Part shown: in pieces, positions 1 through 64,000 of the stretch
Layout of the letters: each line of letters starts with the position of its first letter
How positions within the stretch are numbered: position 1 is the stretch's first letter
The notes under the pieces: generated by a model
Told to the model about the DNA's origin: nothing
Seen by the model: only the letters and a program-made list of their open reading frames with translations
The model's database searches: none
DNA from: Gottfriedia acidiceleris
GTDB taxonomy: Bacteria; Bacillota; Bacilli; Bacillales; Bacillaceae_G
Assembly (NCBI RefSeq): GCF_002128425.1
Contig: NZ_NESS01000003.1
Span: forward strand, 186,001-250,000
DNA length: 64,000 nucleotides
Direction: 5' to 3'
Translations under genes and position numbers: made by a program

Positions 1-1
1 G

Positions 2-448
2 TTTTTACTTGAGGATCTTATCGATGAAGATTTTGAAGTTTCTATTAATGAAGAGTGGATTCCTGCTTCTTTAAAAAATGGTCATTTTCTTATTCAAAAT
101 TCCAAAAAGAAAAAATTACAAAATGGCGATATCCTTCGTATTCAACGAAAACTTTTATATAGCTTCGATTCACTCTTGAAAAATTTGAGCGATGAATCCT
201 TTTATACTTTAGCGTACTTACTAAATACACATAGTTTTTCCCTATACGATTGCTTGTACTGTCATAATTTCCTTTCATTTCAACCTGAAGGTCTACCTAC
301 AGAAGGAGTGAATTTCATCGTATTTGATAATGGAGAACTTGTTTGTTCAGTATATCACCAATTTAAAATTTCATCTGAAGAACAAAACCATCGATTTGAA
401 CTTACGAAAGCAACAGGTAACCGCTACCTATTAACACAACTTTCATAA
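2..448 (+). CDS. YisN-like protein (DUF2777 type), C-terminal part
   Basis: The reading frame is open from the first bases of the window to a TAA at 446-448, so the N-terminus lies outside the window. About 148 codons are visible. The fragment has a basic, hydrophilic middle (a run of Lys around the 37th-40th visible residues) and a CLYC cysteine pair, but no membrane segment. I could not confirm a domain from sequence alone. The assignment to the YisN/DUF2777 group rests mainly on position: in B. subtilis yisN lies close to yisL, the next gene here. Function is unknown. It converges on yisL and shares a bidirectional terminator with it. Confidence 0.5.
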   Translation, partial: FLLEDLIDEDFEVSINEEWIPASLKNGHFLIQNSKKKKLQNGDILRIQRKLLYSFDSLLKNLSDESFYTLAYLLNTHSFSLYDCLYCHNFLSFQPEGLPTEGVNFIVFDNGELVCSVYHQFKISSEEQNHRFELTKATGNRYLLTQLS

Positions 449-451
449 ACA

Positions 452-489
452 AAAAAACTGCCACAAAGAAAATTTGTGACAGTTTTTTT
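452..489. terminator. Bidirectional terminator between the yisN-like gene and yisL
   Basis: A-rich run, then ACTGcCACAAA, a 5-nt loop, TTTGTGaCAGT and a T run. It serves both convergent genes. Confidence 0.85.
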
Positions 490-490
490 A

Positions 491-865
491 TTATGCAAAG
501 AAGTGAAAACCTTGTGGTAATCTAAATCCTATATATAATAAAGCTAAAATAAATACTGTAAAAATAGTTGCAGGAACAACCATTTTACGATGTTTCTTAG
601 AAGACACTGTGAAATATTCAAAAACACCTAACATAAGAATACCAAGTGTCATTTTTACGTTATAAAGCATCATCATATCAGACGGCATATTTTCTTTATT
701 AGAAATATGAATAAATAAATACAATCCAGTTCCTAAAATAACGAAGTATAAAAGACGTAAAATCATATGAGCAACTTTAACATTCCAACCATTCTTGTAT
801 CCGTGCCCAACAATTAAAGCTAAAATAATAGCGATTACCCACGATGTAATATGTAAGTGAATCAT
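491..865 (-). CDS. yisL: YisL family membrane protein (UPF0344)
   Basis: Small integral membrane protein of 124 residues with four predicted hydrophobic helices, starting MIHLHITSW and ending in a short aromatic tail. This matches the YisL/UPF0344 family, whose function is unknown. An upstream in-frame TTG at 880 would add MGGNE, but those codons are the Shine-Dalgarno sequence itself (GGGAGGAAA), so the ATG at 865 is the start. The gene sits between yisN-like and yisI-like genes, as in B. subtilis. The stop lies just inside the shared terminator. Confidence 0.85.
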   Translation of the reverse strand: MIHLHITSWVIAIILALIVGHGYKNGWNVKVAHMILRLLYFVILGTGLYLFIHISNKENMPSDMMMLYNVKMTLGILMLGVFEYFTVSSKKHRKMVVPATIFTVFILALLYIGFRLPQGFHFFA

Positions 866-1320
866 TTCATTTCCTCCCAAATATATATTCTAAATAATCA
901 TAACATAAGTGCTTGAATAAGGAAAAATGTAGATGAAATGGAAATAGAAAAGATTTAAAAAAATTCACAAATTGTTCAAAATATAAACTGTGATTTTATA
1001 CCTATTCGCCGTTATATACAGCATGACATACTATTCATTTTTTTTAATCATAAATTATATTAATCTAGGATTGTAATCTACTGTCGAAAATAAATTCATT
1101 ATTACCTATAGCTCCTTACAATTCGACACTCCATATAGTTTATCCTACAAAAACCTTTCAATTTCCACTATCCAAAGATTGAATGAAGGTGAATATTGTA
1201 GTATTTTGTAAGTTTTACACTTCTTTTAGCGAATGTCTTTTCATATGAAAATGATTTTGTATAATAGCATTACATACATCGTGAGACCTAGACATAATTC
1301 CCTATTCTTGAACAAAGTTG
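866..1320. other. Intergenic region upstream of yisL and the spo0E-like gene
   Basis: No coding sequence is visible. It contains two inverted TGTCGAA (Spo0A-box type) sequences and a plausible SigA promoter for the spo0E-like gene (TTTTCA at 1238-1243, 16-bp spacer, TATAAT at 1260-1265). Confidence 0.5.
1082..1128. promoter_or_regulatory. Two Spo0A-box-like sites in inverted orientation
   Basis: TGTCGAA occurs at 1082-1088 (plus) and TTCGACA, its reverse complement, at 1122-1128. Both match the core of the Spo0A binding site. They lie about 190-240 bp upstream of a gene for a Spo0A~P phosphatase-type protein and between divergently transcribed yisL and that gene. Binding is inferred only. 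Confidence 0.45.
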
Positions 1321-1485
1321 GTGACTAAATTGCTGCTTCATGTTATAGAGAAAAAACGGGCCCGAATGGTATATTACGCGGGACGATATGGCTTTACGAA
1401 CAAGAAAACAGTTTTATGTAGCCAGGAATTGGACAGGCTCATGAATATGATCTCGACCTTTACCTCTTCTAAAAGGAGAGCTTAA
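1321..1485 (+). CDS. yisI: Spo0E-family aspartyl-phosphate phosphatase (YisI-like)
   Basis: A 54-residue protein with the Spo0E family pattern: an N-terminal helix (LLHVIEKKRARM), a turn (GRYGFTNKK) and the signature CSQELDRLMN in the second helix. The family dephosphorylates Spo0A~P or related response regulators, so it restrains sporulation entry. Start choice is uncertain: GTG at 1321 is used here, with TTG at 1318 or 1330 as alternatives and no strong SD. An in-frame stop at 1309-1311 bounds the frame. In B. subtilis yisI also lies next to gerPA, which supports the call. A clear terminator follows. Confidence 0.8.
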   Translation: MTKLLLHVIEKKRARMVYYAGRYGFTNKKTVLCSQELDRLMNMISTFTSSKRRA

Positions 1486-1488
1486 TAG

Positions 1489-1532
1489 CTAGCCTGCAAT
1501 TAGTTTTTCTAATTGCAGCTAGTATTTTTTTT
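1489..1532 (+). terminator. Terminator of the spo0E-like gene
   Basis: CTAGCCTGCAATTAG, a TTTTT loop, CTAATTGCAGCTAG, then a TATTTTTTTT tail. Confidence 0.9.
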
Positions 1533-1610
1533 GCTCTCCTTATTTCCCCTTCACTCCTTTTCTTCTATATATATAAAATTAATACTTCTTAACAATACAT
1601 AGTCTACAAT

Positions 1611-1639
1611 CACGTTTTAGGTTAAATGGCCATATAATA
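1611..1639 (+). promoter_or_regulatory. SigK-type promoter of the gerP operon
   Basis: CACG at 1611-1614, a 16-bp spacer and CATATAATA at 1631-1639 fit the SigK consensus (mACm, CATANNNTA). The gerP operon is known to be expressed late in the mother cell in B. subtilis, so the match is expected. Confidence 0.65.
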
Positions 1640-1672
1640 CATAATCATAAAAAGAATAAAGGGTGTACAGTC

Positions 1673-1894
1673 ATGCCTGCTTATGTTGGAGTAATTAATA
1701 TTGTCAGTATCGGTAGTAGTGGTGTAGTAAATGTGGGTGATGCATATAATATCATACCTAAAAGTAGTGCTCAAACGTATGCCGGTGCTGGTTCGTTTAA
1801 TACAGGTGATAATGTAACAGTTTATAACAATAAAAGTATTTCGAACGTATATGATCAAGATCAAGTTGATCAACCAATGGTCGGCAATATGTAA
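1673..1894 (+). CDS. gerPA: Spore germination protein GerPA
   Basis: First gene of a complete gerPABCDEF operon. The 73-residue product has the GerPA/GerPF-type layout: MPAYVG start, GVVNVGDAYNI, then a Gly/Ser-rich GAGSFNTGD segment and an acidic YDQDQVDQP end. GerP proteins are made in the mother cell and localise in the spore coat, where they help small germinants reach the inner-membrane receptors. The SD is AAAGGGTG, about 6-8 bases before the ATG. It is a distant paralogue of GerPF at 3596-3811. Confidence 0.9.
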   Translation: MPAYVGVINIVSIGSSGVVNVGDAYNIIPKSSAQTYAGAGSFNTGDNVTVYNNKSISNVYDQDQVDQPMVGNM

Positions 1895-1907
1895 AGGAGG
1901 ATGTCGT

Positions 1908-2105
1908 TTGAATATATATATACACCAAACAATTATTATTAATCAGCTAAAAACTGGTGGGATCGTAAACTCATCTGTTTTTCAAATTGGAACATCAGGA
2001 AATATAAATGCAAAAACGATAACAAATAATACTGGAGATTATTCAGAAGCAGCACCACCATTATCTGAACCAGGTCAAATCGTTCAAACTTCCCAAGAGA
2101 CATAA
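1908..2105 (+). CDS. gerPB: Spore germination protein GerPB
   Basis: Second gene of the operon, 65 residues, beginning MNIYIHQTIIINQLK at a TTG codon. The TTG is chosen because AAAGGAGG at 1893-1900 is placed correctly for it; the ATG further upstream (1851) lies within gerPA in another frame. The GGIVNSSVFQIG segment and small size fit GerPB. It is thought to act with the other GerP proteins in coat permeability. The C-terminal third is rich in Pro, Glu and Gln. Confidence 0.85.
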   Translation: MNIYIHQTIIINQLKTGGIVNSSVFQIGTSGNINAKTITNNTGDYSEAAPPLSEPGQIVQTSQET

Positions 2106-2142
2106 TTTTATTCCTGTAGCAAATTGAAAGCGAGGGAATTGT

Positions 2143-2754
2143 ATGAATCAACTAGAGTTAAGACAGACTCAGATTGAGCAATTACTTTATGAACAGTCCC
2201 AAATAATTGAAGAATTAAAAGCTAAAATAGCTCAACTTGAGGTTACTGTTATTGAACTTTCTCAAAGACCTGAGACAAAAATTGATAAAATTGAATACAA
2301 ATTTGACCAATTAAAAGTAGAAAATTTGAATGGTACGTTAACAATCGGGCTGAATCCTCTTCAAGCCCCAACATTCGATGATTTAACAGTGGAAAACCAA
2401 CAAATTGATATTAAGCCTGACAATCATATGAAAGCTTTGAAATCATATATAGAAGAAAGAATTCATTTCCATTTAAAAGAAGAAGCACTAGAAACCATTC
2501 TCCAATTAGAAACAGAGCTTAGAGTTGTAGTTGATGATTATTACCGTCAAATGATGATCGATGATATTCGAAATCAAATGGATATTAGGATTCCTTACTA
2601 TATTGATTTATATAAAAATAAACCTAACTTCGCAGATAATCCGCTCAGATATTCTGAAGAAGTCGTTTTACACATGTTAAGAGATATTCGAACTGCCTAT
2701 AGTGCCTTTTTACAAAACTTACCGCATAATATCGGAAAGGAGAATAAAGGATGA
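2143..2754 (+). CDS. gerPC: Spore germination protein GerPC
   Basis: 203 residues. The first ~40 form a predicted coiled coil (QTQIEQLLYEQSQIIEEL and following heptads), then a short beta-rich linker with the NGTLTIGLNP motif, then a helical C-terminal half. This is the usual GerPC arrangement. GerPC is the largest and most soluble GerP protein and may organise the others in the inner coat. SD is AAAGCGAGGG before ATG 2143. It overlaps gerPD by four bases (ATGA), suggesting translational coupling. Confidence 0.88.
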   Translation: MNQLELRQTQIEQLLYEQSQIIEELKAKIAQLEVTVIELSQRPETKIDKIEYKFDQLKVENLNGTLTIGLNPLQAPTFDDLTVENQQIDIKPDNHMKALKSYIEERIHFHLKEEALETILQLETELRVVVDDYYRQMMIDDIRNQMDIRIPYYIDLYKNKPNFADNPLRYSEEVVLHMLRDIRTAYSAFLQNLPHNIGKENKG

Positions 2755-2927
2755 ATTTAAATGTAACAAATTGCAATTTACAAGTAGAAGAAATAAAATT
2801 TTCAGCGATTTCATCATCTTCATTATTTTTGATTGGAGATGCTCATAATATTTCACTATCCTCTATATTTGACACACCACCAGAATCTTTAATTATCGGA
2901 CCATTTGTACCTTTATCTGTAAGTTAA
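2751..2927 (+). CDS. gerPD: Spore germination protein GerPD
   Basis: A 58-residue protein starting MNLNVTNCNLQVEEIKF and containing FLIGDAHNISLSS and a terminal IGPFVPL. It is too short for most ORF cut-offs but is placed exactly between gerPC and gerPE, with SD AAAGGAG in the end of gerPC. It overlaps gerPC by 4 bases at the start, and its last stop-codon base is the first base of gerPE. GerPD belongs to the six-protein set needed for germinant access through the coat. Confidence 0.88.
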   Translation: MNLNVTNCNLQVEEIKFSAISSSSLFLIGDAHNISLSSIFDTPPESLIIGPFVPLSVS

Positions 2928-3580
2928 TGTTTAAAATCGATCCATGTTTTCGTTTAGCCGCTGTAGAAAAATACGATGTAAATACAGTACTATTTTCAAG
3001 CATTTTGCAGTTTGGGGATACATTTTCAATCAATGCAGAGTCAAATGCTCTCGCGCTTCAAGAAGAAGGAAATATGTTTGCTGATCCAAACAGAGATGTT
3101 TTTGAAATTTATCCACTTTATAAAAGAATTCCAAAACATCTTCCATATGTTCCTAATGTGAATTTACATCGAGTAAATCTTAACCCGACAATCCAAGTTG
3201 GTTCAATAAATTATAATGGTATAAGCTCAGCCGGCGTTTCCGTTATTGGCTCAGTTCATAGTGCTACAATGTTATCTCGTGTACATCAAATACGACATTT
3301 TCTCTCAGCACCTACAATACACTACCAAACTCCAGGCGTTAGTCATGCTCAACCTACTTTTTCTCAACTAATGCAGCCAATGATGACATCATCAATGCAA
3401 CCATTTCAATCAGATGTACTTGTTCAACCAACATCACCAGTTTCGCCCGTAGTAACGCCACACACGGTAGTACCAGCTGCTCCGGTAGTTCCAGTACACA
3501 CAGTAGTACCATCCGTGCCTTCAGTACCTGTAGTAACAGGGCGAAAAGAAGAGACACCAAAAACAAAATTATCCGATTAA
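2927..3580 (+). CDS. gerPE: Spore germination protein GerPE with long C-terminal extension
   Basis: 217 residues. The N-terminal ~130 residues (SSILQFGDT, VFEIYPLYKRIPK, VQVG-like TIQVGSINYNG, SVIGSVHSA) fit GerPE. From about residue 130 the chain becomes low complexity: Met/Gln/Pro/Ser-rich, then a Pro-Val stretch with repeated HTVVP, PVVP and SVPVV motifs, ending in a charged tail. GerPE proteins as I know them are about 120-130 residues, so the extension is unusual. The start ATG overlaps the gerPD stop by one base. Role is inferred from the operon: coat assembly and germinant permeability. Confidence 0.85.
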   Translation: MFKIDPCFRLAAVEKYDVNTVLFSSILQFGDTFSINAESNALALQEEGNMFADPNRDVFEIYPLYKRIPKHLPYVPNVNLHRVNLNPTIQVGSINYNGISSAGVSVIGSVHSATMLSRVHQIRHFLSAPTIHYQTPGVSHAQPTFSQLMQPMMTSSMQPFQSDVLVQPTSPVSPVVTPHTVVPAAPVVPVHTVVPSVPSVPVVTGRKEETPKTKLSD

Positions 3581-3595
3581 GAAAGGAGAATCTTC

Positions 3596-3811
3596 ATGCC
3601 AACATTTCTTGGTGCAATCGTTATCTCAAACAATGAAGGAAATATTAATACAGGAGATCTTAATAATATCTCACCAAAAACACAAACAAAATCATATTTC
3701 GGCTCAGGCTCAGGTAATACTGGGTTTCTTCCAGCAACAATAAGCGGTGCAAGTGCTACTAATACTTTAGATGCTGATTTAGTAGATCAAAATGAAGTAG
3801 CCACTCTATAA
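3596..3811 (+). CDS. gerPF: Spore germination protein GerPF
   Basis: Last gene of the operon, 71 residues, start MPTFLGAIVIS with GNINTGDLNNISPK and a GSGSGNTG segment. It has the same design as GerPA and ends in an acidic DADLVDQNE tail. SD is AAAGGAGAA 8 bases upstream. With GerPA it is one of two homologous small subunits. The operon ends at a strong bidirectional terminator shared with addA. Confidence 0.9.
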   Translation: MPTFLGAIVISNNEGNINTGDLNNISPKTQTKSYFGSGSGNTGFLPATISGASATNTLDADLVDQNEVATL

Positions 3812-3816
3812 TACAC

Positions 3817-3848
3817 AAAAGAAGCGATGCTGATGCATCGCTTCTTTT
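3817..3848. terminator. Bidirectional terminator between gerPF and addA
   Basis: AAAAGAAGCGATGC, loop TGAT, GCATCGCTTCTTTT. A perfect 14-bp stem with A and T tails on both sides. Confidence 0.92.
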
Positions 3849-6800
3849 CTATAACTCTACAATATGACCACCATCGAAAAAGTATAGATACTTAGCTTTA
3901 ACCAATTTATCCATACCCGCTTCAATTGCCTTTGAATAAAGATCGAGTTGAACACCATATCTTCTATTTGCTTCTTGCTTCAAGTCATCGCTTGTTGCAA
4001 ATGCTCCAGTTCGATCGGTTTTATAATCAATTAGTATAACCTCGTCTCCATCAATTAATAGTAAGTCAATAATCCCTTGGATTAATACAACTTCTTCTTC
4101 ATCTTCCCACTCTTTATAAATTTCATTTGTTGAAACACCATAACTAAATGGTACTTCACGCAGATTCTGATTTGAGTTTTTCACTAATTGACCAAGCTCT
4201 GACTGACAAAATTCAAAAATTTCCAAGCTATTAACAGCTTCCCCTTGCTCTTGTGTAATTAATTCTTTTAAAACCATACTATTTATTTGATCTACGATTT
4301 CTTCATGAGATGAAACAAATTGATAATCTAAATTTTGCATAACAGCATGGGTAGCAGTGCCTTTTTCAGCTGAGTTCATTTTTTGTTCAGACATAAATTT
4401 TGGTCTTTCAAGTGGAAAATCTTTTGTTTTAGTCGCTGTAAAACTTTGACTATATGGATCTTCCTCTTGCATTTTTCTTTTTAATTCTGTAACAGATTGT
4501 TTTGGTCGATAAAGAGTTGATTGTTTATGATTATATTGCCAGTTTAATTGATTCTCTATTTTTTCATGAAGCTCATCATTATTTATTTTGATTGGTTCCT
4601 TTGACTGGAAAGCTTGAAATACTTCGGCTTTATTATTTTCTTCTTCCTCAACTTCTAATGATTGAATTGTAGAAGCGTCCACAATTGAATAATTCCAACG
4701 ACATGGGTAAAACTGAATTTCATTTTTTGTATGCCACAAATCATCTTCAAACCTAATTGCATTACTAGAATCATGACGAATGATAGAAGGTCCAATCCAA
4801 TCAAGATAACTTTTAGCACCACTAATAACATTTAATGGCAGAAGCCACTCTTTATGGTTTTCAACTTCCTTCCAACTTTCGATCATTTTTTGTGCATCAT
4901 TTACTTTACCTACTAAAATAAGCTTTTCTCTTGCACGAGTTAATGCAACATAAAGAATACGTAGCTCCTCTGAAATTAACTCTTCCTGTTCCTTGCGCTT
5001 GATTGTTTCCTTCAAAAGAGTTGAATTAGTTGTACGATAAGCGGGATGTACATAATTCATACCTAGACCTAATTCCTTTTGTAAAATGAATTTTGCCCTT
5101 AAATCCTGCATATTAAATTGCTTAGATGTATTTACGACAAACACAACAGGAAACTCTAATCCTTTACTTTTATGAATTGTCATCATTTGAACGACATTTT
5201 CTTGATCACTTAAAATACGAACCTCATCTAGCTTTTCATCTCTTTCTTGCATACGATCTAAAAATCTTAAAAACTGAAATAGACTTCTATAATTTGATTC
5301 TTCTAATACTTTAGCACGATCAAAAATCGTAATTAAATTTGCTTGCCTTTGTTTACCTCCTGGTAAGCCTCCGACAAAGTCATAGTAAGTAGACTCTTTT
5401 AATACCTTCCAAATAAAGATTGAAAGTGTCTCCCTTTTAACGAGTCGTTTCCATTCCTTTATTTGTGTAAAGAAATGTACTAATTTAATTGAAAGTTGCT
5501 TATGACGGTTTTCATAATTATTTAGATAATCTTGACATGCATCGTAAAAAGAACCTTTTTTATGATTAAGTCTAATCGTCGTTAATTCCGGTTCCGTAAG
5601 TCCTACAATTGGAGAACGTAGGACAGATGCAAGTGGAATATCTTGAATCGTATTATCAATTAGCTTTAATAAATTTAAAAAGACGGCCACTTCAATTGTT
5701 TGAAATAAGTCCTTTGATTTCTCAGCATATAGCGGTATACCTAGCGCTTTGCATTCTTCAATATACAAATCTGCATTCGATAATGAACGTCCTAAAATAG
5801 CAATATCATTGTATTTTACTGGTCTCATATCTCCAGTCTTATCGGTTACTAAATATTCACTTTCAACTAAATCCTTTATTCTTCTCGCTACATACCTTGC
5901 CTCTATTTGTTCAAGTTTTTCTTCAACAAGATCATCTTCTTCTTGGTCGCTGAATTCAGGTTCATTTTCTTCTTCATCCGAATTCGTTAGTAAGATTAAT
6001 TCAGCAGAGCAATCTGAGTATTCAGGATAACTCGCACCTAGCTTTAACATCGCATCTTCATCATACTCAATTCCACCAATTTCTCTTCCCATAATTTGTT
6101 GAAAAATAAAATTGGTTGCATCTAATACTTCCGCTCTACTTCTAAAGTTTTTAGATAAATCGATTCTCAAGCCAGTTCTTTCATTTTTCTCTTTTTCATA
6201 TAAATTGTATTTATTTATAAATAGCTGCGGTTCTGCTAATCGAAAGCGATAAATAGATTGCTTAACGTCTCCAACCATAAAAAGATTACCAGAAGCACCG
6301 GTGCCTTTTGTGATTAATCTTAAAATCGATTCTTGAACATAGTTCGTATCTTGGTATTCATCAACTAACACTTCGCTAAACTTTTCTTGGTAAACTCTTG
6401 CAACCGATGAAGGTACTAATAAATCTTCTTCGTCCTTTTCCTTTAAAATTTCAAGTGCATAGTGTTCTAAATCATTGAAATCTAAAATGCCATTTTCTAA
6501 TTTTGCTTGTTTAAATAACACGATAAAACGATTAACAAGTTCAATTAACTTTTCGACTAGAGGTTTCAATTCACTTATTTGTTTTAATTGAATGTCAATA
6601 CTTCGACTAAAATACTTATCTCTTATATCATCAATCTTCTTCTTAACATCTTTACGGAAATTCGCTACTAATTCCTTTTTCTGTTGATCTCCTTCTGTCT
6701 TTTTAATAGTTGGCAATCGATTAAATACGATTTTTTGTAGACCAATATTAATTTCTTCCCATGATTTTTCTGAAGCATGGAATAAACATTCTAAATTACC

Positions 6801-7589
6801 ATACTCCTCTTTAAACAAGTCAGCATACTTTATTGGCCCATCAGGACTTTCAATTAAATCTAATGCTTGTTTATAAGCGTTTATACAAGCATTCATATCA
6901 TCTTGAATAAATTTCTTAAGCTCTTGAATAAAAGGGATTTCATCAACTGATTTATCCACTACATTATATTGATTAATGAATGCATTTAAAAACTCACTTG
7001 GGTTTGGATTAGAAATTGCATGACGATATAGCTTTAAAATTAATTTTGGTAAATCATTATCATCTCGATCACTAGTATAACGATCAACTAAATCAAAGAA
7101 GACCAAATTAGATTCATCACTGTATTCTGACTCCATCAACTCTTCCAACACTTCATCCATTAGTAATTGAATCTCAATTTCTTCTGCAGTACGGAAGTTC
7201 GGATCTAATTCAACCATATAATAATTTGATCGTATGACTTCAGTACAAAAAGAGTGAATAGTTGAGATTGAAGCTTTATTTAACAAAGAAGCTTGTTTCC
7301 TTAAATGATCAGATTCAGGATTATTTACAAGTTGTTTCTCTAGTGCAATCCCTATCCTTTCTTTCATTTCCTGGGCACTTGCTTTTGTAAAAGTAACAAC
7401 AAGTAATTCATCAACATTTATTGGATTTTCATCGCGAATAATCTTTTGAATAATTCGTTCAACAAGAACAGCCGTCTTTCCAGAACCAGCGGCAGCGGCT
7501 ACAAGAATATCTGAACCCTCGAAATCGATTGCTTTTTGCTGGTCGGCTGTCCATGTTGTTTTACTTGCGTTAATTTCTTCTTTACTCAT
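3849..7589 (-). CDS. addA: ATP-dependent helicase/nuclease subunit AddA
   Basis: 1246-residue UvrD-type helicase with a C-terminal RecB-family nuclease. Walker A AAGSGKT is at residues 33-39, a DEYQDTN helicase motif II near 410, a later RILYVALTRAR motif, and the nuclease motif GIIDLLLIDG...IDYKTDR near 1180. With AddB it forms the functional analogue of RecBCD: it unwinds and resects double-strand ends up to Chi and prepares them for RecA. The start ATG lies inside the 3' end of addB (8-bp overlap), preceded by GGTGG. The length is typical. B. subtilis has sbcD and sbcC after addA; here gerPF follows directly. Confidence 0.95.
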   Translation of the reverse strand: MSKEEINASKTTWTADQQKAIDFEGSDILVAAAAGSGKTAVLVERIIQKIIRDENPINVDELLVVTFTKASAQEMKERIGIALEKQLVNNPESDHLRKQASLLNKASISTIHSFCTEVIRSNYYMVELDPNFRTAEEIEIQLLMDEVLEELMESEYSDESNLVFFDLVDRYTSDRDDNDLPKLILKLYRHAISNPNPSEFLNAFINQYNVVDKSVDEIPFIQELKKFIQDDMNACINAYKQALDLIESPDGPIKYADLFKEEYGNLECLFHASEKSWEEINIGLQKIVFNRLPTIKKTEGDQQKKELVANFRKDVKKKIDDIRDKYFSRSIDIQLKQISELKPLVEKLIELVNRFIVLFKQAKLENGILDFNDLEHYALEILKEKDEEDLLVPSSVARVYQEKFSEVLVDEYQDTNYVQESILRLITKGTGASGNLFMVGDVKQSIYRFRLAEPQLFINKYNLYEKEKNERTGLRIDLSKNFRSRAEVLDATNFIFQQIMGREIGGIEYDEDAMLKLGASYPEYSDCSAELILLTNSDEEENEPEFSDQEEDDLVEEKLEQIEARYVARRIKDLVESEYLVTDKTGDMRPVKYNDIAILGRSLSNADLYIEECKALGIPLYAEKSKDLFQTIEVAVFLNLLKLIDNTIQDIPLASVLRSPIVGLTEPELTTIRLNHKKGSFYDACQDYLNNYENRHKQLSIKLVHFFTQIKEWKRLVKRETLSIFIWKVLKESTYYDFVGGLPGGKQRQANLITIFDRAKVLEESNYRSLFQFLRFLDRMQERDEKLDEVRILSDQENVVQMMTIHKSKGLEFPVVFVVNTSKQFNMQDLRAKFILQKELGLGMNYVHPAYRTTNSTLLKETIKRKEQEELISEELRILYVALTRAREKLILVGKVNDAQKMIESWKEVENHKEWLLPLNVISGAKSYLDWIGPSIIRHDSSNAIRFEDDLWHTKNEIQFYPCRWNYSIVDASTIQSLEVEEEENNKAEVFQAFQSKEPIKINNDELHEKIENQLNWQYNHKQSTLYRPKQSVTELKRKMQEEDPYSQSFTATKTKDFPLERPKFMSEQKMNSAEKGTATHAVMQNLDYQFVSSHEEIVDQINSMVLKELITQEQGEAVNSLEIFEFCQSELGQLVKNSNQNLREVPFSYGVSTNEIYKEWEDEEEVVLIQGIIDLLLIDGDEVILIDYKTDRTGAFATSDDLKQEANRRYGVQLDLYSKAIEAGMDKLVKAKYLYFFDGGHIVEL

Positions 7590-10500
7590 CTTTATTCACC
7601 ACCTCTATCATTTTTTGTAATGCTTCGCTATCTTCTAAAGGAGGTAGAATACGATATTCATTTCCTTTTACATTCGCATCAAATTGACACACTGATTGGT
7701 ACGAACAATATGTGCATGGTATTTTATCCTTTTGCTGATATGGATTTGCTTCTACAAAACCGTTGTATATTTGCTGACCAGCTTCAGAAAATTTTTGCTT
7801 TATATAATTTGTCATCATTGGGTATTGTTCAGGCTTTACAGTTTTTGAATATTTCGCCATGTACTCTCCAGTTTTTTTAAGCCTGATCGGCACAATTTTT
7901 GAAGAGCTTCCGTCCTGAATTAATGCTTCATCCATTAACGTATTACTTTCACGATCTTCTAAAAGTAATCCATTCATTTTAAACTTTTTAAAGATTTCAT
8001 CCTGAATTTCATCGAGTTCAATATTATTTTTAACTTTAACAATCGGATTTTGCACATGGAAATAAAGAATACCAGCCGGGTCTGCGTGTTTTCCAAGTAA
8101 GTTAGTTGAATTTGCTACAGCTATATCTAAATAAGTTAGTAATTGTAAAGCAAGTCCATAGTAAACATCTGATAATTTTAATTCCTTTTTCGTTGATTTA
8201 TAATCCAAAATTCGTAAGTAATCGCCTTTTTCACTTGTAGCTTTATCAATACGGTCAATTCGGCCATTTAATACCATTCTTCTCTTCCCATCAATCGGAA
8301 GTTCATAAGAATTTAACTGTTTATCTTTACCAAACGGTACTTCTAAAGCAACAGGGACGAACTTACCAGCATGTTCTTGTTGACTTAAAATTGAGGATAC
8401 TTTCGCAATAACATCCTTCATTTTTTTCTTTAAAAACATATATCGATTTGTGCTTAACAAAATCTCACGTTGAAACTTCGGAGAGATTTCATCTACTACT
8501 TTTGCTGCTAATTCATCACATTCTGAATTCGTTAAACTACTCCAGCTTTTCCCGGCATGTAAGAGATTCTCTCCAATAATTGTTAATGCACTATGGAATA
8601 ATTGACCCATATCAAATGATTCAAACTTATAGACTTCACGTTCTTGTAGCTTAAGTCCATAACGTGCAAAATGTGCATATGCGCATTGATGGAAAAGCTC
8701 GATTCGTGATACTGATCCACTCAATTCTTCCCCATATAATTCTGTACTTAAATCTTCTCCAAGATCTTTTGCAACATTGTTATACATTACACTACTTATT
8801 ACTTTATACAGCTTTTCTTTTGAATCTGAATTCTCTCGTAAGACATTATAAAGCGTCCACCATAAATCCATATTCGCTTCAGTCTCCCTAGTCGACCAAA
8901 CTTGAAGCTGAGAAACTAAATTCGTTAACGCTGTACCATAATTTGTAATAGATATTAGCTGTTCATCTACGGAACTAAATGTTAAGTCTCCACTTTCAAA
9001 TCGTTGTTGTATATTTGGAAAAATCGATTTTATCCTTTGAATAAGACTTGAAGGGGCAAGACTTTTTCCGTCATCACTTGCTAACGGATAACTAATTATT
9101 AACTCATGACTAGCCCGATTAATTCCAGTATAAATGTTAAAATTTTCTACAAATAATTGGTACTTACTTGTTGGTGCTACTTCCACACCAAATGATTGTA
9201 AAAACTCTCGAGCAGTATCGCCTAATAATCCGTCTTCATTAGCCTTCCTTGGAATAACACCTTCATTTACACCAATGATATAAGCACACTTTACATTTTG
9301 TAATCTTGAATGATCAAAATCAGCTATATTTACTTGATCTAATGATGCAGGAACATTCGCAAATTGCAGTGATTGAAAACCAGTTTGAAGTATTTCAAAA
9401 AATGTTTTACGTGACAGCTTTTCCGCTCCGATTAATTCAACGCATTCATCTAAAAGTTGAATAAACCCTTTCCAAACTTGCTCGTGATCTTTGCTTTCAA
9501 TTAAATTGGATCGATTTTCAGCATCATCCCTTAAATGTTGAAGCTTCTTTGAAATATCTAGTGATTCAACAAATTCATACAATGCTACACACATTTCTCT
9601 CGCATTTTTAGCTTGCTTCAGATTGCTTTGAAATGAAAGAATTGGCTTTACTAATAAATCTCTTACTGAATTGATTAATGCTTCGAATTCTAACTCTTCA
9701 TTTGTTATCCCTTTATCAATTCCATCAGTTGAGCGATACTTTCGATACTTCCACGGCTCTTCAATCGTCCACTTTTTCCCTTGCTTTCCGTACGCTATGC
9801 AATAATTTTCAAATAACTCGAGCTGTTCACGATTCTTATCACGGTTACTTTCAAATGGATAAACTAATTCCGTTTTATATGCATTGAAAACTGATTCATA
9901 TCTCCAATTTTTTTGAATGATATCGAAAGTAGCTTGTAAAAACGTAAATAATGGATGTGTTAGCATTGAGCGCTTTTCTTCTATGAAAATCGGTATTTGG
10001 TAAGCGTGAAAAATAGTTGAAATCAAATGTGAATATGACTCTCCATTTCTTAAGAAAATCGCCATATCTCGATAGCGGTATCCTTGATCACGCACCTTAT
10101 TAATAATATCTTTCGCAATCCCATTTATCTCAGCTCGACGATTAGTTGCTGACATAATCTTAATTCCATCTGATTCTAACGAAGGCTTTACCGGCCTATT
10201 ATCAAAATTCGTTTCAAAATACTTCAAATCATTCGATTGATTTCTAAAGTTATGATGACAAATAACAGGCTGCTCTATTGTTTGCTTTATATTTAAAGCA
10301 ATCTCTTTAATTTGTTGATATAAAAGTGCTGGTTTATAAAATAAATTTAATTCATGTGGTAAAAAATCATCATATGCTTGGTCGATTGTTAGAGAGAAAT
10401 TTACCTCACTACAATATTTCATTAGCTCCTCTACTACATTTCGCTCTTGAGGAGCCAAGTCATAATATCCATCAATATAAATAATACTGTCTCTTATATA

Positions 10501-11091
10501 ATCACTTTTAGGTAATTCTTGAATCAACAAATTTAAATAGTCTTCTGAATCAAGATACTTATCTTTCATATATGTATTGAAAGCATCAAACACTATTTGA
10601 ATATCATTTATCTTTTGTTGGATAAAAATATGATCCTTTGATGAATTTTGCTCCATTTGTAAAAGAACAGAAGATAATTCATCTGAAGAAACTTGAAAAC
10701 CTTTAAACTCAGAAATTAGACCTGTTAGTTCCTTATAAAATCCTTGTCGATCGGCAACGTGATGAAATACTTTCAATTCTTCTTTCTTTTCCTCAATAAT
10801 CTTTCGAAGAATCATAGAAATCCCAATTTCACCAATATGTATCCGACTGATTCCACCTGTTTCTTGTAAAACCTTCCAAGCTAATCGAGTAAAACTAAAA
10901 ACTTGGGAATTAATAATTGCTTTCTTTTCCTGCCTTCTAACTAATTCATATTCCATCTGAAACGTCATTTGATCAGGTACAATAAAGATGATATTTTTTG
11001 TTTCATTCTTTAATCTATTTGTAATTTCATTTAAAATATAATGAGTTTTTCCACTTCCAGCACGTCCTAATATAAATTGAAACGACATCAA
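7582..11091 (-). CDS. addB: ATP-dependent helicase/nuclease subunit AddB
   Basis: 1169 residues. An N-terminal Walker A (GRAGSGKT, residues ~9-16) sits in an otherwise inactive helicase fold, followed by a C-terminal RecB-like nuclease (LNGRIDRID...RILDYKS). Four cysteines suited to the family's 4Fe-4S cluster are present: FHQCAYAHF near residue 800, and CTYCSYQSVC near the C-terminus. AddB cuts the 5'-ended strand and contributes to Chi recognition. It is the first gene of an addB-addA unit; SD GGAGG precedes the ATG. Highly confident by length, motifs and pairing. Confidence 0.95.
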   Translation of the reverse strand: MMSFQFILGRAGSGKTHYILNEITNRLKNETKNIIFIVPDQMTFQMEYELVRRQEKKAIINSQVFSFTRLAWKVLQETGGISRIHIGEIGISMILRKIIEEKKEELKVFHHVADRQGFYKELTGLISEFKGFQVSSDELSSVLLQMEQNSSKDHIFIQQKINDIQIVFDAFNTYMKDKYLDSEDYLNLLIQELPKSDYIRDSIIYIDGYYDLAPQERNVVEELMKYCSEVNFSLTIDQAYDDFLPHELNLFYKPALLYQQIKEIALNIKQTIEQPVICHHNFRNQSNDLKYFETNFDNRPVKPSLESDGIKIMSATNRRAEINGIAKDIINKVRDQGYRYRDMAIFLRNGESYSHLISTIFHAYQIPIFIEEKRSMLTHPLFTFLQATFDIIQKNWRYESVFNAYKTELVYPFESNRDKNREQLELFENYCIAYGKQGKKWTIEEPWKYRKYRSTDGIDKGITNEELEFEALINSVRDLLVKPILSFQSNLKQAKNAREMCVALYEFVESLDISKKLQHLRDDAENRSNLIESKDHEQVWKGFIQLLDECVELIGAEKLSRKTFFEILQTGFQSLQFANVPASLDQVNIADFDHSRLQNVKCAYIIGVNEGVIPRKANEDGLLGDTAREFLQSFGVEVAPTSKYQLFVENFNIYTGINRASHELIISYPLASDDGKSLAPSSLIQRIKSIFPNIQQRFESGDLTFSSVDEQLISITNYGTALTNLVSQLQVWSTRETEANMDLWWTLYNVLRENSDSKEKLYKVISSVMYNNVAKDLGEDLSTELYGEELSGSVSRIELFHQCAYAHFARYGLKLQEREVYKFESFDMGQLFHSALTIIGENLLHAGKSWSSLTNSECDELAAKVVDEISPKFQREILLSTNRYMFLKKKMKDVIAKVSSILSQQEHAGKFVPVALEVPFGKDKQLNSYELPIDGKRRMVLNGRIDRIDKATSEKGDYLRILDYKSTKKELKLSDVYYGLALQLLTYLDIAVANSTNLLGKHADPAGILYFHVQNPIVKVKNNIELDEIQDEIFKKFKMNGLLLEDRESNTLMDEALIQDGSSSKIVPIRLKKTGEYMAKYSKTVKPEQYPMMTNYIKQKFSEAGQQIYNGFVEANPYQQKDKIPCTYCSYQSVCQFDANVKGNEYRILPPLEDSEALQKMIEVVNKDE

Positions 11092-11249
11092 ATCTATCCT
11101 CCTTAATGTATTAGAATAATGGTTGTTGTTTAGTAAAAAAGTATTTGATTGATTTTCACTCTAGGGACTCGTTTCCCTTAATCTACAGTGTCCTCTGGCA
11201 AAATCTCCTTAATAACACTTTCTAATTGTTTAAATGTGTATTTAATAAG

Positions 11250-11271
11250 AAAAGCCCCCATAAGGAGCTTA
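11250..11271 (-). terminator. Terminator of the signal peptidase gene
   Basis: On the minus strand AAGCTCC, TTAT loop, GGGGGCTTTTC. It overlaps the 3' end of the gene and has a short T tail, so it may be modest in strength. Confidence 0.55.
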
Positions 11272-11820
11272 TTTGTTAAAATTCGTATTCAAACTTGAAA
11301 GTGGCCAATAAAGTAGGTCGACCTTCCCTACAATTTTATCAATTTTTACAAATCCAAACAAACGACTGTCATAACTTTTTGGTCGATTGTCCCCTTCAAC
11401 AAAAACATATCCTGGTGGAACTTTCGTTTTACCTGTAACTTCGTTTAAATTAAAATCACCTGTAAAAGGTGTTCCTTTTATCGAACTCTTGTAATCATTT
11501 AAATAAGGTTCATTCCATTTTTTATTGTTAACATAAAGCTGATCATCTTTGTATTCAATTGAATCTCCAGATAAACCAATCACACGTTTAACATAATCTT
11601 CTTGCTTATTTGCATGAAATACAATTACGTCAAATCTTTTAATATCACCAATTTCATATCCAAATTTATTTATAACTAGTAAGTTTCCATCCTTTAAAGT
11701 TGGCATCATAGATTCTCCATCAACTACATATGTAGAAAATAAGAACGTTCTTACAATAAATGCAATTGCGATCCCAATAATGATTGCTTTTCCCCAGTCA
11801 AAGACTTCTTTTCTTAGCAT
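11269..11820 (-). CDS. Type I signal peptidase (SipV/SipS-type)
   Basis: 183-residue membrane protease that cleaves Sec and Tat signal peptides on the outer face of the membrane. One N-terminal transmembrane helix (residues ~11-28) precedes the catalytic domain. The catalytic Ser is in VDGESMMPTL (S37) and the Lys general base in DYVKRVIG (K78); the later GYVFVEGDNRPKSYDSR box is also present. The size matches Bacillus P-type enzymes. Position beside addB and a YhjE-like gene matches B. subtilis sipV, but the chromosomal paralogues are too alike to assign the letter firmly. Confidence 0.92.
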   Translation of the reverse strand: MLRKEVFDWGKAIIIGIAIAFIVRTFLFSTYVVDGESMMPTLKDGNLLVINKFGYEIGDIKRFDVIVFHANKQEDYVKRVIGLSGDSIEYKDDQLYVNNKKWNEPYLNDYKSSIKGTPFTGDFNLNEVTGKTKVPPGYVFVEGDNRPKSYDSRLFGFVKIDKIVGKVDLLYWPLSSLNTNFNK

Positions 11821-11854
11821 AAAGTAGCTCTCTCCCTCCCTGAGTCATAATGCT

Positions 11855-12496
11855 TTATTGCTCATCAGATGATTGAGGCGTACCTTTGTTCTCTGTTGTT
11901 TTTTCTTTGATGTCCATACGTTTCTCAATCACTTTTCCAACAATCCATAATACGAAGATAAAAATTCCTATGTACAATGCTTTAATTGGGTTTTGAAACA
12001 CTGAAGTTAAATCTTTCCCTAAATAACTAATCATCGCAATCATAGTAAACTTTCCAAGTACGATTGCAATTAGAAATTGCGATATTTTGATGCGTGACAA
12101 ACCAGCTACTATATTTATTAAAAAAGATGGTGAAAATGGAAATGCAAACATAAGAAAAATTGGACCAAATCCCCTTTTTTCAATCCATTCAATCGATGAT
12201 TCTACCTTTTTATGCTTACTTACAAATGAAAAAAATCGTTTCTGACCAAATTTTCTAACAACATAGAATAGTAATATGGAACCTAAGCAAGAACCGATCC
12301 ATGAATATAAAAATCCTAATAAAGGACCAAATGCCGCTGCATTAGCAAATACAAAAACGACCAAAGGTAAAATTGGACAAATCGCTTCAATAAAAGGGAT
12401 TGATATTCCAACTAATGGACCATAATCTTTGTACTGTTGAATAAGATGTAAAAAATGTTCTTCTGTAAAAAAAGCCTTTATGTCAAAAAAGTTCAT
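11855..12496 (-). CDS. yhjE: TVP38/TMEM64 family membrane protein (YhjE-like)
   Basis: 213-residue integral membrane protein of the DedA/TVP38 (SNARE-associated, VTT) superfamily. It has about five hydrophobic helices, with the conserved central region around IGSCLGSILLFYVVRKFGQK and a re-entrant loop FAFPFSPSFLINIVAGLS. The C-terminal ~25 residues are charged and cytoplasmic. Family members are implicated in lipid scrambling, but the substrate here is unknown. The neighbour is a signal peptidase gene 34 bp away, as in B. subtilis yhjE-sipV, so the two are probably co-transcribed. Confidence 0.8.
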   Translation of the reverse strand: MNFFDIKAFFTEEHFLHLIQQYKDYGPLVGISIPFIEAICPILPLVVFVFANAAAFGPLLGFLYSWIGSCLGSILLFYVVRKFGQKRFFSFVSKHKKVESSIEWIEKRGFGPIFLMFAFPFSPSFLINIVAGLSRIKISQFLIAIVLGKFTMIAMISYLGKDLTSVFQNPIKALYIGIFIFVLWIVGKVIEKRMDIKEKTTENKGTPQSSDEQ

Positions 12497-13145
12497 TTAA
12501 ATATGAATCTCTCCTTAAGCCATATTTCTAAATAGATATCCTTACTGTTAACATTATCACATATAACTATTTATTCAATAATAATAAATGATTCTAACTA
12601 GTATTTTTTGTAATAATTTGACTGATCTTCTTATAAATATTTGTTTACTAATTTGTTCCTAATGATGCTTAATGCAATTCTAATAAACTATTAAGTACTA
12701 CGTCGATTGGAACGAAAGGATGCTCCCTTTCCGTGGGGAGAGAGGTGAGCCTTCTCGGCGCGCCTGCTAAGGTCTCACCCTTCCTTCTTTTCCCACAGGA
12801 GTCTCGCACCTTACGTTCCATTACCAAATAATTACTGCGGAGTCTAATATTAAAACCTATACCAGCAATCTCTAAACCATTTTAAATACTTTTGACATAT
12901 ATCAAACACATTAAGTCTTTCAACTCTTGATCTAATTAAATCATCAAATAGCTGAAGTTACATGATGTTAATGAATTTCCAAGAACACCAAACTATTTCA
13001 ATTTATTTGACTTGTAAATTTAGTTCCCTGAGAATAAACTTCCATGTAATATCGGTCAATCATTAATTTTTCATTTATTATAGAAAATTTATCTCTGAAT
13101 TACCCAATAATCTTTTCTTCTACAGATTTATTCGAATAATCCACA
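12497..13145. other. Gene-free stretch between yhjE and comK
   Basis: About 650 bases without a credible reading frame. It is AT-rich apart from one GC-rich palindromic element at 12708-12820, listed separately. I see no RNA gene I recognise in the rest. Confidence 0.5.
12708..12820. repeat. GC-rich interspersed palindromic repeat element
   Basis: Ends are inverted: TGGAACGAAAGGATGC at 12708 pairs with GCACCTTACGTTCCA ending at 12820. Inside are further complementary arms (GTGGG/CCCAC and GGTGAG/CTCACC) and a central GGCGCGCC. The base composition contrasts sharply with the flanks. It resembles the ~110-bp palindromic interspersed elements scattered in intergenic regions of many Bacillaceae genomes. 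The copy number in this genome cannot be seen from here; only one copy is in the window. Confidence 0.65.
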
Positions 13146-13178
13146 TAAAAAAACTACTTCACTAAATGTTAAGTAGTC
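13146..13178 (-). terminator. Terminator of comK
   Basis: Minus-strand ACTACTT, loop, AAGTAGT followed by a T run. Confidence 0.8.
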
Positions 13179-13197
13179 TAAAGTTAATCTTTCACTT

Positions 13198-13773
13198 TTA
13201 TTTTTCGTGCACTGTTATTCCTTTTATATATGAAGTAATTTCGTTATCAGGGATTAATTTATAAGATTTCTGTTGGGTATTTTCAGGATTGAGCCGATCT
13301 TCATAAATAGCCCTTAAATGTGCAGTTCGGTATAGTTGATTTTCAAATGAACCACGAGATATTTCTAATGGAAGTTCAACACCATTAAAAAATTCAACAA
13401 CTGATCGATTATATTTACCGCCTCTGAAATTAGCAACATGATTGTAGGAGATCCAAGAACATTCTACTTTTAAAGAAGATGAAGTGGGGAAAAAGAAAAT
13501 TTGATTCATTGAGCTGATCGCTATTGGTGGTTTATGGGTGATGGAAATCATTTGTTTAGTTCCTTCACGCCTACCCCGGTAACTACTTCCGAAATAAGCA
13601 CAGCTTCTTTCAATAATTTCAATCGGTTTCATTAACACATAAAAATTATCATCTGTTTCATACACCTTTGAAATCACAACTAAATCGACCGTAAATTCTG
13701 GTATGATTGCCATTGTCGACTTATTGATCTCATACTCATTTAATACTTTAACTTGTCCTTTCACATGATTCAT
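13198..13773 (-). CDS. comK: Competence transcription factor ComK
   Basis: 191 residues and full length for ComK. Diagnostic segments are YVLMKPIEIIERSC, YFGSSYRGRREGT, SITHKPPI, FFFPTSS and SFENQLYRTAHLR. ComK is the master activator of DNA-uptake genes and activates its own promoter by binding paired AT boxes (AAAA-N5-TTTT). One perfect AT box lies upstream at 13950-13962. In competent species ComK is held down by MecA/ClpCP and Rok and raised by ComS. The family is intact here, but whether the strain becomes competent cannot be judged from sequence. SD AAGGAGTTG precedes the ATG. Confidence 0.95.
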   Translation of the reverse strand: MNHVKGQVKVLNEYEINKSTMAIIPEFTVDLVVISKVYETDDNFYVLMKPIEIIERSCAYFGSSYRGRREGTKQMISITHKPPIAISSMNQIFFFPTSSSLKVECSWISYNHVANFRGGKYNRSVVEFFNGVELPLEISRGSFENQLYRTAHLRAIYEDRLNPENTQQKSYKLIPDNEITSYIKGITVHEK

Positions 13774-13949
13774 GCTTACAACTCCTTCTGTTATTAGGAT
13801 GATGTACTGTTAAAGCTTGTTGGCTTCAAAAAGGCTCTCTCAATAAAGACCAACACTTAAGTTTAACAATATCAATTAAAAAATTTTTTAACATGAAGTA
13901 AAGTAGCAACATTGATGTTAGAAAAATAATAACACAAATCATTATTTGT

Positions 13950-13962
13950 AAAATCATTTTTT
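13950..13962. promoter_or_regulatory. ComK-type AT box upstream of comK
   Basis: AAAA-TCATT-TTTT, a perfect half of a K-box, about 180 bp upstream of the comK start. A weaker CAAA-N5-ATTT lies next to it at 13935-13947, but the 2-bp spacing does not fit the known 8, 18 or 31 bp arrangements. Autoregulation is inferred. Confidence 0.4.
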
Positions 13963-14017
13963 AAAGAGTTTAACAAAAGTGTCATTGTTTACTAAATTTT
14001 AGGATAAAAACTATTAG

Positions 14018-14056
14018 AAAAACCACTTTCTTCATAATTGAGAAAAGTGGTTTTTT
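14018..14056. terminator. Terminator after aceA
   Basis: AAAAACCACTTTCTTCA, short loop, AGAAAAGTGGTTTTTT. It is symmetrical and may work in both directions. Confidence 0.85.
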
Positions 14057-14061
14057 ACTAA

Positions 14062-15351
14062 TTAATTAGACGAAAATTGTTCTTCTTCGGTAGAACCTTT
14101 AAGAGCTGTTGTTGAAGAAGTTCCTCCAGTTATAATTTGAGCTACTTGATCAAAATATCCTGTTCCAACTTCGCGTTGGTGTCTTGTTGCAGTATAACCA
14201 TATTGTTCGCTTGCAAATTCAGCTTGTTGAAGTTCTGAATATGCTCCCATTCCACGATCTTTATAGTTTCTAGCTAATTCAAACATGCCAAAGTTTAATG
14301 CATGGAAACCAGCAAGTGTAACAAATTGGAATTTGTATCCCATTGCAGCAATTTGTTGTTGGAATGTCTCGATTGTTTCGTCATCTAATTTCTTCTTCCA
14401 GTTAAATGAAGGCGAGCAGTTATAAGCTAGTAATTTACCTGGGAATTTTGCATGAATAGCATCTGCAAAACGTTTTGCATCTTCTAAGTTTGGCTCTGAC
14501 GTCTCACACCAAACTAAATCTGCATACGGTGCATAAGCAAGGCCACGAGCAATTGCTTGATCTAACCCCGCTCTCGTACGATAGAAGCCTTCAGGTGTTC
14601 TTTCCCCAGTAATAAATTGTTGGTCAACTGGGTCAATATCACTCGTAATTAAATCTGCTGCGTCAGCATCAGTTCGTGCAACAATAAGCGTAGGAACTCC
14701 CATTACATCCGCTGCTAAACGAGCAGAGATTAAGTTACGAACCGCCGTTTGTGTTGGTAATAATACTTTCCCACCTAAATGGCCACATTTTTTCTCCGAA
14801 GACAATTGATCTTCAAAATGTACTCCTGCCGCTCCTGCTTCAATCATACTTTTCATTAATTCAAACACATTTAATTGTCCACCGAAGCCAGCCTCTGCAT
14901 CTGCCATAATCGGTGCGAAGTAGTCAATTTCTTCTCCACCTTCAACAAATTGAATTTGATCTGCACGTTGGAAAGCCTGGTTAATTCGTTTTACAACTGC
15001 TGGCACAGAATTCGCAGGATATAAGCTTTGATCTGGATACATTTGACCAGAAAGATTCGCATCAGCAGCTACTTGCCAACCACTTAAATAAATAGCCTTC
15101 AAACCTGCTTTTACTTGTTGAATTGCTTGATTTCCAGTTAATGCTCCTAGTGCATTAACATAGCTTTCTTCATTTAAAAGCTTCCATAATTTTTCCGCAC
15201 CTCGTTTAGCCAATGTTTGTTCAATATCGATTGATCCTCTTAATTTAATAACATCTTCAGCAGTGTATGTTCTTGTAATACCATTCCATCTAGAATCAAG
15301 TTCCCAGCTTTCTTGTAATTCAGCAATACGCTTTTCACGATTTTTCGTCAT
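14062..15351 (-). CDS. aceA: Isocitrate lyase
   Basis: Cleaves isocitrate to succinate and glyoxylate, the first step of the glyoxylate bypass that allows growth on acetate or fatty acids. 429 residues from the second ATG, which has AGGAGG 8 bases upstream; the ATG six bases earlier (15357) is too close to the SD. The catalytic loop KKCGH is at residues 187-191, with the metal/substrate region ADAEAGFGG before it and the NCSPSFNW motif later. It follows aceB by 18 bases in the same operon. B. subtilis lacks this pair; B. cereus-type genomes have it. Confidence 0.95.
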
Positions 15352-15369
15352 ATTCATTTCCTCCTAATT

Positions 15370-16956
15370 TTATAAAAAGTCATATCCTTTTAAAGTTAGA
15401 AAATCAGCAAAGTCATCGTTTGTAATTAACTCATCAAATAATGCAATTGCATCCTTAAATCTTTTTGATTCAAATTGTTCTTTCCCTATTTCAAGTTGAA
15501 GCTTCATCATTTCTTCATTTTTTAATGAATCCACTAATTGTAAAGTAATGTTTGTACCATCCTCTAAAACACCTTTTTCATGACGAACCCATTGCCAAAT
15601 TTGCGCACGTGAAATTTCAGCAGTCGCAGCGTCCTCCATTAAGTTGTATAGCGGTACTGCACCTCGACCACTTATCCATGCTTCAATATATTGAATCGCA
15701 ACTGTTATATTTGTTCTGATACCTTGTTCCGTAATGACACCACTAGGAATCTCTAAAAGATCCGTCTCAGTTACATTCACATCCTCACGTTTTCTATGAA
15801 TCTGGTTTGGTGTAGGCATAAATCGATTAAACTGTTCAAGTGCTACAGCTACTAAACCAGGGTGAGCTACCCAAGTACCATCATGTCCATCCTTTGCTTC
15901 ACGCTCTTTATCTTTTCTTACCTTTTCAAACGCAACTTCATTTCGCTCTTTATCATCTTTAATCGGAATTTGAGCAGCCATTCCTCCAATTGCCGGTGCA
16001 TTTCGACGATGACAAGTTTGAATAACTTTTTGAGAATATGAACGCATAAATGGTACTTCCATTGTCACAACAGATCGATCAGGTAAAATGATCGTTTTAT
16101 CGTAACGCATCATTTTTATAAAACTAAATATATAATCCCATCTACCGCAATTAAATCCTGCTGAATGGTCCTTTAATTCATAAAGTATTTCATCCATTTC
16201 AAAGGAAGCAGCAATTGTTTCGATTAATACAGTTGCTTTAATTGTCCCAAGAGGTATATTCAATTCAGTTTGAGCGAATAAAAAAACATCATTCCATAAT
16301 CTTGCTTCCAAATAACTTTCCATTTTTGGTAAATAAAAATAAGGTCCTGAGCCGTTTTTAATTGCTTGTTTCGCATTATGAAAGAAATAAAGTCCAAAAT
16401 CTACTAAGCTACCAGACATATTTTCACCATTTACAGTGATATGTTTTTCTTCTAAATGCCAGCCTCTTGGTCGAACTAATAGTACAGCTGGTTTCTCTTT
16501 TAACTTATATGTTTTTTCATTTGAATGAAGTGAAATCGTTCGATTCACAGCATCTCTTAAATTAACCTGACCCGAAATAATATTTTCCCAAGTTGGAGAA
16601 GTAGCATCCTCAAAATCAGCCATGAAAACAAATGCATCTGAATTCAATGCATTAATAATCATTTTTCGATCAACTGGTCCTGTTATCTCTACTCTACGAT
16701 CTTGTAAATCCTCTGGAATAGGTGCGATTGTCCATTCACTTTCACGAATGTGTTTTGTTTCCTCTAAAAATTGAAGCTTACCCCCATTTTGTAAAAAACA
16801 CATTCTTTCTTTTCTGTTTAATAACAGCTGTTGTCTACGTTGATCAAATTTCAGATGTAATTGCTCTAAAAAACTTAATGCTTCGGTCGTAAGAATGTCA
16901 GATGAACCCTCTACATGATTACCTAGAACTTTAATTTTTGAAAGGTCAGTTGTCAT
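15370..16956 (-). CDS. aceB: Malate synthase A
   Basis: 528 residues. Condenses glyoxylate with acetyl-CoA to give malate, the second glyoxylate-bypass enzyme. Recognisable segments are FMADFEDATSPTW, LVRPRGWHLEEKH, a TVLIETIAASFEMDEIL barrel strand, GRWDYIFSFIK and the C-terminal ISRAQIWQWV helix, all typical of the short A-type enzyme. First gene of aceB-aceA; SD GGAGGAA lies before the ATG. The upstream region (16973-17070) holds a 30-bp-spaced direct repeat and a perfect Spo0A-type box, pointing to dedicated regulation. Confidence 0.95.
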   Translation of the reverse strand: MTTDLSKIKVLGNHVEGSSDILTTEALSFLEQLHLKFDQRRQQLLLNRKERMCFLQNGGKLQFLEETKHIRESEWTIAPIPEDLQDRRVEITGPVDRKMIINALNSDAFVFMADFEDATSPTWENIISGQVNLRDAVNRTISLHSNEKTYKLKEKPAVLLVRPRGWHLEEKHITVNGENMSGSLVDFGLYFFHNAKQAIKNGSGPYFYLPKMESYLEARLWNDVFLFAQTELNIPLGTIKATVLIETIAASFEMDEILYELKDHSAGFNCGRWDYIFSFIKMMRYDKTIILPDRSVVTMEVPFMRSYSQKVIQTCHRRNAPAIGGMAAQIPIKDDKERNEVAFEKVRKDKEREAKDGHDGTWVAHPGLVAVALEQFNRFMPTPNQIHRKREDVNVTETDLLEIPSGVITEQGIRTNITVAIQYIEAWISGRGAVPLYNLMEDAATAEISRAQIWQWVRHEKGVLEDGTNITLQLVDSLKNEEMMKLQLEIGKEQFESKRFKDAIALFDELITNDDFADFLTLKGYDFL

Positions 16957-16972
16957 ATGATTCCTCCATTCA

Positions 16973-17015
16973 GTTATATAACAGATATTGTTTACTTATG
17001 TTATTATATAACAGA
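16973..17015 (-). promoter_or_regulatory. Operator-like direct repeats upstream of aceB
   Basis: TTATATAACAGA occurs at 16974-16985 and again at 17004-17015, exactly 30 bp apart (about three helical turns). The first copy forms the perfect palindrome GTTATATAAC. On the minus strand the second copy overlaps a TATAAT that could be the -10 box. A regulator binding cooperatively to both is plausible but unknown. Confidence 0.5.
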
Positions 17016-17061
17016 GTATTCAAAATGGATATTAAATTCTGAAAATATTTCCGAAAGAATT

Positions 17062-17070
17062 TTCGACAAA
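17062..17070 (-). promoter_or_regulatory. Perfect Spo0A-type box upstream of aceBA
   Basis: The minus strand reads TTTGTCGAA, a full match to the Spo0A box consensus, about 105 bp upstream of the aceB start codon. It could mean Spo0A or phase-dependent control of the glyoxylate bypass; function is untested. Confidence 0.4.
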
Positions 17071-17103
17071 TCTAATTAAATAACTCCCTATAAAAATCCT
17101 GAA

Positions 17104-17137
17104 AAAAATAAAAAGCACCCTATTTCGGATGCTTTTA
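17104..17137 (-). terminator. Terminator of yhfN
   Basis: Minus-strand GCATCC, loop, GGGTGC, then TTTTTATTTTTTT. Confidence 0.8.
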
Positions 17138-17180
17138 GCGTGTAGATATTAGATCAAAGTACTAAGACTCAGTCGGAAAT

Positions 17181-18443
17181 CTATTTCTCTGCTGCCTCTA
17201 AATACTTCATTCTCTCTAACATAGTCGGATGATCATATCTAAATAACTTAACAAGAAATGGAGGATTTACTTGGGAAAGACTGTTTCTTGATAACTTTTG
17301 AAAAGCTATAATTCCTGATTCCGGATCATGCGTTAACTTAACTGCATATAAATCCGCTCTTTTTTCAGCACTTCTTGAAAATGCATTTGAAATCGGATCA
17401 GAAATAAAGCCTACAATTCCACTAATGATTAAAAATAACGTTAAGATGACCGCCATTTTTTCAGCTGAATTACTGCTCCTACTCTTTGATAGTACATACT
17501 TCATTAATAAATGAATGATATACAGACCGACTAAACTACCTGCCAGCATACCAAACATTGATTTATATATATCTTTGTGTACGTAATGTGACATTTCATG
17601 AGCCATGATGAACATGATTTCATCTTCAGTTAACCCTTTAAGGGTTGTATCCCATAATACAATTCTAGCGTTTTTACCTATACCAGTGACATATGCATTG
17701 TAAGTAGTTGTCTTGGTCGACATATTTACTTCATATACCCGATGTGCAGGAATATTTGCTTCTTTCGCCAGAGTAATAATTTTCTTTTCTAAATTTTTAT
17801 CTTTTAAAGGATAAAAATCATTATATAAGGGATCGATGACTACAGGCTGAATAAATGTTAAGAAAATCGTAAAGGGAATACTTAATAGCCATGCAGTTAG
17901 CCACCATTTCTTCGGTTGTTTTTTGATTAACAAATATACAACATACATTACAAAAAACATCATTCCAAAATTTATCCAAAAACTAATCATTTCATCTTTC
18001 ATCCACGCATTAAATGTTTGAACAGACAATCCGTATTTCGTTGATAACTTAAATCGATAGAAATCAATTGGAAATGTAACGATATATGTAGCGACCGAGA
18101 CAAAAAAGAAATATAAAAAGACTTGTATAAACTTAAATTTAGTCAACTTAGATAATGAGTCACCTAACCTTTCGATCATTCCACTTAATAATAAAAGTGA
18201 TAATACAATCCAATCAATCGGTAAGGTTATAAAGTAAAGAACATTTTTTAATGTGCTATAACTAGAACTTAAATTAGCTTCCTTATGATTCATGAAAGTA
18301 TGTGGATCTACAAATGTTCCTTTATATTTTGAAGGTAGGTCAGAAGTCGTAAAAACATAAAAGTATAACAGGACTAAAATGATATAAATGAGATAGCCTA
18401 GACAAACGAATTTGGTTAATTTAGATTTAGTTGCTTTTTTCAT
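17181..18443 (-). CDS. yhfN: M48-family membrane metalloprotease (Ste24/CAAX-protease type, YhfN-like)
   Basis: 420-residue integral membrane zinc protease. About seven hydrophobic helices are predicted. The zinc site AHEMSHYVHKD lies around residue 285, and a downstream SAEKRADLYAVK supplies the third ligand, typical of Ste24/M48. In eukaryotes such enzymes trim prenylated proteins; in Bacillus the substrate is not established. The upstream ATG at 18458 is rejected because it lies in the SD (GGGGGGAGA); ATG 18443 starts MKKATKSK. Position next to lcfB matches yhfN-yhfL of B. subtilis. Confidence 0.85.
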   Translation of the reverse strand: MKKATKSKLTKFVCLGYLIYIILVLLYFYVFTTSDLPSKYKGTFVDPHTFMNHKEANLSSSYSTLKNVLYFITLPIDWIVLSLLLLSGMIERLGDSLSKLTKFKFIQVFLYFFFVSVATYIVTFPIDFYRFKLSTKYGLSVQTFNAWMKDEMISFWINFGMMFFVMYVVYLLIKKQPKKWWLTAWLLSIPFTIFLTFIQPVVIDPLYNDFYPLKDKNLEKKIITLAKEANIPAHRVYEVNMSTKTTTYNAYVTGIGKNARIVLWDTTLKGLTEDEIMFIMAHEMSHYVHKDIYKSMFGMLAGSLVGLYIIHLLMKYVLSKSRSSNSAEKMAVILTLFLIISGIVGFISDPISNAFSRSAEKRADLYAVKLTHDPESGIIAFQKLSRNSLSQVNPPFLVKLFRYDHPTMLERMKYLEAAEK

Positions 18444-18645
18444 AAAATCTCCCCCCATTCTATATTATCAACTTTGTCCAATTTTTTAGAACTTCAACCT
18501 ATTATATTTTTTAAATACTTTAGTTGAAATAGAAATTATTATTACTCCTAACTAGAGGTATAAAAAATAAAACCACGACTTGTATATCGTAGTTTAGGAC
18601 AATCATTTATCACTTTTGATTTAATTGTTTTTCTCTTATTTTCGC

Positions 18646-18868
18646 TTATACATGGAGCTTAATAAAATCTAGTACTTTTTGCAAACACATAAATTCTTCA
18701 TCTTTTTTTCGAGTTTTTGCTAGTTTATCGAATTGATCTTGTCCGATATGTAGGTGGAATGGATCAAACTCTTCTACATCCTCAGGTGCTTCGTCATGAT
18801 GGTAATGGTTGTGAAATTTCTAATCACACCAGCACTGCTTTCCCAATCATAGAAGCATATTAAACTAA
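18646..18868 (-). pseudogene. Remnant of an unrecognised protein gene
   Basis: On the minus strand one frame reads through HHDEAPEDVEEFDPFHLHIG and continues to a TAA at 18646 without any start codon, closed upstream by a TAG at 18820. The segment before that stop continues in a different frame (CFYDWESSAGVIRNF), as if a single frameshift had split one gene. The residues look protein-like (an H-rich turn, then a charged helix ending VLDFIKLHV). No start, SD or full domain is visible. I cannot name the family. Confidence 0.45.
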
Positions 18869-18913
18869 TAAAAAAATCACTCTTCGCTTAAGTGTTGTAT
18901 ACTTCTCTTAAAT

Positions 18914-18944
18914 TAAAAAAGTACAACCCTATTTAGGTTGTACC
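18914..18944 (-). terminator. Terminator of lcfB
   Basis: GTACAACC, loop, GGTTGTAC with a T run on the minus strand. Confidence 0.88.
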
Positions 18945-18957
18945 TCTATACTGCATG

Positions 18958-20490
18958 TTATTGTATAACTGAATCTTTCAATGCTCTTCTAAGTATTTTA
19001 CCAGTTGCATTTTTTGGTAGCTCAGCAATGAACTCTATTGATCTTGGTACTTTATATTTTGCTAAGTGTGCCTTGCAATATTCTGTTAAGGACTCCACAC
19101 TTAATGATGGATTTTTTGAAACAACATAAGCTTTTACACTTTCTCCAAAATTATCGTCTGGTAATCCGATAACTGCACATTCCACAACATCTGGATGATT
19201 ATATATTACCTCTTCGACCTCACGTGGGTATACGTTATATCCGCCAACCAGAATCAATTCTTTTTTACGATCGACAATATAGAAATAACCATCTTCATCT
19301 TTTTTTGCTAGGTCACCAGTATATAACCATCCATCTCGTATCGTCATTGCCGTTTCTTCTGGCATATTATAGTAGCCCTTCATAATATTAGGTCCGCGTG
19401 CGATTAATTCACCTACTACACCTGCTGGAACTTCTTCACCAAGTTCATTAACAATTTTATTTTCTACATTGCTAATATTTGTCCCGATTGATCCTGCTTT
19501 TCTTGGGCGATCTAACGGATTAAATGTAGTAACAGGTGAGGCTTCTGACAATCCATAACCTTCAGAAATAATTACCTTAAATTTTTTCTCAAAATTCTCT
19601 AATAATGCAACTGGTAATGATGAACCACCCGAAACGCATAGTCGAATTGACTCAAAGTCTTCAGTCTTTCCTTCAGGGAATTGATATAAGAAATTATACA
19701 TAGTTGGAACACCTGCGAACACGGTTGCTTTGTATGTACGAATAATATCAAATATTTCTTTCGGGCTAAATTTAGGCACTAAAATAACAGTAGCTCCATA
19801 CATTAAAGGTGCATTTAAAGCTACAGTTAAACAAAATACATGGAATGCAGGTAAAGTTGCAATTACCTTTTCAGAACTCGAAAAGCTTAAGAAGTGTCCA
19901 GCATCCATAGCATTTGAATATAAATTTTTATGCGTTAACATGGCTCCCTTTGGTTTTCCTGTTGTACCAGAAGTATATAAAATGACTGCTAAATCATCAT
20001 CAAGTAATTCAGGTCCTTTGAAATCTGTATTTCCAAGTCCAACTACATTTGTAAACGATTTCAATTTATTGTTCTTAAATTCATACGGATTTTCTTGCTT
20101 TGTTTCACAAATAATGAAGTGATCGATATTAGGAAGAATCGGTGAAGCTTTTTCTACTAGTGGAAGAAATAAGTCTAAGGTGATAACTGCTTTTGCGTCG
20201 CCGTTTGTTAATATGTATACTAATTCATCTGGTGCATAAAGAGGATTAACCGGTATTACAGCCGCTCCAACCTTCATAGCACCATATAGCGCTATAATAA
20301 AATGAGGAGAATTACCAACAACTAGTGCTACTTTATCTCCCTTTTCAATCCCTAACTTTGAGAGGCCACTCGCAAATTTCGTAATATAAGTCTCTAGTGT
20401 TGAGTATGAAAATGTCTGCCCTTCAAAAATAATAGCCGAATGTTCTGGATGCCTCAAAGCTGATTGTGACAGTGTTTCAACTAAATTCAA
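18958..20490 (-). CDS. lcfB: Long-chain fatty-acid-CoA ligase (LcfB/YhfL-like)
   Basis: 510-residue acyl-adenylate-forming enzyme that activates fatty acids to acyl-CoA with ATP. The AMP-binding signature YTSGTTGKPKGAMLTH is near residue 170; SEGYGLSEASP and the hinge motif YTGDLAKKDEDGY...DRKKELI follow, with the catalytic Lys in the C-terminal PKNATGKILRR. The size fits the shorter Bacillus LcfB/YhfL enzymes. It belongs to fatty-acid degradation. Neighbouring lplJ and yhfI match the B. subtilis order. SD AAGGGGG lies before the ATG. Confidence 0.9.
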   Translation of the reverse strand: MNLVETLSQSALRHPEHSAIIFEGQTFSYSTLETYITKFASGLSKLGIEKGDKVALVVGNSPHFIIALYGAMKVGAAVIPVNPLYAPDELVYILTNGDAKAVITLDLFLPLVEKASPILPNIDHFIICETKQENPYEFKNNKLKSFTNVVGLGNTDFKGPELLDDDLAVILYTSGTTGKPKGAMLTHKNLYSNAMDAGHFLSFSSSEKVIATLPAFHVFCLTVALNAPLMYGATVILVPKFSPKEIFDIIRTYKATVFAGVPTMYNFLYQFPEGKTEDFESIRLCVSGGSSLPVALLENFEKKFKVIISEGYGLSEASPVTTFNPLDRPRKAGSIGTNISNVENKIVNELGEEVPAGVVGELIARGPNIMKGYYNMPEETAMTIRDGWLYTGDLAKKDEDGYFYIVDRKKELILVGGYNVYPREVEEVIYNHPDVVECAVIGLPDDNFGESVKAYVVSKNPSLSVESLTEYCKAHLAKYKVPRSIEFIAELPKNATGKILRRALKDSVIQ

Positions 20491-20610
20491 GAAAAACTAC
20501 CCCCTTTGAAAATAAAAATTTAAAATATTCTAAATATATTATATTGCTAGAAAACAATTCTGACAAGTGAGAAAACTAGCACTTTTTAGACTTCTATTTA
20601 TTTAACAAAC

Positions 20611-20641
20611 AAAAAAAAGAGTAGTTCCCTACTCTTTTTTA
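20611..20641 (-). terminator. Terminator overlapping the lplJ stop codon
   Basis: AAAAAGAGTAG, TTCC loop, CTACTCTTTTTT. The lplJ stop (20639-20641) forms part of the hairpin's tail. Confidence 0.88.
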
Positions 20642-21628
20642 AAATAATAAACTCATAAATTCTTCTTTCGTTACATTGCCAAAATAATGACTAAAATCAA
20701 CTTCATCTAGCTTATTTTCAATCTCTTGTTGATCAAATTTATTGCCAATCAGTAGCTGTTCTATATCAGATACATCTCCTACCCCAAAGAAGTCACCATA
20801 AATTTTAACATTCTCAATGATTCCTTTGTTTACATCTAATCGAAGATCAATTGAACCAGCCGCAAATCTTTTACTTTGTTGAATATTGCATTTAGGAGAT
20901 TTGCCAAAATTCCAATCCCAATTACGGTATCTACTCTCAGCAAGTTCTTTAATATTTTTTATATCCTCATCTGTCCATTCGTATCGTTCTATTTTTCCAT
21001 GTTCTTTAAAAATAGATTGTAAAATTAAATCCTTAAATTCTAAGATTGTTAAATCATCTGTTAAAAATTCCTTAATGTTTGCAACCCTACTTCGGACTGA
21101 TTTAATTCCTTTAGATTGAATTTTTTCTAGTTTTACATTTAATGCATTTACAACTTCATCTATATCACTATCAAACAACAATGTACCGTGGCTAAACATT
21201 CTACCTTTAGTAGAAAATTGTGCGTTACCTGAAATTTTTCTACCTTCTGCTAATATATCATTTCTTCCACTAAGTTCAGCATTTACACCGAGTTCTTTTA
21301 ATGCCTCGATTACTGGCTCAGTAAACTTTCTAAAATTATGAAAGCTGTCACCATCGTCTTTAGTAATAAAACTAAAGTTAAGATTTCCTAAATCATGATA
21401 TACCGCTCCACCACCAGATAATCTTCGAACAACATGGATGTTATGATCATTTACATATGAAGCATTAATCTCCTCAGCAGTATTTTGATTTTTACCAATA
21501 ATGATTGATGGTTCATTAATATAAAATAAAAAATATGTATTTTCAGGATCTAGATTTTTTAGCGCATATTCTTCCATGGCTAAATTTAATGTTGGATCCG
21601 TTATTCCCCTATTATCTAAAAATAGCAT
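20639..21628 (-). CDS. lplJ: Lipoate-protein ligase LplJ
   Basis: 329 residues. Attaches free lipoate through lipoyl-AMP to the E2 and GcvH lipoyl domains. The BPL/LplA catalytic domain shows RRLSGGGAVYHDLGNLNFSF, the lipoyl-binding pocket, and SGNAQFSTKGRMFSHGTLLFD; a small accessory domain forms the C-terminus. ATG 21628 is chosen, with GGAGG 7 bases upstream; a longer in-frame start at 21661 would run into the end of yhfI. It is 10 bases downstream of yhfI, so the two are co-transcribed. Synteny matches B. subtilis yhfI-yhfJ. Confidence 0.92.
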   Translation of the reverse strand: MLFLDNRGITDPTLNLAMEEYALKNLDPENTYFLFYINEPSIIIGKNQNTAEEINASYVNDHNIHVVRRLSGGGAVYHDLGNLNFSFITKDDGDSFHNFRKFTEPVIEALKELGVNAELSGRNDILAEGRKISGNAQFSTKGRMFSHGTLLFDSDIDEVVNALNVKLEKIQSKGIKSVRSRVANIKEFLTDDLTILEFKDLILQSIFKEHGKIERYEWTDEDIKNIKELAESRYRNWDWNFGKSPKCNIQQSKRFAAGSIDLRLDVNKGIIENVKIYGDFFGVGDVSDIEQLLIGNKFDQQEIENKLDEVDFSHYFGNVTKEEFMSLLF

Positions 21629-21638
21629 GTGTATCCTC

Positions 21639-22373
21639 CTATAATTTTGATTTCCATTCAAACCCTGAATAAGCTAAATGAACAAGTCCATTATAATACT
21701 TCCTGGCTTCAAACATTAAATCTTTTGTATTTCCGCTATGAGGAAGGTGTGATAATAGCAATTCTTTTACATTTGCCTTACTTGCAATTGTTGCAGCATC
21801 TTTACTACTCATATGCCCTACTTTAGCTCCGTCCTGTTTTTCATACATATTACAGTCAGTTATAAGCAAATCAGCGTTAGATGAGAATGATACAAAGTCT
21901 TCAGTATAGCTTGAATCCGCTGTATAAACTACCGAGTGAGTTGCTGTTTCAATCCGCATAGCAAAACAATCTACCGGATGAACTGTCTTAGTAAAGCGAA
22001 TAGTAAATGGTCCTAGGTTGAGAGGTTCATTTGGGTTATATTTATATCCCTTTGTTGCTTCTTTATATGTTAACGAATTAAATTTTTCATGATCAAAGTT
22101 ATGTCCATAAATAGGTAAAGCAAACTTATCCTTTCCAGCATTTACAAGTTTGAAGTATTGGAGTACTCCTATATCTGCAATATGATCATGATGATAGTGT
22201 GACAGGATTACAGCATTTAAGCTATTAGGATCTATGTAATTTTGTAAAGTAGCTAATGCACCTGAACCACAATCAACCAATAGATTAAAATTTTTAGATT
22301 TAAATAAATAACATGAAGTTGCTTCACCTTTACCTGGATAGCCGCCCCAATAACCAATAACGGTTACTTTCAT
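21639..22373 (-). CDS. yhfI: MBL-fold metallo-hydrolase (YhfI-like)
   Basis: 244 residues of the beta-lactamase-fold hydrolase type. The metal motif HYHHDHIAD is near residue 60; an early GYWGGYPG loop, the VYTADSSYTED strand and the late LLLSHLPHSG supply the remaining ligands. It resembles RNase Z-like or phosphodiesterase relatives in layout but lacks the tRNase Z exosite, so the substrate is unknown. It is upstream of lplJ and diverges from yhfH, the same arrangement as in B. subtilis. Confidence 0.85.
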   Translation of the reverse strand: MKVTVIGYWGGYPGKGEATSCYLFKSKNFNLLVDCGSGALATLQNYIDPNSLNAVILSHYHHDHIADIGVLQYFKLVNAGKDKFALPIYGHNFDHEKFNSLTYKEATKGYKYNPNEPLNLGPFTIRFTKTVHPVDCFAMRIETATHSVVYTADSSYTEDFVSFSSNADLLITDCNMYEKQDGAKVGHMSSKDAATIASKANVKELLLSHLPHSGNTKDLMFEARKYYNGLVHLAYSGFEWKSKL

Positions 22374-22480
22374 ATAACAAACACACTCCTTTGTACTTAT
22401 TATTTCTATGAAAATTTAAATTTATAAGCCTGTCCTTACTGTTTCCCTAAAATAGGCATTTAGATTATTTTTTAAAAATT

Positions 22481-22523
22481 GTACTAATACAGATTGACAC
22501 AAAATATGTTGTAGTAATACAAT
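22481..22523 (+). promoter_or_regulatory. Promoter of yhfH with flanking direct repeat
   Basis: TTGACA at 22494-22499, an 18-bp spacer and TACAAT at 22518-22523 form a good SigA promoter. GTACTAATACA (22481-22491) and GTAGTAATACA (22511-22521) repeat at 30-bp spacing around it and may be operators. Confidence 0.5.
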
Positions 22524-22554
22524 AACTAATAAGTTAACAAAAGGAGAGGGTATC

Positions 22555-22686
22555 ATGCTTGTAAAAATGTCTGAGTTTTTAAAACTTTTACCAAAGAAAT
22601 TATGTAAACACTGTAATTCGACGATTGAGGAACAACATGATTGCTACAGTAACACTTGTTCAAACTGCTTAAAAGATAGTTTTTAA
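22555..22686 (+). CDS. yhfH: YhfH-family zinc-ribbon microprotein
   Basis: A 43-residue protein below usual ORF cut-offs. It begins MLVKMSEFLKLLPKKL and carries two CxxC knuckles, CKHC and CSNC, 20 residues apart, which can bind one zinc. The SD AAAGGAGAGGG is strong and the promoter is good. YhfH of B. subtilis lies at the same place, divergent from yhfI, and is of similar length and design. No function is known. A palindromic terminator follows at 22757-22803. Confidence 0.75.
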   Translation: MLVKMSEFLKLLPKKLCKHCNSTIEEQHDCYSNTCSNCLKDSF

Positions 22687-22756
22687 GTAAAAGTCTTTTA
22701 GGACATCAATTTGCTTAACGAAATTATTTAACATATTATTAGTACAGAGGCATAAT

Positions 22757-22803
22757 AAAAAAAGAGCAACCTAAAAGTATCGATATACTTTTTTGGTTGC
22801 TCT
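22757..22803. terminator. Bidirectional terminator between yhfH and hemY
   Basis: AAAGAGCAACC with nested AAAGTATCGATATACTTT and GGTTGCTCT; A and T runs on both sides. Confidence 0.85.
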
Positions 22804-22831
22804 ATTCTTTACTAGATCGTATTTAAATGCC

Positions 22832-24253
22832 TTAATAATTTGGAACAGCTTGTTTTTCAGGTGAGAACAAGTATTCAATTGTATCTGAAACTGCTTTTTC
22901 GCCTTGATCAATGCAGTCTGGTAATCCGGACCCATAAAATGAGCAACCGATCACCGATACACCGGGCATTTCCTTTTGTAAATATTGTTCCATATTTTTC
23001 GTACGCTCTTTATGATTAATCGTATATTGGGGCATAGCATCTTTCCATCTTGAAACAATATAAAACTCTGGTTTTTCAGTAATATCCATTGTTTTTCTTA
23101 AATCTTCTAAAACAATTTCAACAAGTTCTTCATCCGTTTTATCGACTATTTCCTTATTGTAAGGGCGTCCAACGTAACAACGTAATAGGACTTTACCTTT
23201 TGGACAAGCATGTGCCCATTTTTTATGAGTCCATGTACACGCTGTTATATTATAATCATTGTTACGTGAAACAACAAAGCCTGTACCATTTATATCCTTC
23301 TTAATTGCATGCTCTGGAAATGCAAGAGCAACATTCGCAACTGATGTAGAAGGAACTTTTTTGAAAGGCTCAAATACAGGTATATTGTTAAATAGTTGTG
23401 GAATGAAACGATGAGGTACAGTAACGATAACTGAATCTGATTCGATCTTTTCATTATTACTAAGTACAATCTCATATTTACTTCCAATTTTATTTATATT
23501 TACTACTTGTACACCTTTTAAAACTTCCTGTTGATCTAACTCTTCTTCTATTCGTTCAACGATTGTTTGAAGACCTGTACTTACAGTCTGGAAAATTCCT
23601 TTTCTCGGACCTTTTGATTTCTTCACAGGCATCTCTTTTTTCATACCTAAAACAATACTTTGATGTTTTTGTTCAATTTGGAAGAACTGAGGAAATGTTG
23701 CCATTAAACTCATTTGGTCAATGTCGCCTGAATAAATACCCGATAAAAGGGGTTCAATTAGATTCTCTACTACTTCATTACCAAGTCTTCTCCTAAAAAA
23801 TTTACCTAATGACATATCCCCTTGGACATGTGTTTTTGGTAAAAGAAAATCTAAACCTGCACGAATTTTTCCTGCTGGCGAAAATAGACCTGAAAAAATA
23901 AAAGGTTTAATTTGTGTAGGAATTCCCATGTTTGAACCTTCTGGCATACCATGTAATTTATTATGGGCTAATACATAGGATTTTCCAGCAGAGTTAAAAA
24001 CGACTTGATCTTGAATACCCAAGTTTTCAGCTAATCGATATGCACTCTTTTTCCTTGCCAAAAATGAGTCTGGTCCACGCTCAATAACAAATCCATCTTT
24101 TCTAATCGTTTGGATTTTTCCTCCAAGCCTTGAAGATCCTTCAATTAATTGAATATCTATTGGAAGATTATTTTTTATTTTTTCTTGTTTTAAATAGTAG
24201 GCAGCTGTCAATCCAGTAATACCGCCACCAATAATGACAACCTTCTTATTCAC
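22832..24253 (-). CDS. hemY: Coproporphyrinogen III oxidase (HemY/CgoX)
   Basis: 473-residue FAD enzyme. In Gram-positives it oxidises coproporphyrinogen III to coproporphyrin III in the coproporphyrin-dependent haem route; it is often annotated protoporphyrinogen oxidase. The N-terminal dinucleotide-binding GGGITGLTAAYYL and EGSSRLGGKIQT are clear, as is the C-terminal GSGLPDCIDQGEKA FAD-contact motif. There is no membrane segment, as expected for the soluble Bacillus type. It is the last gene of hemE-hemH-hemY, 27 bp after hemH. Confidence 0.93.
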   Translation of the reverse strand: MNKKVVIIGGGITGLTAAYYLKQEKIKNNLPIDIQLIEGSSRLGGKIQTIRKDGFVIERGPDSFLARKKSAYRLAENLGIQDQVVFNSAGKSYVLAHNKLHGMPEGSNMGIPTQIKPFIFSGLFSPAGKIRAGLDFLLPKTHVQGDMSLGKFFRRRLGNEVVENLIEPLLSGIYSGDIDQMSLMATFPQFFQIEQKHQSIVLGMKKEMPVKKSKGPRKGIFQTVSTGLQTIVERIEEELDQQEVLKGVQVVNINKIGSKYEIVLSNNEKIESDSVIVTVPHRFIPQLFNNIPVFEPFKKVPSTSVANVALAFPEHAIKKDINGTGFVVSRNNDYNITACTWTHKKWAHACPKGKVLLRCYVGRPYNKEIVDKTDEELVEIVLEDLRKTMDITEKPEFYIVSRWKDAMPQYTINHKERTKNMEQYLQKEMPGVSVIGCSFYGSGLPDCIDQGEKAVSDTIEYLFSPEKQAVPNY

Positions 24254-24280
24254 ATCTTTACCTCCTATTTCAAAACCATA

Positions 24281-25213
24281 TTATTGTTCGTTTAATTTTC
24301 TTAATACAACCGTACTTAGTCCACTAATAAATAATGGATCCGTATTAGGCATCGGTGGACGAACATATGCTTTTTGAATTTCATCCGTTACTTGTTTACA
24401 TTCTATATCATTATCATACAGTACTTCTAAATGCTCACTTACAAATCCTAATGGTAAATAGACGTAAGTTTCAAAATCATAATTCTCATCCAGCTCACGT
24501 GTTAAATCTTGTACATCAGGTCCTAGCCAAGGTTCTGGTGTATTACCTGCACTTTGCCAACCTAGAAAATAATGACGAATATCAGATTGCTGTACAACTA
24601 ACTCGGCAGTCTGCTTAAGCTGCTCAGGGTATGGATCTCCAAAGTTAAGAATTTTTTCAGGTAGACTATGCGCTGAAAAAATAAATGCCGTCTTCACACG
24701 TTGTTCTTCATTCATTGGTTCAAGAATCGCTTCCACTTCACGAACCCAATATTGAATAAATCTCTCTTCTTTATACCAATCATCTACATGTATAATTTTT
24801 GGCCCGTCAATTTTTTCAGAATGATTTGTAGCACGTTCGTTATACGATTTTACACTAAACGTGGAATAATGTGGTGCAAGTACGATACTTACCGCCTTCG
24901 TTATTCCATCTTTCTTCATTTCGTCTACTGCATCTTCAATAAATGGTTCAATATGCTTCAGTCCAATATACATTTTGAATTCTACTTTGTCTTGGATCTT
25001 ATTTAGATCCTCTTCTAAAGCTTTTGCTTGTTCAATTGTTATTTTTGCTAAAGGAGAGATTCCTCCAATTGCACGATATCGTTCTGTCAGTTCTTCAAGC
25101 GCCTCTTGAGAAGGCTTTCTACCTCTACGAATATCTGTATAATAACGCTCAATATCTGATTCTTTATATGGCGTGCCGTAAGCCATAACTAATAAACCGA
25201 TTTTTTCTTTCAT
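24281..25213 (-). CDS. hemH: Coproporphyrin ferrochelatase (HemH/CpfC)
   Basis: 310 residues, the usual size for the soluble Bacillus enzyme. It inserts ferrous iron into coproporphyrin III. The N-terminal [10 protein letters not shown], the [12 protein letters not shown] histidine region, the [10 protein letters not shown] strand and the [17 protein letters not shown] catalytic segment (His and Glu) are all present. The gene is 23 bp from hemE on one side and 27 bp from hemY on the other, so it is part of one operon. Confidence 0.95.
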
Positions 25214-25236
25214 GTCATCACCATAGTCCTTTTATA

Positions 25237-26280
25237 TTAAGCTTTAACCCTTGATGAATACTCATGTACAAAACTTGTTAATCGTTTAAGAGTATCAGGA
25301 TTTACTTCAGGGAATACCCCATGACCTAAGTTGAAAATATGACCTGGATTTGCCATACCTTCATCTAATATTTCCTTTGCACGTTTCTCAATTACTTCCC
25401 ATGGTGCTAATAAAAACGCAGGATCTAAATTACCCTGAAGTGTTTTCGTTATCCCTAAAGAGCGAGCTTCAGTAATAGAAGTTCTCCAATCTAGACCAAT
25501 TACATCTACAGGTAGTTCATTCCATTCATGAATTAAGTGGCTTGCTCCAATACCAAACATAGTAGTTGGAATATGATCTTCTCTAAGTGCTGTAAAAATC
25601 TTTTCCATGCATGGTTTAATATAAATGCGATAATCATTAGCATTCAGAGCACCAACCCATGAATCAAATAATTGAATTGCACTTGCTCCTGCTTTAACTT
25701 GTGCTTTTACGTATTTAATAGTCATGTCAGCTAAATGATCCATTAAAGCAAACCATGCTTCTGGCTCAGCATACATAAATGATTTTGTTTTATTATAGTT
25801 TCTAGATGGTCTACCCTCGATCATATAGCTAGCAACTGTAAAAGGTGCACCTGCAAATCCAATTAATGGAACAGAAAGTACCTCTGTTGTTAATAATTTA
25901 ATCGTCTCATAGATATAAGGTAGTTGCTCTTCTGGATGAATATCAGTTAACTTTTTTACATCTGCTAAAGAACGAATTGGATTGCTTATTACCGGTCCTA
26001 CTCCTGATTGAATTTCTACGTCTACTCCAATTGCAGGAAGTGGAGACATAATATCTTTATATAAAATAGCTGCATCAACATTATATTGGTCAACTGGAAG
26101 CGCTGTTACGTAAGCGCATAATTCAGGTTGATGAGTAATTTCAAATAAAGAATATTTTTCTTTTATTTTTCGGTATTCTGGCTGAGAACGCCCTGCTTGT
26201 CTCATATACCAAACTGGTGTATGCGTTACTTCTTCTCCTCTAATCGCTTTAAGAAATGTATCGTTAAAATCTTTTTTCAT
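25237..26280 (-). CDS. hemE: Uroporphyrinogen decarboxylase
   Basis: 347-residue cytosolic enzyme removing four carboxyl groups from uroporphyrinogen III to give coproporphyrinogen III. Signatures include [17 protein letters not shown] near the N-terminus, [35 protein letters not shown] and [11 protein letters not shown]. It is the first gene of hemEHY. An SD-like AAAGGGAGAC precedes the ATG. Metabolic context: it feeds HemY and HemH in the following genes. Confidence 0.96.
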
Positions 26281-26577
26281 CCTTCAAAGTCTCCCTTTCA
26301 CTATTCCAAACTCTACTATTAAATATACTGATTGAACTATTAATTGTATAGAAAACTCGAATTTTGACACATAATGTTCACTGATTTTACAATTTTTCTC
26401 AATTAATAGGTCTATTTCACTACCAGACTTTTCCCATTAAAAATTATATCAAAATATGTCTAAAATATCGAATTAATAATCTTTGTTTAATAATACTTTT
26501 TATAAAGTAAAGTAGTTTACTAATCCATTTTACAGATATAGTTTTTACGATCATTGTTTCCTAAAAGTAAAAGAAAA
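26281..26577. other. hemE leader and pbpF 3' region
   Basis: About 300 AT-rich bases carrying the hemE promoter region and nothing else I can name. I see no clear Fur or PerR box. Confidence 0.4.
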
Positions 26578-26617
26578 TAAAAAACTCCCCTTCAAATCAT
26601 TTGATAAGAAGGAGAGC
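26578..26617 (-). terminator. Terminator of pbpF
   Basis: Minus-strand CTCTCCTTC, a 14-nt loop, GAAGGGGAG, then TTTTTT. Confidence 0.85.
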
Positions 26618-26627
26618 CTTAAAATGT

Positions 26628-28763
26628 CTATTCCTTATTTCTTATGTTGGGTTTGACAAGTTTAGACCTCTCACCTTCTTCTTTTGTTTGAGGATTGTAC
26701 GGTACTACATAATAAGAAGGTACATTAAATACATTCACAAAGGAATCTTTGTACTCATCTAAACCTGTAACAGTATCTACTAATTTCTCTTTGCCATTTT
26801 TCACTCGATAGATTCGATATTGCTGTCTGTGGTCAGTTGGTGCATTCCAATTAATAACGACGGTGAGTAATCCAAATGGTGAGAATGATACTTTTGATTG
26901 AACATTTGAAATAGGCTCTAAATTTATTGGTGATTCTAAATCATCTATATTTTTTGGCTTTTTAAATGTTGTAGATGGTTCTCTTCCTGCTTCTCTTAAA
27001 ATCTTTTTAAATAAAATGGTTGGATATGTACTTCCGTTTCTTAAAAAATGTTCTGAATCTGTTTTATCATATCCCATCCAAATTGCACCAACAACGTCTG
27101 GTGTATAGCCTACAAACCAAGCATCTTTGTTTCCATTAGTTTGGCCAGGTATATTCGTTGATCCCGTTTTACCAGCTAAATCGCCAGAAAAACTTCCTCT
27201 ACTAGCCGTACCTTCATTTACAACACCTTTTAGCATTTTTGTCATATACCAAGAGGTTTGAGATGAAAACACTTTATATTCCTTAATTTTTACTTCGGCT
27301 ACTAATTCATTGTTACGATCATAAATTGCATTAATAACAAAAGGCTCTAATGCATCTCCATCATGATCAAAGGAACTATATGCTTTTACTAGCTCTAATG
27401 GTGTTAACCCGATCTTAAGTCCTCCAAGTGCCATACTTAATCCTTTATCAGGAATATTCAAATCCATTTTTTCTAGATATTGTTTTGCATTATCTATTCC
27501 TATATCATTTAATAACCAAACAGCTGGCACATTTGCTGATTGAATTAATGCGTTAAACATCGAAATTGTTTTCGTATAAACTCCATTATAATTTTTTGGT
27601 TTATATTCTCCTAACGCACTCTGTTCATTTGGTAATAAAGAATACGGATTGTAGTTTCCTGTTTCAAGTGCTGGTGAATATACAAGTAAAGGCTTCATTG
27701 TTGAACCAGGCTGCCTTTTCACGTTAATTCGATTCAAGCCTTGAAAATAGTAATTCCTACCACCAATTGCCGCCTCTACACCGCCTGTTTCGGAGTTTAT
27801 TAATACGAAGGCCCCTTCAGCATTTTGATCTGTTCCTGGAAAATAGTTTCCATTTTTAAAATACTTATAGGCAGTTAATTGTGTTTTTTTATGGATTGGT
27901 ACGACAACTTTGTATCCACCATTTAAAAGTTGGTCATAAGAAATCCCATATTTCTCTTTTGCTTCCTTTATCACCATATCAATATATGTAGCATATCCGT
28001 TTTCAAATTTTTGTTCCGTAATATGTAATACACTTGGTTTGTTTTTAGCTTTCTGATACTCAGATTCAGTAATATAATGAGTATCTAGCATCTTATAAAG
28101 AACAAGATTCCTACGTTCTAATGATCGCTCTGGTTGTGAGACTGGATCATAATGTGATGGAGCCTTTAATAAAGCTGCTAAAGAAGCACTTTCTTCTATA
28201 GTCAAATTTTTAACATCTTTCCCAAAATAATATTTTGCAGCTCCGCCAATGCCGTATACCCCGTGACCAAAATAAACCTGATTTAAATACATTTCTAGTA
28301 TTTGATCTTTTGTATACTTTCTTTCTAGATTAATTGCTATGATTACTTCCTTTGTTTTTCTCATAAATGTTTTTTCGTGCGTCAAAAACACATTCTTTGC
28401 AAGCTGTTGAGTAAGTGTACTTGCGCCTTGTACTTTACTAAATGCTTTTAAATCATTTACGATAGCCCGAAAGATTGATTGTGTATCGATTCCATGATGT
28501 TTATAGAACCGTTCATCTTCAATTGAAACTACTGCTTGTTTAGTATAATCAGGTATATCACTAATTGAAACGATTTGATGGTTTTCATTATATAGCTTTG
28601 ATACAAAATTCCCCTCTAAATCTACCATTTCTGAAGATGAATGGACGACTAACTTATCTTCATCTATAACATAATTACCTAAGAAAACAATTAGTAAAAA
28701 TCCTACAAAGCTAATTAATAAGACACTTAATAGTCCTATTGTTAAATAACCCCATTTTTTCAA
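26628..28763 (-). CDS. pbpF: Class A penicillin-binding protein (PbpF/PBP2c type)
   Basis: 711 residues. A single N-terminal membrane helix (residues ~7-29) anchors a glycosyltransferase domain (EDERFYKHHGID, GASTLTQQLAKN, RKTKEVIIA, residues ~60-230) and a transpeptidase domain with the SxxK motif GSTMKP (around 365), SAN and the KTGST box. A short fibronectin-like C-terminal region follows. It polymerises and cross-links peptidoglycan on the outer face. Position next to hemE is the same as pbpF of B. subtilis. Expression in the forespore is known for that gene but not shown here. Confidence 0.92.
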   Translation of the reverse strand: MKKWGYLTIGLLSVLLISFVGFLLIVFLGNYVIDEDKLVVHSSSEMVDLEGNFVSKLYNENHQIVSISDIPDYTKQAVVSIEDERFYKHHGIDTQSIFRAIVNDLKAFSKVQGASTLTQQLAKNVFLTHEKTFMRKTKEVIIAINLERKYTKDQILEMYLNQVYFGHGVYGIGGAAKYYFGKDVKNLTIEESASLAALLKAPSHYDPVSQPERSLERRNLVLYKMLDTHYITESEYQKAKNKPSVLHITEQKFENGYATYIDMVIKEAKEKYGISYDQLLNGGYKVVVPIHKKTQLTAYKYFKNGNYFPGTDQNAEGAFVLINSETGGVEAAIGGRNYYFQGLNRINVKRQPGSTMKPLLVYSPALETGNYNPYSLLPNEQSALGEYKPKNYNGVYTKTISMFNALIQSANVPAVWLLNDIGIDNAKQYLEKMDLNIPDKGLSMALGGLKIGLTPLELVKAYSSFDHDGDALEPFVINAIYDRNNELVAEVKIKEYKVFSSQTSWYMTKMLKGVVNEGTASRGSFSGDLAGKTGSTNIPGQTNGNKDAWFVGYTPDVVGAIWMGYDKTDSEHFLRNGSTYPTILFKKILREAGREPSTTFKKPKNIDDLESPINLEPISNVQSKVSFSPFGLLTVVINWNAPTDHRQQYRIYRVKNGKEKLVDTVTGLDEYKDSFVNVFNVPSYYVVPYNPQTKEEGERSKLVKPNIRNKE

Positions 28764-28962
28764 TTATTTCACCTTCATTTCTCTTACCATATAACAAATA
28801 GTATATCCATATATTCCCACGAATAAGTCATTATTTCCTATTTTTCGATGAATATTTCCTTGGAAATACATTTTTCGTCATTCCTTATTGAAGATAATTT
28901 TGAAGGATATCAATTACATTTCTTGAATAGGTTATATAGATAGTAAGTAGGAGGGTGAAATA

Positions 28963-30159
28963 ATGTCAGATTTATTTTCTTTATTAGATTCATATTATCC
29001 GGAAATGGTATCTACTCGTAGATACCTACATGAAAATCCTGAGCTTTCGTTTAAAGAATACGAGACAGCAAAATTCATTCAAAACTTTTATAAACAATTA
29101 AATATTCCTTTCAAATCAAATGTCGGTGGAAACGGTGTTGTTGCTACAATTACTGGAAGAAACCCTGGAAAAACGATCGCTTTACGAGCAGATTTTGACG
29201 CACTACCTATTCAAGATGAGAAAAATGTTTCTTATTCCTCAAAAGTACCTGGCGTTATGCACGCATGTGGTCATGATGGTCACACTGCTACACTTCTATA
29301 TTTAGCAAAAGCACTTCATGAGCAAAAAGATTCTTGGGACGGTAAAGTTGTCTTCCTTCACCAACATGCAGAAGAATATGCACCTGGTGGGGCTATTTCT
29401 ATGATTGCTGATGGATGCTTAGATGGTGTTGATGAGGTTTATGGAACCCATTTGTGGGCAATTGAAGAATTAGGAACAGTTGGTTATCGAAAAGGACCAA
29501 TCATGGCAGCAGCTGATCGTTTTTCAATCACAATCCAAGGTCAAGGCGGTCATGGTGCGGAACCCCATCGAACAAAAGACAGTATTGTAATTGCTAGTCA
29601 ACTTGTTATGGCACTTCAACAAGTTGTTAGTCGAGAAACAAATCCAATTGACACTGTTGTCTTATCGATTGGAAGTTTCGAAGCAAAAAATGCTTTTAAT
29701 GTGATCGCCGATCGAGCAACTTTAATAGGGACAGTTCGTACGTTCAAAAAGGAAACACAGGAAAAAGTAAAAGAACAAATAGCTAGAATTATTAAAGGAA
29801 TTTGTCTAGCAAATGATGTTACATACGAATATAAGTACGATGATGGATATCCTCCAGTAGTAAATCATGATAAAGAAACTGATTTATTAGTTAAAGTAGC
29901 CGAATCAATTGATGAAATTAGTCAATTAAAAGAAATGGACCCTAAAATGGGTGGAGAAGATTTCGCATACTATTTACAAAAAGTACCAGGAACTTTCTTC
30001 TTCACAGGAGCTAAACCTCCTCACGTTACAGAAGCTTACCCTCATCACCATCCAAAATTTGATTTTGACGAAAAAGCTATGTTAATTGCAGCAAAAACAC
30101 TAGGGTCTGTGACATTAGCTTCATTAAAACAATCACAAAAATTAGTTGAGCAAAAATAA
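28963..30159 (+). CDS. yhaA: M20-family amidohydrolase (YhaA-like)
   Basis: 398-residue zinc-dependent N-acyl-amino-acid or related amidohydrolase (M20D type). Metal-binding features are MHACGHDGHTA, the HQHAEEYAPGGA segment with the general-base Glu pair, GTHLWA and the late GGEDFAYY plus HHHPKFDFDE. The lid domain lies between. The true substrate is unknown; family members deacylate N-acetyl-amino acids, indole-acetyl conjugates or hippurate. It is the only plus-strand gene here, next to ecsABC on the other strand, the order seen in B. subtilis. SD is GGAGGGTG. Confidence 0.9.
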   Translation: MSDLFSLLDSYYPEMVSTRRYLHENPELSFKEYETAKFIQNFYKQLNIPFKSNVGGNGVVATITGRNPGKTIALRADFDALPIQDEKNVSYSSKVPGVMHACGHDGHTATLLYLAKALHEQKDSWDGKVVFLHQHAEEYAPGGAISMIADGCLDGVDEVYGTHLWAIEELGTVGYRKGPIMAAADRFSITIQGQGGHGAEPHRTKDSIVIASQLVMALQQVVSRETNPIDTVVLSIGSFEAKNAFNVIADRATLIGTVRTFKKETQEKVKEQIARIIKGICLANDVTYEYKYDDGYPPVVNHDKETDLLVKVAESIDEISQLKEMDPKMGGEDFAYYLQKVPGTFFFTGAKPPHVTEAYPHHHPKFDFDEKAMLIAAKTLGSVTLASLKQSQKLVEQK

Positions 30160-30160
30160 G

Positions 30161-30190
30161 AAAAAGGAGAACTTTTTAGTTCTCCTTTTT
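30161..30190. terminator. Bidirectional terminator between yhaA and ecsC
   Basis: AAAAAGGAGAACT, TTTT loop, AGTTCTCCTTTTT. Confidence 0.9.
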
Positions 30191-30210
30191 GTAGTAGACA
30201 AATTAACTGT

Positions 30211-30948
30211 CTAGATAAGATCTTCTTTCTTCTTCATATACCTTAATCTATAAGCATTTTTAGCAGTTTCTCCTAATTGTTCAAGAAGTTGATAATTTAC
30301 ATAAGCTCCAACCGGTGCTCCAATAATAGGTACTAATTGTAGAAGTTTTGCTAAATCGATATGATCTCGATATTCTAGTTGTAATTGTTCCCAATTGACT
30401 TGGGGATTTTCATCTACTTTATCTTCCCATTTTTCGATAACTTGAAATACTTTTTTTCGATGGCTATCACTTGAAAAAGCAAGTTGAAAAATATACAGCA
30501 TGAATTGTCGTTCAAGTTCATCTTTAGGAGAGAAACCATAAATTTTTGCTGCTTCAACTAAAAACCTAATTTTTATTCCTAGTAACAACGGAAAATCTGC
30601 AAGACCGAGTAATATTCCCCCCGCTCCTGTACCAGCACCTTCTACAGCTGAAATCTTTTTGTACTCGTTTAACTTTTTATCTAAGATTAAATCTCTTTCT
30701 CTAAGTGTCAATGCTTCATACTCTTCACCACTGCCATTAAAAATAGTAGACCCTCCCATAAATAAAACCATCATATTTCTAACAGTTTTTGTAAGTAGAT
30801 CTTGTATTTGTTCTGGCAGTAATGATTGAAGCTTTAACTGAACTTTTTTTGCAGATGTTTGAAAAATATTTGAATCGGACATTACTTTTTGCTTCCATCT
30901 TGATAGTTCGTACTGAATACGAAGTTCATAAGAATCCATTTTGTCCAC
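30211..30948 (-). CDS. ecsC: EcsC family protein
   Basis: 245 residues. The EcsC family is poorly understood. The Gly-rich loop GAGTGAGGILLGLADFPLL, the following amphipathic segment and the C-terminal PIIGAPVGAYVNY match the family. Two short hydrophobic stretches suggest membrane association rather than a true span. It is third in ecsA-ecsB-ecsC, separated by 3 bases from ecsB, so it is translated with it. In B. subtilis disruption of ecsA affects secretion, competence and sporulation; ecsC has no firm role. Confidence 0.85.
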   Translation of the reverse strand: MDKMDSYELRIQYELSRWKQKVMSDSNIFQTSAKKVQLKLQSLLPEQIQDLLTKTVRNMMVLFMGGSTIFNGSGEEYEALTLRERDLILDKKLNEYKKISAVEGAGTGAGGILLGLADFPLLLGIKIRFLVEAAKIYGFSPKDELERQFMLYIFQLAFSSDSHRKKVFQVIEKWEDKVDENPQVNWEQLQLEYRDHIDLAKLLQLVPIIGAPVGAYVNYQLLEQLGETAKNAYRLRYMKKKEDLI

Positions 30949-30951
30949 CCT

Positions 30952-32172
30952 TTACAATTTTTGTGGCTGACCTAACCTTTTATGCACATAAAATTTAATT
31001 AACCACATTGAAAATAAAGTATACACAACGATTGCAATAATAAAGTTTATAATCGACAAGCCCTTTATTAAACCAATGATACTAAAAACTAAACTACATA
31101 TTATCAGTAGTATATACAAAAGTGTCGAAATAGATTTTTTATTTTCTTCATTTGTATAAGGATAAATTTTCCACAATAAATGATAGTTATACTGTTTTAA
31201 AATTGACATATTCTGTAGGGAAATTACGTAAAGAAATAAAATGCCAATCAATACTTTTCCAATTAAAGTTGGCACCAAGTAAACTACAAACCCTCCTACG
31301 AAAAGTTGTCTTAAAAACATACTTAAATAGTTACCATTTCGAATAAATGTACGAACTAGTAAATAATTCGCTGCATTTTTCATTGGAAATTTATTAATTA
31401 TTGGATCTGCCCATTTTCTTCGCTTAACTTGTTGCTGAATAGATGGCACATCAGTAAACATATTCGCAAATCGATAAAAAGTCGCTAATCTTGAAGTATC
31501 AAGTTTAACATTTCGTTCCCATTGTACTCTTTTATTTTTACTACCTATTTGAATTGATAATGCATAAACAGCTAAAATTACGATCATTATTGAAAGGAAA
31601 AAACTACTCCATTTACTTAATAACCCATATATAAATAAGAAAGTACCAAGCAACCTTATACAATAATCAAATGCTCGGTTTAATACACCATTATTTGTAA
31701 GATGTAAGAATGAAACAAAAAGATTGTATCCTTTTAATAAGAAAATTATTACCATAAATACGATAAAGCTTGTAGTTTGTCCTAGTAAAAATTTCTTATA
31801 AATTGGATAAATCACTCCTAACATCATTAACATCAAATAAACTTGAACGATGTACGTAATTAAAAAAGAGCGGACAAAGTAATTTTTCATCTTTTTTTCT
31901 AAAGGTAGTAAATAATGTAAATCAGGTCCTTTAAAAAAAGTAGTTACTTGACCTGTTACAACAAGAAAACTGAAAAGAATAGAGATTAATAAAATAACCG
32001 GAAAGTCTGGAGAAATTGTTTTTAACATTTGTTGGTAATAATATGCTCCTCCTCCAAAGCCAAAAACAATCACAAATTTTATATGATCATTAAAAATATA
32101 ACGACCATATCTACTCATTTCTTTAATGAAGCTCCTAAACCGTGCTAACCATAATTCTTTTATCGTACTCAT
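30952..32172 (-). CDS. ecsB: ABC transporter permease EcsB
   Basis: 406-residue polytopic membrane protein with about eight to ten hydrophobic segments, a long cytoplasmic loop (RVQWERNVKLDTSRLATFYR and on) and a basic C-terminal tail. It is the membrane subunit that pairs with EcsA. The start overlaps the ecsA stop by 4 bases (ATGA), the classic coupling for the operon. The transported compound is unknown; Ecs is linked to RasP-dependent regulated proteolysis and secretion in B. subtilis. Confidence 0.9.
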   Translation of the reverse strand: MSTIKELWLARFRSFIKEMSRYGRYIFNDHIKFVIVFGFGGGAYYYQQMLKTISPDFPVILLISILFSFLVVTGQVTTFFKGPDLHYLLPLEKKMKNYFVRSFLITYIVQVYLMLMMLGVIYPIYKKFLLGQTTSFIVFMVIIFLLKGYNLFVSFLHLTNNGVLNRAFDYCIRLLGTFLFIYGLLSKWSSFFLSIMIVILAVYALSIQIGSKNKRVQWERNVKLDTSRLATFYRFANMFTDVPSIQQQVKRRKWADPIINKFPMKNAANYLLVRTFIRNGNYLSMFLRQLFVGGFVVYLVPTLIGKVLIGILFLYVISLQNMSILKQYNYHLLWKIYPYTNEENKKSISTLLYILLIICSLVFSIIGLIKGLSIINFIIAIVVYTLFSMWLIKFYVHKRLGQPQKL

Positions 32173-32906
32173 ATTTCTTTTTCCTTCGTTGCAAAAATAT
32201 AAATTTCATCCAATGAAGCATTTGGCATATTATATTGAGTTTGTAATTCGTTTAACGTACCTTTTGCAATGATTACTCCTTCATGCAAAATAATGAATGA
32301 ATCACAATAAATCTGAGCAGTCGATAAAATATGAGTAGACATTAAAATGCCTGCTCCTTTTTCTTTTTCATTGTTCAAAATTTCTAGTAAATCATTTATC
32401 GCGATTGGATCTAATCCTAAAAAAGGTTCATCTATTATGTATAACTGTGGTTGGACAATAAGGGCACAAATGATCATTACTTTTTGTTTCATCCCTTTAG
32501 AGAATGTCGAAGGAAAATATTTTCTTTTTTCATATAATCTAAATGTTTTTAATAACTCTTCACTACGTTTTTTAAAATCCTTTTCAGGAATATTATATGC
32601 CAAGGCCGTAATTTCAAGATGTTCCTGTAAAGTTAATTCATCATAAATCATTGGTGTTTCAGGAACATACGATAAGCTAGCACGATATGCAGTTGGATCT
32701 TTATCAAATGATTCACTATTAATTAATATTTCACCTTTAGATGGCTTCAAAAGTCCCAAAATATGTTTTATTGTCGTACTCTTACCGGCACCATTTAACC
32801 CGATTAACCCAACAAGCTCATTCTTATTAATCGTAAATGAGACATCTTTAATGACAGGTTGTCTAGTATATCCACCTGAGACATCTTTTACATGCAATAA
32901 AGTCAT
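32169..32906 (-). CDS. ecsA: ABC transporter ATP-binding protein EcsA
   Basis: 245-residue ATPase. Walker A GLNGAGKST near 36-44, the signature FSKGMKQKV, Walker B LYIIDEPFLGLDP and the switch MSTHILST are all intact. It powers EcsB. First gene of ecsABC. In B. subtilis it is needed for normal secretion and protein processing. It lies across a long gene-poor region from hit, where the two RNA elements are found. Confidence 0.93.
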   Translation of the reverse strand: MTLLHVKDVSGGYTRQPVIKDVSFTINKNELVGLIGLNGAGKSTTIKHILGLLKPSKGEILINSESFDKDPTAYRASLSYVPETPMIYDELTLQEHLEITALAYNIPEKDFKKRSEELLKTFRLYEKRKYFPSTFSKGMKQKVMIICALIVQPQLYIIDEPFLGLDPIAINDLLEILNNEKEKGAGILMSTHILSTAQIYCDSFIILHEGVIIAKGTLNELQTQYNMPNASLDEIYIFATKEKEI

Positions 32907-33043
32907 TCTTTACAAATCCTTTCAAATGTACTTTTCCTATATATTTTATTGTATCAAATAATAATCTTAACTTCCTCAATATCATATTTATGGAATACTA
33001 AAAAAAATCCTTCTTTTTTTGAATACTATTTTAGGTTAAGGGT

Positions 33044-33446
33044 ATTATAATTCTTGAAGGGAAAGCAACACACTTTCTTAGTTCAAAATTTGAAATGAGG
33101 TGTGTGTTAAAGGAAATTTAATTTGCGTTCAAACCTAAGTCAGATAATTGTTTAAGTGAAATGAGGTATCTCCAAAGATTAACATCGTTGTCATATACAG
33201 CAATGCTAAATTTAAGGAGATGGTGCGCTTGAACATATTCTATAAAAACAAAGGTCATTAGTATACCAATTTGTAAATGAGGTGTCTCGAGCAGAACATA
33301 TAATTTATTTATAGGTGTACCAATTTATTGAACATTAAAGCAAATGAGGTGTCTGTTAAAGACAATTTAACTTAATAACCTAAAATTTTTTCTAAAGATT
33401 CTTTCCCCTTCATCAAGGAGCAACTATTGGTTGCTCCTTGTTTATG
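33044..33446 (+). ncRNA. Candidate structured RNA, copy A of a tandem pair
   Basis: No credible protein is encoded. The element starts near a TATAAT (33046-33051) and ends at a strong intrinsic terminator (33415-33446). It contains AAATGAGGTGT-type motifs at 33093-33103, 33159-33169, 33275-33285 and 33342-33352. Possible helices include AACACAC (33067-33073) with GTGTGTT (33101-33107), ATCTCC with GGAGAT, and GTATACC with GGTGTAC. A second copy at 33723-34107 keeps the blocks and the terminator while diverging between them. I do not recognise the family, and strand is inferred from the terminator. Confidence 0.65.
33415..33446 (+). terminator. Terminator of RNA copy A
   Basis: AAGGAGCAAC, TATT loop, GGTTGCTCCTTGTTT. 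Confidence 0.88.
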
Positions 33447-33722
33447 TTATTGAAAAAAAATTTATCAATTAAATTGTTGGATTGAACATTGATAAGTAAG
33501 TTGTGTGATATTGATTTCCACTACAGTAACTCGCTTCCAATGAGAAGAGATTTTAACTTATTACTTCTATTATTTATATACTCAGTTTACCGAAACTTTC
33601 TTCCACTTAAATTTCCATTGAAATCCCTTCTGTTTTTCATGCCATTTAAAGTTTTTCTAGTATTAATGTGCTCTCCCCAATATTTTTTTTAAGTTTTAAG
33701 CATACTTTCTTTCATACAGGGC
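33447..33722. other. AT-rich spacer between the two RNA copies
   Basis: No gene is supported. A 67-codon TTG-start frame runs through it but has no SD and a random-like, hydrophobic composition. Confidence 0.45.
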
Positions 33723-34107
33723 ATCATAATTCTTGAAGGGAAAGCAACACACTTTCCAGTTCAAAATTTGAAATGAGGTGTGTGTTAAAGGTAATTTAAT
33801 TTGCGTTCAAACCTATGCAAGGGTAGCTGTTGAAGTGAAATGTCTCCCAAGATAAAACATCGTTGTATAAACAGCAGTGAAAACATCAAAGGAGATGGTT
33901 AGCTTGAACATTATTACTTATAAACAAAGGTTTTAGTATACCAATTTGTAAATGAGGTGTCTCGACCAGAGCATATAAATTTATTATAAGGTGTACCAAT
34001 TTATTGAACATATAAGCAAATGAGGTGTCTATCAAAGACAATTTATAATTACTCCATATTCTTTCCCCTTCATCAAGAAGCAACGTAGGTTGCTTCTTGT
34101 TTATTTT
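33723..34107 (+). ncRNA. Candidate structured RNA, copy B of a tandem pair
   Basis: Second copy of the element at 33044-33446. Long identical blocks include ATAATTCTTGAAGGGAAAGC (33726), GTTCAAAATTTGAAATGAGG, TTAATTTGCGTTCAAACCTA and TAGTATACCAATTTGTAAAT. Three AAATGAGGTGT motifs remain; the second is degenerate (GAAATGTCTCCC) but still can pair with the downstream GGAGAT. The -10-like sequence is CATAAT (33725-33730). The terminator stem differs from copy A in sequence but keeps its pairing (GAAGCAAC/GTTGCTTC against GGAGCAAC/GTTGCTCC). That is compensatory change, evidence for selection on structure. Confidence 0.65.
34075..34107 (+). terminator. Terminator of RNA copy B
   Basis: AAGAAGCAAC, short loop, GTTGCTTCTTGTTTATTTTT. 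Confidence 0.88.
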
Positions 34108-34182
34108 TCTCCTTAACCCTATTTCCCCTTAAACTTACGTCTATGTTAAAATAAGGAAAAAAAGTGAAAGGAAGTAGAAGAA

Positions 34183-34620
34183 ATGACACATGACGCTAAT
34201 TGTATTTTTTGCAAAATTATTGAAGGTAGCATTCCAGCTTCAAAAGTATACGAGGATGATGATGTTTTAGCTTTTTTAGATTTAAGTCAAGTTACAAAAG
34301 GACACACATTAGTCATTCCAAAGGATCATGTTGAAAACATATTCGAAATGAGTGAAGAGACAGCTAGTACATACTTCCGAAAAGTACCTCAAATTGCTAA
34401 TGCAATTAAAGATACTTTTAATGTCCAAGGTATAAATATTTTAAATAATAGTGGTGAAGTTTCAGGTCAAACTGTATTTCATTATCATATGCATATTTTA
34501 CCACGATACGGAAAAAATGATGGCTTTGATGTAAAATGGCAATCAAATCAAAATCAATACACAAATGAAACGCTTCAAGAGATTGCAAAATCTATCGAAA
34601 ATAACATTATCAAAAAATAA
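34183..34620 (+). CDS. hit: HIT-family nucleotide hydrolase/transferase (HinT-like)
   Basis: 145 residues. The histidine triad HYHMHILPR is near the C-terminus (residues ~98-106); an N-terminal CIFCKII zinc pair and the DLSQVTKGHTLVIPK strand are typical. These enzymes hydrolyse nucleoside phosphoramidates and adenylylated intermediates. The neighbour ecsA lies across the RNA-containing gap in the opposite direction, as in B. subtilis. SD AAAGGAAG precedes ATG 34183. Confidence 0.93.
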   Translation: MTHDANCIFCKIIEGSIPASKVYEDDDVLAFLDLSQVTKGHTLVIPKDHVENIFEMSEETASTYFRKVPQIANAIKDTFNVQGINILNNSGEVSGQTVFHYHMHILPRYGKNDGFDVKWQSNQNQYTNETLQEIAKSIENNIIKK

Positions 34621-34638
34621 TAATATAAGATCATTTAC

Positions 34639-34683
34639 AAACAAAAACAGGAGTGTGATTACCTCCTGTTTTTGTTTTTTTTA
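34639..34683 (+). terminator. Terminator of hit
   Basis: AAACAAAAACAGGAG, loop, CTCCTGTTTTTGTTTTTTTT. Confidence 0.9.
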
Positions 34684-34970
34684 TGTAAATTCCATCTTAA
34701 TTCTGCATTTTATACTATATTTTTAAAGATTTATATTATATATTTACTATATTACCAATAATATTTTATCGACAATTACTCTATAGTTCAGCTAAAATTA
34801 TTATATAAACATACCTTTTTCAACCCATAACACTTAATTATAATATAAAAATGTAGAATTTTATCAACGACTTTGTGAAAATTTTTAAAAATTCTAACTA
34901 AAAGTTCTTTATTTCTTCACATATTATTGGCATAATAATAAATAGATAGTTAAATAGAAAAGAAGGTGAA
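34684..34970. other. AT-rich intergenic region upstream of hpr
   Basis: No coding or RNA gene is visible. It holds the hpr promoter region; I do not see a confident -10/-35 pair. Confidence 0.4.
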
Positions 34971-34973
34971 TTG

Positions 34974-35534
34974 ATGAAAACTGAACAAAAGTTATATACA
35001 ATGAAAGAAGCTTTGATTTTTAGTCAAAGAATTGCCCAAATTTCTAAAGCATTATGGAAGTCAGTTGAAAAAGACTGGCAACAATGGATTAAACCCTATG
35101 ATTTAAATATCAATGAACATCATATTTTAATGATCGCCTTCCACTTAAAGGGTGCGTCTATTTCTGAAATTGCGAAATTTGGTGTAATGCACGTATCGAC
35201 CGCTTTTAACTTCTCTAAAAAGCTTGAAGAACGTGGTTTATTAGTGTTTTCTAAAAAAGTAGAAGATAAACGTAATACTTATATTGAATTAACAGAAAAA
35301 GGTAAAAATATGCTATTAGAGATTCTAGGAGAATTTGATCCTGAGACAAATTCAGTTTTCCAAGGTACTTTACCATTAAAAGAATTTTATGGTAAGTTTC
35401 CAGAAAATATGGAAATTATGGCTATTTTACGTAATATTTATGGAAAAGATTTTATGGATATATTTGAAACAACGTTAGGAAACATAGATAAAGAATTTAT
35501 CGAAGAAGATAATCGTTTAATTAAGAAACCTTAA
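34974..35534 (+). CDS. hpr: MarR-family transition-state regulator Hpr (ScoC)
   Basis: 186 residues with a MarR winged helix: helix-turn-helix [27 protein letters not shown] around residues 62-89 and wing [18 protein letters not shown]. Hpr/ScoC represses extracellular protease, sporulation and peptide-transport genes in the transition phase. ATG 34974 with SD AGAAGGTG is chosen; the TTG three bases before would only add one Met. The N-terminal [20 protein letters not shown] helix is the dimerisation region. Its neighbour prsA is the same as in B. subtilis. Confidence 0.92.
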
Positions 35535-35593
35535 TATCTTCTTTAAAGTTACAATTTTAAGTTGATTTGTCCTTGAAATTGTACAATCAAATA

Positions 35594-35631
35594 GAAGCGG
35601 GGTAAGATTAATTAAATCCTTCCGCTTTTTA
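35594..35631 (+). terminator. Terminator of hpr
   Basis: GAAGCGG, long AT loop, CCGCTTTTT. Confidence 0.7.
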
Positions 35632-35760
35632 TTTCGGCCACTTTTGTTCAAAATTTCACATATATCCCTCTTTTAAACCTTCAACTCATTTCCTTTTCTT
35701 TTCAATTTCTAATTCTATACAAAGAATATGTACATCATAAACTACTTATAATTCTGGAAT

Positions 35761-35793
35761 AAAAACTCAACCGGAGGTACAATACCTCCGGTC
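35761..35793 (-). terminator. Terminator of the YjcZ-like gene
   Basis: ACCGGAGGTACAATACCTCCGGT, a nearly perfect palindrome, followed on the minus strand by TTGAGTTTTT. Confidence 0.85.
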
Positions 35794-35815
35794 GAATATT
35801 TGTCTTATTTACAAA

Positions 35816-35905
35816 TTAGATGCAAGCTGCTCCTACGATAATTAATAAGATGAACAATACAACGATTAACGCAAATCCTCCACCATGGAATCCTACGCCC
35901 ATCAT
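35816..35905 (-). CDS. YjcZ-family sporulation microprotein
   Basis: 29 residues: a Gly-rich, His-containing head (MMGVGFHGGGF) and a single hydrophobic segment ALIVVLFILLIIVGAACI. This is the typical YjcZ layout, a spore-associated single-pass membrane peptide whose function is unknown. SD AAAGGAGGTG is excellent. CATAAGATA (minus strand, 35931-35939) 15 bp from a GACC fits a SigK-type promoter, which supports late sporulation expression. It is too short for most gene finders. Confidence 0.75.
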   Translation of the reverse strand: MMGVGFHGGGFALIVVLFILLIIVGAACI

Positions 35906-35930
35906 TCACACCTCCTTTAGCTACATATCT

Positions 35931-35958
35931 TATCTTATGCGTGTAGTAAAAAATGGTC
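35931..35958 (-). promoter_or_regulatory. SigK-like promoter of the YjcZ-type gene
   Basis: On the minus strand GACC (35958-35955), a 15-bp spacer and CATAAGATA (35939-35931) match the SigK pattern. Confidence 0.45.
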
Positions 35959-36004
35959 TGGGCAAATGTATAAATAACCTTCATTTTCGAAGATTCATAC
36001 TAAC

Positions 36005-36088
36005 TTATAAACATGAACACCCAATAATGATTAGCAAAATAAACAGGATCACGATTAATACAAATTCACGCGATGCTTTCCCCTCCAT
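36005..36088 (-). CDS. Second YjcZ-type single-span microprotein
   Basis: 27 residues: a charged head MEGKASREF followed by the hydrophobic VLIVILFILLIIIGCSCL. The tail resembles that of the neighbouring YjcZ-like peptide, but the Gly/His-rich head is missing and it ends in a Cys pair. SD TAGGAGGGTGG 5-7 bases before ATG is strong. It is about 100 bp upstream of the first peptide gene in the same direction. Function is unknown. Confidence 0.6.
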   Translation of the reverse strand: MEGKASREFVLIVILFILLIIIGCSCL

Positions 36089-36492
36089 TTTTCCACCCTC
36101 CTAAAAGTAATTCATAATAATATATAGACGAATGCCTTAATTGATTGGGCGAATGTCACGATTGACTAGCTATTATTTATTAGATTAACCTACTTTGTTG
36201 GAGTAGCTGGAAAACAAAATTAAATTTAATTAACTCCTCCTCTCTTTAACGATTAGACTCATAAATGCCTATTTTTTAATTAAAACTAGTTCAAGATTCC
36301 TTAAAATGAATTAACTTTTAATTAAAAACCATTCCAAATTATTCTTTTTTTGGATAAACTTTGTCACTTTGTAGAAAAATATGTTATATTAAGTGAAGTA
36401 ATTTCCAGTAAAAGGTATGTCTAAATAAAGGAAAAATTAAGATTTAAGCTCTATACTTTAATAAGCAAAATTTTTTTTTAGGAGATGTTTAA
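36089..36492. other. Intergenic region upstream of prsA
   Basis: About 400 AT-rich bases. TTGTCA at 36361-36366, an 18-bp spacer and TATATT at 36385-36390 form a likely SigA promoter for prsA. Nothing else is recognised. Confidence 0.45.
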
Positions 36493-37314
36493 ATGAAAAA
36501 GTTAATCGTATCTGCAGTTTTAGCTACCTCAGTATTCGGACTAGCAGCATGTGGATCTGCTGGTATTAGTAACGATGTAGTTGCTACATCTAATGCAGGA
36601 GATATCACATCTAAAGATTTATATGACAAGATGAAAGATACAGCAGGCCTAGCTATGCTTAAGCAAATGGCTATCGAAGATTATTTAAAGAAGAACTACA
36701 AAGTTAGCGATAAAGATGTTGACGCTAAGTTCAATGAGTATAAAACACAAAATGGTGACCAATTTAAAGCTTTCTTAGCTCAGTACGGATTTAAAGATGA
36801 AGCAGCATTTAAAGATCGTGTTAAAATTGATTTATTAACTGAAAAAGCTGCTGAAGCTTCAGTAACGAAAGCTGAAATTGCAAAATATAAACCAGAAATT
36901 AAAGCTAGTCATATTTTAGTAAAAGATGAGGCTACAGCTAAAAAAGTTAAACAAGAATTAGATAAAGGTGCAGATTTTGCAGCAGAAGCAAAAAAATATT
37001 CTACTGACACTGGTTCAAAAGATAAAGGTGGAGATTTAGGCTATTTCGGAGAAGGTGCTATGGTACCTGAATTCGAAGCAGCTGCTTATAAATTAAAAGT
37101 TGGAGAAATTAGCCAACCAGTTAAATCTCAATTTGGATATCATATTATTAAAGTAACTGGTAAAAAGACAGTTAACGAAAAAGATGCTCGTAAAAAAATT
37201 GCTGAGTCTAAGCTAAGCCAAGAAAACTTCTCAGCGTTCTCAGATGAACTTCTTAAGAAAGCTAAATTTAAAGTAAAAGATAAAGACTTAGAAAGCCAAG
37301 AGAAAAAATCATAA
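36493..37314 (+). CDS. prsA: Foldase lipoprotein PrsA
   Basis: 273-residue secreted peptidyl-prolyl isomerase of the parvulin type. The lipoprotein signal MKKLIVSAVLATSVFGLAAC has lipobox LAAC, cleaved before C20, so it is anchored on the outer membrane face. The parvulin domain runs from about residue 134 to 225 (EIKASHILVKD, DKGGDLGYFGEGAMVPEFE, PVKSQFGYHIIKV), flanked by helical chaperone arms. It folds secreted enzymes and penicillin-binding proteins. SD TTAGGAGATG. The terminator is shared with yhaL. Confidence 0.94.
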   Translation: MKKLIVSAVLATSVFGLAACGSAGISNDVVATSNAGDITSKDLYDKMKDTAGLAMLKQMAIEDYLKKNYKVSDKDVDAKFNEYKTQNGDQFKAFLAQYGFKDEAAFKDRVKIDLLTEKAAEASVTKAEIAKYKPEIKASHILVKDEATAKKVKQELDKGADFAAEAKKYSTDTGSKDKGGDLGYFGEGAMVPEFEAAAYKLKVGEISQPVKSQFGYHIIKVTGKKTVNEKDARKKIAESKLSQENFSAFSDELLKKAKFKVKDKDLESQEKKS

Positions 37315-37345
37315 AAAAGAACCTGCCTAATTGGCAGGTTTTTTA
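37313..37345. terminator. Terminator shared by prsA and yhaL
   Basis: AAAAAAGAACCTGCC, TAATT, GGCAGGTTTTTTAATT. It reaches the yhaL stop codon at 37343-37345. Confidence 0.9.
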
Positions 37346-37546
37346 ATTCGATGAAATCTCAGAGTTGATCAGTAATTGCTCTCTTCGTTCTCTTTCTTCT
37401 TTAATTCTTTGTAAGTATATTTCTCCCTCTTTTTCGATGAAAGCTTCATCTGCATCTCTTTCCTGCTTCGAGGTATAAAGCACCATAAATCCACTCACAA
37501 AAATTCCTAAGATCACGATATACATCCAAAATGGTAATAATGGCAT
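37343..37546 (-). CDS. yhaL: Sporulation protein YhaL
   Basis: 67 residues: one N-terminal transmembrane helix (residues ~6-24, MYIVILGIFVSGFMVLY) followed by a highly charged helical tail (QRIKEERERREQLL). This matches YhaL, a small sporulation-associated membrane protein of unknown function. It lies between prsA and yhaM as in B. subtilis. The convergent arrangement with prsA is preserved. Confidence 0.8.
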   Translation of the reverse strand: MPLLPFWMYIVILGIFVSGFMVLYTSKQERDADEAFIEKEGEIYLQRIKEERERREQLLINSEISSN

Positions 37547-37614
37547 TGATTTTCCTCCTTAGTAGACAAGCATTTGCTTCATTATATGGCTAATAAGGAG
37601 GAAGTATGATTAAT

Positions 37615-38553
37615 TTAAAATTTTGGTTTGTAAAAACTACGATTTTCTAATGGGAAAATACGCTCTGTATATTCTCCCGGTTCAACTCTTTCAAGTGCGC
37701 GGTCTAACATATTCATTTTTGCATCAATATTATCAATATAATGTAATATTTCCGCTTCTTTAATTAAAGGTAGTTTTGGACTACCGTACTCATACTTACC
37801 ATGGTGACTTAAAATAAGATGCTGTAATACAGTAACCTCTTCTCCCTCAATACCTAGTTCGATTGAGGCATTTCCAATTTCAATTGCCATAAGTGAGATA
37901 TGACCTAATAAATTACCTTCGACAGTATACTTTGTTGAAACTGGACCAGATAATTCTCTTACTTTTCCTAAATCATGTAGTATGATTCCAGCATATAGTA
38001 AATCCTTATTTATTGAAGGATATAAATTCGCAATTGATTCACCTAATTTCAACATACAGAAAACATGGTATGCTAAACCAGAAACAAATTCATGGTGATT
38101 CTTAGTTGCTGCTGGAAAATCAAGAAAATCCTCTTGATTTTTTAATACTAAATACTCAGTAAGCTTTTTAAGTTTTTCATTTGTCATATTATTGATATAT
38201 GAAGTAATTTTCTCATATAATTCTTCTTTAGAAACTGGTGCTCTCGCGAAAAAATCTTCTGGATTTACTTCGTCTGTATCTTTAGTTGGACGAATTTGGC
38301 GTAATTTAAGCTGAAGTTTCCCTCTATAATCGTGTAGCTCCCCTTCAACTTTTACAACTGTTCCTTCTACATACGCTTCTTCTTGCTCTGAAGAAATATC
38401 CCAAAGCTTGGCCTCAATATCTCCACTTTGATCTTGTAAAGTTAAAGATAAAAATGATTTTTGATTACTTGCTACACCTTTAGTCACAGCTTTAACAAAT
38501 AAAAATGTAACAAAACGTTCGCCAACTTCATGATCATATACTTTTTTATCCAT
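37615..38553 (-). CDS. yhaM: 3'-5' exoribonuclease YhaM
   Basis: 312 residues. An N-terminal OB-fold (residues ~15-85, [19 protein letters not shown]) precedes an HD domain with HDLGKVREL and HHGKYEYG. YhaM is a metal-dependent (Mn/Co) exonuclease acting on RNA and single-stranded DNA. ATG 38553 follows SD GGTGGAGGT; an in-frame GTG at 38565 overlaps that SD and is rejected. The order prsA-yhaL-yhaM matches B. subtilis. Confidence 0.93.
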
Positions 38554-38565
38554 AAGTACCTCCAC

Positions 38566-38889
38566 CTTTGTATATGCTTCCTTAGCTATACTTAAGTAAA
38601 TAGCTTAAAATATTTCGGAAAATCAATTTCACAAAATAAAAAAAGGAAAATCAAATTATGTATTAGTCGTTTTACTTATCCTATTATACGTTAAAATAGT
38701 TACTTAGCCCAACAATGATCATACAAAAATTAAGACATAATCTAACAATTCTTAAAATCTGTTAAATCTTCCAAATGTCAAAATTTTAAATTATAACAGA
38801 ATTTTTTTATAATTCGAATTATTACTTTACACAGCTTTTCAATCTATGTCAAAATAATAATATCGCAACTACTTTAGGAGGACTATAAC
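38566..38889. other. Intergenic region between yhaM and yhzD
   Basis: About 320 AT-rich bases between divergently transcribed yhaM and yhzD, holding their promoters. No other element is supported. Confidence 0.4.
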
Positions 38890-39075
38890 ATGACAACATA
38901 TCGAATTACTGCTTTTGAAAAAAGTGGCCAATCAATTGTCGATGAACAATTTGAAGCTAATTCTGACTTAGAAGCAAAAAAAATTGGTACTGAAAAACTT
39001 TCTGCAATTGATGCACTTGATAAAACCCACCGTTGCATTAGTCAAACTGGTAAACTACTTTTATTTCATCCATAA
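38890..39075 (+). CDS. yhzD: YhzD-family small protein
   Basis: 61 residues starting MTTYRITAFEKSGQSIVDE, with a mixed alpha-beta pattern (EAKKIGTEKLSAI helix, then a CISQTGKLLLFHP strand). Length and start fit YhzD, a small conserved Bacillus protein without known function. SD AGGAGGACT is strong, and a palindromic terminator follows. There is no signal peptide or membrane span. Confidence 0.7.
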   Translation: MTTYRITAFEKSGQSIVDEQFEANSDLEAKKIGTEKLSAIDALDKTHRCISQTGKLLLFHP

Positions 39076-39082
39076 TTAAAAA

Positions 39083-39117
39083 GAAGCTGCGAAGATTGAT
39101 CGCAGCTTTTTTATTTT
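39083..39117 (+). terminator. Terminator of yhzD
   Basis: AAGCTGCGA, loop, TCGCAGCTTTTTTATTTTTT. Confidence 0.88.
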
Positions 39118-39273
39118 TTATCTAAAATAGTTTAAAGTACTAATCCAAGTGTCAACGCTCCTAATCTTCTGCTTGGAGTGGAAGCACCTTTCAATGAGAA
39201 TAATAGTGAAAATAAAAGAAACATTTATCCAGACAAGCGTTCAAAAAGTACAGTGATGGAACATGATTCATGT

Positions 39274-39312
39274 TTTAAAAATAGACTGTCGAGAATTTCT
39301 CGACAGTCTAAA
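39274..39312 (-). terminator. Terminator of the yrrS-like gene
   Basis: AGACTGTCGAG, AATTT, CTCGACAGTCT; on the minus strand followed by TATTTTTAAAA. Confidence 0.85.
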
Positions 39313-39344
39313 GGATTCCCATTAAGTGCATCCTATTTTACATT

Positions 39345-39905
39345 TTATGAAGCAGGTTCAACTTTTGTAGCTTTATATCCAGACCCATCCCATATGAGAT
39401 ATACTTTATATTTTTGCGAGCCTTTTGTCTTTGCTGATACAGTCCCGACTGAGCCGCCTGGGTTGCTTTTGTCACTGCCTAAAAACCATACAGTCATATT
39501 GCTTGGATCTGTTCCAGTAGCAGAAGCGATTGTCTGTAGCATTGCTTGCCAGTCTTGAGAATTTCTATCATAGCTTGTAACATGCTTCGCACCAGCTTGA
39601 ACGCCAGTTTGTTCGGGTGTTTCCGGTGCCGAACCATCTGACGGATCGTCATCATCAATTGTTTGAACAGTTGTTGATGTCTCTTTTACACCATTATCAT
39701 CATTCTTTTTGTTGTCTTTGGCTGAAGCATAAGCACTCTTATTAGTTCCTGCCTTATTATCATTCGGCGAAAATATGGAATACGAAACAAATGCTATAAG
39801 TATCAGTACGATTCCAATTGATCCAAATAAAATGAACTTTGTTTTTTTTCTTTTCGCTCTTGACGTTGTACGTGAATTGCTTTGAATCTTTTTCAATCTA
39901 ACCAC
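39345..39905 (-). CDS. YrrS-like DUF1510 membrane protein
   Basis: 186 residues. A basic N-terminus (KRKKTK) precedes one transmembrane helix (residues ~24-45) and an acidic, low-complexity outer linker (DDDDPSDGSAPETPEQ). A C-terminal conserved domain has DWQAMLQTIASATGTDPSN and KYKVYLIWDGSGYKATKV. This matches the DUF1510 family of B. subtilis YrrS, a single-pass protein encoded near the penicillin-binding protein gene pbpI there. No pbp gene is adjacent here, so the location is different. Function is unknown. Confidence 0.75.
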   Translation of the reverse strand: MVRLKKIQSNSRTTSRAKRKKTKFILFGSIGIVLILIAFVSYSIFSPNDNKAGTNKSAYASAKDNKKNDDNGVKETSTTVQTIDDDDPSDGSAPETPEQTGVQAGAKHVTSYDRNSQDWQAMLQTIASATGTDPSNMTVWFLGSDKSNPGGSVGTVSAKTKGSQKYKVYLIWDGSGYKATKVEPAS

Positions 39906-40303
39906 TCTCCAAAACTGAGAATGTCAACATTCTACCATGTATCAGGAAAAACATATAGTCTTGTATTTTAAAATTAACCATTTCGTAAAACAACTGTTAA
40001 GTTTATTTCATTGTCAGTTACGATATAATTAACAAAGACTATTACATAATAGAAAAATAGACAATTTAATTTTATAATAATTTATCCTTAATTCTATAGA
40101 AAACATAAGATTACATAAAGAAATTAGTAGTGTGATAAAGAAATTAGTAGTGTGATAAAGAATTGCCATTCAAATATTGAATTAAATGTAATGTTATTTC
40201 TATTTCAGGCTTTTTAAATGCAGTTTTGGTTTTTTTAATTAGCTGTTTTCACTATACACTTTTGCCAATTTTATTTGCACATCTTTTTTCCTTTAGATCT
40301 ATA
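39906..40303. other. Intergenic region with a short tandem repeat
   Basis: About 400 AT-rich bases. ATAAAGAAATTAGTAGTGTG occurs twice in a row at 40115-40134 and 40135-40154 and then partly again (ATAAAGAATTG). No gene is supported. Confidence 0.5.
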
Positions 40304-40333
40304 CCAAAAAAATCGACCGAGTCCAGTCGATTT
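40304..40333 (-). terminator. Terminator of the enoyl-CoA hydratase gene
   Basis: AATCGAC, loop, GTCGATT with TTTTTTT on the minus strand. Confidence 0.85.
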
Positions 40334-40341
40334 CTCTATCC

Positions 40342-41130
40342 TTATTTACCAGTAAAAACTGGCAGTCTTTTTTGTAAAAAAGCTTGTACACCTTCCTGAT
40401 GATCTGCAGTTCTTCGCATTGCACTTTGTCCTTCTTTTTCAAATACAAGTACATTTTTTAAAGATTCTAAGTTTCCGTTACTGTATATTTGTTTTGTTTG
40501 AATCATCGCACTTACTGGCTTTTGAAGTATTGACTTAACGCGTTCATTAATTTCTTTTTCAAAGTCTCCACTGATTACTTCATCAATTAATCCGATTTCT
40601 AATGCTTGTGCTGCATTTAGTTTTTTACCTTCCCAGATCAGTTGTTTAGCTTTTGCTTCACTTAGCCTTTTTTCTAAAAAGTAGTGTGCACCACCATCAG
40701 GAATTAAGCCAATTCCAATAAAGTTCATTGCCAATACTCCTGATTCGTGAGCAAGAACGAAGTCACTAGCAAGAGCAAAACTTAGTCCTATACCAGCAGC
40801 TGGTCCATGAATTGCACTAATAACGATTTTAGGTAGAGTATATAATTTAACTACTACTTCTGTAATTAAATCCATCACTGGACCAAAAGCAGACTCATCT
40901 GTATTACTCAACATTGATTTTAAATCTCCACCTGAAGAGAAACCTTTGCCATTTCCACATAGAACGACTACATCAACGTCTGAACTAGCGATTTCATCCA
41001 GCACATCTCGAAATTGTCTGAATGTATCTTCATTCATTGCATTCAATACTTCAGGTCGGTTAAATACTACAGTTGCAACTCGACCCTCTTTTCTAAATAT
41101 AACATGTTCTGCCGTGTTCGAAATAGACAT
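40342..41130 (-). CDS. yhaR: Enoyl-CoA hydratase/isomerase family protein (YhaR-like)
   Basis: 262-residue crotonase-fold enzyme. The oxyanion-hole segments are GNGKGFSSGGDLKSM and AIHGPAAGIGLSFALASDF; the DEVISGDFE region and the C-terminal helix are typical. Family members hydrate or isomerise acyl-CoAs, usually in fatty-acid or aromatic breakdown. The specific substrate is unclear. Position next to hemZ and yhaX matches yhaR of B. subtilis. It may work with lcfB and the thiolase elsewhere in the window. Confidence 0.85.
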   Translation of the reverse strand: MSISNTAEHVIFRKEGRVATVVFNRPEVLNAMNEDTFRQFRDVLDEIASSDVDVVVLCGNGKGFSSGGDLKSMLSNTDESAFGPVMDLITEVVVKLYTLPKIVISAIHGPAAGIGLSFALASDFVLAHESGVLAMNFIGIGLIPDGGAHYFLEKRLSEAKAKQLIWEGKKLNAAQALEIGLIDEVISGDFEKEINERVKSILQKPVSAMIQTKQIYSNGNLESLKNVLVFEKEGQSAMRRTADHQEGVQAFLQKRLPVFTGK

Positions 41131-41204
41131 AAAAAAAATCCCCCTTAAATTTCATGTTTAATTTAAACATTAAACATCGAAAGGGGAATTTCCTTTATTT
41201 TTCA

Positions 41205-42692
41205 TTAATTTGATTGATTACTTTTCGAAAATAGCTCATCTAAAATTTTGATTTTTGCATTTGTATAATGTTCATAACCATCATTATATGATTTAGGATC
41301 TTTTGCATTAGCAAAACGTGTTATTTGACGAGTTTCTGGATTTACAAACTTACTAGAAGCACCACAACCTAAACCAATGATTGTTTGCTCTTCTTCCATA
41401 ATTAATATATTATACAAGCTCTCTTGTCCATCAACAGAGTATCCAATATTCTCAAGATTACCTAAAATATTTTTTTGACGATATAAATAGTATGGATGAT
41501 AGTTATGATTTTTTGTCCATAACGTTGCTTCATTCATCATTTGCTGCACTTCATCTCGATTGGCAACTTTATATTTTTGTTTGTTTTGCGTCATTTCTGA
41601 AGCTCTTTTAAATGAAAGTGTATGAACAGTCAATGATTCTGGCATTAACTTTTCAGTTTCATCTAATGTATATTGGAATTCTTTTAAACCTTCACCAGGT
41701 AAACCAATAATCAAATCCATATTAATATTATTCATCCCCATTTCACGGGCTAAATGGAACTTAGTTATTGTTTCATCTACAGTGTGATGTCTTCCAATCG
41801 CTTTTAAAGTTTCTTGAATATAAGATTGTGGATTAATACTAATTCGATCAATATTCCATTTATTTAAAACATCTAATTTTTCAGGTGTAATTGTATCAGG
41901 TCTACCAGCCTCTACCGTAATTTCACGAACATGCTTCATATTTGGAAATGATTCATGCATCTTAGCATACAGTAAGTCCATTTCTTCTGCTGTAATACTT
42001 GTAGGTGTACCACCGCCATAATAAATCGTAGTAATATTGATCCCACGTTCCTTTAGAAATTCACCGACTTTTTCCATTTCATAATGTAATCCATATAAGA
42101 ATGAATCGACTGCACCTTGCTTACCTTGAATAGCATAAGCAGGGAATGTGCAATAAGCACATTTAGTAGGACAATAAGGGATGCCTATATAAATACTAAC
42201 TTCATTTTGCAAGTTATATAAATCTGGTATCACCTTTAATTGACGATCGACGATTGATTGCATTAATTCTATTTTTTCGTCATGAATTAAATAGTCATTT
42301 CGTAGCTCTTCGTGTGCCAATTCTTTTGACACTCCAGCTTTAAGTTTGGAATGAAGGAGCTTCGTTGGTCTAATACCAGTTAAAATTCCCCACTTTTGCA
42401 AAATTCCAGTATGCTCTTGTAGTAATGATAAAAAGACAAAGTTAACTGCTTTCTTTTTAAATTTAAATGATTCACGATCATCTTTACCATCTACATAGCT
42501 TGTATTTGCTTGGAAATGCGTACCTAGCTTACCCGCTACTTGTTTATTAACTTCATCTAGCTCAAAACTTACTTCTATATCTGCATCTATTTTTTCTAAC
42601 GATACATCGCAGTCTTCAAAAAATAGTTGAGCTAATAGCTCTAACGGTCTTTGAAAACGACTATCCTCTAAGCCTTTAATATATATTTTCAT
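41205..42692 (-). CDS. hemZ: Coproporphyrinogen III dehydrogenase-like radical SAM protein HemZ
   Basis: 495 residues. The radical SAM motif CPTKCAYC around residues 172-179 binds a 4Fe-4S cluster, with the GGGTPTSI SAM-contact motif downstream and the HemN-type C-terminal domain. B. subtilis HemZ is described as an oxygen-independent coproporphyrinogen oxidase active in anaerobic growth; some relatives are haem chaperones. An N-terminal extension of about 150 residues before the radical SAM domain is normal for HemZ. It precedes yhaX, as in B. subtilis. Confidence 0.88.
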   Translation of the reverse strand: MKIYIKGLEDSRFQRPLELLAQLFFEDCDVSLEKIDADIEVSFELDEVNKQVAGKLGTHFQANTSYVDGKDDRESFKFKKKAVNFVFLSLLQEHTGILQKWGILTGIRPTKLLHSKLKAGVSKELAHEELRNDYLIHDEKIELMQSIVDRQLKVIPDLYNLQNEVSIYIGIPYCPTKCAYCTFPAYAIQGKQGAVDSFLYGLHYEMEKVGEFLKERGINITTIYYGGGTPTSITAEEMDLLYAKMHESFPNMKHVREITVEAGRPDTITPEKLDVLNKWNIDRISINPQSYIQETLKAIGRHHTVDETITKFHLAREMGMNNINMDLIIGLPGEGLKEFQYTLDETEKLMPESLTVHTLSFKRASEMTQNKQKYKVANRDEVQQMMNEATLWTKNHNYHPYYLYRQKNILGNLENIGYSVDGQESLYNILIMEEEQTIIGLGCGASSKFVNPETRQITRFANAKDPKSYNDGYEHYTNAKIKILDELFSKSNQSN

Positions 42693-42837
42693 TTTTAATC
42701 ACCTTTTTAAGTTATCACTTAAGTATAAAATTAAAGAGTTACAAGGTCAATTATTTAAAATACACTAAGGAAAACTCAGCGTTTGGCAAGCCTTTTAGGT
42801 GAAATAGAGGCGTAGTTGCCCCGTCATCAAAAAGTAC

Positions 42838-42885
42838 AAAAAAGCCTGGTTTTCGAAGAGGATTCTCTTGAAAGCCAGGCTTTTA
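42838..42885 (-). terminator. Terminator of yhaX
   Basis: AAAGCCTGG with extended pairing through GAAGAGGATTCTCTTG to CCAGGCTTTTATTT. Confidence 0.88.
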
Positions 42886-42886
42886 T

Positions 42887-43756
42887 TTATTTTTCGATTT
42901 TTAAATGTGTTTTTAAGAATGGTAGTGGGAATTGTTTCCTGAAATGCTCCTTAATCATATAAGGAACACCATTTTGATCATTTGATCTTGTAATCCAGTC
43001 TGCAACTTTTTTAATCTCTACAGGTGCATTTGACATAGCAACCCCTAAACCTGCATGCTCGATTAATGGTAAATCACTATAGTTATCTCCGATTACAACC
43101 ATTTCGTGATATGAAATTCCTAAATGTTCACCTAATCGTTTTAAGCCTGAATATTTTGAAATTCCTTTTCGAACGATTTCAATTTTCCGATCTTCCTCAC
43201 ATAGGCAATCAAGATGTGGATACTTTGCATTCAATTCTTTTTTTACTTTATTTTTCTCTAACTCATCAGAGAAATAACATTCGATTTTTAAAGGAGATAT
43301 TGAATTTTCCAGAATGCTATCTGAAAGTGATTCAACAAATTGGATTGGATAAAAGACTGGATCAGCATTTGATAAAACTGCTTTTGCTACTAAGTTAGAT
43401 TGTAATTTTTTTCGATTTCCAATTGAAAAATGTTCATGTGACAAACGAATATTACAATCATATTTTTCTAGTTTTTTAACGATGTCATAAGCTTCTTCCT
43501 CTTCAATTCTCTTCTCATATAATGGCTTATCAAGCTTTGAAGAGATAAAGGCACCTGAGTGCGAAACCAAAAGATTATTAACCTTAAGAGCTTTTGCGAT
43601 TTTTTTTGTAGCTTGGAAATTTCTACTTGTATATAAAGTTACATAAATCCCTTTATCTTGAACGTATTCAACAGCTTCTTTCGATTCTTTTGAGAGTTTT
43701 CCGTTGGATTGCAATAAAGTACCATCTATATTAATTGCAAGTAACTTATAAATCAC
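42887..43756 (-). CDS. yhaX: HAD-superfamily Cof-type protein YhaX
   Basis: 289 residues of the Cof/HAD IIB phosphatase type: an N-terminal HAD core, a cap domain (residues ~85-185) and a C-terminal VIGDNYSDLPLIEHAGLGVAMSNA motif. Motif I reads AINIDGTLL: the usual nucleophilic Asp of DxDGTLL is Asn here, while the second Asp is kept. The other HAD motifs look intact. The protein may be catalytically weak or have another role; YhaX is a SigE-controlled sporulation gene in B. subtilis. The start codon is GTG. Order hemZ-yhaX is syntenic. Confidence 0.85.
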   Translation of the reverse strand: MIYKLLAINIDGTLLQSNGKLSKESKEAVEYVQDKGIYVTLYTSRNFQATKKIAKALKVNNLLVSHSGAFISSKLDKPLYEKRIEEEEAYDIVKKLEKYDCNIRLSHEHFSIGNRKKLQSNLVAKAVLSNADPVFYPIQFVESLSDSILENSISPLKIECYFSDELEKNKVKKELNAKYPHLDCLCEEDRKIEIVRKGISKYSGLKRLGEHLGISYHEMVVIGDNYSDLPLIEHAGLGVAMSNAPVEIKKVADWITRSNDQNGVPYMIKEHFRKQFPLPFLKTHLKIEK

Positions 43757-43854
43757 TTAATCTCCCCCATTTCGCGAAGAAATACCTTACTAGAATATAT
43801 GACATGCTTCATTTAATTAGAACAATGTAGGCTGTTATTATATCCATTCTTATA

Positions 43855-43886
43855 CAAAAAAAGACTCCAATTCAATGAAGTCTCTC
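43855..43886 (-). terminator. Terminator of yheA
   Basis: Minus-strand GACTTCA, loop, TGGAGTC, then TTTTTTT. Confidence 0.8.
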
Positions 43887-43908
43887 TTATGTTTAGAGTT
43901 GGATATTA

Positions 43909-44265
43909 TTAAAGTTCAAGTAAAGATTTATAAAATTCTTCTAATGGACTCATGACAATTTTATTTACATCTTGGATAACTAAATTTAGTCTTTGTTCCA
44001 CTTGCATTAAGTTTGCAATTAAAGGATTTTGAGACACTCTTGCAACAATTTCTTGTCCTTTTGCATTTTCTTCAGGTGTAACTGCTTCACCTTGATACAT
44101 TTTTTGTTGCATCGCCTTTTGGAAATTTTGAAATTCCATAAATAATGGTTTCGCATTTGGATCAGCTAATACTTGTGAGTAAAGTGATTGTAAGTTTTTA
44201 AATTCTGGTTGCTCCTTAAAAGCATTTTGTAGTGAGTATGCAATATCATAAATATTTACTGCCAT
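43909..44265 (-). CDS. yheA: YlbF/YmcA-family protein YheA
   Basis: 118 residues, all helical, starting MAVNIYDIAYSLQNAFKEQPEF. The family (YheA/YmcA, YlbF) includes proteins that partner RNase Y and influence biofilm, competence and sporulation; YheA itself has no firm role. ATG 44265 is selected with SD TAGGAGGTAG upstream; a longer TTG/ATG-start frame reaching 44310 runs through that SD. It diverges from the yheCD-type cluster. Confidence 0.85.
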   Translation of the reverse strand: MAVNIYDIAYSLQNAFKEQPEFKNLQSLYSQVLADPNAKPLFMEFQNFQKAMQQKMYQGEAVTPEENAKGQEIVARVSQNPLIANLMQVEQRLNLVIQDVNKIVMSPLEEFYKSLLEL

Positions 44266-44376
44266 GTTACTACCTCCTATAAACTTTTGTATCTCCACTA
44301 TAGCAAACATTCTATTATATGTCAGTCTTTCTAAAACAAATCAAACTTTCTTCCTTAAAAATTTCCAAAAGTCATT

Positions 44377-44405
44377 CACCAACTAGGCGAATATCACATA
44401 GTATA
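44377..44405 (+). promoter_or_regulatory. SigK-type promoter of the YheC/YheD cluster
   Basis: CACC at 44377-44380, a 16-bp spacer and CATAGTATA at 44397-44405 fit the SigK consensus. This suggests late mother-cell expression of the four following genes. Confidence 0.6.
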
Positions 44406-44437
44406 CAACGACATTATTTTGGAAAGGAGGAGAATCA

Positions 44438-45532
44438 TTGCAATCTTTTCCTAAAAATCAAGAAACCCAATCTTTTGCTGTAGTAACTGATTCGATCAAT
44501 GAGGACTCATTAAATCCGCTCGGTTCAATAACGACACTTTGTGAGGAATTATCAGAGTTATGCGGAGACTCTGAAATTGATTTCTATGTAACTACATTTA
44601 AAAAACTACTAACGAATGAATTAAAAGGATATAAGCGTTCAGAAAATGGCTGGACTTTAATGAATGTACCTGCCCCTTCAATCATTCATAATCGAATTCA
44701 TTCGAGAAGACTTGAACGAACGAAAGAGTTTAAATTACTTAATTCTTCGCTAACAAGTCAACAAATACCTTTTTTTAATGCTCGCTTCTTAAATAAGCTT
44801 GAAGTTTTTAAAGCCCTGATTGATTCTGCCTATATAAAGCCATACGTTCCGTACACCGAGGAATGCTGCTCAGTCGAACAATTAGAGAATTTTCTCCAAA
44901 AATATGAAACGGTTTTTATTAAACCAATTCATGGTAGTCAAGGAAGAAACATTTTTAAGGTTACTAAAGATAACGATTTGTATCGTTTAAAAAATAGTCA
45001 AAATTCTGAAGTAGAAGTTGAATATAAATCAATTTCTCAACTATTTCATCCAATTAAACAGCAATTAAGTAAGCGGACTTTTATCATCCAAGAAGGTTTA
45101 CCTTTAATTAGTAAGGATGATCGACTTGTTGATTTTAGATTTTTATGTCATAAAAATAAATTTAATAAATGGGAAGTAACTTCAACAGTAGCAAGGATTG
45201 GTCATCCTACACAGTTTGTAAGCAATTTGGCCCGCGGGGGAGACCTACAAAAAATTGATGACTTTTTAGGTCAATATTTACCAAAGAAAGAGCGAATTCA
45301 CTTTAAAAAATTATTGATCGAGTTAGCCATCGAATGCTGTATATGTATAGACTCCTCCTTTGATGGATTATTCGCTGAGTTTGGTGTGGATCTCGCTATA
45401 GACAATCAATTTAACCCTTGGGTTATCGAAATAAATTCAAAGCCATCTAAGGATTTGCAAGTTTCAGACCCAATTCAAAAAATTAGACCTTCAACAAAAG
45501 CTATTTTTTCTCTTGTTCAATCATATTTATAA
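44438..45532 (+). CDS. YheC/YheD-family ATP-grasp protein 1
   Basis: 364 residues, TTG start with SD AAAGGAGGAG. An N-terminal region of ~150 residues (NVPAPSIIHNRIHSRRLE) precedes an ATP-grasp fold: Lys-containing strand VFIKPIHGSQGRN (~166), FIIQEGLPLI, DFRFLCHK, and the metal-binding WVIEINSKP near the C-terminus with the Glu and Asn ligands. YheC/YheD are spore coat-associated in B. subtilis; ATP-grasp proteins usually ligate an acid to an amine or thiol, but no reaction is known for this family. Confidence 0.85.
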   Translation: MQSFPKNQETQSFAVVTDSINEDSLNPLGSITTLCEELSELCGDSEIDFYVTTFKKLLTNELKGYKRSENGWTLMNVPAPSIIHNRIHSRRLERTKEFKLLNSSLTSQQIPFFNARFLNKLEVFKALIDSAYIKPYVPYTEECCSVEQLENFLQKYETVFIKPIHGSQGRNIFKVTKDNDLYRLKNSQNSEVEVEYKSISQLFHPIKQQLSKRTFIIQEGLPLISKDDRLVDFRFLCHKNKFNKWEVTSTVARIGHPTQFVSNLARGGDLQKIDDFLGQYLPKKERIHFKKLLIELAIECCICIDSSFDGLFAEFGVDLAIDNQFNPWVIEINSKPSKDLQVSDPIQKIRPSTKAIFSLVQSYL

Positions 45533-45550
45533 GTACAAGGAGTGAAAAGA

Positions 45551-46636
45551 ATGAGAATAGGTTATTTATCTCTTAAAGAAAGACAAGAAGGTGAATACGT
45601 TCAGCATATGGCGAAAGAAGCAAGTAAACTTGGTTACGAATTCGTTCAATTTACCCCTTTTAATATTCAACCAGCTACTGAAGAAATTATGGGTTGGAAG
45701 TATATAGCAGAAACGGAACAATGGGAGAAAACAACATTTGAAATACCGAATTATATTTATGATCGATGCTTCTATTCCCCAAGCATTAAAAGTAAGCAGG
45801 CAAAGCCAATTGTTGACTGGCTAAAAAAACGTAAAGACATCACTTTTCTAGGATATGGACTACCAGGAAAATGGGAAACTTATCAAGCTCTAGCAACTGA
45901 TGAAAGTTTGAATCCATATATCCCGAAAACAAAAAAACTATTACACTTAGCTGTATTTTTTGAAGAACTTAGAAAAACGCGCAAGCTCGTCATTAAACCT
46001 ATCCATGGTTCAAGAGGAATCAATATTTATTTTATTACGTTAAGTGCATATTCAATTAGTGTTTCAACACAAAAACAAAAGGAAGTAATTGAAACTGTTT
46101 ACGAAACAAGAGATGAATTTTTTGAATGGCTACAACCGATTGTTGAATCAAAAGGATATGTATATCAAAATTATTTAGACCTTCAAACAAAATCACGTGA
46201 AGCATTTGATTTAAGGATCCTTTTACAAAAAAATAAGAATGGTGAGTGGCAAGCAGTTGGGAAAGGTGTTCGAATCGGTCAGCCTAATTCAATTGTTGCA
46301 AATTTAAGTGCAGGAAGTAATGCAGTAGCATTTGAGGAATGGATCACTCAATTTAATCAAAGAACTGCTTTAATATTGCAACAAGATATTGAGACTATTT
46401 GTAAACAACTACCAATCACACTTGAAAAGAATTTTCTTCCTTTATTTGAAATAGGTTTAGATTTAGGCATCGATTCAAATCAAGCCATCTGGATTTTAGA
46501 TGTTAATTCAAAGCCTGGTAGAAAAGTTCTACTTCAAACTGACCCTTCTATCCAACAAAAGCTTTACTCAGCACCAATTCAGTATTGTCTACATTTACAA
46601 TCTAAATCTAAAAGTGAAAGAAGTGAAATTAAATAA
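45551..46636 (+). CDS. YheC/YheD-family ATP-grasp protein 2
   Basis: 361 residues from ATG 45551 (SD AAGGAG; an in-frame GTG at 45542 overlaps that SD). N-terminal region begins MRIGYLSLKERQEGEYV; the ATP-grasp core has LVIKPIHGSRGIN, VYQNYLDLQ, DLRILLQK and WILDVNSKPG. The first metal ligand, Glu in the other three proteins, is Asp here. It is 18 bp after gene 1 and overlaps gene 3 by one base, in a translationally coupled array. Confidence 0.83.
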   Translation: MRIGYLSLKERQEGEYVQHMAKEASKLGYEFVQFTPFNIQPATEEIMGWKYIAETEQWEKTTFEIPNYIYDRCFYSPSIKSKQAKPIVDWLKKRKDITFLGYGLPGKWETYQALATDESLNPYIPKTKKLLHLAVFFEELRKTRKLVIKPIHGSRGINIYFITLSAYSISVSTQKQKEVIETVYETRDEFFEWLQPIVESKGYVYQNYLDLQTKSREAFDLRILLQKNKNGEWQAVGKGVRIGQPNSIVANLSAGSNAVAFEEWITQFNQRTALILQQDIETICKQLPITLEKNFLPLFEIGLDLGIDSNQAIWILDVNSKPGRKVLLQTDPSIQQKLYSAPIQYCLHLQSKSKSERSEIK

Positions 46637-47991
46637 TGAATGAAGTTTATAAAATCGTTACTCATCGACAGAGTAAGAATCTAGTATGTATACCTGAAGA
46701 GCTTACTACAACTAGAAATATTGAATATATTGCTTTCGGTCAAAAAAAACACCCTTGTCAACTAGTTACGATGAATACACTTCACAATATTATTTCGATA
46801 TCAGAGCATTTAGTCGAAATGCTCTGTATACCTTTTGAAGGTTCTATTGAGCCGATCATTATCGGAAATACTTTACAGCTTGGACCACTAGTCGGAATTT
46901 TTACCGCTGGCTTTACTGAATCACTACTCCGCCCTATCGGTGATCGTAGCTTTATGTTTGCAAACTTAATAGCTGAAAATAATCAAAAAAATAGCTTTAT
47001 ATTTGTATTTGGTACTCACGGAATCGATTGGGAAACTGAAACAATTCAAGGTTATTTCTTTACAAATAAAAGATGGACCAAAGAGGTCGTTCCTTTTCCG
47101 ACAGTTATTTATAATAGGTTACCAAATCGAAAAGTTGAAGTTCATAAATCAATTAAACGTGTACGTCAAAAACTAGAAAATGAATACAAAATTCCATGGT
47201 TTAATCCTGGATTCTTCAATAAATGGGATTTATATTTAAAATTAAAAAATGAGGAATCCGTCGCTCATTATCTCCCGAAAACAGTAAAATTTCATAACTT
47301 TGACACGATTGAAGAATTATTATCGCAATATCAATTTGTATATGTTAAACCTGAAAATGGTAGCCTCGGATCAAAAGTCATTTTAATTCGTTACCATCGA
47401 GAAGAAGGAATTTATTACTGTAGATATCGTGATTTTGAAACAAATAAGCTTCAAAAATTTTCATCACTCCAATCTTTAATTAATCATGTTTTTCGTAGCA
47501 TGAAGCTACACGACTTCATTGTACAACAAGGTATTTCACTAATTCGTTACGAGCATCAGCCTGTCGATTTTCGAGTTCATACAAACAAGGACGCTTTAGG
47601 AAATTGGCATGTAACGGTTATTGCCGCAAAAGTAGCAGGAAAAGGTAGCACAACTACTCACATAAATAACGGTGGCCGAGTTAAAACTCTTGAGGAAATA
47701 TTTGATCAGGAAAAAGCGGAAAGAATACATGAAAAATTATCTACAGCAGCATTAAAAATAAGTGAATCTTTAGATCGTCAAGTAGATGGTCATATTGGAG
47801 AAATTGGATTTGATATAGGTGTTGATAAGGATGAAAAAATTTGGCTTTTCGAAGCGAACTCGAAGCCTGGAAGATCAATCTTTTCAAATCCTAGTTTCCA
47901 AGAAAATGACAAACAAATCAAAAAACTTTTTTTGGAATATGCTACTCATCTTTCCAAAAAGGGTAATGAACTCGAGGTTTCAATGAAATGA
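46636..47991 (+). CDS. YheC/YheD-family ATP-grasp protein 3
   Basis: 451 residues, the longest of the four. It adds an N-terminal domain of about 80 residues (IEYIAFGQKKHPCQLV, IEPIIIGNTLQLGPLVG) seen in YheC/YheD proteins, then FPTVIYNRLPNRKVE and the ATP-grasp core: VYVKPENGSLGSK, FIVQQGISLI, DFRVHTNK and WLFEANSKPGRS. Start ATG overlaps the stop of gene 2, and gene 4 starts inside its last codons (ATGA). Confidence 0.85.
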   Translation: MNEVYKIVTHRQSKNLVCIPEELTTTRNIEYIAFGQKKHPCQLVTMNTLHNIISISEHLVEMLCIPFEGSIEPIIIGNTLQLGPLVGIFTAGFTESLLRPIGDRSFMFANLIAENNQKNSFIFVFGTHGIDWETETIQGYFFTNKRWTKEVVPFPTVIYNRLPNRKVEVHKSIKRVRQKLENEYKIPWFNPGFFNKWDLYLKLKNEESVAHYLPKTVKFHNFDTIEELLSQYQFVYVKPENGSLGSKVILIRYHREEGIYYCRYRDFETNKLQKFSSLQSLINHVFRSMKLHDFIVQQGISLIRYEHQPVDFRVHTNKDALGNWHVTVIAAKVAGKGSTTTHINNGGRVKTLEEIFDQEKAERIHEKLSTAALKISESLDRQVDGHIGEIGFDIGVDKDEKIWLFEANSKPGRSIFSNPSFQENDKQIKKLFLEYATHLSKKGNELEVSMK

Positions 47992-49157
47992 TCTCTGTTT
48001 TTTATCATCTTGATAAAAATACTTGGTCACATGGCCATAGTGAATCAAGATGTTCCATAGGTCATAATCGGCTTCCTATATTACCATTCCAAGACGATCG
48101 TTCAAATTCCATTCAATTTCAGGTAAAAAAAAACGGAACACATTTAGGCCCCATTATCGGTATATTAACAAACGAAGATCGGCTACCTTTTAGTGGAAAT
48201 ATTAAGACCTTTAAAAGAATTTGTAAGAAAGTATTAACTGAAGGCGGTATACCCATCATATTAACCCCTACCGCCCTTTCTGGTAATTCGGTTAAATGTT
48301 TTACGTATTGTTTTAAAACAAAAAAATGGCTTGAACTATTTTCCCCTTTACCAGATGTAATTTATAATCGCATCCCATCGGTACAGTACGAATATAACGA
48401 TGATTATAAATATTTTCGTGAAAAAATCTCAGAACTTAATATTCCTTTTTTTAATGAATCTTATCTCTCAAAAATCCAAACAACGTCAATTTTATCTTCA
48501 AACGACTTTTTAAAAAGTTATATTCCAAAGACAATCGAATTAACTAGTGAAATAGATTTAGTTTACTATTTAAAAAAATGGAAATTTCTATATGTAAAGA
48601 AGCATAATTCTTCAAGGGGATTTGGCGTGTTTAAGCTCTCCTTGAAAAATGACAAAGAAGTCATAATCCGTAATGCATTTCATGTAGAATTAGTGAAATC
48701 AATTAGTGATTGTTGGAAATTTCTTAGTTCATTAAGCGAAGATTTTATTTGCCAACAAGGTATAGTAAGCGAATTACCAGATGGTAGAAAGTTTGATCTA
48801 CGAATTCTTGCACATAAAAATGAAAATAATTATATTCTTTCTGGTATTGGTGTCAGAGTAGGTACATTTAATGGTATTACAACTCATGTACCTAGAGGTG
48901 GCAGCATTATTTCGATTGAAGAACTACCGATTGAATTAAATTATTCATTATTACAAGAAATAGTCAGACACACAGGAATAGCATTAAATATGGACGATGC
49001 ACATTTTTTTGAATTCTCAATGGATATCGGAATTCAAAATAATCACTACTATATTTTTGAAATTAACTCTAAACCCATGGTCTTTGACGAAATTGCAATA
49101 AAAGAACAAGGACTTGAAAACTTAATTCGACTATTTTATGAACTTTCGAACTTTTAA
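47988..49157 (+). CDS. YheC/YheD-family ATP-grasp protein 4
   Basis: 389 residues, ATG overlapping the stop of gene 3. It has a shortened N-terminal domain with GPIIGILTNEDRL, then PDVIYNRIPSVQ, and the ATP-grasp motifs LYVKKHNSSRGFG, FICQQGIV, DLRILAHK and YIFEINSKPM. The residue after the Lys strand differs from the others (KKHNSS against KPIHGS), so nucleotide contacts may vary. A hairpin terminator follows directly. Confidence 0.83.
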   Translation: MISVFYHLDKNTWSHGHSESRCSIGHNRLPILPFQDDRSNSIQFQVKKNGTHLGPIIGILTNEDRLPFSGNIKTFKRICKKVLTEGGIPIILTPTALSGNSVKCFTYCFKTKKWLELFSPLPDVIYNRIPSVQYEYNDDYKYFREKISELNIPFFNESYLSKIQTTSILSSNDFLKSYIPKTIELTSEIDLVYYLKKWKFLYVKKHNSSRGFGVFKLSLKNDKEVIIRNAFHVELVKSISDCWKFLSSLSEDFICQQGIVSELPDGRKFDLRILAHKNENNYILSGIGVRVGTFNGITTHVPRGGSIISIEELPIELNYSLLQEIVRHTGIALNMDDAHFFEFSMDIGIQNNHYYIFEINSKPMVFDEIAIKEQGLENLIRLFYELSNF

Positions 49158-49190
49158 CAGTAGTTACTCAGCTACTGTTCTTTTTTATTT
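49156..49190 (+). terminator. Terminator of the ATP-grasp cluster
   Basis: AACAGTAG, loop, CTACTGTT, then CTTTTTTATTT. Confidence 0.85.
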
Positions 49191-49241
49191 TAAATAACAA
49201 TGATAAACTAATATGAAATAAAGCTTCGGAAGGTAAAGATT

Positions 49242-50165
49242 ATGATTGATAAAATTAAGACATTATTTGGGAGTGAGTCTGTTACAGTCACCCCTGATCC
49301 GAGTACATATATGGATTATTCTTGGTTTTTAACTGAGAATCAAGAGATTTTCGGAATTATAAAATCTTCAATATCAGATGAGCAAAATAACCTACTGGAA
49401 TGTCTTTTTACAAAATTAGAATCAGATGGAATTATGATGCCATCTGCACAAAGCGATTGGTTTCAATATTTATTTTTAAATAAAGGACCGAATCCTTTTT
49501 CTTTTGAAAATGAAGTTAATCTCCCTACTTCTATTCGTTTTATTCATTTTAATAGCGGCCAGTTATTCTCTATTAAAAATGAGTTTGAAGAAGCAATCAA
49601 TGCGTTTTTTCATAAAGAAGTAATAGTGGTTTGGAATTCTGCAAAGGACGGCGTCATTATTGAAAAAATAATCGATCAACCATTTAACAAAGAATTTTTA
49701 GAGCATATGCAAGAAATCATTGCAGCTGACTTGTACCATGATGTTACCTTTTTTGTAGGAAAACGCTATTTACCATTAGCAAATTTAAGCCTTTATTTTG
49801 ATATTGAACATCAATGTTTTAAAAAAGCTTTATCTGTAAAAAAGCAAAAAAATATACTTTGGTTTTCAAAAGAAATGCTATATTACATCCTTTCTTTTTT
49901 ACCTGATGATTTACAAAAGGAATTACCTAATCTATTTTTGAATGATATGAAAATTGATGATCCAATTCTTTCAACAGTAAAAATCTTCCTTCAACAAAAT
50001 TTAAACGTAACTGCTACTTCAAAAAAAGCTTTTTTACATCGAAATACTGTTCAATACCGTCTAGATAAATTTTCAGAACAAACAGGCATTGATTTAAAGC
50101 ATTTTGAAGATGGGTTAGTTATATTTTTAGCAATTCATCTACTTGAGATCGGGAATGAAAATTAA
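49242..50165 (+). CDS. PucR-type helix-turn-helix regulator (YxkF-like)
   Basis: 307 residues. The C-terminal ~60 residues carry a PucR/CdaR-type helix-turn-helix: LNVTATSKKAFLHRNTVQYRLDKFSEQTGIDL. The N-terminal ~200 residues have no domain I recognise. Such regulators usually control a nearby catabolic or transport gene. Here it sits 130 bp before msmX, the same association as yxkF and msmX in B. subtilis. SD GGAAGGT precedes ATG 49242. Confidence 0.75.
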   Translation: MIDKIKTLFGSESVTVTPDPSTYMDYSWFLTENQEIFGIIKSSISDEQNNLLECLFTKLESDGIMMPSAQSDWFQYLFLNKGPNPFSFENEVNLPTSIRFIHFNSGQLFSIKNEFEEAINAFFHKEVIVVWNSAKDGVIIEKIIDQPFNKEFLEHMQEIIAADLYHDVTFFVGKRYLPLANLSLYFDIEHQCFKKALSVKKQKNILWFSKEMLYYILSFLPDDLQKELPNLFLNDMKIDDPILSTVKIFLQQNLNVTATSKKAFLHRNTVQYRLDKFSEQTGIDLKHFEDGLVIFLAIHLLEIGNEN

Positions 50166-50166
50166 T

Positions 50167-50211
50167 AAAAGCCTTTTTGTGCAACTTGTACAAAGTAGGC
50201 TATTTTTTTTG
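50167..50211 (+). terminator. Terminator of the PucR-type regulator
   Basis: AAAGCCT, a partly paired middle (TTTTGT/ACAAAG), TAGGCT, then TTTTTTTT. Confidence 0.7.
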
Positions 50212-50229
50212 TGAACCTTTGCCATTGTT

Positions 50230-50243
50230 TGAAAACGTTTAAA
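50230..50243 (+). promoter_or_regulatory. CcpA (cre) site 1 upstream of msmX
   Basis: TGAAAACGTTTAAA matches TGWAANCGNTNWCA except at the C near the end. Confidence 0.5.
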
Positions 50244-50261
50244 TGTTTACAATTTAGTTAA

Positions 50262-50275
50262 TGAAACCGATTACA
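50262..50275 (+). promoter_or_regulatory. CcpA (cre) site 2 upstream of msmX
   Basis: TGAAACCGATTACA is a perfect match to TGWAANCGNTNWCA, and lies just before the SD of msmX. CcpA bound here would block transcription in rapid sugar supply. Confidence 0.65.
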
Positions 50276-50295
50276 AATTATTGGAGGTAATATCA

Positions 50296-51393
50296 ATGGC
50301 AGAATTAAAATTAGATCACATTTATAAAATTTATGACAATAACGTAACAGCAGTAAAGGATTTTAATCTTCATATTGAAGACAAAGAATTTATCGTATTC
50401 GTTGGTCCTTCTGGTTGTGGTAAATCAACAACACTTCGTATGATCGCTGGTTTAGAAGATATTTCAAAAGGTGATTTCCTTATTGATGGAAAGCGTGTAA
50501 ATGATGTTCAACCAAAAGATCGTGACATCGCAATGGTATTCCAAAACTACGCGCTTTACCCACATATGACTGTATATGATAACATGGCTTTCGGATTAAA
50601 ATTACGTAAGTTTGACAAAGCAGAAATTGATCGTCGTGTAAAAGATGCTGCACGTATTTTAGGTCTTGAGGAATATTTAAATCGTAAACCAAAAGCTTTA
50701 TCTGGTGGACAACGTCAACGTGTTGCTCTTGGTCGTGCAATTGTACGTGATGCAAAGGTATTCTTAATGGATGAGCCATTATCAAACTTAGACGCTAAAT
50801 TACGTGTTGCAATGCGTTCTGAGATTTCAAAATTACATCAGCGTCTTCAAACGACAACTATTTATGTAACACACGATCAAACAGAAGCAATGACAATGGC
50901 TACACGTTTAGTTGTAATGAAAGATGGCATTATTCAACAAGTAGGTACGCCAAAGGAAGTTTATGATCGCCCAGAAAACGTATTCGTTGGTGGATTTATT
51001 GGTTCACCTGCAATGAACTTTGTTACTGGTAAAGTTGAAGATGGTCACTTTAACTTAGGAAGCAAAAAAATTTCTATACCTGAAGGAAAAATGAAAACAT
51101 TACGCGATAATGGATATGTTGGAAAAGAAGTTATTTTAGGTGTACGTCCTGAAGATTTACATGACGAACCAGTATTTATCGAAGCATCTCAAGGTACAGT
51201 TCTTGATTTAAAAATTGAAGTAGCTGAGCTTTTAGGAGCAGAATCAATGCTTTATACTAACTTTGAAGGAAATACATTAGTAGCGAGATTAGATGCACGT
51301 TCAACATTTACACATGGTCAAGTAATTAAATTAGCAGTAGATATGAACAAAGTTCATTTCTTTGATAAAGAAACTGAATCTCGTATTCGATAA
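50296..51393 (+). CDS. msmX: Multi-sugar ABC transporter ATPase MsmX
   Basis: 365 residues from ATG 50296 with SD TTGGAGGTAA; an in-frame TTG at 50281 is inside that SD. The ATPase has Walker A GPSGCGKST (~37-45), signature LSGGQRQRV and Walker B VFLMDEPLSNLD, then the C-terminal OB/TOBE regulatory domain. MsmX is the shared ATPase for several carbohydrate importers, so no permease genes are expected beside it. Two cre sites upstream suggest carbon catabolite control. Confidence 0.9.
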   Translation: MAELKLDHIYKIYDNNVTAVKDFNLHIEDKEFIVFVGPSGCGKSTTLRMIAGLEDISKGDFLIDGKRVNDVQPKDRDIAMVFQNYALYPHMTVYDNMAFGLKLRKFDKAEIDRRVKDAARILGLEEYLNRKPKALSGGQRQRVALGRAIVRDAKVFLMDEPLSNLDAKLRVAMRSEISKLHQRLQTTTIYVTHDQTEAMTMATRLVVMKDGIIQQVGTPKEVYDRPENVFVGGFIGSPAMNFVTGKVEDGHFNLGSKKISIPEGKMKTLRDNGYVGKEVILGVRPEDLHDEPVFIEASQGTVLDLKIEVAELLGAESMLYTNFEGNTLVARLDARSTFTHGQVIKLAVDMNKVHFFDKETESRIR

Positions 51394-51403
51394 TTCCATA
51401 TTG

Positions 51404-51458
51404 AAAACTAAAATAACGCAGTACCATTTTAATTGGTACTGCGTTATTTTAGTTTTTC
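51404..51458. terminator. Bidirectional terminator between msmX and the zinc-ribbon gene
   Basis: A 23-bp near-perfect stem: AAAACTAAAATAACGCAGTA continuing to ACCA, short loop, and the full complement ending TAGTTTT. The zinc-ribbon gene's stop lies within the second arm. Confidence 0.9.
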
Positions 51459-51695
51459 AATAATTTTAAGAAAACCTTCATTACAATCTGGACAATTAAA
51501 CATATGAGTACAATACTGATTAGAATTATGTTCAGTTAATCCATCAGCTTTTGCTGAAATGTCATAATCTAAATATGGACTATATTTATCTTCGTAATCA
51601 ACAGCTCTGCCTTTATCTTCACAATGATTTTCACAAATAGGACATTTTATTTTATAATGCTCAATTCCATTGCATAGTGGACAAATACCATCCAT
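51444..51695 (-). CDS. Small cysteine-rich zinc-ribbon protein
   Basis: 83 residues. Three CxxC pairs are visible (CPLC near 5-8, CPIC near 18-21, CPDC near 68-71) plus single cysteines at CEDK and CTHMF, so one or two zinc knuckles are possible. The middle (residues ~29-52) is acidic. I do not recognise the family. SD GAGTGAGC before the ATG is modest. It shares a terminator with msmX. Confidence 0.65.
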   Translation of the reverse strand: MDGICPLCNGIEHYKIKCPICENHCEDKGRAVDYEDKYSPYLDYDISAKADGLTEHNSNQYCTHMFNCPDCNEGFLKIIEKLK

Positions 51696-51727
51696 AAAAA
51701 GCTCACTCCAATTTAATTTAATTCATT

Positions 51728-51757
51728 AAGAAAGGATGGAGATTAATCTCCATCCCT
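51728..51757 (-). terminator. Terminator of sspB
   Basis: GGATGGAGATTAATCTCCATCC, then TTTCTT on the minus strand. Confidence 0.85.
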
Positions 51758-51772
51758 TATTAGCCATAGTTA

Positions 51773-51967
51773 TTATTTTGTATAACCACCTAAGCTTTGT
51801 TCAGCCATTTGAACTAAACGTTTAGTGATCTCACCACCTACAGAACCGTTAGCACGAGCTGTAGAATCAGGACCTAAAGTTACTCCAAACTCAGAAGCGA
51901 TTTCATACTTCATAGAATCTAATGCTTGTTGTGCACCATTTACTACTAAGCTGTTGTTGTTTGCCAT
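51773..51967 (-). CDS. sspB: Alpha/beta-type small acid-soluble spore protein
   Basis: 64 residues with the SASP signatures: [24 protein letters not shown], where EIASE is the site cut by the germination protease GPR, and the DNA-binding [17 protein letters not shown] segment. It coats spore DNA, protecting against UV and heat. SD AAGGAGGTGAG is strong. A SigG-like promoter lies upstream. The location near the yheCD genes matches sspB of B. subtilis. Confidence 0.93.
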
Positions 51968-51998
51968 GTTGTCTCACCTCCTTATGTAAGTGTAATGA

Positions 51999-52027
51999 TA
52001 GTATGACTCTAATCGATTAACATATGT
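51999..52027 (-). promoter_or_regulatory. SigG-type promoter of sspB
   Basis: On the minus strand ACATA (52027-52023), a 17-bp spacer and CATACTA (52005-51999) fit the forespore SigG pattern (GNATR, CATNNTA) with one mismatch in the -35. Confidence 0.5.
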
Positions 52028-52088
52028 ATGTTTAGCTAATGTAAATTTTGGAAAAAATAATTTAAATTGTTTTTCAGCATTTTTCACA

Positions 52089-52118
52089 TAAAAAAAGCAC
52101 TAGATCAACATCTAGTAC
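52089..52118 (-). terminator. Terminator of the tcyABC operon
   Basis: Minus-strand ACTAGAT, GTTG, ATCTAGT, then GCTTTTTTT. Confidence 0.85.
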
Positions 52119-52158
52119 TAGTTTTCTACACTACTTTGTAAAATATTTTATTTTAAAG

Positions 52159-52893
52159 CTACTGTATTAATTGTAAAAATTGTTTTGTTCTTGCATGTTT
52201 AGGGTGCTCTAAAACATCTCTAGGATGACCTTGTTCAACAATATAACCACCGTCCATAAAAATGACTTCATCTGCTACATCTCGAGCAAATTTCATTTCA
52301 TGTGTAACGACAATCATTGTCATTCCCTCTTCTGCTAACTCCTTCATTACCTTAAGAACTTCTTGTACAAGCTCTGGATCTAATGCTGAAGTTGGTTCAT
52401 CAAATAAAATAACTGTTGGTTCTAAGGCTAACGCTCTAGCAATCCCCACACGCTGTTGCTGACCACCTGAAAGTTGATGTGGTAATAAATTAATTTTCTC
52501 TTCTAATCCTACTTTAGTAAGTAGGTCAATTGCTTTCTTTTTTGCAACATCTTTTTTTATTTTTTGTACAGTTACTAAGCCTTCCATTACATTTTCTAAC
52601 GCTGTTAAGTGAGGAAATAAATGATGTTGTTGAAAAACCATACCTGTTTTACTTCTTAAAGAAATAATTTCTTTTTTAGTAACCTTATTAGAAAAATCTA
52701 ATGTCTGTTCATCAATTGTTATTTTTCCATCAGTCGGATGCTCTAAAACATTAATACATCTTAAAAATGTAGTTTTCCCAGAACCAGAAGGGCCAATAAT
52801 AGCAGTAACAGTACCTTTTTCTACATTTAAGCTAACATCTTTTAATACTTCTAATTCACCAAAACTTTTTTTAATATTTTCTAGTTTTATCAT
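52159..52893 (-). CDS. tcyC: Cystine ABC transporter ATPase TcyC-like
   Basis: 244 residues. Walker [10 protein letters not shown] (~34-42), signature [16 protein letters not shown] and Walker [15 protein letters not shown] are complete. It belongs to the polar amino-acid transporter ATPases. ATG 52893 is used (SD GGAGGAAG); the ATG at 52908 is in that SD and overlaps the tcyB stop. Third gene of tcyA-tcyB-tcyC. Confidence 0.87.
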
Positions 52894-52907
52894 AAGTTCT
52901 TCCTCCA

Positions 52908-53603
52908 TTACTTAGCAACATAGCGTTCAACTCGAGCTTCTAATCGACCTTGAATGACTGAAAGGAAGAAGCAAATTATCCAATAGATGAATGCAGCTTC
53001 TATATAGACAACTAAAAATTTATAGTTCGTTGCAGCTATTTCCTGGGCTGTTCTAAACATTTCAGTTACTAATATTAATGAAGCCAAAGAAGTGTCTTTT
53101 ACTAAACTTATAAAAGTATTTGATAATGGCGGTAATGAAACTCTCGCCGCTTGAGGAATAATAATTCGTTTTAATGTTTGATTATATGTCATGCCGATCG
53201 AATAAGCAGCTTCCCATTGTCCCTTATCAATTGACTGGATAGATCCTCTAATAATTTCTGATGCGTATGCACCAACACTTAAAGAAAAACCAATAATAGC
53301 AGAAATATAAGGTGATATTGTTACATGTATTGAAGGTAATCCATAAAAAATAATAAATAATTGAACTAATAGAGGTGTCCCTCTAATGATTGAAACATAA
53401 AATTTGGCTAAACCATTTAAGAATTTATTACCTGACAGACGGAAAAGTGCCGTAATAAATGCTAAAACAAGACCTACAACAAATGTAATAATTGTTAATG
53501 GAATAGTACCTATTAAAGCAGTTTTAACCATTGGAAGGAAAGAATCCTTCGCAATGGTTAAATTGTCAATCCACTCTGGACTGAGTATATTATTTAAGTC
53601 CAT
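52908..53603 (-). CDS. tcyB: Cystine ABC transporter permease TcyB-like
   Basis: 231-residue inner-membrane permease of the HisMQ type. Five hydrophobic segments are visible, with the EAA loop [29 protein letters not shown] that docks the ATPase. The start overlaps the end of tcyA by 14 bp. Paired with the adjacent ATPase and binding protein, it completes an L-cystine importer. Confidence 0.87.
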
Positions 53604-54393
53604 CTTTACCGAACCATTTTTGTACTATTTCATCATACTTCCCGTCTTTTTTCATATCTTCAAGAGCTTTGTTCACTGCTTTTACTAATGAATCATCATC
53701 TTTACGGAACATAAATCCACTGTTAGATGCATCGTTTTCTAAAGCTGCGATTTTAACTTTTTTGTCGCCTGTTTCTTTTAAATAATTTTGAATTGATAAT
53801 TTATCGTTAATTGTAGCATCAGCACGACCAGATTCAATTAATTGAATTGCTTGGCTAAATCCTTCTACACCAACTAATTTAGCTCCATATTTTTTAGCTA
53901 AATCACCATAGTTACTTGTTAAAGATTGAGCAGCATTTAAACCTTTAATTCCATCAAAGGAATTAATTTTTGAATCTGATTTTACAACTAATGCACCTGA
54001 TGAAGTGATATATGGGTCAGAGAAATAATACTTTTTCTCACGATCTGGTCTAATACCAACTTCATTTGCTATGATGTCAAAGCGTTTTGCATCTAAACCT
54101 GCAAACATTGCATCCCATTGAGTTTCAAAATATTTTGGTTTTACACCTAAACGTTTTGCAACCTCATTTGATAAATCAACATCAAAACCTGTTAATTTAC
54201 CAGATTTATCATGGAACGTGAAAGGTGCATATGTACCTTCAGTACCAATTTTTAACTCTCCGCTATCCTTTACTTGAGTTAATAGATCTTTTCCTTTTGT
54301 TGTTTCTTCTTTTTTATTTGTATTGCAGCCTGCCATAACACCTGCTGCTAAAAATAACGAACCTAATGTTAAACCAATTTTCTTAATATTCAT
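53590..54393 (-). CDS. tcyA: Cystine-binding lipoprotein TcyA-like
   Basis: 267 residues. The signal peptide ends in lipobox MAGC, so Cys 23 is acylated and the protein sits on the outer membrane face. The amino-acid-binding fold has GTEGTYAPFTFHD, FDVDLSNEVAKRLG, ETQWDAMFAGL, AAQSLTSNYGDLAKK and INDKLSIQNYLKETG, close to B. subtilis TcyA in arrangement. The ligand is therefore most likely L-cystine, though a related polar amino acid cannot be excluded. First gene of the operon. Confidence 0.87.
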   Translation of the reverse strand: MNIKKIGLTLGSLFLAAGVMAGCNTNKKEETTKGKDLLTQVKDSGELKIGTEGTYAPFTFHDKSGKLTGFDVDLSNEVAKRLGVKPKYFETQWDAMFAGLDAKRFDIIANEVGIRPDREKKYYFSDPYITSSGALVVKSDSKINSFDGIKGLNAAQSLTSNYGDLAKKYGAKLVGVEGFSQAIQLIESGRADATINDKLSIQNYLKETGDKKVKIAALENDASNSGFMFRKDDDSLVKAVNKALEDMKKDGKYDEIVQKWFGKDGLK

Positions 54394-54666
54394 TCTTTAA
54401 TCTCCCTTAACCTTATCGGAATTGTTTGTTTTGAAATGTGTGTCTTAAATATATTGCATGTATTAAAAAATTACAACAAAAAAATCTTATATTTTTATTA
54501 TTTTTCTTTTTGTCTTTTTAATTCCCTTTTTATAAATGAAAAACTTAGTTCCTAATAATTCATGTTGTTTTAAATAATCAATTAGACCACTGATTTTTTG
54601 TTTTTTAATTAATATCGATTGCAAAAAAAATTACTCCTACAGGATCAATAATTAAGGACACAAAAA
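54394..54666. other. tcyA upstream region
   Basis: About 270 AT-rich bases holding the tcyA promoter. No riboswitch is recognised. A weak GGAATT motif near 54417 is not good enough to call a CymR site. Confidence 0.35.
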
Positions 54667-54698
54667 TAAGAAAACCCGGCTCCTAAGAACCGAGTTTA
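54667..54698 (-). terminator. Terminator enclosing the stop codon of the CorC-like gene
   Basis: Minus-strand AAACTCGGTTC, loop TTAG, GAGCCGGGTTT, then TCTTATTTTT. The stop codon TAG (54683-54685) lies in the loop. Confidence 0.88.
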
Positions 54699-55570
54699 CT
54701 TTGCAAATTTTGGTGATTTATTTTTACAATAACACTTTGTATTCTTCTATTTTGAACTTCTTTAATGATGAAGGTTAAATTTTTATATTGAAGAAATTCT
54801 CCATTTTTGGGAATATGTTTAAAACTTTCAAATAACCATCCACCTAATGTTAAATATCTACTATTAGGCTTTTTTATGTTAAACCGATTAAAAAAACTCG
54901 ATAAGTCAATTGAGGCTTGGAATTGGTATTCACTCTCATTTATTTGGAAAAAATCATCCTCTAATTCGTCAAATTCATCTCTAATTTCTCCAACGAGTTC
55001 TTCTATAATGTCTTCAAGCGTAACGATTCCGGAAGTTCCTCCAAATTCATCCATTACAATAGCTAAATGTGCATTTTGTTTTTGAAGAATTTTTAGTACT
55101 GTAGAAATTTTCATTGTTTCTATTACAAAAATCGGCTCTCTGATCAATTCATGAATATTAACAGTTTGGTTTTGTATTAGTTGAGTTAAAAATTCTCTTT
55201 CAGAAATTACACCGATTATATGATCTATATCCTGCTCATAAACTGGAATTCTTGAGTAGCGTTCTTGTAAAAATAATTTACATATAAAATCCACAGATTC
55301 ATTAATATCGATTGCCACGACATTTGTTCGAGGTGTCAAAATGTCATTTACTTTTTTTTCTTTAAAAGTGATTGTTCTTAAAAATAATTCATCTTCGTAC
55401 AATTTGGATTGATCTTCATCGTCAACTTCAAATATATCATTCTGAATTAAGAGATGTTTCTCTTTTGAATCTACATTATATTGATCCTTTGATTTTCTAA
55501 AAAAAAGTCGGTTAATAAAGTTAAAAAAAATTTTTCTATTTCCCGAGGGAGCATCTGACAAGCACTTCAC
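54683..55570 (-). CDS. CorC/TlyC-type CBS-domain protein without a membrane domain
   Basis: 295 residues. A CBS pair (VNDILTPRTNVVAID, RYSRIPVYEQDIDHIIGVI, then IVMDEFGGTSGIVTLEDIIEELVGEIRDE) is followed by a C-terminal CorC/HlyC domain (ASIDLSSFFNRF...YLTLGGWLF). It lacks the DUF21 (CNNM) membrane domain that the neighbouring 438-residue paralogue carries, so it resembles E. coli CorC-type proteins. The GTG at 55570 is taken as start; the first ~60 residues are basic and poorly conserved. The role is inferred as divalent-cation homeostasis. A leader with a possible terminator precedes it. Confidence 0.75.
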   Translation of the reverse strand: MKCLSDAPSGNRKIFFNFINRLFFRKSKDQYNVDSKEKHLLIQNDIFEVDDEDQSKLYEDELFLRTITFKEKKVNDILTPRTNVVAIDINESVDFICKLFLQERYSRIPVYEQDIDHIIGVISEREFLTQLIQNQTVNIHELIREPIFVIETMKISTVLKILQKQNAHLAIVMDEFGGTSGIVTLEDIIEELVGEIRDEFDELEDDFFQINESEYQFQASIDLSSFFNRFNIKKPNSRYLTLGGWLFESFKHIPKNGEFLQYKNLTFIIKEVQNRRIQSVIVKINHQNLQSKLGS

Positions 55571-55913
55571 ACCCTTATAACAAATTTTTTAATTATTAAC
55601 TATCGACAATCCTTTACAAATATTTAATTTATATGTATTCAATGAAGGAAAAATTATGCAAAAAAAAAGCCTCTTACTTTAGATAAGTAGAGGGGGGAAA
55701 AATGAGGTATTGTACGAAACGATTAAAAATAAGCTGATTGAAATGGTTATATAATATAACTAGTAGAAGATATAGAACTTCTGCTCAAATCAACCTTACA
55801 ACCTTATTTTATAACAAAAGGAATTGAATAGGAGTTGTAAGTTGTTAACTTTTTGTGAATTATTGTACAAAGTATTATACTCAAAAGTCTTTGGATTAAT
55901 TTGTTTAAGAAAC
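55571..55913 (-). promoter_or_regulatory. Leader region upstream of the CorC-like gene
   Basis: About 340 bases with no ORF. A T-run-tipped hairpin on the minus strand (55659-55690) lies before the coding start, so it could be an attenuator or the end of a short RNA. I do not recognise any Mg- or Mn-riboswitch core in it. Confidence 0.35.
55659..55690 (-). terminator. Orphan intrinsic terminator in the CorC-like leader
   Basis: Minus-strand CCTCT...AGAGG arms, then TTTTTTTTT. No coding gene precedes it on this strand. Confidence 0.6.
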
Positions 55914-55954
55914 AAAAAAGAAGGTATAAAGAAATGCCTTTATCCTTCTTTTTC
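55914..55954 (-). terminator. Terminator of the CNNM/CorC gene
   Basis: AAGAAGGTATAAAG, loop, CTTTATCCTTCTT; T run on the minus strand. Confidence 0.85.
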
Positions 55955-55963
55955 ATCTTTTAT

Positions 55964-57280
55964 TTATGATTTTACTGCTTCAATAAACTCATTTTTTTTT
56001 ATTTCAACCAGTTTAACTTGGTGTGAATCTAATTCAACAACTTTGAATTCAAAGTCCTCAAATATGACAGATTCACCTTGTTGAATGTCGTGATTTTGAG
56101 TTAAAATCCACCCACCAATTGTGTCAACATCATCTTCCTCGACATATAGTCCGAATAAGTCATTAATTTCTGTAATTAATACTTTTCCGTCAACAATCTT
56201 ATGGGATTCTGAAATATGTTGAACAGCTGGTTTTTCATCATCATCATATTCGTCGCGTATTTCCCCAACAATCTCTTCAAGAATATCTTCCATTGTTAAT
56301 AATCCCGCAGTTCCACCATACTCATCATACAGTATTGCTAATGGAATACGTTTCTTTTGCATTAACAATAATAAATCATGGATTGCGATTGTTTCAATAA
56401 CTTGAATAACTGGGCGAGTATAGTTAGCGAAATCGTATGATTTTTCAACTTTTCCATCAAGATATCGGATAAAAAAATCTTTAACATTTACCATACCTAT
56501 AATATCATCTTTATCTTCACCAAAAACTGGATAACGTGTATATTTTTCATTTTTAATTATTTCAATTTGTTCTTCAATTGGGTCTTCTGCATATAAACCG
56601 ATAATTTCAGTACGAGGGACCATAATTTCTTTTGCAAGTCGGTTATCGAACTCAAAAATATTATTTAAATATTTATATTCAGCCTGATTAATTTCTCCGC
56701 TTTCAAAGCTTTCTGATAAAATAATTCGCAATTCCTCTTCAGTATGAACTTCTTCTGATTCAGAAGCTGGCTTAACTCCAAATAATCCTGTAAAAAATCT
56801 TGCAGAACTATTTAATGCCCAAATAAATGGATAAGCTATTTTATAGAAAACAATAAGTGGAGTAGAAAGTATTAGTGTGATCGATTCAGCTTTTTGAATG
56901 GCAACCGTTTTAGGTGCTAGCTCACCAATTACAACGTGAATAAATGTCATAAATGAAAAAGCTAGAATAAACGAAATAGTTGTAGCAATAGTTCCGTTTA
57001 ATCCAAGAAATTCTACGACTGGGTGTATAAGATGCTCAAACGTTGGCTCTCCTAAATAACCTAATCCTAAAGCTGTAACCGTAATACCTAATTGACAAGC
57101 TGATAAATATTCATCCAAACTCGTCGTAACCTTTTTAGCAGCTACTGCACCGCGCTTTTTTTCGGCTACTAGTTGATCAATTCTACTTGATCTAACTTTC
57201 ACTATCGCAAATTCTGCTGCTACGAAAAAAGCTGTAAGTGCGATTAAAACTGCAATCATAAACAAGTTAACTATGTCCAA
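55964..57280 (-). CDS. CNNM/CorC-family membrane protein (YhdP/MpfA-like)
   Basis: 438 residues. An N-terminal DUF21 membrane domain of three to four helices (MIAVLIALTAFFVAAEF, YLGEPTFEHL region, SFMTFIHVVIGELAPKTVAI) is followed by paired CBS domains (residues ~195-325; MVPRTEIIGLY, ILYDEYGGTAGLLTMEDILEE) and a C-terminal CorC_HlyC domain. Relatives export Mg2+. A TTG at 57280 gives LDIVNL just before the first helix, the family's usual start as I recall it. A GTG at 57313 is in frame but lies in the SD. The region between contains a hairpin (see findings). Confidence 0.85.
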   Translation of the reverse strand: MDIVNLFMIAVLIALTAFFVAAEFAIVKVRSSRIDQLVAEKKRGAVAAKKVTTSLDEYLSACQLGITVTALGLGYLGEPTFEHLIHPVVEFLGLNGTIATTISFILAFSFMTFIHVVIGELAPKTVAIQKAESITLILSTPLIVFYKIAYPFIWALNSSARFFTGLFGVKPASESEEVHTEEELRIILSESFESGEINQAEYKYLNNIFEFDNRLAKEIMVPRTEIIGLYAEDPIEEQIEIIKNEKYTRYPVFGEDKDDIIGMVNVKDFFIRYLDGKVEKSYDFANYTRPVIQVIETIAIHDLLLLMQKKRIPLAILYDEYGGTAGLLTMEDILEEIVGEIRDEYDDDEKPAVQHISESHKIVDGKVLITEINDLFGLYVEEDDVDTIGGWILTQNHDIQQGESVIFEDFEFKVVELDSHQVKLVEIKKNEFIEAVKS

Positions 57281-57286
57281 TGACGA

Positions 57287-57318
57287 ACTCGAGTATATTA
57301 CTCGAGTATTCACCTCCT
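57287..57318 (-). promoter_or_regulatory. SD with adjacent hairpin in the yhdP-like leader
   Basis: On the minus strand AGGAGG (57318-57313), 5 bases, then ACTCGAGT, AATAT, ACTCGAGT, then 6 bases to the TTG at 57280. Folding the 8-bp hairpin would put the SD about 11 bases from the start. Confidence 0.5.
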
Positions 57319-57443
57319 GAGAATTTCAATCTACAAAAATATAAAATTATTATTTTACTTACTTAATAGATTACCATAATTTAGTAAAACATACATATTT
57401 TATAGCTTTAATAAATTGTTAAGTTTTAAAATTAATTTAGTCA

Positions 57444-57860
57444 TTATTTTACAAAATGCTTCAATGTTTCAAATAACGGAAATGTATGATGTGACAATGA
57501 ATCTACTAAAGCATTTTTTTCACAATCATTCATATCTGATATTACTGGTACTAATTGAGCTAATTTAGCTTCAAGCTCAATAATTTGATTTGATATTTGT
57601 TGAATTTGTTCAAAAAAACAATTTTTTTTATTATAGTTAGTTTGCAGTAAATCTTTTATCTCTTCTAAGGATATTCTCATTTTTTTACAATGTTCAATAA
57701 ATCTGAGAGTCTCAATTGCCTCTGTGGAATAATATCGATAGTTTGATTCTGATCGTTTTGCTTCTAGTAACCCCAATTTTGTATAATAATCAATTGTTCT
57801 TTTTGAAACTTGAGCTATTTCAGCTAACTCACCAATACGATACTCGATCCCAAGTGACAA
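57444..57860 (-). CDS. MerR-family transcriptional regulator (YhdQ-like position)
   Basis: 138 residues. The N-terminal helix-turn-helix (YRIGELAEIAQVSKRTIDYYTKLGLL, residues ~7-32) and wing with KRSESNYRYY are typical of MerR. The long coiled-coil dimerisation helix follows. Cysteines are at CKKM, NCFF and DCEK, but the CueR-type metal loop with two cysteines is missing, so copper sensing like B. subtilis YhdQ/CueR is not supported. The ligand and target are unknown; it lies upstream of the YhdP-like gene. Confidence 0.82.
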   Translation of the reverse strand: MSLGIEYRIGELAEIAQVSKRTIDYYTKLGLLEAKRSESNYRYYSTEAIETLRFIEHCKKMRISLEEIKDLLQTNYNKKNCFFEQIQQISNQIIELEAKLAQLVPVISDMNDCEKNALVDSLSHHTFPLFETLKHFVK

Positions 57861-58110
57861 CCCTCCCCATTTTAATTAATAGTACTATTATATAATTTAG
57901 AAACTATACAGTCAAACGTTACAGTTTTACTAAATAAAGTCATGAATAAAGTATTGAAATACATATAACTGTAGGATTTTGAGTAATCTTTGTTGTTTTT
58001 AAAGAAGTGGTGCATTGATCCTCTCCAGGATGCTCGCTATTTAGAAAAGGGTTCGAACGATATTAGATGAACATAAAAATTTTAATCAAATAGTACCAAT
58101 TTGGTATAAC

Positions 58111-58149
58111 AAAAAGAGTAGCTTATTTAAATAAGGTTACTCTCTTTTT
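58111..58149. terminator. Orphan bidirectional terminator-like hairpin
   Basis: AAAAAGAGTAGC-TTATTTAAATAA-GGTTACTCTCTTTTT. Neither neighbouring gene ends here. Confidence 0.6.
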
Positions 58150-58342
58150 GTTGGTTTAGGGGATATTTTTTCATATGTAGATTTTAAGATCAATGTTTTT
58201 TATTGATATTTAGCAAATTTTTATCAATTTTTAATTCGATTTAGTAAGAATAAGGGGCAATTTTGCTAATTCCATTTGAAAGTATCTTCTAATGGGCAGA
58301 TTTCTAAGTCATAATACCTTAACTGGTATGGGTAATATCTTA

Positions 58343-58520
58343 TTTTAATTGCGATTCTATTAGATTTAATTGCACTTTTGCTAATTTTAATTGTGATTAT
58401 CAGATTTTAATTGCAGTCCCCGGTTAATTTGTAACTTTTCATCATTCATTTGCACATTTGATCTCCTTATTTGCGATTCTATAAGACTTATTTGCGTCTC
58501 AGACTTCATCCGTGCGTCTT
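58343..58520. repeat. Degenerate ~21-bp tandem repeat tract
   Basis: About eight units of 20-22 bp, each opening with TTTTAATTGC, TTTAATTG or TTATTTGCG, for example TTTTAATTGCGATTCTATTA, TTTAATTGCACTTTTGCTAA, TTTGCGATTCTATAAGACTT and TTTGCGTCTCAGACTTCATC. Units have drifted, so this is an ancient or sliding tract, not a recent duplication. Confidence 0.55.
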
Positions 58521-58593
58521 TCTTTAAATCGTTTTTCTAAACTTAATTGCTAAACTAAGGGTCCCCATTAAAGTTATACTGTTGGTACACCCT

Positions 58594-59496
58594 CTATTTT
58601 TTTTGAATTATTTCAATCTCTGAATCAAATAGGCTAAGGAAAACCTCCGTAATCTTAGGATCAAATTGAATTCCTTTATTTCTTTTTATTTCATTTAAGC
58701 AGTCTTCTAAAGACATCCCCTTACGATATAATCGGTTTGATATCATCGCATCATAGCTATCTGCTATTGCTACAATTCTAGCGGTTAAAGGAATCTGATC
58801 ACCCTTTAGACCTTCTGGATAGCCTTTTCCATCGTATCGTTCATGATGGTATAAAACTATATCCAAGATGCCATTTTCATTAAAAATTGCAATATGCTTA
58901 ATTATGTCATATCCAATCACAGGATGTTTTTTAATCGTATTGTATTCATCATCAGTTAATTTCTCATCCTTCAGTAAAATATGTTCTGGAATACCAATTT
59001 TACCAATGTCATGTAATAGTCCTCCTTGATGGATGACATCACAAAGACTTTTAGATAATTTCATTTTCCTTGCAATTTTATAAGCAATATTGGCAACACA
59101 TTCCGAGTGATGTGCTGTGTAATTATCTCTGGAATCTAACGCCTTTGAAAGAGCTAATATTAACTCAATCGATCCAGTTTTAACTTTCTGATATTGTTTC
59201 ATTAAACCGACTGATATGTACGCGATTAAGTAATATGTAATTATGTAGCTAATGATATGCCCTGCCTGGGGAACTAAATAGTATCTAGAAAGCACTATTA
59301 TTGTAGAAACGAAAATGATAAACCAATTAGGACGATTATAAAAACCAAGACCAAATATTACTGTATTAAGCATGTACAAAAAGTAAAGACTATCACTTTT
59401 TTCAGAACAAATTAGATTAAATAATACACTAACCGCAAAAGAAATATAAAAAGCATAACGAAAATAAACTGGACTGTTAAACCATTTAGAAAACAT
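58594..59496 (-). CDS. Membrane HD-GYP domain protein
   Basis: 300 residues. Four hydrophobic helices fill residues ~8-100; an HD-GYP phosphohydrolase domain follows. It shows the HD motif LLHDIGKIGIPEHI, HHERYDGKGYPEGLKGDQIP (the GYP box) and DSYDAMISNRLYR. Intact HD and GYP motifs suggest hydrolysis of cyclic di-GMP or a related dinucleotide, but this needs a biochemical test. No GGDEF or sensor domain is fused. It stands alone, with divergent serC upstream. Confidence 0.85.
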   Translation of the reverse strand: MFSKWFNSPVYFRYAFYISFAVSVLFNLICSEKSDSLYFLYMLNTVIFGLGFYNRPNWFIIFVSTIIVLSRYYLVPQAGHIISYIITYYLIAYISVGLMKQYQKVKTGSIELILALSKALDSRDNYTAHHSECVANIAYKIARKMKLSKSLCDVIHQGGLLHDIGKIGIPEHILLKDEKLTDDEYNTIKKHPVIGYDIIKHIAIFNENGILDIVLYHHERYDGKGYPEGLKGDQIPLTARIVAIADSYDAMISNRLYRKGMSLEDCLNEIKRNKGIQFDPKITEVFLSLFDSEIEIIQKK

Positions 59497-59738
59497 TTAA
59501 ACTCCCTTAAATACAATATAACCATTAAATTTTCCATTCTCTTTTGAAACTATACATATTTTCATCCCCCCTCCATCAGCAATTATTAATATACTTCAAT
59601 CAATACATTCTCTTTTAATAATTAGAAAATAAATTTTTTTGTGAAATTTTTATTATTTTATTTCATCTTTTATTGACCAACGTATATCGGTGGTTTAAAG
59701 TAAGAATATTAAAAAAATATCAAGTGAGGATGATTATT

Positions 59739-60833
59739 ATGGAACGCGTCTTTAATTTCTCCGCTGGTCCATCTGTGTTGCCTGTTCCAGTATTGGAAAA
59801 AGTACAAAAAGAACTTGTTTCTTACGGTACTTCTGGTATGTCAGTTATGGAAATGAGTCATCGTTCGGCTGAATTTGAAGGAATTATTAAGAAATGTGAA
59901 AGCTTATTACGTGAACTTTTAGAAATTCCATCAAATTATAAAGTGTTATTTTTACAAGGTGGAGCATCAACTCAGTTTTCAATGATTCCACTCAACTTAT
60001 TAAGTAAGTATAAAAAATCTGCTTATATTAATACAGGAACTTGGTCAAAAAAAGCAATCTCTGAGGCAAAAAAATTTGGAGAAGTTGATGTTATTGCTTC
60101 TTCTGAGGATGAGAATTTTTCATATATTCCTAATTTAGAAGATTTAGCCTTTTTTGAACCATACGATTATTTACATATTACAACGAATAACACAATTGAA
60201 GGGACAAAATACTCGACTTACCCTAAAACAAATTCTCCTTTAGTTGCAGACTTTTCTTCAAATATTCTTTCTGAACCAATTGATGTCTCAAAATTCGGTT
60301 TAATTTATGCTGGCGCTCAAAAAAACATTGGTCCAGCAGGATTAACAATTGTCATTATTAGAGATGATCTCATTGGAAGTGTTGATAAACAATGCGCAAC
60401 AATGCTCGACTACAAAACTCATGTAGAAGCTTCTTCACTTTATAATACACCTCCTACATTCAGCATTTATGTAGCGATGCTAGTTTTAGAATGGATTAAA
60501 GATTCAGGTGGTTTAAATAGTGTTTATCAAACTAATCTTTTAAAAGCTCAATTATTATATGATTTTATCGATCAATCTGACTTGTTCTCTTCACCAGTTA
60601 AGAAAGAGAACCGATCACTTATGAATATTCCATTTACATCAACTTCTGATGAATTAAATAAGCAGTTTCTTGCACAGGCAAAATCAGCTGGCTTGGTGAA
60701 TCTTGAGGGTCATCGATCAGTTGGGGGAATGCGAGCTAGTATTTATAATGCAATGCCATTAGAAGGTGTTGAGAAATTAGTTCAGTTTATGAGTCAATTT
60801 GAAAAGAAAATATTAGAGGAGATTGTAAGATGA
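59739..60833 (+). CDS. serC: Phosphoserine aminotransferase
   Basis: 364 residues. Converts 3-phosphohydroxypyruvate to phosphoserine with glutamate, the second step of serine synthesis. The PLP lysine lies in IYAGAQKNIGPAG; other markers are NFSAGPSVLP at the start, FLQGGASTQFSM and the C-terminal GHRSVGGMRASIYNAMP. ATG 59739 has SD GTGAGGA; longer upstream starts would lead into a non-conserved segment. It overlaps serA by 4 bases (ATGA). Confidence 0.94.
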   Translation: MERVFNFSAGPSVLPVPVLEKVQKELVSYGTSGMSVMEMSHRSAEFEGIIKKCESLLRELLEIPSNYKVLFLQGGASTQFSMIPLNLLSKYKKSAYINTGTWSKKAISEAKKFGEVDVIASSEDENFSYIPNLEDLAFFEPYDYLHITTNNTIEGTKYSTYPKTNSPLVADFSSNILSEPIDVSKFGLIYAGAQKNIGPAGLTIVIIRDDLIGSVDKQCATMLDYKTHVEASSLYNTPPTFSIYVAMLVLEWIKDSGGLNSVYQTNLLKAQLLYDFIDQSDLFSSPVKKENRSLMNIPFTSTSDELNKQFLAQAKSAGLVNLEGHRSVGGMRASIYNAMPLEGVEKLVQFMSQFEKKILEEIVR

Positions 60834-61990
60834 TAAAAATCCAAACATTGAATAATATTTCTGAGCACGGAATTAAAGAGTTTCCTTTGGAAAACTTTTG
60901 CGTTAACAATCAATTAAATGAACCGGATGGAATTCTTTTAAGAAGCCATAGTATGCATGAAATGAACATACCAAGTAGCGTTAAAGCAATCGCAAGGGCT
61001 GGCGCTGGTGTAAATAATATTCCAATTGATGAATGTACTTCAAGAGGAATTGTTGTATTTAATACTCCAGGTGCGAATGCAAATGCAGTTAAAGAGCTAG
61101 TTCTGACAAGTTTATTCCTTTCTTCACGCCGAATTGTTGAAGGAATTGAGTGGACTCGTTCGTTATTTGGTGAAAAAAATGTTTCCAAAATTGTAGAAGC
61201 TGGAAAAAAAGAATTTGCAGGGGCAGAGATCGCAGGAAAGAAATTAGGTATTATTGGTTTAGGCGCAATTGGTGCACTTGTAGCAAATGATGCTCTTGCG
61301 TTAGATATGGAAGTATATGGTTATGATCCTTATATTTCAGTTGAAACTGCATGGCGATTATCTAGAAATGTGCAACGAATCGATAATTTGGAGCAGATTT
61401 TTTCGACGTGCGACTATATAACAATCCATGTGCCTTTAACACCTGAAACTAAAGGATTTGTGAATGAAAAGCTTTTATCAGGAATGAAAAAAGGATCAAG
61501 ATTACTTAATTTTTCACGCTCTGAATTAGTAGATGATGCTGCGTTAGAATATGCACTGAATAACGGGACTGTGGGAGTTTATGTGACAGATTTCCCGAAC
61601 GAAAAAGTAATTGGAATGAAAAACGTTATTCCAATTCCACATTTAGGAGCATCAACATCTGAATCAGAAGAAAACTGTGCTCGTATGGCTGCAAAACAAT
61701 TAAAAAATTATTTGGAAACAGGCAATATAAAGAATTCTGTTAATTTTCCAAATGTAGAATTACCTTATATAGGGAAAAAACGAATTACGATTGCACATAA
61801 AAACATTCCGAATATGGTCGGTCAAATTACAGGTTTACTAGCAAAATATCATGTAAATATTGCTGATATGCTTAACCGAAGTAAAGGTGCTTTTGCTTAT
61901 ACAATGATTGATCTTGATGAAACGATCAATGGACCAGTTGAACAGTTGTTAAAAGATATTGAAGGTGTTATTTCGGTAAGAATCATCTAA
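60830..61990 (+). CDS. serA: D-3-phosphoglycerate dehydrogenase
   Basis: 386 residues, the short type. Oxidises 3-phosphoglycerate, the first step of serine synthesis. The NAD-binding GLGAIGALVANDAL is near residue 140; substrate-binding ARAGAGVNNIP and the PHLGAST catalytic His are intact, and a C-terminal ACT domain (residues ~315-386) may bind serine. It is shorter than B. subtilis SerA, which has an extra domain. The serC-serA overlap makes this one coupled operon. Confidence 0.93.
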   Translation: MIKIQTLNNISEHGIKEFPLENFCVNNQLNEPDGILLRSHSMHEMNIPSSVKAIARAGAGVNNIPIDECTSRGIVVFNTPGANANAVKELVLTSLFLSSRRIVEGIEWTRSLFGEKNVSKIVEAGKKEFAGAEIAGKKLGIIGLGAIGALVANDALALDMEVYGYDPYISVETAWRLSRNVQRIDNLEQIFSTCDYITIHVPLTPETKGFVNEKLLSGMKKGSRLLNFSRSELVDDAALEYALNNGTVGVYVTDFPNEKVIGMKNVIPIPHLGASTSESEENCARMAAKQLKNYLETGNIKNSVNFPNVELPYIGKKRITIAHKNIPNMVGQITGLLAKYHVNIADMLNRSKGAFAYTMIDLDETINGPVEQLLKDIEGVISVRII

Positions 61991-62065
61991 TCATCAGACA
62001 GCCCGCCAAACGCTCGCTTTCAATCAGTCCGATAATAAATTTTTTGAATTTTGTCTACACAATGA

Positions 62066-62099
62066 AACGGTAGGATAATTAGAGTCCTACCGCTTTTTT
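62066..62099. terminator. Bidirectional terminator between serA and the thiolase
   Basis: CGGTAGGA, loop, TCCTACCGCTTTTTT. Confidence 0.88.
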
Positions 62100-62107
62100 C
62101 TAATTAA

Positions 62108-63298
62108 TTATTCAAAACAATTTTCAATAATTGTCGCAACACCTTCTCCGCCACCAATACATAGTGTTGCAAGACCGTATTGTGTCTCTCTTCTCTTCAT
62201 TTCATGAATCAATGTAACTAGTATTCTAGTACCACTCGCACCAATTGGATGTCCGAGCGCAATTGAACCTCCATTCACATTGACAATATTTTCATCAAAG
62301 CCGCATTCCTTCATTACAGAAAGCGATTGCACAGCAAATGCTTCGTTTGCTTCAATCAAGCCAATTTCACTTAATTCAATCGATGATTTTTCAATTGCTT
62401 TTTTAGCTGCAAAGGCTGCTCCAATTCCCATTATACTTGGATCAACGCCTGCACTACTATTTGCATTAATTTTTACTAATGGTGTAATACCCAGTTCTCT
62501 TGCTTTACTTTCACTCATTACAACAACTGCTGCTGCGCCATCATTTATACCAGAAGCATTTGCTGCCGTAACCGTTCCATTTTTTTCGAATGCTGGTCTT
62601 AATGATGATATCTTCTCTACTGTAGCACCAAATTTTGGATACTCATCCTCTTTAAAGATGATTGGATCCTTCTTTCGCAGTGGAATTTCAATCGCAACAA
62701 TTTCATCTTCAAATTTACCGGCCTTCATTGCATTCTCAGCTTTTTGTTGGCTATTTACTGAAAATTCATCTTGTTTTTCTCTAGAAATTTCATAACGAAC
62801 CGCTAAGTTTTCAGCTGTGTTTCCCATGTGATAGTCATTAAACGCACACCATAGTCCGTCTGCAATCATACTATCAACAATCTTTTGATTGCCCATTCTA
62901 TATCCATCTCTTGCACCTTTAAGTAAATACGGAGCTTGACTCATATTTTCCATACCGCCAGCAACTATAATTTCAGCATCTCCTGCTATAATTGCTTGAG
63001 TCGCCAAATGGACTGATTTTAATCCAGAACCACATACCTTATTTATTGTCATGGCAGAGACAGAATTTGGAAGTCCTGCCTTTAATGCTGATTGTCTAGC
63101 TGGATTTTGACCTAAACCAGCTTGTAGTACATTTCCCATTATTACTTCATCAACCTGACTTACTTGAATACCTGCTCTATTAATCGCTTCTTTAATAACT
63201 GTAGCACCTAATTCTACTGCACTTACATCTTTCAATGTACCACTAAAATTTCCGATCGCAGTTCTGACAGCACTTACAATTACAACGTTCTCACTCAT
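62108..63298 (-). CDS. Acetyl-CoA C-acetyltransferase (thiolase)
   Basis: 396 residues. Reversibly condenses two acetyl-CoA to acetoacetyl-CoA. The active-site Cys is C89 in [10 protein letters not shown]; the His is in [11 protein letters not shown], and the second Cys in [10 protein letters not shown]. Genes like yhfS, mmgA and thlA share this form, so the pathway (lipid breakdown or short-chain synthesis) is not settled. It follows a sigma-54-type activator by about 50 bp in the same direction, hinting at specific control. SD AAGGGGG lies before the ATG. Confidence 0.93.
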
Positions 63299-63349
63299 TT
63301 TATTTCCCCCTTTTTATTTCTTCCTTATTACCGAACCACATGAAATCTG

Positions 63350-64000
63350 TTAACTTTTTATGTTATAAGCTTTACATTTTTCATAAAATGTTGACTTGCT
63401 TATTTCTAATATTTTTGCAGCTTCAATCTTATTACCTTGAGATTCAATTAGAGCTCTCCTAATTGCTTCTTTTTCAGTCTCCTCAATCATTTCTTTTAAT
63501 GATTTTAAAGAATCTTGATTATTTAATTGAGAAGCATTTTTTTCGAATTCAAATGAATTTTTTTGATTGGTTGGATTTTCATATAAATAAAGAGGTAATT
63601 GCTTAGTTGTAATCACTTTACCATTTAGGACATTTATGCATCTCTCAAGTACATTTTCTAGTTCTCGAATATTTCCTGGCCAATGATGAGACTTAAGAAT
63701 TTGAAAAACTTCATTTGAAATTTGAATTCCGTTTCTATGAAATTTCCTTTCGAGTTTTTTTATTAATGAATTTGCTATGAGAGGTAAATCATTTATCCTT
63801 GTTCTAAGTGGAGGAATTTCTATTTTAATTACATTTAAGCGGTAATACAAATCCTGGCGGAATTCTTTTAATACTACCATCTTTTCAAGGTTTCGATGCG
63901 TAGCGGCTATGACTCTTACATCAATGGAAATAGGAGAACTTCCACCGATTCTTTCAATCTCTCTTTCTTGAAGTACTCGCAGTAATTTACTTTGCATATG
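63350..64000 (-). CDS. Sigma-54-dependent activator, C-terminal part (cut by window edge)
   Basis: The frame is open to the right end of the window. It shows the C-terminal half of the AAA+ domain (SKLLRVLQEREIERIGG, RVIAATHRNLEKM, FRQDLYYRLNV, PPLRTRINDLP, WPGNIRELENV) and a Fis-type helix-turn-helix (NKIEAAKILEISKSTFYEKCK). The Walker A and GAFTGA motifs would lie outside. Such activators work with RpoN at -12/-24 promoters. It is upstream of the thiolase in the same direction; the sensory domain cannot be seen. Confidence 0.88.
   Translation of the reverse strand, partial: HMQSKLLRVLQEREIERIGGSSPISIDVRVIAATHRNLEKMVVLKEFRQDLYYRLNVIKIEIPPLRTRINDLPLIANSLIKKLERKFHRNGIQISNEVFQILKSHHWPGNIRELENVLERCINVLNGKVITTKQLPLYLYENPTNQKNSFEFEKNASQLNNQDSLKSLKEMIEETEKEAIRRALIESQGNKIEAAKILEISKSTFYEKCKAYNIKS

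Follow-up and report, generated by a model that had tools for sequence, protein, structure and literature searches.

The stretch analysed here (the window) comprises 64,000 nucleotides of the Gottfriedia acidiceleris genome. Upstream lies a divergent ORF for an ABC ATPase on the minus strand (32169-32906), which we take to be ecsA, and downstream a plus-strand ORF for a HIT-family protein (34183-34620), presumably hit/hinT, both names following the first-pass annotation. In the gap between them we found two copies of one RNA element on the plus strand, at 33052-33445 (copy 1, ~394 nt, with approximate ends) and at 33728-34105 (copy 2, ~378 nt as folded, the start taking in the last base of the -10 element). 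The first-pass annotation had indeed placed a tandem pair of terminated RNAs between ecsA and hit, and had described them as two diverged copies. In agreement with this, a BLAST search of the same genome with copy 1 returned just two matches at E ≤ 0.001, copy 1 itself and copy 2, the latter being 82% identical.

Each copy is preceded by its own promoter, read by eye from the sequence against the sigma-G/F consensus. The promoter of copy 1 is sigma-G/F-like (33021-33049), with a -35 element GAATA (33021-33025), a spacer of 17 nt and a -10 element TATTATA (33043-33049), and that of copy 2 is sigma-G-like (33700-33728; GCATA at 33700-33704, 17 nt, CATCATA at 33722-33728). Promoter sequence therefore begins upstream of the start initially given, 33044. 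Copy 1 is closed by a helix, P1, whose 5' strand (33056-33065) pairs with 33401-33411 according to the fold, the genus alignment and a comparison of P1 between families. It then displays four B boxes (33093-33114, 33159-33180, which is a GAGGUA variant, 33275-33296 and 33342-33363), and one A box (33216-33231), made of GGAGAUGGU (33216-33224) and a UUG start codon (33229-33231) that opens a mini-ORF running to 33261 (predicted MNIFYKNKGH). In copy 2, P1 is formed by 33735-33744 and 34061-34071, and the A box (33891-33906) again combines GGAGAUGGU (33891-33899) with UUG (33904-33906), the mini-ORF running to 33936 (predicted MNIITYKQRF). Its three B boxes lie at 33771-33792, 33950-33971 and 34018-34039, the last two being the counterparts of the third and fourth of copy 1. 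Hence the totals of A and B boxes are five in copy 1 and four in copy 2, and the two copies do not carry quite the same internal motif series, as had been thought, since, where copy 1 has its second B box (33159), copy 2 has lost the box core.

Both copies are predicted to be strongly folded. The fold of copy 1 reached -102.9 kcal/mol against a shuffle mean of -74.9 (z -6.4), and that of copy 2 -101.2 against -72.7 kcal/mol (z -5.9), each beating 100 of 100 dinucleotide shuffles. The claim of separate terminators was borne out by two terminator-like sites (33414-33440 for copy 1 and 34074-34099 for copy 2), where 0.7 would be expected. The element was matched in all 12 same-genus genomes searched, and tallying near-full copies by hand gave two or three of them in 11 of 13 genus genomes (own included) and one in the other two. 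In an alignment of 26 genus copies, 94 consensus pairs were kept in 98% of cells, and three of these pairs had changed on both sides. One of the three is the terminator pair that had been put forward as a compensatory change; the change is real but concerns a single base pair, G-C in 10 copies, A-U in 15 and G-U in one. Selection on a structured tandem RNA is supported. With two-sided changes at 3 of 94 pairs, the genus shows weak covariation, and the closing helix compared between families is a stronger sign of selection on pairing. Since tandem units were also found in three other genomes (G244 and G140, judged by box spacing, and G097), duplication is not unique to this genus. We also noticed that the locus of G097 (L199) holds at least three shorter tandem units, ~190 nt apart, with the B variant GCUGGGGUGGUUGUUAAAGAC and A boxes.

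The first-pass annotation had not recognised the element as 6S, T-box, OLE or any riboswitch class. Searching the whole window with the covariance models of Rfam 15 gave no match at the gathering cut-off, and a permissive scan of the region returned nine matches, all below threshold; where these fell on the two copies, E was no better than 0.07 and the score at most about half the cut-off. A match to the eukaryotic snoRNA GlsR7 opposite ecsA (32265-32320; E 2e-5, 32.8 bits against a cut-off of 75) was taken as chance. The absence of an Rfam match stands, but the element is not an unknown one, because its locus is that of ncr1670/S357 and Bvs196. According to the accessible parts of the papers, ncr1670 of B. 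subtilis is a 256-nt RNA of the hinT-ecsA locus listed in an Hfq study (PMC3574147) and is the same as S357 (PMC4410918). Bvs196 of B. velezensis is a Northern-confirmed RNA of 294 nt, located between hinT and ecsA and provided with a terminator, whose forespore expression depends on sigma-F and above all on sigma-G, and whose deletion is reported to decrease the heat and UV resistance of spores and to increase their resistance to formaldehyde (PMC9147052, in part). The same paper gives S547 as the Bvs196 homologue, which looks like a slip because S547 is CsfG in the part of another source at hand (PMC8216469).

The window copies share with these RNAs the place between hit/hinT and ecsA, and by sequence each has a sigma-F/G-type promoter directly upstream. 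The comparison with Bvs196 was extended through the locus of B. siamensis, a close relative of B. velezensis. There, a promoter resembling those of sigma-G precedes a predicted RNA of ~300 nt, in which we found three B boxes (at 35, 152 and 211), a helix closing the molecule and a terminator, and no A box; the published length of Bvs196 is 294 nt (PMC9147052, in part). The copies of the window matched the B. siamensis RNA significantly only over box-sized stretches (best 22 nt, E 5e-4, L070), so that homology is argued from the combination of place, promoter, P1, boxes and terminator. Nor did they reach the thresholds that the Bvs196 study used for BLASTn (E ≤ 1e-10, coverage ≥ 75%, identity ≥ 50%), but as these are search settings and not traits of the RNA, membership rests on place and shared parts. 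The B boxes and the P1 helix, which we propose as defining traits, were found in the window, in B. siamensis and across the order, and a sigma-G-like promoter layout was present at 35 of 53 RNA loci (defined below) and in none of 52 control stretches. We therefore consider it very likely that the pair are copies of the forespore RNA ncr1670/S357/Bvs196, arranged in tandem and each with its own promoter and terminator; judging from homology and promoter, the window copies would likewise be expressed in the forespore.

The differences are nevertheless clear. As far as the available text goes, Bvs196 is a single RNA of 294 nt, whereas the window holds two copies of ~380-394 nt, each with an A box that the B. 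siamensis RNA does not have; and ncr1670/S357, compared by locus alone, is listed at 256 nt against ~394 and ~378 nt here. The pair thus belongs with the published sporulation RNA as an unusual tandem, A-box-bearing form. In the literature searched, mostly passages of papers, we did not see the box architecture, the order-wide spread or the co-evolving closing helix, nor the A-box start codon rule or the dispersed copies described below.

By locating hit genes in 237 of 239 Bacillales genomes, with the HIT-family protein of the window as query, we could compile 100 stretches upstream of hit, hand-chosen to spread over genera and including one shortened by a contig end. In these stretches the pattern A[CT]G[AG]GGTG occurred 160 times on the RNA strand, compared to a single occurrence on the other strand and a single one in the reversed sequence. 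At least two B boxes were present upstream of hit at 53 of the 100 loci (hereafter RNA loci), which span 24 of the 42 sampled families and carry two to six B boxes each; an A box was also present at 44 of them and absent from the other nine. When 26 named loci, out of 80 fetched, were inspected, 11 had at least two B boxes and 15 had none within 900 bases. Sutcliffiella, Cytobacillus, B. safensis, Anoxybacillus, Sediminibacillus and Neobacillus are among the loci with B boxes, and Halobacillus, Planococcus, Exiguobacterium, Ureibacillus and Pontibacillus among those without. A stricter 20-base B pattern, searched genome-wide with totals summed by hand, gave ~204 matches in the 239 Bacillales genomes against 31 for the reversed pattern and, among the matches listed, most adjoin hit while at least 12 lie elsewhere. 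In the other orders of the class (184 genomes), the same pattern gave 13 matches against 10 for its reverse, so the B box looks confined to Bacillales.

Across this range the sequence of P1 differs between families while complementarity is kept within each RNA. The two strands of the same RNA paired with a mean of -23.1 kcal/mol, compared to -15.6 kcal/mol (sd 4.2) for strands combined across families. This test was applied to 37 usable RNAs of 50, because the automatic detection missed the promoter or the terminator in 13; three tandem loci had been excluded beforehand, and the ends are visibly wrong in at least two of the 37 retained RNAs (L222 and L227). Thirty-three of the 37 beat their own cross-family mean, and foreign partners that paired equally well made up a median share of 0.08. 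P1 thus co-evolves between families.

We then describe the boxes that P1 encloses. The B box is conserved over ~22 nt, with the consensus AAAYGRGGUGUYURYNRAAGAC (164 sites). The 3' half has the look of a small hairpin, but the pairing there does not exceed that of shuffled columns, so B is conserved as sequence. The A box has the consensus AAGGRGAUGRU, followed by N4-NUG-AAC, and in 53 of 54 A boxes an [AGU]UG triplet stands exactly 13 nt after the first G. Among 106 distinct A boxes with NUG at this position the codon was UUG in 99, AUG in five, GUG in two and never CUG, and the seven codons other than UUG come from three lineages only, one genus each in families f44, f30 and f17. Such an SD-like box with a start codon at fixed spacing could be taken as the mark of a small messenger whose mini-ORFs matter as peptides or leaders. 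However, no shared peptide was evident by eye among the 106 mini-ORFs, their median length of 10 codons is not above that of shuffles, and nine of the 53 RNA loci do without an A box. On these grounds peptide coding by the A box was rejected, and we regard the messenger reading as very improbable. The earlier statement that no ORF is conserved accordingly holds for peptides, but it had overlooked the conserved combination of a Shine-Dalgarno-like box and a start codon at fixed spacing.

Inspection by eye of the A-box cores revealed no common pairing partner within the RNA. A and B boxes share GRGRUG and similar flanks, and both box types could be variants of one site in a repeated array for an RNA-binding protein, comparable to the protein-sponge RNA CsrB. 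The conservation of B over ~22 nt, without a hairpin above shuffled columns, would suit this reading, as would the presence of ncr1670 among Hfq-associated RNAs with a ratio of 2.77 (PMC3574147, in part), but it leaves the fixed start codon of the A box unexplained, and we consider a protein array unlikely. K-turn and CsrA ideas, weighed by eye, were dropped.

The position of the start codon relative to the A box is that of a ribosome binding site, and the 3' tail of 16S rRNA was examined as a partner of both boxes. In register by eye, the tail forms standard pairs at 9 of 10 positions of B and at 10 of the first 11 of A. In plain duplexes, A paired at 10 of 11 positions, and the B 10-mer through its 6-nt core only (-8.8 kcal/mol); longer consensus strings reached -13.4 kcal/mol for A and -11.2 kcal/mol for B. 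Sites for the 16S tail numbered 6.3 per RNA, compared to 3.2 when the RNA was shuffled locally and 3.3-3.8 when the tail was shuffled, and the mean fraction of composition-matched shuffles that paired as well was 0.024 for B and 0.094 for A. On the other hand, each box keeps a mismatch to the tail, a pyrimidine at 145 of 145 sites in B and an A at 51 of 52 in A, and the conserved second half of B is left unexplained. In predicted folds the box cores are mostly paired, about like other G residues.

When 4,443 rRNA windows of one genome (G011) were ranked by pairing with 25 of 36 distinct A strings and 25 of 44 distinct B strings, the 16S tail came 35th for A and 17th for B. The first rank for B was a perfect 10-nt complement in 23S rRNA (~1449-1458). 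This 23S comparison gave a match in 24 of 30 genomes, the B site being readable in 20 of the 24; we rejected this site as partner because it varies between families, in some within the core, while B is constant. The first rank for A was 23S ~459-469. The A site (~454-472; G011, L243), chosen post hoc and complementary to the A core through its sequence ACCAUCUCC, was identical in 23 of 23 readable genomes and, being invariant, cannot be tested by covariation. Separately, 23S rRNA of G011 carries at ~803-820 a sense stretch, GGGGAUGAGGUGU, that resembles A and B fused and raises the idea of mimicry.

A C-rich forespore RNA could also be captured by the G-rich boxes. There is a precedent in the accessible description of B. 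subtilis RosA, whose G-rich regions bind C-rich sRNAs, one such region possibly doubling as the SD of a 7-aa ORF. This likeness is one of working and not of homology, and RosA differs from the window RNAs in being predicted to be sigma-A dependent and controlled by CcpA, and in binding RoxS and FsrA. The candidate target is CsfG, a C-rich sRNA under sigma-F/G (PMC8216469, in part) that we found in 59 of 60 relatives searched. As a forespore sRNA it resembles the role proposed for the window RNAs, but it is C-rich and differs in locus and sequence, its Rfam family RF00516 lying on the other strand. In all 30 loci fetched (L033-L062), those of the best-scoring 30 of the 60 genomes searched, CsfG keeps the same 41 bases, which include UUUCCCC and UUUCUCCUCUCCCUUU. 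The A boxes paired with the UUUCCCC loop at -10.2 kcal/mol compared to -7.2 for shuffled ones, and with CsfG somewhat better than shuffles (fractions 0.15 and 0.32). However, the B boxes paired no better than shuffles (0.47 and 0.45), and the sites per RNA (5.5 against 5.1 and 3.2 against 2.3 in shuffled RNA) fell within the range of shuffled targets. The CsfG sponge is thus unsupported for B and weak for A, and we hold it to be quite improbable.

Bvs196 has been presented as an ordinary base-pairing sRNA, and the window RNAs might act in the same way on mRNAs such as spo0A and sspN-tlp, the boxes being structural or secondary. In the part of the paper available, thermophoresis shows binding of Bvs196 to spo0A (Kd 3.57 µM) and sspN-tlp (74 nM), and its deletion changes mRNA levels (PMC9147052). 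Yet, in the B. siamensis orthologue, numbered from a guessed start, the published target regions (nt 74-131 and 109-124) fall between the boxes at 35, 152 and 211, and it is the boxes that are conserved over the order and box-sized stretches that account for the significant matches between the window copies and B. siamensis. We thus judge mRNA pairing an improbable main function.

Complete-looking copies were also found away from hit, in G205 (L305) and G225 (L286), from which we argue for action in trans. The G205 copy (L305:905-1342, contig C1 near 3425079) lies far from the hit gene of that genome and has a promoter-like sequence, P1, one A box, four B boxes and a terminator. The G225 copy (L286:1405-1682) has three B boxes and a P1-like closing helix; the fetched stretch contains no hit-like motif, and the gene that follows looks thioredoxin-like by eye.

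The explanation we favour, tentatively and at somewhat less than even confidence for the whole, is that this known forespore RNA acts as a multi-site capture RNA with the 30S subunit as its leading partner. The RNA would be closed by P1 and display repeated boxes of two related kinds, which would capture a partner in trans in the forespore. Action in trans as a multi-site capture RNA is the part that we find probable. The 30S ribosomal subunit, which would be bound by way of the 16S 3' tail and, wherever an A box is present, also by a start codon placed as in a ribosome binding site, is the foremost candidate partner, though still a doubtful one. Tandem copies may then offer more capture sites. 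In a bolder and slightly less likely form, a Bacillales family of Shine-Dalgarno-like arrays would hold 30S subunits in the maturing spore, and each lineage would adjust how many sites it has through the gain of boxes or of entire tandem genes. A 2024 study, in the part accessible, reports two translation silencing events in sporulation (PMC11339384), on which a ribosome-binding forespore RNA would bear if the proposal is true. The box architecture provides a direct hypothesis, open to mutation, on the binding partner of the RNA, as well as a description that could serve to build an Rfam family.

Finally, the hit-side stretches of families f39 and f40 (L236; L193, L206, L237 and L238) contain no B box. 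In three genomes of these families, a shorter element with two B-like boxes was observed at ~1400-1610 of L312, L313 and L314, and it may be a relocated, reduced relative of the RNA.
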